Shown: positions 1 through 35,788 of the stretch, piece after piece
Layout of the letters: each line of letters opens with the position of its first letter
Numbering within the stretch: the stretch's first letter is position 1
NCBI GenBank assembly: GCA_029432815.1
Contig: JAROBA010000048.1
Span: 1-35,788 of the forward strand
DNA from: Pontiellaceae bacterium B1224
GTDB lineage: Bacteria > Verrucomicrobiota > Kiritimatiellia > Kiritimatiellales > Pontiellaceae
Direction: 5' to 3'
DNA length: 35,788 nucleotides
Program-made: the position numbers and the translations under genes
The notes under the pieces: generated by a model
Seen by the model: only the letters and a program-made list of their open reading frames with translations
Databases searched by the model: none
What the model was told of the DNA's origin: nothing

Positions 1-167
1 CCGGACGGCGCAGGGAACGAATATTTAAACCGGCAAAGAAGGGAGTTGAATTAAGCATGCTTATACTTATCATCTTCACGCATATCTTGCAGCATGATAT
101 TCGTACTTAAATATGCCCGCGTAAGCTCCGGCAGTGCCCTTGCAATTACTTTAAACTAGCGCCATTC

Positions 168-224
168 GGGTCAGTCCCGTATTTTAGTATTTTCGACTTG
201 ATTACTAGATTACGGGACTGACCC
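168..224. repeat. 14-bp inverted repeat, hairpin-forming
   Basis: GGGTCAGTCCCGTA at 168-181 is the exact reverse complement of 211-224, with a 29-nt loop. The right arm extends leftward into a 25-nt word (200-224) that recurs inverted at 876-900 with two mismatches, so this belongs to a repeat family rather than being a lone terminator. Confidence 0.75.
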
Positions 225-278
225 TTTCTGCTTTCTGCTTTCTGCTTTCTGCTTTCTGCTTTCTGCTTTCTGCTTTCT
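225..278. repeat. Heptanucleotide tandem repeat (TTTCTGC)n
   Basis: Seven perfect head-to-tail copies of TTTCTGC run from 225 to 273, followed by a partial TTTCT. The repeat directly abuts the hairpin arm ending at 224 and stops seven bases before the stop codon of the minus-strand gene. It is one of three 7-bp tandem repeats in the window. Confidence 0.9.
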
Positions 279-284
279 ATGTAC

Positions 285-818
285 TTAGTCATACCAATAG
301 ATTTCCCGCGCCAACTCTTCCTTCTCCTTTTCCGTCATCTTTACCTTCGGAGACTCTCTCAGCAATAACATTACCCGCTGCCTCCTTTTTCTATCTTTCA
401 ACCCGGTTACCAAACTCTTTTTCAAACGCTCGCAGTCATAACCCCTAGTTGCTCCTGAGCATTCGCAATCTTGTATTAACTTGACTATTCGTCTTTCAAC
501 TTCCGATCCGGCGGGTATATCAAACTTAGTTTCTTCTCCTTGATATAATACTATATAATAGCATTGTTTCGAATCGTCAGCTTTCTGGAGCCCATTATCC
601 TCCCATATGCAAAAATCAACTCCGTCTTTATTCTCGAAATAATACAGTCTTGATCCCCCATCTGAAATTCTAAAAAATTCCAGCAACACCCATCTTGACG
701 AGTTGTAAATATTCTCCTGCAATCTCGGATCAACATGATCAGAACCTATATTCGAACACGAAAACTGAACCAACAGCAATACAGCTAAGGTCAATACAAT
801 TATTGGTTTCCTCATCAT
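285..818 (-). CDS. Small secreted protein, probable lipoprotein, unknown function
   Basis: 177 residues. I do not recognise the family. The N-terminus has two basic residues, a hydrophobic stretch (about residues 6-19) and then FSCSN, so Cys21 could be lipidated; the -3 position is Gln, which is a poor lipobox fit, so export is likely but lipidation is uncertain. The rest is polar, with several cysteines and a strongly charged C-terminal third rich in Lys, Arg and Glu. A good ribosome site (GGGAGG, six bases before the ATG at 818) supports the start. The gene is AT-rich compared with neighbours and lies between inverted copies of a 25-nt word (200-224 and 876-900), which suggests an acquired cassette. 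Function cannot be assigned. Confidence 0.6.
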   Translation of the reverse strand: MMRKPIIVLTLAVLLLVQFSCSNIGSDHVDPRLQENIYNSSRWVLLEFFRISDGGSRLYYFENKDGVDFCIWEDNGLQKADDSKQCYYIVLYQGEETKFDIPAGSEVERRIVKLIQDCECSGATRGYDCERLKKSLVTGLKDRKRRQRVMLLLRESPKVKMTEKEKEELAREIYWYD

Positions 819-875
819 TCACGGCCTCCCACAATCACTAAATCTTTCAAAAGGGTCGTCGTCAAAAGTCAAAAG

Positions 876-900
876 GGTCGGTCCCGTCATCTAGTAATCC
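876..900. repeat. Inverted partner of the 200-224 repeat
   Basis: The 25 bases here match the reverse complement of 200-224 at 23 of 25 positions, so the lipoprotein gene is framed by terminal-inverted-repeat-like sequences about 700 bp apart. A short direct repeat AAAAGGGTCG occurs at the left of this arm and again about 24 bp upstream of it. Confidence 0.75.
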
Positions 901-933
901 GAGTTATTCGGTGCGGCTCTGCCGGGTTGGATT

Positions 934-2610
934 TTACTGTCCAGCCGTATTAATGTCGTAGAGATAGCGTTTTATTTTCTGGGTGGTGGTTTTCTCGAAC
1001 TCCTCAAACCGCACGTCAATTTTTCGCGGTCGTTTATAATCGGAAAGATCCTTCAGCACGGCACGGACATCCTCCCGGACTATTTCTTCCATGCGTTCAT
1101 CTGACAGGCTGGAGCCGTCGGCGGCTTTCATGGAATCGAACACCTCCTGGTTGGGCACCACAATCAGGCCGACCCGCTCGCCGGCCTCCTCGCCTTCCTG
1201 ATAACCGAGTACCAGACACTCGAGGACATACCGACTCTTCAGCACCTGACGTTCCACTTCTTCCGGATAAATATTTTTTCCTTCGCGGTTCACGATCAGG
1301 CTTTTCTTACGACCGCTGATCACCAGATAGCCCTTTTCATCGAAATAGCCGAGATCGCCCGTATGGTACCAGCCGTCGACCAACACTTTGCCGGTTTCTT
1401 CCGGGTTGTTCCAATAGCCCTGCATCACGTTATCGCCTTTAGCAATAATTTCGCCGATACCTTCCGGGTTCGGCTGATCAATTTTCACCTCGACGCCATG
1501 CAGCGGCAGGCCAACGGTTCCAACCCTTGGAGCTTCCGGCGGATTCACGGAAAGAACCGGCGCAGTTTCTGTGATGCCGTAGCCTTCCACAATGCAGAAG
1601 CCCAGCTTGTTCCAGCCTCGCAACGTGGTCGGACTGATCGGCGCTCCACCGGAAACCACCAGCCGCAGCTTTCCGCCGAGCCCTTCATTCACCTTTTTGC
1701 CGATCACTTTGGCCAGCCCGAATTTATACATGGAGCGGGCCGCCGCTTTGGAGTTGATTCCATCCATGACGCGCGACAGCATTTTTTCGAGCAGCAACGG
1801 CACCGCCAGCATCACGGTCGGCGACGTTTCAGCCATATTGGCTTTAATGGTTTTCAGGCTCTCCACAATGGTCACCTGGCAATGTTTATAAATCGGCAGC
1901 AGCACCGATGTGGTAAAGGCAAAGGAATGATGCAGCGGCAGGATCAGCACGAGGTTGTCATCCTTAGCAAAATGGATGGACCGGTCAATGCTGTCGACAT
2001 TCGACATAAAGTTATGATGCGTCAGCACCGCCCCTTTCTGCCGGCCTGTTGTTCCGGAGGTATAGATGAAGGAAGCGGGCGAAGAGTCAATCGGCCCCAT
2101 CCTGTCAAATGCCCGACCTTCCGAAGCGGCGGCAGCATCCACCCGCTGCCAAAGGGCTTCATAGGTTTCGTGCTTAATTTTATTACATAGAGACTGGTTC
2201 TTTCCCACGCAGTCGAGCATTACCAGCGTTCGCAGCTCAGGCAGCTTTTCATGCATGCCTTCGAGTGTTTCCGCCAAACGACAGGAAGCAAAAACCACCG
2301 AAACCCCGCAATCGCGGAAAATATGCCGCACCTCGCGCTCGCGCAGCTTTGCGTCCACCGGAACCGCAATGGCCCCGATTCCCACAATACCGTGATAGAT
2401 TTCAAACCACTCCGGCGAATTCTCGCGGTAGATGGACACCCGGTCGCCCTCTCTAACGCCGAGTTCAACCAGCATTTCCGAAACCCGCCACGCCCGTTCT
2501 CTCAGTTCCTGATACGTAGTGGTTCTCCAATCACCGTCCCGCTTATATTTCAACGCCACCACATTCGGGCTCTCGTTCGCGGCCTGATTCAGATAATCCT
2601 TAATCGTCAT
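934..2610 (-). CDS. AMP-dependent acyl-CoA synthetase (long-chain fatty acid-CoA ligase type)
   Basis: 558 residues, normal length for the ANL adenylate-forming family. These enzymes activate a carboxylate with ATP to an acyl-AMP and transfer it to CoA. Family motifs are in order: the phosphate-binding loop YTSGTTGRQKG (from residue 183), GYGITE (343-348), HTGDLG with the ribose-binding Asp419, the hinge GRKKSLIVNREGKNIYPEE, and the C-terminal catalytic lysine Lys545 in TQKIKR. A ribosome site GGAGAG lies seven bases before the ATG. A TTCCA-N5-TGGAA palindrome lies 40 bp upstream of the start (2650-2664). It is separated from the OsmC-like gene by a terminator and appears to be transcribed alone. 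Long-chain acyl substrates are the likeliest, by resemblance to FadD-type and LCFA-CoA ligases; the exact substrate cannot be read from the sequence. Confidence 0.9.
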   Translation of the reverse strand: MTIKDYLNQAANESPNVVALKYKRDGDWRTTTYQELRERAWRVSEMLVELGVREGDRVSIYRENSPEWFEIYHGIVGIGAIAVPVDAKLREREVRHIFRDCGVSVVFASCRLAETLEGMHEKLPELRTLVMLDCVGKNQSLCNKIKHETYEALWQRVDAAAASEGRAFDRMGPIDSSPASFIYTSGTTGRQKGAVLTHHNFMSNVDSIDRSIHFAKDDNLVLILPLHHSFAFTTSVLLPIYKHCQVTIVESLKTIKANMAETSPTVMLAVPLLLEKMLSRVMDGINSKAAARSMYKFGLAKVIGKKVNEGLGGKLRLVVSGGAPISPTTLRGWNKLGFCIVEGYGITETAPVLSVNPPEAPRVGTVGLPLHGVEVKIDQPNPEGIGEIIAKGDNVMQGYWNNPEETGKVLVDGWYHTGDLGYFDEKGYLVISGRKKSLIVNREGKNIYPEEVERQVLKSRYVLECLVLGYQEGEEAGERVGLIVVPNQEVFDSMKAADGSSLSDERMEEIVREDVRAVLKDLSDYKRPRKIDVRFEEFEKTTTQKIKRYLYDINTAGQ

Positions 2611-2649
2611 GAAATTTCTCTCCGTAAAAACGGACGGATTTTGTCACAT

Positions 2650-2664
2650 TTCCAAACCTTGGAA
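2650..2664. repeat. TTCCA-N5-TGGAA palindrome, copy 1 (intergenic)
   Basis: Core AACCT. It lies 40 bp upstream of the acyl-CoA synthetase start. Confidence 0.85.
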
Positions 2665-2669
2665 AATAC

Positions 2670-2695
2670 GAAAAGCCGCCCAAAAATGGACGGCT
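2670..2695 (-). terminator. Probable terminator of the OsmC-like gene
   Basis: On the minus strand, AGCCGTCC and GGGCGGCT pair across a six-base loop (2674-2681 with 2688-2695, one G-U pair), followed by TTTT. It lies about 120 bp beyond the OsmC-like stop codon. The run of A on the other side could also let it work on the plus strand. Confidence 0.55.
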
Positions 2696-2729
2696 CAAAA
2701 AATTTGATAAACCTAGTGGCTGGAAGTCC

Positions 2730-2787
2730 GACAAAATAATTCTATTCCTCCGGAGCAGAAAATCATTTTGTCCTAAATTATTCTGTC
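2730..2787. repeat. Dyad element A (GACAAAAT family)
   Basis: GACAAAATAATT (2730-2741) is mirrored by AATTATTCTGTC (2776-2787, one mismatch), with a further inverted copy AATCATTTTGTC at 2761-2772. The reverse complement of its right half resembles the element at 7541-7603. It sits between the OsmC-like stop and its terminator. Confidence 0.6.
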
Positions 2788-2812
2788 AAACAAACCCCAG
2801 TCAGCTTTCCGC

Positions 2813-3247
2813 TTACGCCAGTTTTACGCTGATCGGAGTGCTGTTCAGCAGGTTTTCTGAAACCGGACAACGGGCATCCACTTCGTGCAGGAAAGCCAGC
2901 TTCTCTTCATCGGTCATATCCGCATCCACATCCACCGAAAGCGTAATACCTTCGAAACCAACGCGGCCATCGATCGGTTTGCCCAGCAAACCATCTATAT
3001 CGAGATCGCCTTCCACTTTAATCGACATGCCTTTCAGATCGATGCGTTTCTGCATGGCTACGATACGCCCGATGGTTCCGATGCAGCCGGCCAGCGAAGC
3101 AAAAAGCATTTCCAGTGGAGTCGGGCCGGTATCCGTTCCTCCGGCATTGGCCGGCTGATCGATGATCACTTTATGTCCGCGAACGTCGCTTTCGATCACA
3201 AATTGTTCATTCAGTGTCGATTCAACAGTAACAGTCTTTTTCGGCAT
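2813..3247 (-). CDS. OsmC/Ohr-family peroxiredoxin-like protein
   Basis: 144 residues, typical length. OsmC/Ohr proteins detoxify organic hydroperoxides with two redox-active cysteines. Both are present in family context: Cys55 in SLAGCIG, preceded by GPTPLEMLFA, and Cys127 in ARCPVSENL. The arrangement fits the OsmC-like branch (YhfA/YP_-type) as well as the classical enzymes, so the exact substrate is open. The ATG at 3247 is preceded by AGAAAGGAAATATT, a good ribosome site. The protein is acidic, has no signal peptide and should be cytoplasmic. It is followed by a dyad element and a probable terminator and does not seem to share an operon. Confidence 0.85.
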   Translation of the reverse strand: MPKKTVTVESTLNEQFVIESDVRGHKVIIDQPANAGGTDTGPTPLEMLFASLAGCIGTIGRIVAMQKRIDLKGMSIKVEGDLDIDGLLGKPIDGRVGFEGITLSVDVDADMTDEEKLAFLHEVDARCPVSENLLNSTPISVKLA

Positions 3248-3358
3248 AATATTTCCTTTCTATGTTTGTGGGACTATATCGACATCCCATGAGACATGGA
3301 ATGTTGGATTAAAGGATTATCGGATGCACAAGCATGCTTCCATTTCAAAAATTCAATA

Positions 3359-4738
3359 TTACAAACTCCAACCCTTGCGGTATTCGTGCTGCACATAGCG
3401 ATTAGCCAGCTCATTATTGGTTTTCATCGTTTCCGGATTCCAAGTCAGTTTGGTGCCCGGACCGACCCGCATCGCCACACAACCGAGCAGCATCATTTCC
3501 GTCAGCGGACCGGCAACCCCAAATCCGGATTGTGCCAGTGCGGGGTCATTCGCTTTAATGGCCTGAATCCACTCGTCGTAATGGCTTGAAACGCGGGGAA
3601 GAGATTTCGGAATCATTTTCAATTGGGGGACCACTTCCTTCATATCGGTTTCAGGGAAGATGCGCGGAGAATTACCGTAGCAGTCCTGAATCATGTTGTA
3701 TTTATCCCCGTAATAAATAATTCCGCTATCCGTTAATTTGCGGGATTCCTCCAACCCTTCCGGCCAGGGGGGCAGATTTTCGCCATCGTACCACTTTAAC
3801 GTAACCGGTGGTTTATTGCCGCGTGCCGCAAACTGATAGGTCACCACGCTTGAAACGGGGAAGCTAGCTTCTGCGCTGGCCGGATCTGAGCGGGTGAATT
3901 CCACCGCCACACGTTCGGGCTGTCCCAGATCGAGTGCCCAGACCGGATGATCAATAATATGGGCTGCCATATCACCCAATGCGCCAGCGCCGTAGTCCCA
4001 GAAACCTCGCCAATTAAACGGGGCAATTTTTGAACTGAATGCAGCTTCCGGCGCCGGGCCCAGCCATACGTCCCAGTTCATGGTAGAAGGAATCCGCTCA
4101 GCTGCCGGACGCACAATACCCTGCGGCCAAACAGGCCGGTTCGTCCAGCAATGCACTTCTCTCACATCACCAAGCACCCCGGCCTGAATCCATTCCACCG
4201 CCATGCGCGTCTGATTGTTCGAATGCCCTTGATTTCCCATCTGCGTCACGATCTTGTTTTCGGTGGCATATTGGGCCAACGCGCGAGATTCCGAAATCGT
4301 CCGGGTCAGCGGTTTTTCGGTATAAACCGGCAACCCGAGTTTCATCGCGGCCATGGTGGCGACCGCATGCGAATGATCCGGCGTGGTGATCACTACCGCA
4401 TCCAGATTCTTGGCTTCTTTATCGAGCATCACCCGCCAGTCATCATATTGCTTTGCCTTGGTGAAATGACTGAACGCCTCAGCCGCTCGAACCGAATCCA
4501 CATCACAAAGCGCATACACATTATGCTGCATGCAGCCCTTGATATTCGATTTTGCGCGCCCCCCTGCTCCAATGAAGCCGATATTCAACCGCTCACTCGG
4601 CGGGAGCTGTTCAACATCGGGATAAGCCGGCTTATCCTTTTTCTTCGCGGCCTGCGCCAGCACACTGGAAGGAACAATGGTAAAGGCAGTAACCGCTGTA
4701 CCGGCGGCCAGTACTTTTCTACGGGAAGGTTGTTTCAT
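3359..4738 (-). CDS. Gfo/Idh/MocA-family NAD(P)-dependent oxidoreductase with Tat signal
   Basis: 459 residues. The N-terminus has a twin-arginine motif (SRRKVLA, residues 5-11) followed by a hydrophobic stretch ending in VLAQA, so export by the Tat pathway with bound cofactor is expected. The Rossmann fold is marked by NIGFIGAGGRAKSN, and the family signature EKP lies in TEKPLTRT. The C-terminal half has the Trp-rich segments usual in the large secreted Gfo/Idh group of PVC bacteria and Bacteroidota, many of which act on sugars or polyols. The substrate is unknown. A ribosome site TAGGAG lies nine bases before the ATG. Together with the sulfatase at 32420 it hints at polysaccharide-degrading life, but the two are far apart and not an operon. 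Confidence 0.88.
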   Translation of the reverse strand: MKQPSRRKVLAAGTAVTAFTIVPSSVLAQAAKKKDKPAYPDVEQLPPSERLNIGFIGAGGRAKSNIKGCMQHNVYALCDVDSVRAAEAFSHFTKAKQYDDWRVMLDKEAKNLDAVVITTPDHSHAVATMAAMKLGLPVYTEKPLTRTISESRALAQYATENKIVTQMGNQGHSNNQTRMAVEWIQAGVLGDVREVHCWTNRPVWPQGIVRPAAERIPSTMNWDVWLGPAPEAAFSSKIAPFNWRGFWDYGAGALGDMAAHIIDHPVWALDLGQPERVAVEFTRSDPASAEASFPVSSVVTYQFAARGNKPPVTLKWYDGENLPPWPEGLEESRKLTDSGIIYYGDKYNMIQDCYGNSPRIFPETDMKEVVPQLKMIPKSLPRVSSHYDEWIQAIKANDPALAQSGFGVAGPLTEMMLLGCVAMRVGPGTKLTWNPETMKTNNELANRYVQHEYRKGWSL

Positions 4739-4851
4739 AGCATCAAACTCCTAATTCAGACGTATATAAATAAACCGTTTAAAGAACGTTAGCGCCACAG
4801 GATAAACGGACAATTATTTACATCGACTGATGCCTGTCCTCTGAGATTTGA

Positions 4852-4931
4852 GGCAGAAAAATTATTCGGCAGAAATATGAACACCCTTTTCCCCATTGGT
4901 TTAGATTCTTCTGCCGTTAAATATTTCTGCC
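4852..4931. repeat. Dyad element B (GGCAGAA family)
   Basis: Two GGCAGAA words 16 bp apart (4852 and 4868) face two inverted TTCTGCC words ending at 4915 and 4931. GGCAGAAATAT (4868-4878) and ATATTTCTGCC (4921-4931) are exact reverse complements. It fills the gap between the HrpB stop and the upstream region of the oxidoreductase gene. Confidence 0.7.
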
Positions 4932-4941
4932 CAATAACCCG

Positions 4942-7473
4942 TCAACGCCACTCGTGTTTCGGATATCGCCCTTTCAGCTCTTTCCGAATTAACGGATAGC
5001 TGTTTTTCCAGAACGATTTCATATCCTGCGTTTTCTGCTGCGGGCGTTGGTTCGGGGCGAGCGCTTCCACCACCACCGGAATCAGGCCGAATCCAATGGT
5101 TGGAACTTCGTTCAAATCGTAGAGCTTTTGAATGGTGGCCGAAATAACCGGCGGTTGTCCCGCTTCATAGCGCACCTTTGCGCCAAACCCGCTCGGGAGT
5201 TTAATCCGCTCCGGGGCCTGCTTATCGATCATCTCCAACTGCATCGGCGACAGCCACGATTTTACGGTTTTCCAAACCGCGCGGTCTTTCAGATCGCGCT
5301 TACAAACCGCCCCCAAACAAATTTCCTGAATCATCGCCCGGCGCGCGTCTTCATCGATTTCCGGAATGCCGTAATCCGGACAACCGGCGGCCAGACAGTT
5401 GACCCGCGCGATCCAACGCTCCACCTGATCATCCCATTTATGGAGTTTCAACCGCCCGGCCAGCACTTCCTCCGCCATCAGCTCCGCCGCCAGCTGCGAA
5501 TCCACCTCCTGCTTCATGCTCGCGTGCAGTTCCAATCCTCGGAACGCCTTCCAATGTTTGGAAACCACGCGCTTCAGCATCGGATCAAAAACCGCTTCGA
5601 CTTTGTTCTCCATGTCGTCCGGGAAAAGTTCGTCCAGCCACTCTTCGGAAACCGCCGTGCAGAGATTCAGTTTAACGTTCAGGTTACGCCCTTCAATCTC
5701 CGCAATTTCCGCCGCCACAATCAGCGCGCTGTCGCGCACCACCGAATCCCGATCCAGATCGCCGGTGCGGCCGTGCACCACCTGGCAGTGTAAGCTTCCT
5801 TTATCCCGGCGTTTCGCCACCTGATCCGAGAAAGCCAATAGAATGCACTTCTGCAGATCCACGTCGTTCGGTTCATGACGGTTGACCTTCAGCCCTTCCC
5901 GTTCGGCGGTCTTCATGAAGCGGTTAAAAAGCGGCTTCACCTGACGCGCGGCACCCGCGTGCACTCCGAGTTTTCGGCATTCGTCGACCCGATAGTTATT
6001 GCGGTCCGCAAAAAACCAGGCACTCATCAGCCGCTTAAAATCGGACACATTATCCTCGCCCAGCACATCATCGCGCTGACCGCGCGTTTCGCTTCCTTTG
6101 TTCCGCTGAAGAATCGAGCGCCCCTGCGTCAGTGCCGCAATCAGGCACGCCTCGCGAACGCACTCATATTCATCGCCCGCCAAGAGCATCCGTGCATAAC
6201 GCGGGTGCATCGGAAACGAAATCATCTTTTTTCCAATGCCGGTAAGTTTACCGGCGTGATCCAACGCTCCAAGGTCCGTTAGTAGCGTAAGCGTGCGAGC
6301 CAGCGATTTCGGGTCCGGCTTTTCCAACCATTGGAAGTTTTCCACATCGTCAATTCCGCCCGCCTTAAGCGTCAGCACCACTTCCGCCAAATCGTGCCGC
6401 AGGATTTCGGGCAACTCCTGCATCGGTCGCGCCACGTGCTCCTGTTCCGTCCAAAGCCGATGACACGTTCCCGGGGCGGTGCGCCCGGCCCGCCCGGTCC
6501 GTTGATCGGCCGAGGCGCGACTGATCCGTTCAATCAACAGCGTGTCGATGCCCCGGTTCGGATCGTAGCGCGCAATACGCGCGAGCCCGGAATCGATGAC
6601 GATGCGGACGCCGTCAATCGTGATGGAGGTTTCCGCCACGTTGGTGGAAACCACCACCTTGCGCCGATCGCATTCACCCACCGCCGCATCCTGATCCTGC
6701 GGCGACAGCTCGCCATGCAGAGGCATCACCGCAAAACCCCGCGCGCATTTTTTCGATCGAATGGCTTCAACGGTTCGTGAAATTTCATAGCCGCCCGGCA
6801 TAAACACCAGCACATCGCCTTCCGCGCCCGATTCAATCGCCTGCTCAAATGCATCGGCGGCGGCATCCCAGACCGGATGCTGCCGAAAATCGATGCGCTT
6901 CTTTGCGTAGGAAATATCGACCGGAAACATGCGGCCTTCACTTTTCAGCTCCGTGCAGGGCGACAGGTATTCCCGCAGCGGCCCGGCATCGAGCGTCGCG
7001 GACATGACTATAAGTTTCAGATCGGGCCGAACCTGCTGCAGATGCAACGCGCGGGCCAACGTGATATCGCCATAAATGTGCCGCTCGTGAAACTCGTCGA
7101 AGACAATCGTTGAAATACCGCGCAGCTCGGGGTCCGATAAAAACTGACGGAGCAGAATCCCTTCCGTCACATAGCGAACCTGCGTCTTTGCCGAAATCGC
7201 ACTTTCCATGCGGACCTGATAGCCCACTTCCCCGCCGAGCGGTTCGTTGCGCTCAAACGCCACACGCTTCGCCAGCAATCGCGCCGCCAGACGCCGGGGC
7301 TGCAGCACCACCACTTCGCCCGCACCCGCGTTTCCGCAGTCGAGCACGATCTGCGGCACCTGGGTCGATTTACCCGACCCCGTCGGCGCTTCAATGATAA
7401 TGCGATTGCTCGTTTTCAGCGCGGCCGACAGATCGGAGCGCAGCTCATAAATGGGTAATTTTTTCGGGTCCAT
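4942..7473 (-). CDS. hrpB: ATP-dependent helicase HrpB
   Basis: 843 residues, the usual HrpB size. This is a DExH-box superfamily 2 helicase of the DEAH/RHA type; its role in bacteria is poorly defined, probably in RNA metabolism. Motifs are in order: Walker A GSGKST (32-37), LQPRRLAA (Ia), DEFH (126-129), MSATLD, STNVAETSITIDGV (motif V region) and QRTGRAGR (motif VI). The C-terminus ends with the HrpB-specific segment FWKNSYPLIRKELKGRYPKH, which separates it from HrpA. The ATG at 7473 begins MDPKKLPIYE, the normal HrpB start; no good ribosome site is visible before it. Two TTCCA-N5-TGGAA palindromes lie inside the gene and a third 24 bp upstream of the start. Confidence 0.95.
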   Translation of the reverse strand: MDPKKLPIYELRSDLSAALKTSNRIIIEAPTGSGKSTQVPQIVLDCGNAGAGEVVVLQPRRLAARLLAKRVAFERNEPLGGEVGYQVRMESAISAKTQVRYVTEGILLRQFLSDPELRGISTIVFDEFHERHIYGDITLARALHLQQVRPDLKLIVMSATLDAGPLREYLSPCTELKSEGRMFPVDISYAKKRIDFRQHPVWDAAADAFEQAIESGAEGDVLVFMPGGYEISRTVEAIRSKKCARGFAVMPLHGELSPQDQDAAVGECDRRKVVVSTNVAETSITIDGVRIVIDSGLARIARYDPNRGIDTLLIERISRASADQRTGRAGRTAPGTCHRLWTEQEHVARPMQELPEILRHDLAEVVLTLKAGGIDDVENFQWLEKPDPKSLARTLTLLTDLGALDHAGKLTGIGKKMISFPMHPRYARMLLAGDEYECVREACLIAALTQGRSILQRNKGSETRGQRDDVLGEDNVSDFKRLMSAWFFADRNNYRVDECRKLGVHAGAARQVKPLFNRFMKTAEREGLKVNRHEPNDVDLQKCILLAFSDQVAKRRDKGSLHCQVVHGRTGDLDRDSVVRDSALIVAAEIAEIEGRNLNVKLNLCTAVSEEWLDELFPDDMENKVEAVFDPMLKRVVSKHWKAFRGLELHASMKQEVDSQLAAELMAEEVLAGRLKLHKWDDQVERWIARVNCLAAGCPDYGIPEIDEDARRAMIQEICLGAVCKRDLKDRAVWKTVKSWLSPMQLEMIDKQAPERIKLPSGFGAKVRYEAGQPPVISATIQKLYDLNEVPTIGFGLIPVVVEALAPNQRPQQKTQDMKSFWKNSYPLIRKELKGRYPKHEWR
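5549..5563. repeat. TTCCA-N5-TGGAA palindrome, copy 2 (in hrpB)
   Basis: Core ATGTT. Read on the coding strand it covers residues SKHWK. A degenerate copy with one mismatch lies just before it at 5530-5544. Confidence 0.85.
6322..6336. repeat. TTCCA-N5-TGGAA palindrome, copy 3 (in hrpB)
   Basis: Core ACCAT. On the coding strand it encodes FQWLE, a different reading frame from copy 2. Confidence 0.85.
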
Positions 7474-7496
7474 AAGCGCGCAAATATAGCGTTAAG

Positions 7497-7511
7497 TTCC
7501 AACCGTTGGAA
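7497..7511. repeat. TTCCA-N5-TGGAA palindrome, copy 4 (intergenic)
   Basis: Core ACCGT. It lies 24 bp upstream of the hrpB start codon. Confidence 0.85.
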
Positions 7512-7540
7512 GTGCAACCCGCATTAGGAACAGAGGAGCA

Positions 7541-7603
7541 GGACAGGACCATTGAATGACAAAATCATTTTTCTGAGAAATGGAATAATCCTGTCATTCT
7601 GTC
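7541..7603. repeat. Dyad element C (GACAAAAT family)
   Basis: GACAAAATCATTTTTCTG at 7558-7575 closely matches the reverse complement of the right half of element A. GACAGG at 7542 and inverted GACAGG/GACAGA words at 7590-7603 give the same two-words-per-arm architecture. Confidence 0.55.
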
Positions 7604-7612
7604 TGAAATTAG

Positions 7613-7627
7613 TTCCAGGGGTTGGAA
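7613..7627. repeat. TTCCA-N5-TGGAA palindrome, copy 5 (intergenic)
   Basis: Core GGGGT. It separates dyad elements C and D. Confidence 0.8.
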
Positions 7628-7659
7628 GTTCAACCCGCAAGGCGCGAAAGAAGATTTTT

Positions 7660-7727
7660 ACAGGACCATGGACAACAGGACTATTTACCAACGTTATAAA
7701 AAATCGTCCTGTTATCCATAGTCCTGT
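7660..7727. repeat. Dyad element D, 22-bp inverted repeat
   Basis: 7660-7681 and the reverse complement of 7706-7727 agree at 20 of 22 positions, around a 24-nt loop. Each arm contains ACAGGAC twice, 15 bp apart, the same design as elements A-C. Confidence 0.75.
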
Positions 7728-7802
7728 TTCACACTCACTCTTTTTGGTTCGCCAAAACTTTCTGCTTTTTGCCGATCCCTTCTTCATGATTAACTCCCTT
7801 GC

Positions 7803-8240
7803 ATGGGCCGAAAAAAGAATATCCGAAAACAGGGCGGGCGCGGAAGCGCCGGCCAGAACCGTGCCGAAACCGAAGCCTTTCTCAAAAAGAATCGCTCGAA
7901 GCCGGACGTCATTGAAACTGCCAGCGGTCTGCAATACACCATTAAAGATCCAGGCACTGGTAAAAGTCCGGATGAATGGAGCACGGTGGAAGTCAACCAG
8001 CGCATCATGCTGGCGGGCGGAAGAATTATTAAAGACACCTACCACGGCACCGAAACCGACACCTTCACGATGGCCGAGGCGATTGATGGCCTGAAGGAAG
8101 GCCTTCCGCTGATGAAAGAAGGCGGAAAGTTCCGCTTCGTCGTCCCGCCGGATCTGGCCTGGGGCAAGCGCGGTGCCGGCGATAAGATCGGTCCCTACGC
8201 CACCCTCATTTTCGACATCCGATTGGAAAAAGTAATCTAA
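7803..8240 (+). CDS. FKBP-type peptidyl-prolyl cis-trans isomerase
   Basis: 145 residues. The C-terminal two thirds is an FKBP domain: LQYTIKDPGTG, then GLKEGLPLMKEGGKFRFVVPPDLAWG and the final strand ATLIFDIRLEKV. Such enzymes speed folding by isomerising Xaa-Pro bonds. The first 30 residues are unusually basic (MGRKKNIRKQGGRG), with no signal peptide, so a cytoplasmic location is likely. The central segment EVNQRIMLAGGRIIKDTYHG replaces the more usual VHYTGWLxDGxxFDSS and lacks several conserved pocket residues, so activity may be reduced. A stop codon lies three codons before the ATG in frame, so the start is fixed even though no ribosome site is evident. Confidence 0.85.
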   Translation: MGRKKNIRKQGGRGSAGQNRAETEAFLKKNRSKPDVIETASGLQYTIKDPGTGKSPDEWSTVEVNQRIMLAGGRIIKDTYHGTETDTFTMAEAIDGLKEGLPLMKEGGKFRFVVPPDLAWGKRGAGDKIGPYATLIFDIRLEKVI

Positions 8241-8261
8241 CCACCCGCTTCGCTAGAGACT

Positions 8262-8305
8262 CGGAGGCACGGAGTTCAACATCGTTTCAGTTCTCTGTGA
8301 CTCCG
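8262..8305. repeat. Imperfect inverted repeat after the FKBP gene
   Basis: 8262-8274 and the reverse complement of 8293-8305 match at 11 of 13 positions. An A-tract follows at 8309-8317, which would be a T-tract on the minus strand. It could be a weak terminator of either convergent gene or a decayed interspersed repeat. Confidence 0.4.
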
Positions 8306-8332
8306 TGGTAAAAAAAATTCCGCTGTGTTTCC

Positions 8333-9913
8333 CTAGAATCCGCGGGAGTCCTGACTTTGCTTAAACAGGTCGCGAGCGAGATTCAGGTTTTTAACGAAGT
8401 CGTCCAAATACACATCCCGCTTGCCGTACGACCGGAGTGGAATGATGACCGGCTTGGGCGTTGAACTCAGTTGCCCGGGCAGCACATAGCAGATATCGGC
8501 CTTGACCATAACACCGACAAACTCGCCGCGGTCGGTTAACAGATAGTCGCCGACTTTCGGTCGGGTACCGCTGAGCGTACGAACGTTGAGATAATCTTTT
8601 CCAAGCATTGGAACCACCTCAACCAGACCGTATGCATTCACATCGGAGGGGCTGAAAAGCATCGCCGTGCGGAGACGTCGATCCTTCAGCCCCTGCATCG
8701 TGATGGGTTCCAGCGCTCCTTCGGCAGCCCCGGTTACATGGGCCAGGCTGACCTGCGGTTCAGTTGCCGGAACAATGAGAGCCCGCAGCGAGCCGGCTTT
8801 CGCCTCGCCCACCATCGGCGCAGCAACGCCGCGGACTTCAGTGATGCGGTCGGACAAGCCCCCGAAAAATGATTTTTTTAAACCGAGCGCCGTAAATTCG
8901 GCCGGTACAAGTTTGAAACCGCCGATGTTCACCAACGGCATCGCAAGCTGCTTATCGGTGCGGTACGATTTCCCATTGGATGCGTACTCGGTATAGCTGA
9001 TCATGACGCGGCGCATCGCTTCGTCGCGCCGTACCCAGACCGATTGGCTGCGCGCTTCGGCGGCGGCTTGGCGCTCCTGCTCAAGCTTCGCCAGCTTTTC
9101 AGCATCGGCTATTTCCCGTTCTTTAAGGGTGGCTACCGAGACACGCGCTTCAACCAGCTCTTCGGATACCTGTTCGGTTTTAACCTCGAGCAATTTACGC
9201 TCGGTCAATGCCACCTCAGCTTTTGCAACGGCTTCCGCTTCCGCTGACTTTGCCGAGAGCAGATCCGCCTCACGACTGGCCAATGCGGCGGAGAGCTCTT
9301 TCGCCTGCCTCTCGGCCAACCGCGTCTCTGCACGGGCCCGCATGGCCTCTGCTTTCAATGCAAAGATTTCGGAAGCGCGGTCGCCGGCCGAGCGCTCGGC
9401 ATCACGGGCAAGACGTTCGGCCTCCTCGGCTTTTTGTTCCGCCAGCTTCACCCGGGCATACGCTTCATCGGCCCGCGTTTTGGCATCCAACTCGCGTTGC
9501 TCCAGCTCCAGCGTCCGAGCTTTGGCAAGTTCGGCCTGCTGATTGACCAGTTCGGCTTCCCGCGCCGCAAGTGCCGCTCGCGATTTCGCCCGCTCTGCAG
9601 CAAGCTCGGCTTCGCGCAATCGGGCCAGGGCCTCCGCACCATCCGCTCGTTCTCGATCGGCCTTGGCTTCCGCCAATGCCGCTTGCTCCAGCGCTTTTCG
9701 GGCAATATCGGATGATTCTTTCAGCTGCGCTTCAAGACGGGCGATTTCGCTACGGTAGCCCGCCTCGTTGCGCAGCCCCTCTTCAAGGACGTGCGAGAGC
9801 CCGCTGGCGGGAACGGGAATATTCGATTGCCCGTCTCTCAGGTTGCGCGACGTGAGTGCGAGTACTGAGAGAACCATGACGTCGAGCATCACGATTAGGA
9901 TGGATCGTCGCAT
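8333..9913 (-). CDS. ExbD/MotB-like single-span protein with long coiled coil; function unknown
   Basis: 526 residues. A short basic start is followed by one membrane helix (about 4-22) with an acidic residue inside it, Asp11 in IVMLDVMVLSVLAL. This recalls ExbD, TolR and MotB, where a membrane Asp carries protons. Residues about 45-290 are an Ala/Glu/Arg-rich heptad-like stretch, predicted to be a long coiled coil outside the membrane. The last 230 residues form a globular domain I do not recognise; the stretch GDYLLTDRGEFVGVMV faintly recalls trypsin-like folds, but no catalytic triad is evident. The start has an AGAGG ribosome site and lies 10 bp after the stop of the four-helix membrane gene upstream, so the two are co-transcribed. 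Motor-like function is inferred, not shown. Confidence 0.55.
   Translation of the reverse strand: MRRSILIVMLDVMVLSVLALTSRNLRDGQSNIPVPASGLSHVLEEGLRNEAGYRSEIARLEAQLKESSDIARKALEQAALAEAKADRERADGAEALARLREAELAAERAKSRAALAAREAELVNQQAELAKARTLELEQRELDAKTRADEAYARVKLAEQKAEEAERLARDAERSAGDRASEIFALKAEAMRARAETRLAERQAKELSAALASREADLLSAKSAEAEAVAKAEVALTERKLLEVKTEQVSEELVEARVSVATLKEREIADAEKLAKLEQERQAAAEARSQSVWVRRDEAMRRVMISYTEYASNGKSYRTDKQLAMPLVNIGGFKLVPAEFTALGLKKSFFGGLSDRITEVRGVAAPMVGEAKAGSLRALIVPATEPQVSLAHVTGAAEGALEPITMQGLKDRRLRTAMLFSPSDVNAYGLVEVVPMLGKDYLNVRTLSGTRPKVGDYLLTDRGEFVGVMVKADICYVLPGQLSSTPKPVIIPLRSYGKRDVYLDDFVKNLNLARDLFKQSQDSRGF
8599..8613. repeat. TTCCA-N5-TGGAA palindrome, copy 6 (coding)
   Basis: Core AGCAT. 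On the coding strand it lies in VPMLGK, using the third possible frame. Confidence 0.85.
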
Positions 9914-9923
9914 CGTTCGGCCT

Positions 9924-10439
9924 CTAGTTGGTTTCGACCTGGCTCGTCAGCAGTTCCTGCCGAAGCGGCGTGTGATAGCCCAGACGTAGAATCACGGAAA
10001 CAATGATGCCCATCGCAGTCGAGGCATAGGCAAACATGAGCCCTGCATCGGGATAGAATGTGATCACAATAAAACTTCCAACGGAGCCCAACAGTCCGAA
10101 GTAGAGCGGGAGGTCATAGTAAATGTCGATGGCATCGAGCAGTTCGAGGGTTTTCGCGGCGTCATAGCCCGCATTTTTAACGGACTTCGTTTTAGTGAGT
10201 GCGGCCACCCAGGCAAAAATCTGGAGCACCGCCGAAATCAGCACCATCATCCAGGCCATTCGCTGTCCAACCCGCTGCGTAAGCATCCGCGCCTGCTCAA
10301 CCATCTCCGGACTGATGGCTCCGGAACCTTCCGAGATCGGCACCTCACTCGGCTTCGCCAGAAAAGAGATTCCGACTGCAATGGCAACCGTCAGGGCCAA
10401 CACACCCAAAAAAATAAAAAAACCGCGCATAAACTTCAT
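9924..10439 (-). CDS. Small membrane protein resembling MotA/TolQ/ExbB proton-channel subunits
   Basis: 171 residues with four likely membrane helices (about 6-27, 61-82, 106-127 and 130-150). The last two, linked by a short turn, read YFGLLGSVGSF then STAMGIIVSVILRLGY; this resembles the pore helices of ExbB, TolQ and MotA, which carry GLLGTV and a small-residue T/S-A-x-G motif. The cytoplasmic loop between helices 2 and 3 is only about 25 residues, much shorter than in MotA, so this would be a minimal version. A CAGGAGTG ribosome site precedes the ATG by six bases. It is the first gene of a two-gene unit with the ExbD-like coiled-coil protein. Assignment to the family is a judgement from motif and topology and would need a profile search. 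Confidence 0.5.
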   Translation of the reverse strand: MKFMRGFFIFLGVLALTVAIAVGISFLAKPSEVPISEGSGAISPEMVEQARMLTQRVGQRMAWMMVLISAVLQIFAWVAALTKTKSVKNAGYDAAKTLELLDAIDIYYDLPLYFGLLGSVGSFIVITFYPDAGLMFAYASTAMGIIVSVILRLGYHTPLRQELLTSQVETN

Positions 10440-10709
10440 TTAATTCACTCCTGTCTGTCAGCTGAATAACACTGCACCAATCAACTCTTTCGGGCCGCGC
10501 ACCTCAAGCTGTTAACGCAGTAAAATCGGATTGGCGTAAAGTGCACCCCAATACTGCACCGTTCCTAGATATTCGCTGCGTGAAAATGACCAAATGGTCT
10601 TTATCCATATTCCGTATCAATTTTCCGTTATAGACGATATTGATTGTGCTGACTCGGCATTCTGGTATTCACGCCTCCTTTTTGAGCAAAACACAATAAG
10701 GAACAGAAA
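10440..10709. other. Divergent intergenic region between the channel-like pair and satP
   Basis: 270 bp with both promoters presumably inside. A small palindrome GACCAAATGGTC lies near 10588. I see no riboswitch and no convincing sigma-54 site. Confidence 0.4.
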
Positions 10710-11285
10710 ATGAAAAATCAGGAAATGCTGGCGAATCCGGCTCCATTGGGGTTGATGGGATTCGGTATGACCACTGTACTGTTGAACATTCACAACGCCG
10801 GTTTTTTTCCAGACGCTGGAAGCATGATCATGGGCATGGGTATCTTTTTCGGGGGCATCGCGCAAATCATCGCCGGTATCCTTGAATATAAAAAAGGCAA
10901 TACTTTCGGCATGACGGCTTTTGTTTCCTACGGTTCGTTCTGGCTGACACTGGTGGCACTTTGGATTCTTCCTAAGCTTGGAGTTGCAACAGCTCCTCCT
11001 CGCGAATTTGTGGGTTGCTATTTACTCATGTGGGGCATTTTTACCGGCCTGATGTTTATCGGGACCCTGAAAAAAAACAAAGCTCTGCAGTTTATCTTCG
11101 GTTCCCTGACAATTCTCTTCATCCTGCTCGCGGTCGAACACTGGGTGCCGGAGCATGCGGCCCACCTCATTGGAAAAATCGCCGGGTTTGAAGGCATCCT
11201 CTGCGGCGCAAGCGCCATCTACCTCGCCATGGCTGAAGTCATCAACGAAGCTCACGGGAAGGCCCTGCTGCCGATCGGCGAATAA
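10710..11285 (+). CDS. satP: Acetate/succinate transporter, GPR1/FUN34/YaaH (SatP) family
   Basis: 191 residues, the normal bacterial length. The family signature NPAPLGLMGFGMTT lies at the N-terminus (residues 9-22). Six hydrophobic helices fill the rest, as expected for this inner-membrane channel for acetate and succinate coupled to protons. The segment FFGGIAQIIAGILEYKKGNTFG is another conserved landmark, joining helices 2 and 3. A ribosome site AAGGAA lies six bases before the ATG. It is followed by a gap without an obvious terminator and appears monocistronic. It may help take up or release acetate from fermentation, which is inference. Confidence 0.93.
   Translation: MKNQEMLANPAPLGLMGFGMTTVLLNIHNAGFFPDAGSMIMGMGIFFGGIAQIIAGILEYKKGNTFGMTAFVSYGSFWLTLVALWILPKLGVATAPPREFVGCYLLMWGIFTGLMFIGTLKKNKALQFIFGSLTILFILLAVEHWVPEHAAHLIGKIAGFEGILCGASAIYLAMAEVINEAHGKALLPIGE
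10807..10821. repeat. TTCCA-N5-TGGAA palindrome, copy 7 (in satP)
   Basis: Core GACGC, encoding FPDAGS. The same 15-mer recurs at 18376 in another reading frame. Confidence 0.85.
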
Positions 11286-11590
11286 ACATTCACTGATTCA
11301 GCTGAAAGCCCCATCGAAAAATGCGTGTCCAATGATTGGAAAAATAAACCAGGGAAGGTGCCGGTCCCGAAATAACGTAATCATTGCACATTCTCCCCGC
11401 TTGCGTCTTATCCAGCTGCGGCAGAGCAGCCCGCACCCCATTTTCCATCTGGAATGAACTCTCTCTACAGCAACCGCGTTTTTAGAAAACCCCCACCAAA
11501 AACAACATTATTCAAAATAATTAAATATTTATTTCGCCAACACTCAAAAAAAGAGTTAGACATGCATCTCATTCAATTAAGGAAATACAG
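11286..11590. other. Intergenic region and probable long leader of the cold-shock gene
   Basis: The left part holds a one-mismatch copy of the palindrome (11327-11341). The right part, about 11460-11590, is AT-rich and gene-free just upstream of the cold-shock gene; long structured leaders are typical for csp genes, so it may be a temperature-responsive 5' UTR. No specific element is recognisable. Confidence 0.4.
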
Positions 11591-11794
11591 ATGAATACAG
11601 GTACAGTTAAATGGTTCAGCTCCGAAAAGGGCTTCGGTTTTATCACTCCCGATGAAGGTGGAACCGATATGTTCGTACACCACTCGGAAATTCAGGTTTC
11701 CGGTTACGCCACCCTCGATGAAGGCCAGAAGGTCTCCTACGAAGTGGGTCAGGGTCAGAAAGGCCCATGTGCGACCAACGTAACACCTATGTAA
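11591..11794 (+). CDS. csp: Cold-shock protein, CspA family
   Basis: 67 residues, a single OB-fold cold-shock domain. RNP1 is KGFGFI (13-18) and RNP2 is MFVHH (27-31); both contact single-stranded RNA or DNA. The N-terminus [19 protein letters not shown] is canonical, and such proteins act as cytoplasmic RNA chaperones. TAAGGAAATACAG before the ATG gives a good ribosome site. A strong terminator follows within 30 bp, so the gene is monocistronic. The C-terminus [13 protein letters not shown] includes the usual KGPxAxNV. Confidence 0.97.
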
Positions 11795-11819
11795 GATCTA
11801 AGCTTTTATAGGTTTTGAT

Positions 11820-11846
11820 AAGGCGTCCAGTGGACGCCTTTTTTTT
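11820..11846 (+). terminator. Rho-independent terminator of the cold-shock gene
   Basis: AAGGCGTCC and GGACGCCTT form a perfect nine-pair stem with a three-base loop, followed by a run of eight T. Confidence 0.92.
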
Positions 11847-11919
11847 GTATCGCGCGCCTGTCCAGATTCCGACGACTTGGCGTCGCGCCTACATTTATTA
11901 AGGCTGGATATGCCCCCCC

Positions 11920-11945
11920 AAAAAAAAAGCCAGCAACCTGCCGGC
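11920..11945 (-). terminator. Rho-independent terminator of the nitronate monooxygenase-like gene
   Basis: On the minus strand GCCGGCA pairs with TGCTGGC (one G-U) across a three-base loop, followed by nine T. It starts 19 bp after the stop codon. Confidence 0.88.
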
Positions 11946-11963
11946 ATCTAAGTTTATCGGGCG

Positions 11964-13397
11964 TTATGTACCGAGAATAACCCGAATCACATCCGCCGCA
12001 GAAAATTCGGCAGTGCCATCAGAACAGAATCGGCCGATATTCAGGAGATCATCGCCCATCGTAACCAGTGTTTTCTCTTCCGTTCCATCCGGCAGACGCT
12101 GCGGATAACCGATATCCGCCGCCAAGGCATTACACAGGCACTTACGCCCAACCGTATCCTCTTCTCGTCCGCCCTTGCCAACATAAGCCGAAACCGGCTC
12201 AGCGGCACAACGATAACCAATCTTTCCGTCATCACGCCTGTATGGCGTACGAAGAAATCCAATATCACAAATGCGGCGGCGCTTTTCATAGACCGATACA
12301 TCGGAAAGGCTCCCAGCCAGGTCTGCCACTTTAAAAGGAAACCCCGTCGGTGATGCCACCGGATCCGTAAACACACGCGCTTCACCCGCGAGTGCCCGGC
12401 GCACCAGCTCATGCCGCGTTTCCGCAATTAACCCCGACTCCTCGCAAAGACCAAAGGCCGTTCCCACCTGCACGCCTGCAGCACCGGCTGCCAGCGCGGC
12501 GGCCATGCCCTCTGGCGATCCATAGGAGCCGGCCAACCAGAACGGCAGTCCGAATTCACGAAACTTAGCCAATTTAGCATCGTCGCGCGGCCCGTAAACC
12601 GGTTCGCCGCTCTCGCTTAAATCGCCGCAACCGCGCGGAGGGGCATTATGACCGCCAGCCATATTGGCCTCGACAATAAATCCTTCAATACTTCCATTGG
12701 CTTTTTTCAACAATATATTGGCCAGCGATTCCGTGGTTACAATGGGGAAAAAATCCGGGCGTTTTAATGTTCCAGGCACTGGAACACCATCCATCAAGCC
12801 TTTCGGGTCAAAAGACGTATTAACGATTTCTGTATCGCCATTCTTTCCGGCCACAACAATCGGATACTCAACCGGCTCGTGATTTGACAACGAATCCAGA
12901 ATACCCGGAATGGTCAGAGGAATGCCCGCCCCCATAATCACAACCGACACGCCGGCAAGCATAGCCCCGTAGATGGAAGGCAAATGCGGAAGCTGAATCT
13001 TTTCGAGATAGTTTATGCCAACTGGTTTGTCATGCCCCTCTTTCGACAAAAACACCTCTACGAAATTTCCCACAATACACAGCTCCTGCGGCGCACGAAG
13101 TCCCTCGAGCGTATGCATTGGTATATGGCGATAGGGCTTATGCTCCGGCAAGCCCTTCGGCATATAAAAAAGATCAATAACCCGACGGGCCATATCAGGA
13201 AAAGGAAAATGCTCCAATGCGCGCTGGACATGGCCACCCGGATCACCATATTGAAGCCTTCTGGCCACAACCGCATCAAGTGCCGTTCCGGAAACGACGC
13301 CTAGCTGGCCGAGTTTGGATACCGTACTGGCCAAGCGCCAATCCGATATACCAAAACCCATCCCGCCCTGAATAATCTGAGGTTTTTTAATGTGCAT
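11964..13397 (-). CDS. Nitronate monooxygenase/2-nitropropane dioxygenase-family flavoprotein
   Basis: 477 residues, longer than classical nitronate monooxygenases (about 320-380), and fitting the larger subgroup. It begins with the family start PQIIQGGMGFGISDWRLAS. Phosphate-binding and active-site segments are visible: GFIVEANMAGGHNAPPRG, and then FWLAGSYGSPEGMAAALAAGAAGVQVGTAF, which should bind FMN. The C-terminal 100 residues carry several cysteines (RRRICDIGFLRTPYR, GRKCLCNAL) that are not part of the core fold. The true substrate is unknown. No clear ribosome site precedes the ATG at 13397. Convergent with the cold-shock gene, each has its own terminator. Confidence 0.82.
   Translation of the reverse strand: MHIKKPQIIQGGMGFGISDWRLASTVSKLGQLGVVSGTALDAVVARRLQYGDPGGHVQRALEHFPFPDMARRVIDLFYMPKGLPEHKPYRHIPMHTLEGLRAPQELCIVGNFVEVFLSKEGHDKPVGINYLEKIQLPHLPSIYGAMLAGVSVVIMGAGIPLTIPGILDSLSNHEPVEYPIVVAGKNGDTEIVNTSFDPKGLMDGVPVPGTLKRPDFFPIVTTESLANILLKKANGSIEGFIVEANMAGGHNAPPRGCGDLSESGEPVYGPRDDAKLAKFREFGLPFWLAGSYGSPEGMAAALAAGAAGVQVGTAFGLCEESGLIAETRHELVRRALAGEARVFTDPVASPTGFPFKVADLAGSLSDVSVYEKRRRICDIGFLRTPYRRDDGKIGYRCAAEPVSAYVGKGGREEDTVGRKCLCNALAADIGYPQRLPDGTEEKTLVTMGDDLLNIGRFCSDGTAEFSAADVIRVILGT
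12770..12784. repeat. TTCCA-N5-TGGAA palindrome, copy 8 (coding)
   Basis: Core GGCAC, encoding VPVPGT on the minus strand. Confidence 0.8.
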
Positions 13398-13457
13398 TTG
13401 ACGACAACTATGACCGCGACTGATTCGAATATCGACAATAATCTCAACAAGAAACGA

Positions 13458-14285
13458 CTAGTCGCTTCTCTGACTTTCCCACACCTGAATCGCCCGCTTC
13501 CGTTCGGTCCCCCAGCGGTATCCACCCTGCGCCCCCGTTTCCCGAATCACACGATGACAGGGAATCAGAAATCCAATGGGATTTGTCCCAACAGCCGTCC
13601 CGACTGCACGCGATGCGCCCGGACTCTCAACAAACCTGGCCAGATGTCCATAACTGACCAACTGCCCTTCCGGTACCTGCAGTAGTGCCTGCCAGACCTT
13701 CACCTGAAAGTCGGTACCTTTCACATACGCCTTCAGCGGTTCCTTAGCATGAAGTTCTTTGCCAAAAATTCTACCGCACAATTCCCCAGCCACCCGATCA
13801 TCTCTTTCCAAACTGGCATGCGGCCAGCGCTGCTCAAGATTTTTCCAATGGGTGGAAAATTCCAATGCCTGGAAAAATGAGAGATGGCAGATCCCCCGCG
13901 AATTCACAGCAACCAGACAATCGCCGAAGGGAGTTTCTGCGACGCCCCCCTTAATGATCCAACCGGCGCCTCCGGTTTTAATTTCGCCCGGCGTTGCCGC
14001 CTCCATACGAATACAAAGATCGTGCAAACGACCGGGGCCCGATAATCCGGATTCGATGGCCGAATCCAGCACACTGTTACCTTCCCGCAGTCGCTGTTTT
14101 GCATCCGACAATGTCAGGCACTTCAGGAAATCCTTCGGTGTAATCCCGGCCCATCGCGAAAAAAGCCGATGAAAATGAGAGGCACTTAAGCCCGCAACTG
14201 CAGCCAAACAGTCGAGGTTCGGTTGCTGTTCGCGGTGTTCATTGATATACCGAATCACTTTAGCGATGCGCTCATAATCACTCAT
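13458..14285 (-). CDS. Ada-like AraC regulator fused to methylated-DNA-cysteine methyltransferase
   Basis: 275 residues from the chosen start MSDYERIAKVIRYINEH; an in-frame ATG at 14354 would add 23 residues, but the Ada-like family normally starts at this DYERI segment. Residues about 1-90 are an AraC-type helix-turn-helix (GLSASHFHRLFSRWAGITPKDFL). The C-terminal domain is an O6-alkylguanine methyltransferase with Cys243 in PCHRV as the alkyl acceptor, and the preceding GTNPIGFLI is conserved. The N-terminal zinc domain of E. coli Ada, which senses methyl phosphotriesters, is missing, so how induction works here is open. It stands alone on the minus strand, with a strong hairpin 250 bp upstream of its start. 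Confidence 0.9.
   Translation of the reverse strand: MSDYERIAKVIRYINEHREQQPNLDCLAAVAGLSASHFHRLFSRWAGITPKDFLKCLTLSDAKQRLREGNSVLDSAIESGLSGPGRLHDLCIRMEAATPGEIKTGGAGWIIKGGVAETPFGDCLVAVNSRGICHLSFFQALEFSTHWKNLEQRWPHASLERDDRVAGELCGRIFGKELHAKEPLKAYVKGTDFQVKVWQALLQVPEGQLVSYGHLARFVESPGASRAVGTAVGTNPIGFLIPCHRVIRETGAQGGYRWGTERKRAIQVWESQRSD
13843..13857. repeat. TTCCA-N5-TGGAA palindrome, copy 9 (in the Ada-like gene)
   Basis: Core ATGGG. It is separated by only two bases from copy 10, so the two form a tandem pair encoding part of FQALEFSTHWK. Confidence 0.8.
13860..13874. repeat. TTCCA-N5-TGGAA palindrome, copy 10 (in the Ada-like gene)
   Basis: Core ATGCC, identical to the copy at 34346. In both cases the coding strand reads FQALE. 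Confidence 0.85.
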
Positions 14286-14535
14286 CCCGGCACTATGCCA
14301 CGGGCACTCATCCCCGCCCACCCGATTCGTATCGCAAAGCATCCGCAGAACCAACCCAAAAGAAGTGATACCTCACACAAGCGCATCCAAACAAAGATTC
14401 CATAACATCACACCGCAATCCTTTCCAAGGACGGAGCAGCGAATGATCACAATCCGACCTCTTCGTCACCGGCACTCACTGCTTAAAAAAACAGTCCCGC
14501 GTTCCAGATACATCCCGCTTCAAAACAGAAGAATA

Positions 14536-14571
14536 TTAAATCCAGATTTACGATCGTGCATCTGGATTTAA
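14536..14571. repeat. 12-bp perfect inverted repeat upstream of the Ada-like gene
   Basis: TTAAATCCAGAT (14536-14547) and ATCTGGATTTAA (14560-14571) pair perfectly across 12 bases. No T-run follows on either strand, so it looks more like an operator or RNA structure than a terminator. Confidence 0.7.
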
Positions 14572-14641
14572 CATACCATATCTGGCATGTTGCTGAAAAA
14601 GATGAACCTTTCTCCTGCTGATCATCTTTCTATGAAGAGCC

Positions 14642-14676
14642 AAAAAAGGGACGTTTCCAATGATTGGAAACGTCCC
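14642..14676 (-). terminator. Rho-independent terminator of lysA-dapA-dapB, built on the palindrome
   Basis: 14648-14676 is a 29-nt perfect palindromic stem (arms GGGACGTTTCCAAT and its complement) whose core is TTCCAATGATTGGAA (14655-14669, palindrome copy 11). On the minus strand it is followed by six T. It lies 27 bp after the dapB stop. Confidence 0.9.
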
Positions 14677-14703
14677 ATATCCGAATACAACCTTAACCGT
14701 TTG

Positions 14704-15528
14704 CTACAACCCTAAAACCTGCTTCATGGCATCTTTCATTGTATAGAGTCTGGGTTCTTTCTCCGCCACCCAGACTGCGGCCTGTAGAGCGCCGATTGCA
14801 AAAACGTCGCGGCTGGTTGCACGGTGCGACAGCTCCAGCAGTTCGCCGACGCCGGCCATCATGACCGTGTGATCGCCCACAATATCGCCGCCACGGATCG
14901 CATGGAAACCGATTTCTTTTTCCGGGCGTTCGCCCGGCAGTCCGGTACGCCCGTCCACCTGAACATCTTTTAGATTCCAGCCATAGCCATCGGCCGCTGC
15001 CTGCCCGAGCATCAGCGCCGTTCCGCTCGGCGAATCCTTTTTCAGATTATGGTGGCTTTCCAGCACTTCAATATCATAGCCCTTGCCCTTGAGCGACCGA
15101 GCCCCGATCTCCACCAAATGGCAGAGCAGGTTAATACCCAGACTCATGTTGCCTGAAAGCACCACCGCCGTCTTTTCGGCGGCGGTTTCAACCACCGCAA
15201 TCTCAGCCTCGTTTAACCCGGTGGTACCGATCACCCAGGCCGTGCCCCACTCTGCAATACGCGATGCGTTGGCCGCCGTAGCGGAAGGTGCTGAAAACTC
15301 AATAATGACGTCTGCGTCGGGGCCGACTTCAGCCAGATCGGAAACAACGCTGATGCCGGCAGCCTTACAACCGGCCATCACGCCGGCATCGGTTCCAATA
15401 CCTGGAACTCCCGGGACATCCACTGCACCGTGCAGTTCCAAACCCTGTACTTTTTCTTCCAGAACACAACGGATCAATGCTTTTCCCATACGTCCGCAAG
15501 CGCCCTGGATTACCACTTTTGCAGCCAT
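14704..15528 (-). CDS. dapB: 4-hydroxy-tetrahydrodipicolinate reductase
   Basis: 274 residues, normal length. It reduces 4-hydroxy-tetrahydrodipicolinate with NAD(P)H in the diaminopimelate/lysine pathway, in the cytoplasm. The nucleotide-binding GACGRMG lies at 9-15. The signature ESHHNLKKDSPSGTA carries catalytic His159/His160 and Lys163. The DapB C-terminal segment GRTGLPGERPEKEIGFHAIRGGDIVGDH is complete. The start codon overlaps the dapA stop (TAATG), with GCAGGAG seven bases upstream inside dapA, so translation is probably coupled. It is the last gene of the lysA-dapA-dapB operon and is followed by a strong terminator. Confidence 0.98.
   Translation of the reverse strand: MAAKVVIQGACGRMGKALIRCVLEEKVQGLELHGAVDVPGVPGIGTDAGVMAGCKAAGISVVSDLAEVGPDADVIIEFSAPSATAANASRIAEWGTAWVIGTTGLNEAEIAVVETAAEKTAVVLSGNMSLGINLLCHLVEIGARSLKGKGYDIEVLESHHNLKKDSPSGTALMLGQAAADGYGWNLKDVQVDGRTGLPGERPEKEIGFHAIRGGDIVGDHTVMMAGVGELLELSHRATSRDVFAIGALQAAVWVAEKEPRLYTMKDAMKQVLGL
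15393..15407. repeat. TTCCA-N5-TGGAA palindrome, copy 12 (in dapB)
   Basis: Core ATACC, encoding VPGIGT. Confidence 0.8.
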
Positions 15529-16397
15529 TATAAAACTCCTGCAGCTTCAAGCGACGCGCGTAGCACCGCTTTCTTTTCGTCGGTCGTCGAACACATCGGC
15601 AAACGGTACGTCTCCAGAATCATGCCTTTCATGGCCATGGCGGCCTTGATTGGAATCGGGTTAGTATCAATAAAGATATCCTCGAACAGTTGCGCATATT
15701 TATCGTGTAGTAACTGCGCTTCATCAAAAGCCCCGTTCAGGGCGGCGGAAACCAACGCAACCACCTCGACTGGAATAAGGTTCGATGCGACGGAAATAAC
15801 ACCGCATCCGCCGGCCTTAATCATCGGAAGCGCCAACGAGTCGTCGCCCGACATCACTTCAATATCACACAGGTTTTTAATATCCGTCACACGCTGAACC
15901 GAACCCGCTGCTTCCTTGATAGAAACAATGTGTTCGTGCTTTGCGAGCTCCGCGACAACATCCAATGGAATCTCGCAGGCCGATCGCCCGGGCACATTAT
16001 AAAGCACCACCGGCACGCCGATATCGGCTACCGCAGAGAAATGCTGAATCAGTCCGGCGTTATTCGGCTTGTTGTAATACGGCGTCACCTGCAACGTACC
16101 GTCCACACCGAATTCCTTCGCGGCGGCGGTCAGCTCGATGGCTTCGGCGGTCGAGTTCGCGCCGGTTCCCGCCATAATTTTAACGCGCCCAGCGGCCACA
16201 TCCGTGACGGTTTTAATCACCCGCAAATGTTCATCCGTACGCAGGGTCGGCGACTCGCCGGTTGTTCCGACCGGAACAATGCCCGCCACGCCGCCGGCAA
16301 TCTGGAATTCAACCAGTTCGACCAGTTTCTGCCAATCGACTTCGCCCGTTGCGGTGAATGGCGTCACCAGAGCGGTATATACACCTGTAAAATACAT
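15528..16397 (-). CDS. dapA: 4-hydroxy-tetrahydrodipicolinate synthase
   Basis: 289 residues from the ATG at 16397, chosen because AAGGAG lies six bases before it; an ATG seven codons earlier would start inside the lysA stop region. The enzyme condenses pyruvate and aspartate semialdehyde, the first committed step toward diaminopimelate and lysine. The key residues match the E. coli numbering: GTTGESPTL (44-52), Tyr133 in LYNVPGR and the Schiff-base Lys161 in VSIKEAAG. It lies 10 bp after lysA and overlaps dapB. Confidence 0.98.
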   Translation of the reverse strand: MYFTGVYTALVTPFTATGEVDWQKLVELVEFQIAGGVAGIVPVGTTGESPTLRTDEHLRVIKTVTDVAAGRVKIMAGTGANSTAEAIELTAAAKEFGVDGTLQVTPYYNKPNNAGLIQHFSAVADIGVPVVLYNVPGRSACEIPLDVVAELAKHEHIVSIKEAAGSVQRVTDIKNLCDIEVMSGDDSLALPMIKAGGCGVISVASNLIPVEVVALVSAALNGAFDEAQLLHDKYAQLFEDIFIDTNPIPIKAAMAMKGMILETYRLPMCSTTDEKKAVLRASLEAAGVL

Positions 16398-16407
16398 GTT
16401 CTTCTCC

Positions 16408-17673
16408 TTACGCCTCAAATGAGGTTAATCCATCCAGATCGAGTGTGGCAAAATGATCTTCCAGAGTTTCTGCGCGGCGGATTTGGATGACGCTGCCGTC
16501 TTCACGCAGCAGCAGTTCCGCTGATCGCAATTTGGCATTATAGTTGAAGCCCATCGAATGCCCGTGCGCACCTGCGTCGTGAATAACCACTAAGTCACCA
16601 ACATCGACCGGCTGGATGGCACGATCGATCGCAAACTTGTCGTTGTTCTCGCAAAGCGAACCGGTCACATCACAAACGAAGTCGGCCGGTTGACCTTCTT
16701 TCCCCGCGACATTCACGTGATGATACGCGCCATACATTCCCGGGCGCATCAGATTCGCCATGCAGGCATCCAGCCCCACATACTGTTTGTAGGTGTTCTT
16801 TTTATGCAACACACGGCCGACCAGATATCCATAGGGCCCCGTGATCATACGACCGCACTCCAAACGGACATCCAGTTCGTTCAGTCCTTTGCCAATGATC
16901 AGCTCGTCATACAGTTTCTTAACGCCTTCTCCCAGCACCGCAAGATCCACCGCACCCTCTTCCGGTTTGTAGGGAATGCCAATACCGCCGCCGAGGTTGA
17001 CGAATTCAAATTCAATACCCAGCTCAGCCGACAGTTCACCCACCAGCTCGAAAAGCATATGAGCGGTTTCGATGAAGTAACTGACTTCCAGTTCGTTCGA
17101 GGCCACCATCGTGTGCAGGCCAAAACGCTTTATGCCTTTGTCGCGCAGGATCCGATAGCCCTCGAACAGCTGTTCGCGGGTAAAGCCATATTTCGCTTCC
17201 TCCGGATGGCCGATGATCGCATTTCCGGCTTTCAGAGGTCCCGGGTTATAGCGGCAGCAGACCAGATCCGGCAGACCGACATGATCTTCCAGATATTGGA
17301 TGTGCGAAATATCATCGAGATTGATGATTGCGCCGAGATCTTTGGCTTTCTGATATTCATAAGCCGGCGTGTCGTTGGATGTAAAAATAATATCCTCTCC
17401 CACAATCCCGACCTTCTCCGACAGGATCAGTTCGCCATAAGACGAGCAGTCAGACCCAAAACCTTCCGACTTTAAAACAGCCATCAGATACGGGTTCGGA
17501 GCGGCCTTAACCGCAAAATATTCTTTAAAGCCTGGATTCCAGGCAAAAGCCGCTTTTAAACGCCGCGCGTTTTCGCGGATGCCTTTTTCGTCGTATATAT
17601 GAAACGGGGTCGGAAACTGCTGAGTCAGTTCCTCCAAACGGTCTTTGCTAATCGGAATTTTCTTTTCTGTCAT
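16408..17673 (-). CDS. lysA: Diaminopimelate decarboxylase
   Basis: 421 residues from the ATG at 17673, which has a strong AGGAG ribosome site; the open frame continues upstream but that extension is low-complexity and has no support. It is a fold-type III PLP enzyme that decarboxylates meso-diaminopimelate to lysine. The PLP lysine is Lys56 in EYFAVKAAPNP. GGGIGIPY binds the phosphate, and ECGRMITGPYG and DACMANLMRP are conserved downstream segments. It lacks the usual C-terminal CExxD form, having TGSLCENNDKF, which still supplies the conserved Cys-Glu. As first gene of the operon it is preceded by a 366-bp gap containing palindromes and a 15-bp inverted repeat. Confidence 0.96.
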   Translation of the reverse strand: MTEKKIPISKDRLEELTQQFPTPFHIYDEKGIRENARRLKAAFAWNPGFKEYFAVKAAPNPYLMAVLKSEGFGSDCSSYGELILSEKVGIVGEDIIFTSNDTPAYEYQKAKDLGAIINLDDISHIQYLEDHVGLPDLVCCRYNPGPLKAGNAIIGHPEEAKYGFTREQLFEGYRILRDKGIKRFGLHTMVASNELEVSYFIETAHMLFELVGELSAELGIEFEFVNLGGGIGIPYKPEEGAVDLAVLGEGVKKLYDELIIGKGLNELDVRLECGRMITGPYGYLVGRVLHKKNTYKQYVGLDACMANLMRPGMYGAYHHVNVAGKEGQPADFVCDVTGSLCENNDKFAIDRAIQPVDVGDLVVIHDAGAHGHSMGFNYNAKLRSAELLLREDGSVIQIRRAETLEDHFATLDLDGLTSFEA

Positions 17674-17722
17674 AAAGCTCTCCTGAAAAATATGGGCCGG
17701 ACTATACACGAAACCCCTATAT

Positions 17723-17737
17723 TTCCAACGTTTGGAA
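17723..17737. repeat. TTCCA-N5-TGGAA palindrome, copy 13 (intergenic)
   Basis: Core ACGTT, 50 bp upstream of the lysA start. Confidence 0.85.
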
Positions 17738-17825
17738 ATCGGAAATTTCCAACCCGATACGTCACATTTTAAACTTTTACAATATGGAGTCACCCGCTCA
17801 ATTTCGTAGTTACAGCAATGACTCT

Positions 17826-17919
17826 GGAAAAAAATGTCGAAGTTTACTGAACGGCTTGTATGTACTGAGGTTGCAACGCGGCTTCCTCGAGTTGGAAACC
17901 GGGGTCGACATTTTTTTCC
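17826..17919. repeat. 15-bp perfect inverted repeat around a 64-nt loop
   Basis: GGAAAAAAATGTCGA (17826-17840) is the exact reverse complement of 17905-17919. The right arm runs into palindrome copy 14. The structure could be a small mobile-element remnant or an RNA hairpin in the lysA upstream region. Confidence 0.75.
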
Positions 17920-17930
17920 AAGGATTGGAA
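17916..17930. repeat. TTCCA-N5-TGGAA palindrome, copy 14 (intergenic)
   Basis: Core AGGAT. It overlaps the right arm of the 15-bp inverted repeat. Confidence 0.85.
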
Positions 17931-18011
17931 AATCGGCAATTTTCAGCATCACTGCTCTTAACACTTATAACATAAGCACTTAAAACTGTTAAAGCGCGGC
18001 ACGCGCTCCGG

Positions 18012-18026
18012 TGGCACACCTGATGC
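18012..18026 (+). promoter_or_regulatory. Sigma-54 (-24/-12)-like promoter before the NifV-like gene
   Basis: TGGCACACCTGATGC keeps the essential GG and GC with correct spacing and differs from the site at 19332 at one base. The predicted start point (about 18038) would leave only two bases before the ATG, which conflicts with the ribosome site at 18031, so function here is less certain than at 19332. Confidence 0.45.
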
Positions 18027-18039
18027 GAATAAGGACGTC

Positions 18040-19140
18040 ATGAAAACGCCCTATTTAATTGATACGACCCTTCGCGATGGCGAGCAGATGCCCGGTGCGG
18101 TCTTCACTCGCGAGGAAAAGCTGAAGATTGCGATTGCGCTGGCTGAAACCGGCGTGGGTGAAATCGAAGCAGGCATTCCGGTGATGGGTCCGACGGAGCA
18201 GGCGGATATTGCAGCCATTCTTGCGCTCGATCTGCCCTGCCGGATTACGGGCTGGTGCCGAGCGGCGCTGGCGGACCTCGCCGCGGCCGAGGCGGCGGGC
18301 CTGGAATGCGTACACCTTTCTTTTCCGATTTCCGGCCTACACTTCCAGGCATTGGGAAAAGATGAAAGCTGGGTTTTCCAGACGCTGGAAACAATCCTGC
18401 CCGAAGCGCTGCGCCGCTTTGCCTTTGTTTCGGTGGGCGCGCAGGATTCTGCGCGGGCCGACCTGAACCTACTCACCTCTTTTGCCCGCCGCGTTTACGA
18501 GCTTGGAGCAGACCGCCTGCGGATTGCCGATACCGTGGGCGTTCTGAACCCATTTCAGACGCGGGCCCTTTTTGAAAAACTGCACGCCGCCGTTCCCGAA
18601 TTGGAACTGGCCTTTCATGCGCATAACGACCTGGGTATGGCCACCGCCAACACACTGGGCGCCTTTGAAGGTGGCGCAATGGCGGCAGACGTTACCGTAA
18701 CGGGTATTGGCGAACGCGCCGGAAATGCGGCATTCGAACAGGTTGCCATGGCAGTTCCAACGCTTGAAATTACAAAAAATCTGCTGACCCCGCTCTGCAA
18801 TCTCGTACTGGAAGCAGCGGGCCAGAAAGCGCCCCGCTGTTTTCCAATCATTGGAAAAAATATTTTCAGCCACGAATCGGGTATCCATGTGCATGCCGTA
18901 TTGAAAAACCGGGCAGCATATGAACCGTTTGCTGCGGCCGACATCGGCCGCTCCGACGCCACCCATGTGGTATTAGGAATCCATTCCGGCGAAGCGGCCT
19001 TGCGGCATACGCTCCGAAACATAAACATCGACCCAGGCAGTGAACCGCTGGGCTGGCTTCTTAACCGCGTGAAGCAACATGCCCTTGCCACCAAACAACC
19101 CGTTACCCAGCGCCAACTGCGCAACCTCTATTATGAATAA
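18040..19140 (+). CDS. nifV: Homocitrate synthase (NifV-like), alpha-isopropylmalate synthase family
   Basis: 366 residues, the size of NifV rather than the 500-residue LeuA with regulatory domain. These enzymes add acetyl-CoA to a 2-oxo acid; NifV uses 2-oxoglutarate and yields homocitrate for the nitrogenase FeMo cofactor. The signature DTTLRDGEQ lies at 8-16, metal-binding HAHNDLGMA follows mid-protein, and [10 protein letters not shown] plus GIHSGEAAL match the NifV C-terminal half, although NifV commonly has GIHVDG and GKHSG. The ATG has AAGGACGTC just upstream. The operon-like neighbourhood is a NifA-like activator downstream. Because lysine is made via diaminopimelate here, homocitrate for alpha-aminoadipate lysine synthesis is unlikely. 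A citramalate or isopropylmalate role cannot be excluded. Confidence 0.75.
18376..18390. repeat. TTCCA-N5-TGGAA palindrome, copy 15 (in nifV-like gene)
   Basis: Core GACGC, encoding FQTLE. A near copy with one extra base lies at 18342. Confidence 0.85.
18842..18856. repeat. TTCCA-N5-TGGAA palindrome, copy 16 (in nifV-like gene)
   Basis: Core ATCAT, encoding FPIIGK. It is the last exact copy before a 15-kb stretch without any. Confidence 0.85.
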
Positions 19141-19142
19141 CA

Positions 19143-19198
19143 TGAGGCGTGAGGCGTGAGGCGTGAGGCGTGAGGCGTGAGGCGTGAGGCGTGAGGCG
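19143..19198. repeat. Heptanucleotide tandem repeat (TGAGGCG)8
   Basis: Eight perfect copies of TGAGGCG start three bases after the stop codon of the NifV-like gene. Confidence 0.95.
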
Positions 19199-19250
19199 TG
19201 AAATTTTTCAATCCCTGGAAAGCTGGCAATGGAAATCACGTTTCAATCGT

Positions 19251-19271
19251 CACTCTTCACTCTTCACTCTT
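19251..19271. repeat. Heptanucleotide tandem repeat (CACTCTT)3
   Basis: Three perfect copies of CACTCTT, 50 bp after the TGAGGCG array; again the unit is seven bases. Confidence 0.85.
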
Positions 19272-19331
19272 GCTTCTAGCTCAATTTTTTTCATCAAATC
19301 TGCAAGGCTCGGGACCTTGCGCAAAACTGCT

Positions 19332-19346
19332 TGGCACAGCTGATGC
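19332..19346 (+). promoter_or_regulatory. Sigma-54 (-24/-12) promoter candidate for the NifA-like gene
   Basis: TGGCACAGCTGATGC has the GG and GC pairs at correct spacing and matches the consensus TGGCAC-N5-TTGC except one base. Predicted transcription start is near 19358, giving a 70-nt leader before the ATG at 19427. Confidence 0.6.
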
Positions 19347-19426
19347 ATACATAGGTTCGAACATGTACTCCAAACCCGCATTTGGAACATAAATGTATTT
19401 TCGACCCTTAAAATGACGTATAGTAA

Positions 19427-21040
<1,614 letters not shown>

Positions 21041-21093
21041 CTGGGGAGCTAAATGAATTCAACTGCCGCCCAAACCAACGTTTTGAAAAGACT

Positions 21094-21540
21094 ATGAAAA
21101 TACGGACTGCGACAAGCGATGATATTCCGGCGATGGCCGAACTGCTCCACGAACTGTTTGCGGTCGAAGTTGATTTCAGCCCGCACTATCCAACACAGGT
21201 CCGGGGGTTGGAACTTTTGCTCAAGCGGGAACACGCCGTCATTTTTGTGGCGGATACCGGAGATCAGCTGATCGGGATGTGCACGGTCCAGATTCATGTT
21301 TCAACGGCGAAAGGCAACGAGGTGGGCATCGTGGAAGATGTGATCATCGATGTAGACCACCGCGGCAAAGGCATTGGCTCGACGCTGCTCCGCAAACTGG
21401 AAGAATGGGCTTCCGAACGCGGACTGACCCGGCTCCAGCTGCAGGCCGACCGCGATAACCACCCCGCTCTCGGCTTCTATCGCCGACAAGGCTGGCACCT
21501 CACCAACCTGATCGGCTGGATGAAACAGCTCGAAACATAA
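21094..21540 (+). CDS. GNAT-family N-acetyltransferase
   Basis: 148 residues, a single GNAT domain. These enzymes transfer an acetyl group from acetyl-CoA to an amine. Motif A reads VIIDVDHRGKGIGSTLLRKL, with the acetyl-CoA pyrophosphate-binding R-x-x-G-x-G/A in RGKGIG. Motif B follows as LQADRDNHPALGFYRRQGW. The substrate is unknown. It starts 53 bp after the NifA-like gene on the same strand, so it may be co-transcribed. The frame ends 103 bp before the trailer end of the CRISPR array. Confidence 0.88.
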   Translation: MKIRTATSDDIPAMAELLHELFAVEVDFSPHYPTQVRGLELLLKREHAVIFVADTGDQLIGMCTVQIHVSTAKGNEVGIVEDVIIDVDHRGKGIGSTLLRKLEEWASERGLTRLQLQADRDNHPALGFYRRQGWHLTNLIGWMKQLET

Positions 21541-21643
21541 ACCCGTCCTGCCGCTGACCGCTCTCGGTTTCAAAAATGAAAAGCGGAGCCGCTCAGGATA
21601 AAAAAAGAAACAGATAGAACGCAGCCACAAAAAGCAATGTGGC

Positions 21644-23590
21644 CTTGCTTCTGATTTCAAAAAACTGTCAATCCACAACGGATGATGTGCGGGTGATGCT
21701 TCAGGCCGGGTTGCTTCTGATTTCAAAGAACTGTCAATCCACAACTACGAAGGTTTCTTTCCCGAAGCAGTTTAAGTTGCTTCTGATTTCAAAGAACTGT
21801 CAATCCACAACGGTGTCGATGATGTCGGCGATGCGGGCGGCGTTGCTTCTGATTTCAAAGAACTGTCAATCCACAACGCCGTGTTCAGGTTGAGAGGTAA
21901 CTCCGAGTTGCTTCTGATTTCAAAGAACTGTCAATCCACAACTTAAGCGGTCAGGGCCACGCTGAAGAGTTCGTTGCTTCTGATTTCAAAGAACTGTCAA
22001 TCCACAACTGCCCTTATATAAGGATACGGCATCGCCGTGTTGCTTCTGATTTCAAAGAACTGTCAATCCACAACATGCGTGGTCCGGCAGCATGACGGGT
22101 ATGAGTTGCTTCTGATTTCAAAGAACTGTCAATCCACAACCTGCAAGCAGGCGGGCTATTCGGACAGTCTGTTGCTTCTGATTTCAAAGAACTGTCAATC
22201 CACAACTACTGCGCCCGCGTTGCGTTCAGATCCTTGGTTGCTTCTGATTTCAAAGAACTGTCAATCCACAACGGTGGCCTGTACGCCCTCCGCCCCGGTG
22301 ATGTTGCTTCTGATTTCAAAGAACTGTCAATCCACAACTCGCTGCTTGGCCGCTTTTGCTTCGCGTCGTTGCTTCTGATTTCAAAGAACTGTCAATCCAC
22401 AACCCGCGACATGCCGCGCCTCGACTGGGAGCAGTTGCTTCTGATTTCAAAGAACTGTCAATCCACAACGATTGCGATGAACAGCTGCAGAAGCGCGCAG
22501 TTGCTTCTGATTTCAAAGAACTGTCAATCCACAACTCGGCATGTCCGCCGAACTGATCGACTACGGTTGCTTCTGATTTCAAAGAACTGTCAATCCACAA
22601 CTTATGTGGGGGCGTGCGCTCCGTATGATTAGTTGCTTCTGATTTCAAAGAACTGTCAATCCACAACTCCGGTGTCGGTGAGCGTGGGCGATCCGGTGTT
22701 GCTTCTGATTTCAAAGAACTGTCAATCCACAACGTGACGACGGCATACCATTTGATAGCGGCCGTTGCTTCTGATTTCAAAGAACTGTCAATCCACAACG
22801 GACCGCAAGACTTTGCGTAACAACTACATGTTGCTTCTGATTTCAAAGAACTGTCAATCCACAACGTCCTCATAGGTCACCGCAATCCTCGCCACGTTGC
22901 TTCTGATTTCAAAGAACTGTCAATCCACAACTGCGCAAAATCGGCGACAAGCCCGGTCTGGGTTGCTTCTGATTTCAAAGAACTGTCAATCCACAACGGA
23001 ACTGAGTTTGATCAGGCAGCTGAAATCGTTGCTTCTGATTTCAAAGAACTGTCAATCCACAACTCAGCATCTGATCGCCCTTAAGACGCTCAAGTTGCTT
23101 CTGATTTCAAAGAACTGTCAATCCACAACCACGTGAAGTTAATATCTTCCCCAACCTTGGTTGCTTCTGATTTCAAAGAACTGTCAATCCACAACGGTTG
23201 TTGATGAGCTGAGGGCAACGTAATGTTGCTTCTGATTTCAAAGAACTGTCAATCCACAACTACACAGGTCTATAACAAATAACCAAGAGGGTTGCTTCTG
23301 ATTTCAAAGAACTGTCAATCCACAACCAAACCCAGACACGCTAACATAATTATATCGTTGCTTCTGATTTCAAAGAACTGTCAATCCACAACTAAATCAA
23401 TCGAAGGGAAAACCGGCGGCTAGTTGCTTCTGATTTCAAAGAACTGTCAATCCACAACACGGTTATGTTCATCACAGATAGGCATTACGTTGCTTCTGAT
23501 TTCAAAGAACTGTCAATCCACAACAACCCATCACGCGCTTTTTATTTAAACATGGTTGCTTCTGATTTCAAAGAACTGTCAATCCACAAC
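21644..23590 (-). CRISPR. Type II-C CRISPR array, 30 repeats and 29 spacers
   Basis: Thirty 36-nt repeats, all identical except the terminal one at 21644, which has two changes (positions 1 and 19 in plus-strand reading). Spacers are 30 nt, with three of 29 nt. In crRNA orientation (minus strand) the repeat begins GTTGTGGATTGACAGTTC, which pairs with the anti-repeat of the tracrRNA at 29123-29143. The degenerate repeat marks the old, trailer end, so the leader is at 23591 beside cas2 and new spacers enter there. The five leader-proximal spacers are about 39% GC against about 57% for the four oldest. No duplicate spacers were noticed. Open frames through the array are repeat artefacts. Confidence 0.99.
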
Positions 23591-23723
23591 ATAGCCGCCA
23601 TAAGCCCCTATTTACTAAGGAACTAGCCTCAGCTCGCCCCAAAGAAAACCGGCATGATTCTAACCATGAAGTACATTTCCAGTTCATTTTTTGCATTCTA
23701 CCTTTCTTCAATTGATCTACCAG
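23591..23723 (-). promoter_or_regulatory. CRISPR leader
   Basis: The 133-bp gap between the cas2 stop and the first repeat is at the leader end as judged from repeat decay and tracrRNA pairing. A -10-like TAGAAT occurs on the minus strand near 23661, but its -35 region is poor, so the promoter is not fixed. Transcription could also continue from the cas operon. Confidence 0.6.
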
Positions 23724-24062
23724 TCAGAAAAACTCCAGCTGGCTGGGTTTGGGAGAAAGCGGCGTTGTCGCCTTCCCCCAAACATTGATGATATTTCCAT
23801 ATTGCTTGTCTGTGATCCTCATAATGCTGACCTGCCCTTTGGAAGGAACCAGTTTGTTAATTCTTTTTGTATGTACATCGGCACTTTCCGTACTTCCGCA
23901 GTGCCGCGTGTAAACCGAATATTGCATCATGGTAAAACCGTCACCCAACAACCGCTTGCGGAACACGGAAGCGTCGTGACGCTCCTTTTTCGTGTTTGTC
24001 GGCAGATCGAAGAATACAAACAGCCACATGATTTTATAGGCGTTAAGCCGTACCTCCGACAT
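23724..24062 (-). CDS. cas2: CRISPR-associated endonuclease Cas2
   Basis: 112 residues. Cas2 forms the dimeric core of the Cas1-Cas2 integrase that adds spacers. The ferredoxin-like start WLFVFFDLPTNTKKER contains the conserved metal-binding Asp19. GFTMMQYSVYTRHC and VSIMRITDKQ are typical type II Cas2 segments. The chosen ATG overlaps cas1 by 20 bp; an internal ATG (residue 12) just before WLFVFFD is an alternative start. It is the last cas gene; no csn2 or cas4 follows. Confidence 0.95.
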   Translation of the reverse strand: MSEVRLNAYKIMWLFVFFDLPTNTKKERHDASVFRKRLLGDGFTMMQYSVYTRHCGSTESADVHTKRINKLVPSKGQVSIMRITDKQYGNIINVWGKATTPLSPKPSQLEFF

Positions 24063-24966
24063 CTTCCACCGCCTTCATTACCGGATAATCCACCTTCTTT
24101 TGTTCGCCAGCGATGCAACGCGCCAATGAAGCCGTGGTATACGACAAGCCAACCATTAAGGGCCGTAGGGTGTTCGTTAGATGAACATCTGCGGCGAGCA
24201 GTTTAAGCAACTGTTGTTTGTGTTCTCTGGAAAGTTCTTCAATAGGTTCATCAGCTTCCTTCCAAATTTCATAAACCACTTCATCTGCATAGGGGCGATA
24301 GGGTTCCATTACATCATCTGCCAGCGCAAACGCATTGTATTTATTGTGGTGATGGATTCCAATGGCTGGATAAAGACCGGAACCCACCAGTGATCGGGCC
24401 ACTGCCGCACGCAGGATCGCATACGCATAGTTCAGCAGGTGATTGGGAGCACCACCAAAACGTTCGCGCCGAAAATCCTCGCCGAACAGGTTTTGCCAAT
24501 AGACCCGGGCGGCGGCTCCTTCGCGATTATCCGTATCACCGCTCTTCACATTTCCTGCATGATGCAGTAAAGCTTCAACCCCTCCCGACTCCGTCCGTTG
24601 CAACATGGCCGCCTGATTTTTAATTTTAACCTCAACGGTCTGCCTCCACAGCTGTTTTTTCAACGGCTCCGACATTTCCAATTGCGCCGCCAACGTTTCG
24701 GCATGCGTATGATTTCCATCGAACGGAACACTCATCGCCGTTGGATGATGCAGCTTATCGCAAAAAACAATCGCCGCGTTGTTCGCCGTCAGCTCTTCGA
24801 TCAACCGAAGCGACAGCGTAATGCTATGATTATCCAGCACCACAAAACCGATATCCTCTACAGGCACCGTCCGCACTTCCCCCTCCGGCTTCGGTGCATA
24901 CACCAATTGCCCATTCTTAAACGAAAGATGTGCCGCCGACTCGAAATAGACCGTTCGCTTTAGCAT
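24043..24966 (-). CDS. cas1: CRISPR-associated endonuclease Cas1 (type II)
   Basis: 307 residues, normal for type II. Cas1 integrates new spacers with Cas2. The catalytic set is in place: Glu149 in NREGAAARVYW, a His among 205-207 in GIHHHNKYNAF, and Glu221 with Asp217/Asp218 in ADDVMEPYRP. The ATG is two bases after the cas9 stop, with GAAGGA inside the cas9 end as ribosome site, so the genes form one operon with cas2. Confidence 0.98.
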   Translation of the reverse strand: MLKRTVYFESAAHLSFKNGQLVYAPKPEGEVRTVPVEDIGFVVLDNHSITLSLRLIEELTANNAAIVFCDKLHHPTAMSVPFDGNHTHAETLAAQLEMSEPLKKQLWRQTVEVKIKNQAAMLQRTESGGVEALLHHAGNVKSGDTDNREGAAARVYWQNLFGEDFRRERFGGAPNHLLNYAYAILRAAVARSLVGSGLYPAIGIHHHNKYNAFALADDVMEPYRPYADEVVYEIWKEADEPIEELSREHKQQLLKLLAADVHLTNTLRPLMVGLSYTTASLARCIAGEQKKVDYPVMKAVEDVGGTA

Positions 24967-24968
24967 GA

Positions 24969-27900
24969 TTATCCTTCAATAAATTCAACATCTCCAAGTA
25001 CACCCAATCGGAAATCAACCCCGTCTTTCAATACATCGAACTTCGATGCACTAATCCGCAGCTTTGGCGGAGGATTGACTGGATCAAAAACTGAGACTTC
25101 CCGTCCTTGCTCCTCATCCTTGCGTCCTTCAGCGTGATACCGAAGCTTGATCCTTCCATCGGATTCAATACCGAAGACAATATAAAGACGTCTGTTTAAC
25201 AATCCATCATCCCTTTCAAGGCCTTCCCGCAGCAGAACCATATCCCCAACCAGATAGCTCTGCTTAAAATGAAGGAGACCACTCCCGATCTCCTTAGAGT
25301 CCCCATACCGCGGCAATGAAACCAAACCCTGTGTTGCTTCGTATGTGTTGTACACATTCGCAACTCGCCTAACACGGCCTTTTCCCGTTTCGCCCTCCCA
25401 AATAACAAAAGCATAGCTATCATCTGGTTTGACAAATAAATGATGCTTATGGGGGCTATTAACCGCTCTATCCCTGTGAAACTTTAAGCTGATAGGATTT
25501 GCAACGGGAGAATATAGACGCACCTTCCTAATCGGGATCGGATCACCATTCTTATTCGGCAACACATATAACCCACCCATCTTCCTCTCTAATTCCGCCA
25601 CTTGCTGCCGAATGGCAGATTCACCCACCTCATCGGTCGTTGCCCTCTTCTTCTTGAGCGTATCAATCTCCTTTTTCAAACGGGCTTCCTCCGCCCGCCC
25701 ATGTGTGACAATCTCCCGCACCCGGTCATCAACGATATTTTTCACGTCGGAATCCTTGAGGTCGGTCAGCTTTTTTCGGGCGACATATTTCACAACTTCT
25801 TTAATTTCCCCTTTCTTATTCTCTTCAAGCCGCTTGATCGCCCCATAGAATGTATCCTTGTGCAATGACCCACGGGCAGTCTGTCCTTGCTGCACAACTA
25901 TTTTTCCACGCACCTTCGCCCGTTTCTTCGTCTGTTTGAGCAAATGGTTCGGAGCGTAGTGCGACACAAGGATTTCGTTCCGCAACTCCTTCATGTCCTT
26001 GGTGAAGGATTTCCAAGGTTTGGAGAAATGCGGCTTTTCAGGTACCGTCGGATCATTGGATTCGTAACTTTCATATTGGTGGTAGAATTGCGCCAGATTG
26101 TCGTACCGCTCGCGCGTTACGCATGCAACAACAATGGCGTCGATGGTGTGGTGCACGTGGTTATCGCGGCTTTTTTCAATCCCCCAGCACCGCCGGAAAT
26201 CATCGGTCGTCTTTCCGTTGACCGTGTGAACCTTTGTGAAGACGGTTTTCAAATACATCCGAGCATATTTTGTGATTATACGTGTATCGACCAATTGGCT
26301 GTTCTTAAACCCCTCCGGCACCTCCTCCATGGTGAACCGACGGTATTTATTCCGCAAATAGTCACGTTCAAACTGTAATACAAGTCGAGCCTGGATTGCC
26401 CGATCCTTCAGTTCCTTGGTTGTTGCCCGCTGGCTCGCAATTTTCTTTTTCTCTATTTGGCCATTTAAATCCTCAACGGCCTGCCGCCAATGATCAACAC
26501 GCAGGAGAATCTGGTCATAGTTGGAGCATTCAAATGGAATGCGGTTGTTCTTCTCCCGATTGCACTGCTTGTGAGCCACAGTCTTATTCTCCTGTGAATT
26601 ATCGCAACACAGGCTGCGCGGGATGGTGTGCTCAATTTCACTCTGCTCGCTCAGTAACGTGGAGACATTTATTTTTTCATTACAATATGGGCAGAACTCA
26701 CTCTGTTCCGTCCAAAGCTGGTATTTCAGGATTTCATCATCACCCGCATTACGACCGAGTCGCTTTTCGATAATGTCGGCATATTCAGTGCGCTTCTGCT
26801 CATTCTTCCTTTGCCAGATCTTAACTGCCACCCGTTTATTGGCATCGTTCAACTCGCGCGCCATTTCAAGGTGAATAGCCGTCTGATCGGTAACAATTCC
26901 CCGCTTCAGCAGTTCATTCACTACCGCCTTCACCCGATGCATTGCCCGCATGAACACCGGGTTGCGGATTGATGAGATGCGCGGATCACCAAGATAGTAT
27001 TTCCCATCGGAATGCTTTTCCGCAGGTTTGTAGGTTTCAATGGCCGACGGGTGGTAAAGCATTTTAACGGCCTCATCGTCGGCTCCATGCCTGTCAACCA
27101 GGTAATCACCAATCCGGTCGTGCAACCGCTTCGCAACCAAATATTCGCCATTACCGTTGTTGACCGCAATCTGAACACGGACTTCCCTGCAAATGCTATC
27201 CGCCCGATCCTGTAGAGAAGACGGAAGTTTCTCAGCAAACGCCTGTACGTTACGCAAATCATACTGCTCCCCGAACTCCTTAGGATTATCCTTGTGCTGC
27301 CGGACAAATTCGTTCACACACCGAACTTCGGCCACGTACTGGTTATGCTCGTCAATGAGCCGCGAAACATCGTCCCTCAACGCGACGTCCTTTTCGGCAC
27401 CCTCGCCAAGAACGCCATCCAGATTTGCGAAGAAGACTGCATGCGAATAGAGAAAGCCCTGTTTCATGAATGGCAAAATCTTTCGGATGGCCTTTAGGCT
27501 TAATGCACCATACCCCTGCCCCGCATTAATCTTGGCGAACCGTTCCGCTGCCGTATCATCCAGCCCCAGCTTATTCACGGCATACGCTTTCACCTTCGCC
27601 TCGTCATCAAAGGAAAACAGCACATGCCAAACCTCATTCAGTAAATCGCCGCCCGTCCGGGCAATCCCGTCTTTGGACAAGCGTTTTCCCTTGTAAGCCT
27701 TAAGCACCCCCTGCAAGAGGTCCTCCCCGAACAAATTTCTCAGCTTTGCCGTAAACGGACAGCCAGAGAGTGATTCATTGGCGCGGTAGTTAAACAGCAC
27801 ATGCGCCTGCGTATCGCGCCCCTTGGCATATCCAAACTCCTGCCCGCGCGGAGTCAGTTTCTTCGCAATATCCCTGAAATCAAAATGCGCCTTGCTCACC

Positions 27901-29054
27901 CGGAAGAAGAGAGGAATGATCCGCTTCTTCTCATCCTCCGACAATGGACGTAGATCCTCATCATCCAGCGTTTTGATTTTGACATTGTTCAGCGTCTGCC
28001 ACATTCGGAACTCCTCGAATAACGGATGCGAAATGGGACAGCGCTTTTTCTTCGGCTCGAACGGACAGTTCGCCACCAATCCCTTCTGCGACCGCAAAGG
28101 GCGCTGATAGAAGATTGCATCACGCAACTCCTCCCGGAGGGTTTCGGGCAGTTCCTGCTTTTCACAGATCAAATTGAACTCGGCAAGATAATGCTCGTCC
28201 CGGGCAGTATGGACATTACGAATACGCTTTCCCTGCTGATAGCATTCCTCCCAGAAATACTGCCCCAACGTACGTCCATCCATTTTGGACGACAGATCAA
28301 CAATCTCCCCTTTAACCTTACCGAGGTTTTCCCGCTTGTTCAGGAAGCCTGTCAGGAAGACCATCGCGCTATCCAGGGAATCCGCCGCTGAAATTCCTTT
28401 CAATACAGCTCTCTGGAATCGCCGCACCTTTGCATCCTGCTCGTCGTCCGAAAACAGAGCCGAAACGGCGTCATGCAACTCTTCCTTTTCTCTATAGCCT
28501 CCGGCAAGGACGGCCAACGCCCGGTCACGCAAAGCCCCGATCGCATCGTCGCTCCCCGCATCCAGTCTGTTGCTTTTGAACCCTCGCCGCTGCGCCATAT
28601 GGAAGAACGCCCGCCCCAGCTTAAAACGATCCGCCTCATCATCAAGATTCAGGGTAATGGTCACAGCCTGCCAGCGATAATAGTACGGGTTCTTGGAATC
28701 CTCCTCTGAGGTTTTACACCAATCACGAAATTCCTGATTTTCAGGATATATCTTTTTCGACTGCCAATCCTTTAATTCCTGAGTAGACAACGCTGGACAG
28801 AATCCCGCCACAGAAAGAGCCTTCAACGTTTCTATCTTACGGAGCTTACGACGGAACTTAATTCGGCGAGCCGACCGATAGCCCGTACGTTCCGAGGCTT
28901 TTGAAGACTCGTTGCCCTTTTCGATCTTCACCCCTTCCTGGAAAATATGAACACCTTCCTTAATCCGTTCAAACTGTCCATTCCCCAAATCATCCACAAC
29001 AGCCCAGCCGATGCTGTTTGTCCCCAAATCCAGTCCAAGAATCCGTTTGCTCAT
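24969..29054 (-). CDS. cas9: CRISPR-associated endonuclease Cas9, large type II-C variant
   Basis: 1361 residues from the ATG at 29054, supported by AAAGGA seven bases upstream and by the canonical start KRILGLDLGTNSIGWAV; a longer frame from 29099 adds 15 doubtful residues. RuvC-I has Asp9, the arginine-rich bridge helix follows (RTGYRSARRIKFRRKLRK), RuvC-II has Glu730 in HLEMAREL, the HNH nuclease has His809 in EIEHTIPRS, and RuvC-III has His969 and Asp972 in HHTIDAIVVAC. All catalytic residues are therefore intact. The HNH region includes CPYC and a later HKQC, a possible zinc site. The protein cuts DNA guided by crRNA and tracrRNA. With only cas1 and cas2 beside it the locus is type II-C, yet the protein is larger than the common 1000-1100-residue II-C enzymes. 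The PAM-binding C-terminus (about 1100-1361) cannot be decoded by eye. Confidence 0.98.
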   Translation of the reverse strand: MSKRILGLDLGTNSIGWAVVDDLGNGQFERIKEGVHIFQEGVKIEKGNESSKASERTGYRSARRIKFRRKLRKIETLKALSVAGFCPALSTQELKDWQSKKIYPENQEFRDWCKTSEEDSKNPYYYRWQAVTITLNLDDEADRFKLGRAFFHMAQRRGFKSNRLDAGSDDAIGALRDRALAVLAGGYREKEELHDAVSALFSDDEQDAKVRRFQRAVLKGISAADSLDSAMVFLTGFLNKRENLGKVKGEIVDLSSKMDGRTLGQYFWEECYQQGKRIRNVHTARDEHYLAEFNLICEKQELPETLREELRDAIFYQRPLRSQKGLVANCPFEPKKKRCPISHPLFEEFRMWQTLNNVKIKTLDDEDLRPLSEDEKKRIIPLFFRVSKAHFDFRDIAKKLTPRGQEFGYAKGRDTQAHVLFNYRANESLSGCPFTAKLRNLFGEDLLQGVLKAYKGKRLSKDGIARTGGDLLNEVWHVLFSFDDEAKVKAYAVNKLGLDDTAAERFAKINAGQGYGALSLKAIRKILPFMKQGFLYSHAVFFANLDGVLGEGAEKDVALRDDVSRLIDEHNQYVAEVRCVNEFVRQHKDNPKEFGEQYDLRNVQAFAEKLPSSLQDRADSICREVRVQIAVNNGNGEYLVAKRLHDRIGDYLVDRHGADDEAVKMLYHPSAIETYKPAEKHSDGKYYLGDPRISSIRNPVFMRAMHRVKAVVNELLKRGIVTDQTAIHLEMARELNDANKRVAVKIWQRKNEQKRTEYADIIEKRLGRNAGDDEILKYQLWTEQSEFCPYCNEKINVSTLLSEQSEIEHTIPRSLCCDNSQENKTVAHKQCNREKNNRIPFECSNYDQILLRVDHWRQAVEDLNGQIEKKKIASQRATTKELKDRAIQARLVLQFERDYLRNKYRRFTMEEVPEGFKNSQLVDTRIITKYARMYLKTVFTKVHTVNGKTTDDFRRCWGIEKSRDNHVHHTIDAIVVACVTRERYDNLAQFYHQYESYESNDPTVPEKPHFSKPWKSFTKDMKELRNEILVSHYAPNHLLKQTKKRAKVRGKIVVQQGQTARGSLHKDTFYGAIKRLEENKKGEIKEVVKYVARKKLTDLKDSDVKNIVDDRVREIVTHGRAEEARLKKEIDTLKKKRATTDEVGESAIRQQVAELERKMGGLYVLPNKNGDPIPIRKVRLYSPVANPISLKFHRDRAVNSPHKHHLFVKPDDSYAFVIWEGETGKGRVRRVANVYNTYEATQGLVSLPRYGDSKEIGSGLLHFKQSYLVGDMVLLREGLERDDGLLNRRLYIVFGIESDGRIKLRYHAEGRKDEEQGREVSVFDPVNPPPKLRISASKFDVLKDGVDFRLGVLGDVEFIEG

Positions 29055-29077
29055 TTTCATTTCCTTTAAGCTTCGTA

Positions 29078-29106
29078 TTGACTCACATGCTTCAAACACC
29101 TAAACA
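29078..29106 (+). promoter_or_regulatory. Probable tracrRNA promoter
   Basis: TTGACT (29078-29083) and TAAACA (29101-29106) are exactly 17 bp apart and point toward the anti-repeat. The -35 matches the sigma-70 consensus at 5 of 6 positions, the -10 only at 3. It overlaps the cas9 upstream region on the opposite strand. Confidence 0.5.
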
Positions 29107-29112
29107 GTGTTC

Positions 29113-29201
29113 AGAAAAAACATTAAGAACTGTCTTTTCACAATAAGGCTATATGCCGAAGGCTTCGGCCTATTACCCCGCTTCTGGCGGGGTTTCTTTT
29201 T
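29113..29201 (+). ncRNA. tracrRNA
   Basis: The anti-repeat (29123-29143) contains AAGAACTGTC and CACAA, which pair with the 5' half of the crRNA repeat around a bulge. Then come a hairpin GCCGAAGGCTTCGGC (29155-29169), a second hairpin CCCCGC/GCGGGG (29176-29192) and a T-rich terminator ending at 29201. The order anti-repeat, AATAAGGC, hairpin, terminator resembles type II-C tracrRNAs of the Neisseria kind. The 5' end is estimated from the promoter; it is transcribed divergently from cas9. Confidence 0.85.
29176..29201 (+). terminator. Terminator of the tracrRNA
   Basis: CCCCGC and GCGGGG form a six-pair stem with a TTCTG loop, followed by TTTCTTTTT. Confidence 0.88.
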
Positions 29202-29648
29202 GCCCGCATCAAAACACGGAACCATATTAAGCATTTTTCAAACACTGTCGAGATTTGGCTTTCTTATTAAATTCACAAATTAACGTTTCATTTCTGATGC
29301 TGCACAAAAAACATCAAGTAATCAAAAATCTCACAAACCCGAATTCTTTTCTGCACGGGGCGTATGTTGCTTATCTTCCGCGAAATCGATTCGTTTTTAT
29401 ATCGCTCTTTTTGGAGCATCTTGTCTGAATCGGGAGCAAACCGCTGGCAACGGCTCAGACTCCACTCTACGTCATCGCAGGAGTCAAATCTGCGGTGTTT
29501 TTTCATTCCCCCGCTGCACATCAACGTATTGCGAAGAACCGAAAAATCCGCAGCTTCCGGATCGGGTGTTTTCGCTTTGCCTTACCCGACAATCCGGCAT
29601 ACTGCTCTGCGAATTGCAATGAAGCACTACGTGACGGAGAGCGCCCGT
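29202..29648. other. Gene-free gap right of the tracrRNA
   Basis: About 450 bp. An open frame crosses part of it (from 29364) into the next gene, but this portion is low in recognisable features. A possible hairpin with bulge involves about 29555-29596. No tRNA or insertion-site duplication was recognised. Confidence 0.45.
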
Positions 29649-30035
29649 ATGAACCTACCTGTTGAATTAAGAAAACGCGTTGATGAGCACATCAATGCCG
29701 TTCAGCAACAGACCGAACTGCCGACGGCTGAACAGCGGAAACTTCTCCAGGCATTGGAAACTCATATTCACAAATCGCTGGAAGCCCGCAGCGAAGAAAA
29801 ACCGAACCTCGAAGCGCTGGAAGCCGTCATTGCGAAAATGGATCCGCCGGAATCCTACGGATCGCCCCCCCTCATCGCACCGCCCAACCACCCGTCGCTT
29901 TCTTCAGGCCGGAAAATTCTGTTTATCAGCATCATCGCCATCCTGAGCCTTCTTTTCATGGCCATCTGGCTGGCCGATCCTTTTTCCTCGCATTGGATGG
30001 AGGAAACCTCCCCGCCGGCACAGGCCATTCCCTGA
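29649..30035 (+). CDS. HAAS-like membrane protein, single C-terminal span
   Basis: 128 residues from the ATG at 29649, which has GGAG nine bases upstream; the frame is open further upstream (ATGs at 29619 and 29364), but the added residues lack family character. Residues about 1-75 are helical and charged (LPVELRKRVDEH, LEALEAVIAKMDPPESYG), resembling the HAAS/DUF1700 helices found with PadR-type regulators. A hydrophobic helix near the C-terminus (ILFISIIAILSLLFMAIWLA) anchors it in the membrane. No PadR gene lies upstream in the window; the tracrRNA/cas9 region is there instead. The assignment is tentative. Confidence 0.5.
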   Translation: MNLPVELRKRVDEHINAVQQQTELPTAEQRKLLQALETHIHKSLEARSEEKPNLEALEAVIAKMDPPESYGSPPLIAPPNHPSLSSGRKILFISIIAILSLLFMAIWLADPFSSHWMEETSPPAQAIP

Positions 30036-30114
30036 CCACCGCAAACTCTGGAATTTATAATCGAATTATTCGTTCCGAATCGGTTTAATGTTCCTCATTC
30101 ATAAGGAGTATTGT

Positions 30115-30777
30115 ATGGGCGGCGTTATTGTAGTTTTCATCTGTATTATCGGAGCCATCATCTGGGGCATCATGGCCGGCAAGAAGCGGCGAGATGAAAT
30201 GACGTTGCTGGCAGAGCGGCTCGGGCTCAGCTTTAACCACGAGCGGGATTACCATCTGGCCGATCGCTATTCCTTTCTGGATAAGCTGCGGCAGGGCTCC
30301 AATCAGTATGCCTATAATATTATAAGCGGCACCTATCAGGAGCATCAGCTCGCGGCCTTTGATTTCCACTACGAAACCTACTCCCGCGACAAAGATGGAA
30401 AGCGGGAAACGCACCACCATCATTTTTCATTTTTTGTACTTACCCTCCCCAAACATTTTGATGAACTGACGATTGCCAAAGAGAGTTTCTTTTCCAAGAT
30501 TGCGCAGGCCGTCGGCTACGACGACATCGATTTTGAAAGCCACGAGTTTTCCAAAAAGTTTGTAGTCCGTTCCAAAAACAAAAAATTTGCCTACGACTTC
30601 TGCAACGCAAGGATGATCGAATATCTACTGGGGCATCCCGACATCAGTATCGAGGTAGATCAGAATCAATTGGCGGTCGGCTACAATCATTGCCTGAAGG
30701 TGGAGCAAATCATACCCCACCTCAACCGCCTCGTTGAAATCAGAGAGCTTATGCCGGACTATCTGTTTTCAGAATAA
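30115..30777 (+). CDS. DUF3137-like membrane-anchored protein
   Basis: 220 residues from the ATG at 30115, chosen for AAGGAG six bases before it. A single N-terminal helix (GGVIVVFICIIGAIIWGIMAG) is followed by a cytoplasmic-type domain (KKRRDEMTLLAERLGLSF, then GTYQEHQLAAFDFHYET and HHFSFFVLTLPKHF). The domain pattern resembles DUF3137, often encoded beside LemA. A run of histidines (HHHH, near residue 102) is not a known site. The LemA gene follows 47 bp downstream, so the two are probably co-transcribed. Function is unknown. Confidence 0.6.
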   Translation: MGGVIVVFICIIGAIIWGIMAGKKRRDEMTLLAERLGLSFNHERDYHLADRYSFLDKLRQGSNQYAYNIISGTYQEHQLAAFDFHYETYSRDKDGKRETHHHHFSFFVLTLPKHFDELTIAKESFFSKIAQAVGYDDIDFESHEFSKKFVVRSKNKKFAYDFCNARMIEYLLGHPDISIEVDQNQLAVGYNHCLKVEQIIPHLNRLVEIRELMPDYLFSE

Positions 30778-30824
30778 TTACGAGCGAAATGATTCAAGGC
30801 AGGCGTACTTAAAAGGAATGCTGA

Positions 30825-31382
30825 ATGGAACTGATTATTATTGCCGTTATTTTACTGCTGCCGATCATCTATGTGATCGTGACATACAACACCTTGGTGG
30901 CGTTGCGGAATCATATTTCTGAATCGTGGAGCGATGTGGATACCGAACTGCAGCGGCGCTATGAACTGATCCCCAATCTGGTTACCACGGTAAAAGGCTA
31001 TGCCAAACATGAGCAGGAAACCCTGGAGCACATCATTACTCTGCGAAATGAATGCCAAGCCGACCGCGGCAGCATTCATCATCAGGAAGGTACCGAAAAA
31101 AAGCTGGTGGCAGGGATGCAGAAATTAATGGCCATCGCCGAAGCGTATCCTGATTTGAAGGCCGATCAACACTTTATGCAGCTACAGAAAGAACTGGTGA
31201 ACACTGAAAACCGGATTCAGGCCGCGCGCCGATTTTACAACGGCAACATCCGCGACTACCGCAATAAAACGGAAGCCTTTCCCAGCAATCTCATCGCTAA
31301 TGGCTTCGGCTTTAAACCGCACGATTTTTTCAACGTTGATCCCGCCATGCGGGAAAACCCCGAAGTGAAACTTAACAATTGA
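30825..31382 (+). CDS. lemA: LemA-family protein
   Basis: 185 residues, typical. An N-terminal membrane helix (residues 1-20) precedes a long helical domain with the family landmarks LVALRNHISESWSDVDTEL and RRYELIPNLVTTVKGYAKHE, then RRFYNGNIRDYRNKTEAFPSNL near the C-terminus. LemA proteins are anchored in the inner membrane; the role is not well established. AAAAGGA lies upstream of the ATG. It sits just after the DUF3137-like gene. Confidence 0.93.
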   Translation: MELIIIAVILLLPIIYVIVTYNTLVALRNHISESWSDVDTELQRRYELIPNLVTTVKGYAKHEQETLEHIITLRNECQADRGSIHHQEGTEKKLVAGMQKLMAIAEAYPDLKADQHFMQLQKELVNTENRIQAARRFYNGNIRDYRNKTEAFPSNLIANGFGFKPHDFFNVDPAMRENPEVKLNN

Positions 31383-31411
31383 AACCTGAATTAATTTAAC
31401 CGGAGTAATGT

Positions 31412-32137
31412 ATGATTGCCCCCCCTCTCGCCTACGAAAACATGTCCTTTCTCAATAGCGCCTACTGCCGTCCCATTCGGTTGCAACTCGAATATCTGCA
31501 CCCCGAAGTGACCATGAAAGAAGAAGGCGTGAAGTCGACGATCGTCCTTTTCGGCAGCGCGCGCATTCCTTCGCCGGAAGGCGTTGAAAAATGTAAAAAC
31601 GAAAAGCTGGCATCGCTGGTTCCCTATTACGAGGAAGCGCGCAAGCTGGCCGCCATTGTCAGCACCACCTGTCAGACCAACCATGAATGCGAATATGTGA
31701 TCGTAACCGGCGGGGGCGGCGGTATTATGGAAGCCGGAAATCGCGGGGCCAGCGAAGCGGGTTGCAAATCCATTTCACTCAATATTGAACTGCCGTTCGA
31801 GCAGGAAGCCAATCCGTATGTCACACCGGGCCTTAATTTTGAATTCCACTATTTCCACATGCGCAAGATGCACTTCCTGCAACGCGCCAAAGCCGTGGTC
31901 ATTTTCCCCGGCGGCTTCGGCACGTTCGATGAACTGTTCGAGTCGCTGACCCTGATCCAAACCAAAAAGATCGATCCCATGCCGGTGATCCTGTTCGATT
32001 CCGAACATTGGAAAAAACTGGTCAACTGGGATTACCTCGCCGAATGCGGCCTGATCAGCCCCAAAGACCTGGATTTGATGACCTTCTGCGATAAAGCCGA
32101 AGACGCCTGGAAATTCATCACTGAGTTTTATGCTTAA
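31412..32137 (+). CDS. LOG-family protein (Rossmann-fold nucleotide hydrolase type)
   Basis: 241 residues. The family motifs are clear: GGGGGIME (100-107) and PGGFGTFDE (166-174), which bind the nucleotide phosphate and ribose. LOG proteins are phosphoribohydrolases that release bases from nucleoside 5'-monophosphates; older annotation called them lysine decarboxylases, wrongly. The first 40 residues, before STIVLFGSARIP, are an extension typical of the longer bacterial subgroup. An ACCGGAGTAATGT sequence before the ATG holds the ribosome site. It lies 29 bp after lemA. Confidence 0.9.
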   Translation: MIAPPLAYENMSFLNSAYCRPIRLQLEYLHPEVTMKEEGVKSTIVLFGSARIPSPEGVEKCKNEKLASLVPYYEEARKLAAIVSTTCQTNHECEYVIVTGGGGGIMEAGNRGASEAGCKSISLNIELPFEQEANPYVTPGLNFEFHYFHMRKMHFLQRAKAVVIFPGGFGTFDELFESLTLIQTKKIDPMPVILFDSEHWKKLVNWDYLAECGLISPKDLDLMTFCDKAEDAWKFITEFYA

Positions 32138-32169
32138 TTATCAAGTCTAAACCAACCAAGGAACAGATC

Positions 32170-32418
32170 ATGAAAAAAGCACTGCATGTTGTGATGGCCC
32201 TGACCGCCGTCGCGCTGCTGTCCGGTTGTGCCGGTGCGGCGTTTAATAAAGTATCCGTTACGGCCAACCGGAATATTACGATCGGGCAGGAACTGATCGA
32301 CCTGCAGGCCGCTCACGAAAAAGGCATCATCAACGACACGGAATATGCCCAGATGAAACAGGATATTCTTAACTTCGCGACGCAAATCGGAAGCATCAAC
32401 CTCGACGGAACGAAATAG
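32170..32418 (+). CDS. Small lipoprotein with SHOCT-like segment
   Basis: 82 residues. A signal peptide ends with the lipobox LLSGC, so the mature protein starts at Cys20 and is lipid-anchored. The remaining 60 residues include IGQELIDLQAAHEKGIINDTEYAQMKQDIL, which matches the short helical SHOCT pattern (an oligomerisation motif). AAGGAACAGATC before the ATG gives the ribosome site. Its stop codon ends one base before the sulfatase ATG, so the two are tightly coupled. Confidence 0.82.
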   Translation: MKKALHVVMALTAVALLSGCAGAAFNKVSVTANRNITIGQELIDLQAAHEKGIINDTEYAQMKQDILNFATQIGSINLDGTK

Positions 32419-32419
32419 G

Positions 32420-34249
32420 ATGATGCACCGTCGTCACTTTCTGCAATCCAGCACAGGTTTGGCAACAATCACCGCGATTGGCGCCCATGCCAAAGCATCC
32501 TTCGGCCGGCCGAATATTCTCTGGCTGACCTGCGAAGATAACAGCGTTGATTGGGTTGGTTGCTACGGAAACCCCCACGCTGACACACCGAATATCGACC
32601 AGTTGGCGAAAGAGGGATTTCAGTACATGCACGCCTATGCGAATGCCCCCGTCTGCGCGCCGAGCCGCAGCACGTGGATCACCGGCATACTGGCCATTTC
32701 CGACGGCACGTTCCCCATGCGAAGCCGATACGACATTCCCCACGACCGCATTAAATATTATCCCGATTTTCTCCGGGCGAACGGATACTATGCTGGAAAT
32801 GCCACCAAAACGGATTACAACATCGGAGGGAGGGAGGATTCTGATTGCTGGGACAATCCGGGCCAAGTGAACTGGGCGGATCTGAAACAAAACCAGCCCT
32901 TCTTCCAGATCATCAACTCCAACACCTCGCACGAAAGCCGGGCACAGGGTAATGTGGAAAATACGCTGCACGACCCCGCCGACATTCGCCTGCGGAAATA
33001 TCATCCCGACCTCCCCAATGTCCGGAAAAACTACGCAAAGTATCACGATGCCATGAAACGGATGGATGGCGAAATCGGCGACTCGCTGGCAAAGCTCGAA
33101 GCCATGGGCCTGTCTGAAAACACGATCGTTATTCACAACTCCGATCACGGTGGCGTACTGCCGCGCAGCAAACGCTACCTTTTTCAAAGCGGGCTCCACT
33201 GTCCACTGATTATCCGCATGCCGGAGCGGTTTAAAAGCCTCTGGCCTGCTCCGCAACCGGGCACGAAAATCGATCGTATGGTCAGCTTTGTGGATATGCC
33301 GAAAACATGGCTCAGCCTGACCGGGTCTGAAGTACCCGGCTATATGCAGGGAACGATTTTCCTAGGTCCGAAAACCGAACCGGAACAGGAATTTAATTTT
33401 TCCTTCCGCGGGCGAATGGATGAACGGATCGAAAATGCACGGGCCGTCTGCTCGAAACGCTTTCTCTATATCCGCAACTACATGCCCTATGTGCCTTGGG
33501 TGCAGCACCTGCAATTCCTTTGGAAAATGAAAGCCACTCAGGCGTGGGATGAGCACGTAAAATCCGGAAAGGCCTCCGAAGTGCAGGCGCGCTTCTTTAA
33601 ACCCAAAGGTTGGACCGAAGAGCTGTACGATATGCAGAACGACCCGGACAACGTGGAAAACCTCATAGAAAATCCGGAATATGCGCAAGTCTCCGAGGAA
33701 CTGCGAAAAGGGCTGAGACAACAGCAGATTAAGTTCTATGATTCCGGCCTAATCCCCGAATCCGAAATGGTTAAACGGGCCGCCGAAAACAACCTCACCA
33801 TTTACGACATGGTTCGCGATCCGAAGCTCTACAATGTACCGGCTCTGCTTAATGCCGCCGACCTCGCGCTGGAGAAAAACAAAACAAACCTTCCATCCCT
33901 TGGAAACATGCTTGAAAACCCCGATGCCGGCATACGCTACTGGGGCATGGTGGGCGGCTTTCTGCTGAACGATCAAACGCAGGGCTTCCAGGGATTGAAA
34001 GATCCATCTGATGAAATCCGCGCCATGGCCGCCTGGACACTGATCAATACCGGCAGCAAAGAGCCCGGTTTCCAATGTCTGGAAAACTTGCTACAGCAGG
34101 ATTCCTACGCTTCGTTGACGGTGCTGAATATCATCGACTGGATGGGCGACGATGGGCTGGTGCTAATGCCGACCGTGCGCGCGCTTAAGCCGGAAACAAA
34201 ATCCTACGAAGAACGGATGCGGGACGACCTGATTCAGAAGTTCGGTTAA
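32420..34249 (+). CDS. Secreted formylglycine-dependent sulfatase
   Basis: 609 residues. The N-terminus MMHRRHFLQSS with a following hydrophobic stretch looks like a Tat signal. The sulfatase signature CAPSR begins at Cys79, which would be converted to formylglycine; metal-binding PNILWLTCEDN (31-41) and HNSDHGG are present. These enzymes release sulfate from sulfated polysaccharides; the substrate is unknown. The last 130 residues (GIRYWGMVGGFLL, LKDPSDEIRAMAAWTLINTG) look like HEAT-type helical repeats appended to the catalytic domain. The ATG lies one base after the lipoprotein stop. No maturase (anSME or FGE) is in the window. Confidence 0.92.
   Translation: MMHRRHFLQSSTGLATITAIGAHAKASFGRPNILWLTCEDNSVDWVGCYGNPHADTPNIDQLAKEGFQYMHAYANAPVCAPSRSTWITGILAISDGTFPMRSRYDIPHDRIKYYPDFLRANGYYAGNATKTDYNIGGREDSDCWDNPGQVNWADLKQNQPFFQIINSNTSHESRAQGNVENTLHDPADIRLRKYHPDLPNVRKNYAKYHDAMKRMDGEIGDSLAKLEAMGLSENTIVIHNSDHGGVLPRSKRYLFQSGLHCPLIIRMPERFKSLWPAPQPGTKIDRMVSFVDMPKTWLSLTGSEVPGYMQGTIFLGPKTEPEQEFNFSFRGRMDERIENARAVCSKRFLYIRNYMPYVPWVQHLQFLWKMKATQAWDEHVKSGKASEVQARFFKPKGWTEELYDMQNDPDNVENLIENPEYAQVSEELRKGLRQQQIKFYDSGLIPESEMVKRAAENNLTIYDMVRDPKLYNVPALLNAADLALEKNKTNLPSLGNMLENPDAGIRYWGMVGGFLLNDQTQGFQGLKDPSDEIRAMAAWTLINTGSKEPGFQCLENLLQQDSYASLTVLNIIDWMGDDGLVLMPTVRALKPETKSYEERMRDDLIQKFG
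33891..33905. repeat. TTCCA-N5-TGGAA palindrome, copy 17 (in sulfatase)
   Basis: Core TCCCT, the only copy with T at position 6; encodes LPSLGN. Confidence 0.75.
34070..34084. repeat. TTCCA-N5-TGGAA palindrome, copy 18 (in sulfatase)
   Basis: Core ATGTC, encoding FQCLE. Confidence 0.82.
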
Positions 34250-34257
34250 AAAAGAGC

Positions 34258-34303
34258 TCGTAGGCGGCTCCCGACGAAAAGCCGCCTGAAGGCGGAACTA
34301 CGA
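34258..34303. terminator. Nested GC-rich hairpin between convergent sulfatase and flippase genes
   Basis: AGGCGGCT (34262-34269) pairs with AGCCGCCT (34280-34287), and outer TCGTAG/CTACGA (34258-34263/34298-34303) extend the dyad. On the minus strand CCGCCT-TC-AGGCGG is followed by CTTTT, and A/T runs flank the region, so it may end both genes. The right arm overlaps the flippase stop codon. Confidence 0.5.
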
Positions 34304-35788
34304 ACCTCTAACCAGATAGTTCAGGACCACATTCAGCTTCGCGATTTCCAATGCCTGGAATTCCCGGACATCCTCTTTCCGAATCAGCCGCAGGTAGCGC
34401 ACGGCCAGCAGAAAGACCGCAAGATAGAGCACTCCGATTCCTGCCAGGAGCAGCAGGTTAAGCAATCGGCTGTCGACCAGCGTAAAAAGATTGATCTGCT
34501 GCGAAACCCAATAAAATCCGCCGGCCAACGCAGCAAGTACTGCGGTTATACGCAGACAGAAGAGTGCGGGAAAATAGACGCCGCCGATGATTCGGCTCAC
34601 CACCCAGAGACGAAAAGGAATGGTAAAAATGAAGGTTCCGACCACTGCCAGGATTCCTCCGTATAAACCGAGGGAATAGTGCACAATCAACAGCCAGTCC
34701 AGAAACAGGTTGATCACCAGTTGCAACACCAGCATCGGCACCATGTTGAGCACCTTTTCTTTGGCTTTGATGGCCGCGGAAAGCGGCATGGAAACCAGCG
34801 GCAGCAGCAGCACCATGCACAGAGCGGATGCAATCTGCCCGGCCTCATCCATTTCTCCGCGGTAGATCAGATGATATGCCACCGGCGAGAAATAGGCCCC
34901 GAGAATGGCCACCGGCAGCGACACCAGCATCAGCAGTTTGTAGTAGGATTTCACCAACCGCCCCAGGCAGGAGTTGTCCCGGACATAGGCCTCGGCAAAA
35001 GCCGCCGTGAAGATCGGCAGAAAGGCGAGCGGCAGAAAGGTGATCGCGGTGTAAGGCAGCGTGTAGCCCAGATCATATATCCCGGCCACGGTGGTTCCGG
35101 CCACCGCCGCGAGGAAAAAGATCTCGGAATATTTAAACATGACGATTCGCAGAATAGAGCTGAGCATGACGGTTCCGGAAAAAGCCAGCGCCCGCTTCTT
35201 CCCGATCCCGAACTCCTTCACCTCCCACGAAAGGTTTCTGACATATTTCACGAGGAATATTGAACCCATCACATAAACACCGGCCAAAGCTAAAATCTGA
35301 GCCGAAAGCGCGGTCTCCACCTCCGGCTTAATCATCAGCCAGATGAACAGTACCGTAATCCACACCACGCCTTGCGTTATGGAAAGCAGCGCCACGACCC
35401 GCGTTTTGTAGAGCGACGTAAAGACGGTCCCCACAAAATCTTTCATCATCATTAACGTGGTCAGGGAGCAGGCGAGAAAGAGGTAGAAGCGAAAATGATC
35501 AACCCCCTCTGCCTTGAAGAGGCGCTGCAAGGGTTCCGAATAAAACAGCAATAGCGCGGATACAACGACTACGGTCAAAAATTGCAGGGCGGCAGATTTC
35601 CACAGAAGATGCACCAGTCCGAATCGATTCCGTCGTGCGGCCAACTCGGGAATATAGCGCATCAGCGCAACCCCCAGCCCCAACCCGCACAGCATGAGCA
35701 TATACTGGGAAATATTTATCAGCAGGCTGTAAACACCATACCTTTCGCGCCCCAGTCCATCGACCGTTAAAACGCTGATCCCGATATA
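34298..35788 (-). CDS. Polysaccharide biosynthesis/flippase family membrane protein (partial at window edge)
   Basis: The frame is open to the right edge without a start, so the gene is cut; at least 496 residues are visible. The residues before the internal ATG at 35701 (GRERYGVYSLLINISQYM) are in frame and look like the normal second-helix region of Wzx/MATE-like oligosaccharide flippases, so that ATG is not the start. About 12 hydrophobic helices can be seen, with GLGVALMRYIPE typical of the family. Such proteins flip lipid-linked sugars across the inner membrane for surface polysaccharides. It is convergent with the sulfatase. The exact substrate cannot be told. Confidence 0.85.
   Translation of the reverse strand, partial: YIGISVLTVDGLGRERYGVYSLLINISQYMLMLCGLGLGVALMRYIPELAARRNRFGLVHLLWKSAALQFLTVVVVSALLLFYSEPLQRLFKAEGVDHFRFYLFLACSLTTLMMMKDFVGTVFTSLYKTRVVALLSITQGVVWITVLFIWLMIKPEVETALSAQILALAGVYVMGSIFLVKYVRNLSWEVKEFGIGKKRALAFSGTVMLSSILRIVMFKYSEIFFLAAVAGTTVAGIYDLGYTLPYTAITFLPLAFLPIFTAAFAEAYVRDNSCLGRLVKSYYKLLMLVSLPVAILGAYFSPVAYHLIYRGEMDEAGQIASALCMVLLLPLVSMPLSAAIKAKEKVLNMVPMLVLQLVINLFLDWLLIVHYSLGLYGGILAVVGTFIFTIPFRLWVVSRIIGGVYFPALFCLRITAVLAALAGGFYWVSQQINLFTLVDSRLLNLLLLAGIGVLYLAVFLLAVRYLRLIRKEDVREFQALEIAKLNVVLNYLVRGS
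34346..34360. repeat. TTCCA-N5-TGGAA palindrome, copy 19 (in flippase)
   Basis: Core ATGCC, the same 15-mer as copy 10, again encoding FQALE in an unrelated protein. Confidence 0.85.

Follow-up and report, generated by a model that had tools for sequence, protein, structure and literature searches.

The question raised by this locus is what two adjacent genes, here called A and B, do in a Pontiellaceae bacterium (B1224). They lie in a stretch of DNA of 35,788 nucleotides (contig C147, hereafter the window) from a genome of 5.4 Mb. Flagella, the uptake of nutrients, division, gliding, type 9 secretion and defence against phages are all driven by known 5:2 motors. An initial annotation of the window likened the two genes to a minimal proton-channel motor with a coiled-coil tail, an interpretation which is, as a whole, partly supported by the present analysis. 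The genome has 15 ordinary ExbB-family (PF01618) places and 15 ExbD-family places as well, and the A-B pair stands outside the ExbB-family set. The two-gene unit itself was confirmed where it had been placed, that is, on the minus strand, with an open reading frame of 171 amino acids (A), 10 bp and then that of B (Table 1).

Table 1. Positions in the window of the A and B genes and of their main features.
Feature	Positions	Strand	Basis or remark
Gene A	9924..10439	minus	ORF, 171 aa, four-helix membrane protein, proposed pentamer/pore subunit
Gene B	8333..9913	minus	ORF, 526 aa: membrane helix, coiled coil and terminal domain
A-B intergenic gap, 10 bp between A stop and B start	9914..9923	minus	Coordinates
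A Asp109, start of pore helix 3 (DLPLYFG)	10113..10115	minus	Asp in 124 of 125 rows, Glu in 1
A membrane helix 3 with GLLGS motif	10056..10112	minus	Hydropathy; helix 110-128 in model
A Ser119, proposed polar ring (cf. ExbB Thr148)	10083..10085	minus	Thr in 111 and Ser in 14 of 125 rows
A membrane helix 4	9987..10043	minus	Hydropathy
A Thr141, proposed second polar-ring residue (cf. ExbB Thr181)	10017..10019	minus	Thr in 96 and Asn in 29 of 125 rows
B Asp11 within membrane helix	9881..9883	minus	Asp in all 115 B proteins adjacent to A
B residues 45-287, predicted coiled coil	9053..9781	minus	0 Pro in 243 residues, period 3.50
B residues ~288-526, predicted degenerate HtrA/Deg-like double-barrel domain	8336..9052	minus	Predicted model, Foldseek, VIA
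B Val454-Gly455-Asp456, aligned to Ser-Gly-Gly of HtrA active site	8546..8554	minus	hhalign register

Other genes of the window are described here briefly. A gene for an FKBP-type prolyl isomerase (7803-8240, by Pfam) is convergent with B, and such a gene adjoins the pair in four close relatives (L017-L020). An Ada-like fusion of an AraC-type helix-turn-helix with an O6-methylguanine-DNA methyltransferase is found at 13458-14354. Furthermore, a Type II CRISPR-Cas locus occupies 21625-29099, about 11 kb from the pair; it includes Cas9 (24969-29099, Pfam RuvC_III and HNH_4), Cas1 (24043-24966) and a CRISPR array with a 66-nt period from about 21625 to 23590, one strand of which reads as a repetitive open reading frame (22316-22873).

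The A-B pair reaches well beyond the window. In an even draw of genomes over the phylum, the broader profile of A found it in 124 of 387 genomes and 55 of 198 genera, with one match per genome; because A was not found in the other 263 genomes, it is not essential to the phylum. Within the family A is present in 8 of 29 genomes, and in the class the first profile detected it in 23 of 345. Among named genomes, 31 A loci were obtained with a single nine-residue pattern, which is narrow and gives no basis for limiting the pair to the phylum; the named relatives are Pontiella and other Kiritimatiellota/Lentisphaerae. B stands directly behind A in 122 of the 124 genomes (a count composed of 2, 115 confirmed by profile and 5 found by motif directly downstream); in 30 of the 31 named-genome loci it follows A and shares its strand, the contig of the remaining one ending inside A. 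In genomes G567 and G571 (loci L219 and L220), A has other neighbours and no adjacent B. The commonest arrangement in the relatives is a 4-base overlap of A and B (53 of 120). Both the pairing and Asp11 of B, discussed below, are kept down to about 19-26% identity of B, so they are not due to chance. The A-B pair is real and conserved, and it is without a name in the Pfam, NCBIfam and PADLOC libraries searched, no family of which fits A or B.

Protein A shows four main hydropathy segments (9-27, 64-82, 110-128 and 133-151), in agreement with the four helices first proposed for it, and both motifs singled out at that time, GLLGSVGSF and STAMGIIVSV, are present. Its AlphaFold2 model has a pLDDT of 80.2 and a pTM of 0.64. 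Helices 3 and 4 are the best conserved part of A: in an alignment of 125 rows, which counts the window twice (W and L186), Gly115, Ala137, Tyr138 and Gly144 are invariant, position 160 is always Arg or Lys, position 119 is Ser or Thr and position 141 is Thr or Asn in every row. In 50 of the 124 genomes A has at least 500 residues, with a large N-terminal part. By eye, the extension in these long forms (L208-L252, for example) is helical, comprises about 350 residues and carries extra membrane helices, and Pfam gave no fitting match to the N-terminal part in the two members scanned. A tree of A cores, constructed from 46 of the 124 A proteins and having several long branches, largely follows the family assignments, which fits vertical descent. 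Long forms sit on both sides of the midpoint split of this tree and two changes are needed to account for them among the 46 proteins, so that the long form may be of early date and the short A of the window may have come about by reduction.

Protein B has one hydropathy segment, 5-21, and Asp11 is inside it, as had been proposed. This Asp is present in all of the 115 B proteins picked by adjacency and profile, a choice in which the Asp was not used, and in all 30 B proteins of the named genomes, which overlap the former set. The 115 proteins are those confirmed by profile among the 122 loci, and a motif search which requires the Asp (120 of 120) was excluded as evidence on Asp11. The conservation of Asp11 and of the gene pair, both of which were to be checked according to the initial annotation, has thus been borne out. 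The coiled coil of about 245 residues assigned to B was recovered as a predicted coil of residues 45-287, which contain no Pro and four Gly and have a best hydrophobic period of 3.50. The power at this period was equalled by 52 of 500 shuffles and is not significant for the window protein alone; the best period falls between 3.4 and 3.7 in 84 of 92 other full-length B proteins. The coil ranges from 155 to 466 residues in length, and that of the window would measure about 36 nm if continuous, calculated arithmetically as length x 0.1485 nm. SMC-type matches to relatives of B were set aside as coiled-coil similarity. The long tail is on the B side, the ExbD-like one, where it had been placed.

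Sequence comparison falls short of proving a link between A and ExbB. Window A gave no match to Pfam PF01618 above the cut-off; one of eight A relatives matches this family, with an E-value of 0.094, and the family is not among the best 25 of 51 Pfam families for 31 A members. A search of PDB sequences with the A profile by hmmsearch gave no match. By local hhalign, on the other hand, GLLGTV and TxxGL of ExbB fall in exact register with GLLGS and TxxGI of A. The score of this comparison was equalled by 2 of 100 shuffled controls with the broad alignment and by 6 of 100 with the narrow one, columns being shuffled within blocks of 12, and none of an earlier set of 60 controls was as high; global hhalign of A against ExbB was no better than the controls. 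The similarity of A to ExbB at the level of sequence profiles, whose lack would have told against the initial annotation, is thus borderline: the pore helices align in the right register, and no Pfam match among those listed passes the cut-off.

Structure comparison of the A model favours the ExbB/TolQ/MotA/ZorA group, with E-values that are non-significant. In Foldseek, pore chains of TolQ, ExbB, MotA or flagellar stators make up eight of the best nine rows, all at E above 0.4. In VIA, a ZorAB chain (8vvn_D) has a Z of 9.8 with 2.5 A over 112 residues and ExbB a Z of 9.5, while CorA and unrelated or designed helical bundles score up to Z 10.4; the absence of a family from the VIA lists is no evidence against that family. 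The cytoplasmic loop before the pore helices of A has about 27 residues (83-109), and the large domain of the MotA/ExbB type is absent.

The polar residues of the pore deserve separate mention. In ExbB, Thr148 and Thr181 are described as a polar ring facing Asp25 of ExbD (PMC7014051), a similar ring is reported for Thr145/178 of TolQ (PMC12215075), and the same polar ring is given for ZorA/MotA (PMC11890865). Positions of this Ser/Thr type are present in the two pore helices of A as placed by alignment with ExbB, and the spacing differs, being 22 residues in A versus 33 in all of the 31 ExbB proteins listed for the relatives. As for the partner, the B helix showed no profile similarity to ExbD by hhalign (19 ExbD sequences from 30 loci), 75 of 100 shuffles scoring as high, and window B has no Pfam match, PF02472 included.

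The terminal domain of B was first called unrecognised and unlike OmpA. The latter description stands, and the former has to be revised, since the predicted fold is that of a degenerate HtrA-like domain. The model of B 285-526 has a pLDDT of 88.6 and a pTM of 0.87. Its best Foldseek E-value is 6.2e-5 (HtrA1, probability 1.00), with 21 matches at E <= 0.001, and trypsin-like proteases fill the VIA list (Z 12.6, 4.5 A over 182 residues). TM-scores are 0.3-0.5, which indicates a fold shared with HtrA and not a close relative. Moreover, a profile of 121 B domains, compared with the HtrA proteins of the relatives, scored 26.3, above all of 60 shuffled controls (best 22.8), and this broad alignment places GDYLLTDRGEFVGV on GGPLLNIHGEVIGI; the narrow B-domain alignment was weak against HtrA by hhalign (score 19.85, E 0.054). 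The HtrA template came from the 12 of 30 loci which passed a motif filter, and the alignment of the head leaves out L087, whose contig ends in A, and the truncated B proteins L066 and L068. That the terminal domain of B has the trypsin-like fold of HtrA/Deg is accordingly predicted with high confidence.

The catalytic apparatus of HtrA is probably not retained in this domain. The position of the catalytic serine of the HtrA GNSGG motif is degenerate in the B domain, in a register taken from a modest hhalign alignment: residue 454, at the serine position, is Ser in only 2 of 121 rows and mostly Arg, Val, Pro or Ala, the following Gly455 is kept in 121 of 121, and Asp456 replaces the second Gly of SGG in 120 of 121. 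In addition, none of the alignment columns holds a His or a Ser in more than half of the 121 B-domain rows. Because the serine position is degenerate and no such column is kept, the head of B is most likely a binding domain which has lost protease activity, as judged from its residues.

Beyond A and B, no gene common to many families was found in the neighbour analysis. Directly downstream of B, a gene for a Ser/Thr kinase that has a membrane-type segment is present in 40 of 48 examined loci of families f52 and f68 (L253-L301), made up of 39 of 46 loci of one family and one of two of the other, usually within a few dozen bases of B. One of these kinases was confirmed by Pfam (Pkinase, E 2e-37), and one has a long C-terminal extension which we take to be a formylglycine-generating-enzyme-like domain. 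The scan covered the 94 of 124 loci with at least 2.6 kb downstream; L214 and L277 were too short, so that L277 was left out of the 47 loci of the larger of these two families, and three of the gaps have unreliable start calls or are without a computed value. In the other families, examined alike, none of 46 loci has the kinase gene, which places it outside the core.

In sum, sequence comparison establishes the pairing of the genes, Asp11 as an invariant residue of the membrane helix of B, and a constant Ser/Thr119 and Thr/Asn141 in helices 3 and 4 of A; modelling predicts the fold of A and the HtrA-like terminal domain of B. The best explanation, which we regard as probable though by no means assured, is that A and B assemble in the inner membrane into a rotary complex driven by ions, a new form of the 5:2 motor whose dimer is fitted with a drive shaft and ends in a pseudoprotease head. 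What speaks for it is that three features occur together: a membrane Asp that never varies in the partner protein, a polar pair equally constant in the two pore helices of A, and genes that are strictly paired. By analogy with known motors, five A proteins would surround two B helices, ions would bind Asp11 where it meets the Ser/Thr polar ring of A, and their passage would turn B relative to A. The coil of B, which in the window protein may extend to about 36 nm, would take torque or pull across the periplasm to the head, which, its serine-protease signature being lost, would bind and not cut a partner located in the wall or in the outer membrane and pull on or twist it. The large N-terminal part of the long A proteins, if periplasmic, might anchor the pentamer; B would then be the moving shaft, as is proposed for GldLM in PMC9389320.

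Other readings of the same data have to be weighed against such a motor. A and B might instead be a signalling complex which reports the state of the envelope, the head and coil feeling strain or a ligand, A relaying it (in one lineage with the membrane Ser/Thr kinase) and Asp11 acting as a switch or assembly residue. We consider this unlikely, though it deserves attention: the kinase gene which follows the pair in two families speaks for it, as do the occurrence among the structural matches of the B head of a structure titled RsgI9 S1C-NTF2 (7sjy), from an anti-sigma factor, and the weak match of PADLOC KwaA to 9 of 31 A proteins (best E 7e-4). The kinase is outside the core, however, and the KwaA match may be mere hydrophobic similarity, a shared pattern of membrane helices or a distant link, while ion-driven motors require precisely such residues, an Asp that never varies and an equally invariant polar pair on two helices of the pore. 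The same residues weigh against a passive tether, in which B would be a periplasmic spacer or wall anchor and A a membrane clamp, with no ion flow. A long, proline-poor coil of such variable length and a head of the binding type would suit a tether, but a clamp needs neither an invariant membrane Asp nor a matching polar pair in 125 of 125 rows, and we hold this reading to be quite improbable.

An anti-phage system of the Zorya kind seems very improbable indeed. It is suggested by the ZorAB chain, which has the highest Z among the motor chains for A, and by the CRISPR-Cas9 locus in the same window, distant as the latter is from the pair. PADLOC models of Zorya, however, match neither A nor B; the A profile matches nothing among 72,556 plasmids and 50,697 phage records; the single copy per genome (124 of 124) and the largely taxonomic tree are unlike mobile defence islands; and the tail is on B, outside the cytoplasm, and not on A. 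We return, then, to the ion-driven motor as the preferred reading. A bolder form of it, which we offer tentatively and with doubt, is that the pair represents an ion-driven rotary machine of a lineage of its own, spread across the phylum and lying outside the recognised MotA/TolQ/ExbB group, whose dimer would be a drive shaft across the periplasm with a pseudoprotease gripping the target, one lineage being wired to a membrane Ser/Thr kinase by which motor state or load would be turned into phosphorylation. If A and B are a motor, their conservation as a single-copy pair in roughly one third of the genomes sampled from this large phylum would point to a further ion-driven process in the envelope. 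The invariance of Asp11 offers a one-residue test, and the HtrA-like head a route to the target.

Among the titles and abstract openings surveyed in the open-licence literature on motor pairs and pseudoprotease tails, the A-B pair was not described, and its comparison with known systems is as follows. ExbB/ExbD, TolQ/TolR and MotA/MotB resemble it in having paired genes and a membrane Asp in the B-type protein near the cytoplasmic side, and ExbB, TolQ and MotA have a Ser/Thr ring in two pore helices, as A appears to. The pair differs from them in the lack of PF01618 and PF02472 matches, in the short loop of A (~27 residues), in the spacing of the polar pair (22 versus 33) and in having only about four residues before the helix of B. 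B itself is like ExbD, TolR and MotB in its single N-terminal helix with an Asp of the essential type and in a gene adjoining that of A, but unlike them in having no PF02472 similarity and no peptidoglycan-binding end of the OmpA type. ZorA/ZorB has a 5:2 core, and the A model can be superposed on the ZorAB chain at 2.5 A over 112 residues; as described in PMC11890865, however, it is ZorA that bears a long tail, in the cytoplasm, and ZorB ends in a peptidoglycan-binding domain, whereas A ends at residue 171, about 20 residues past helix 4. With HtrA/Deg (S1C) proteases, the terminal domain of B shares the predicted double beta-barrel fold, from which it departs by its degenerate serine position, by the Asp in place of the second Gly of SGG (120 of 121) and by being joined to a membrane helix of the motor type.

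Two systems come nearer. GldL/GldM, like A and B, combines an A-type subunit with a B-type protein bearing a long dimeric periplasmic shaft, of 18 nm according to PMC9389320, and has poor sequence similarity to other 5:2 motors; the same source describes the GldM shaft as four folded domains and not a coiled coil, and GldL as having a long cytoplasmic tail. In the TPH-vWA systems of PMC12204202 (Mol Biol Evol 2025), a helix with the motor Asp and a periplasmic head are united in one protein, as in B, beside an A-type gene; these systems are described as having no separate tolR or exbD, as in the A-B pair, they are reported from Verrucomicrobia, and rotation inside the pentamer is proposed for them. 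They differ in their von Willebrand A head, in a motor which is a TolQ homologue and in genes which are mostly unlike pairs (PMC12204202). A vWA head was not found in B, whose head has an HtrA-like predicted fold with trypsin-like rows among its matches and which in the window has no Pfam match; the A-B pair is distinguished by this HtrA-like head on a long coiled coil, by an A without PF01618 match and by a single B. The authors of PMC12204202 regard TPH-vWA as a sign that more such systems await discovery. The A-B pair fits this kind, the nearest published idea, but its head is another one, its shaft is a predicted coiled coil and its pore protein escapes recognition by PF01618.
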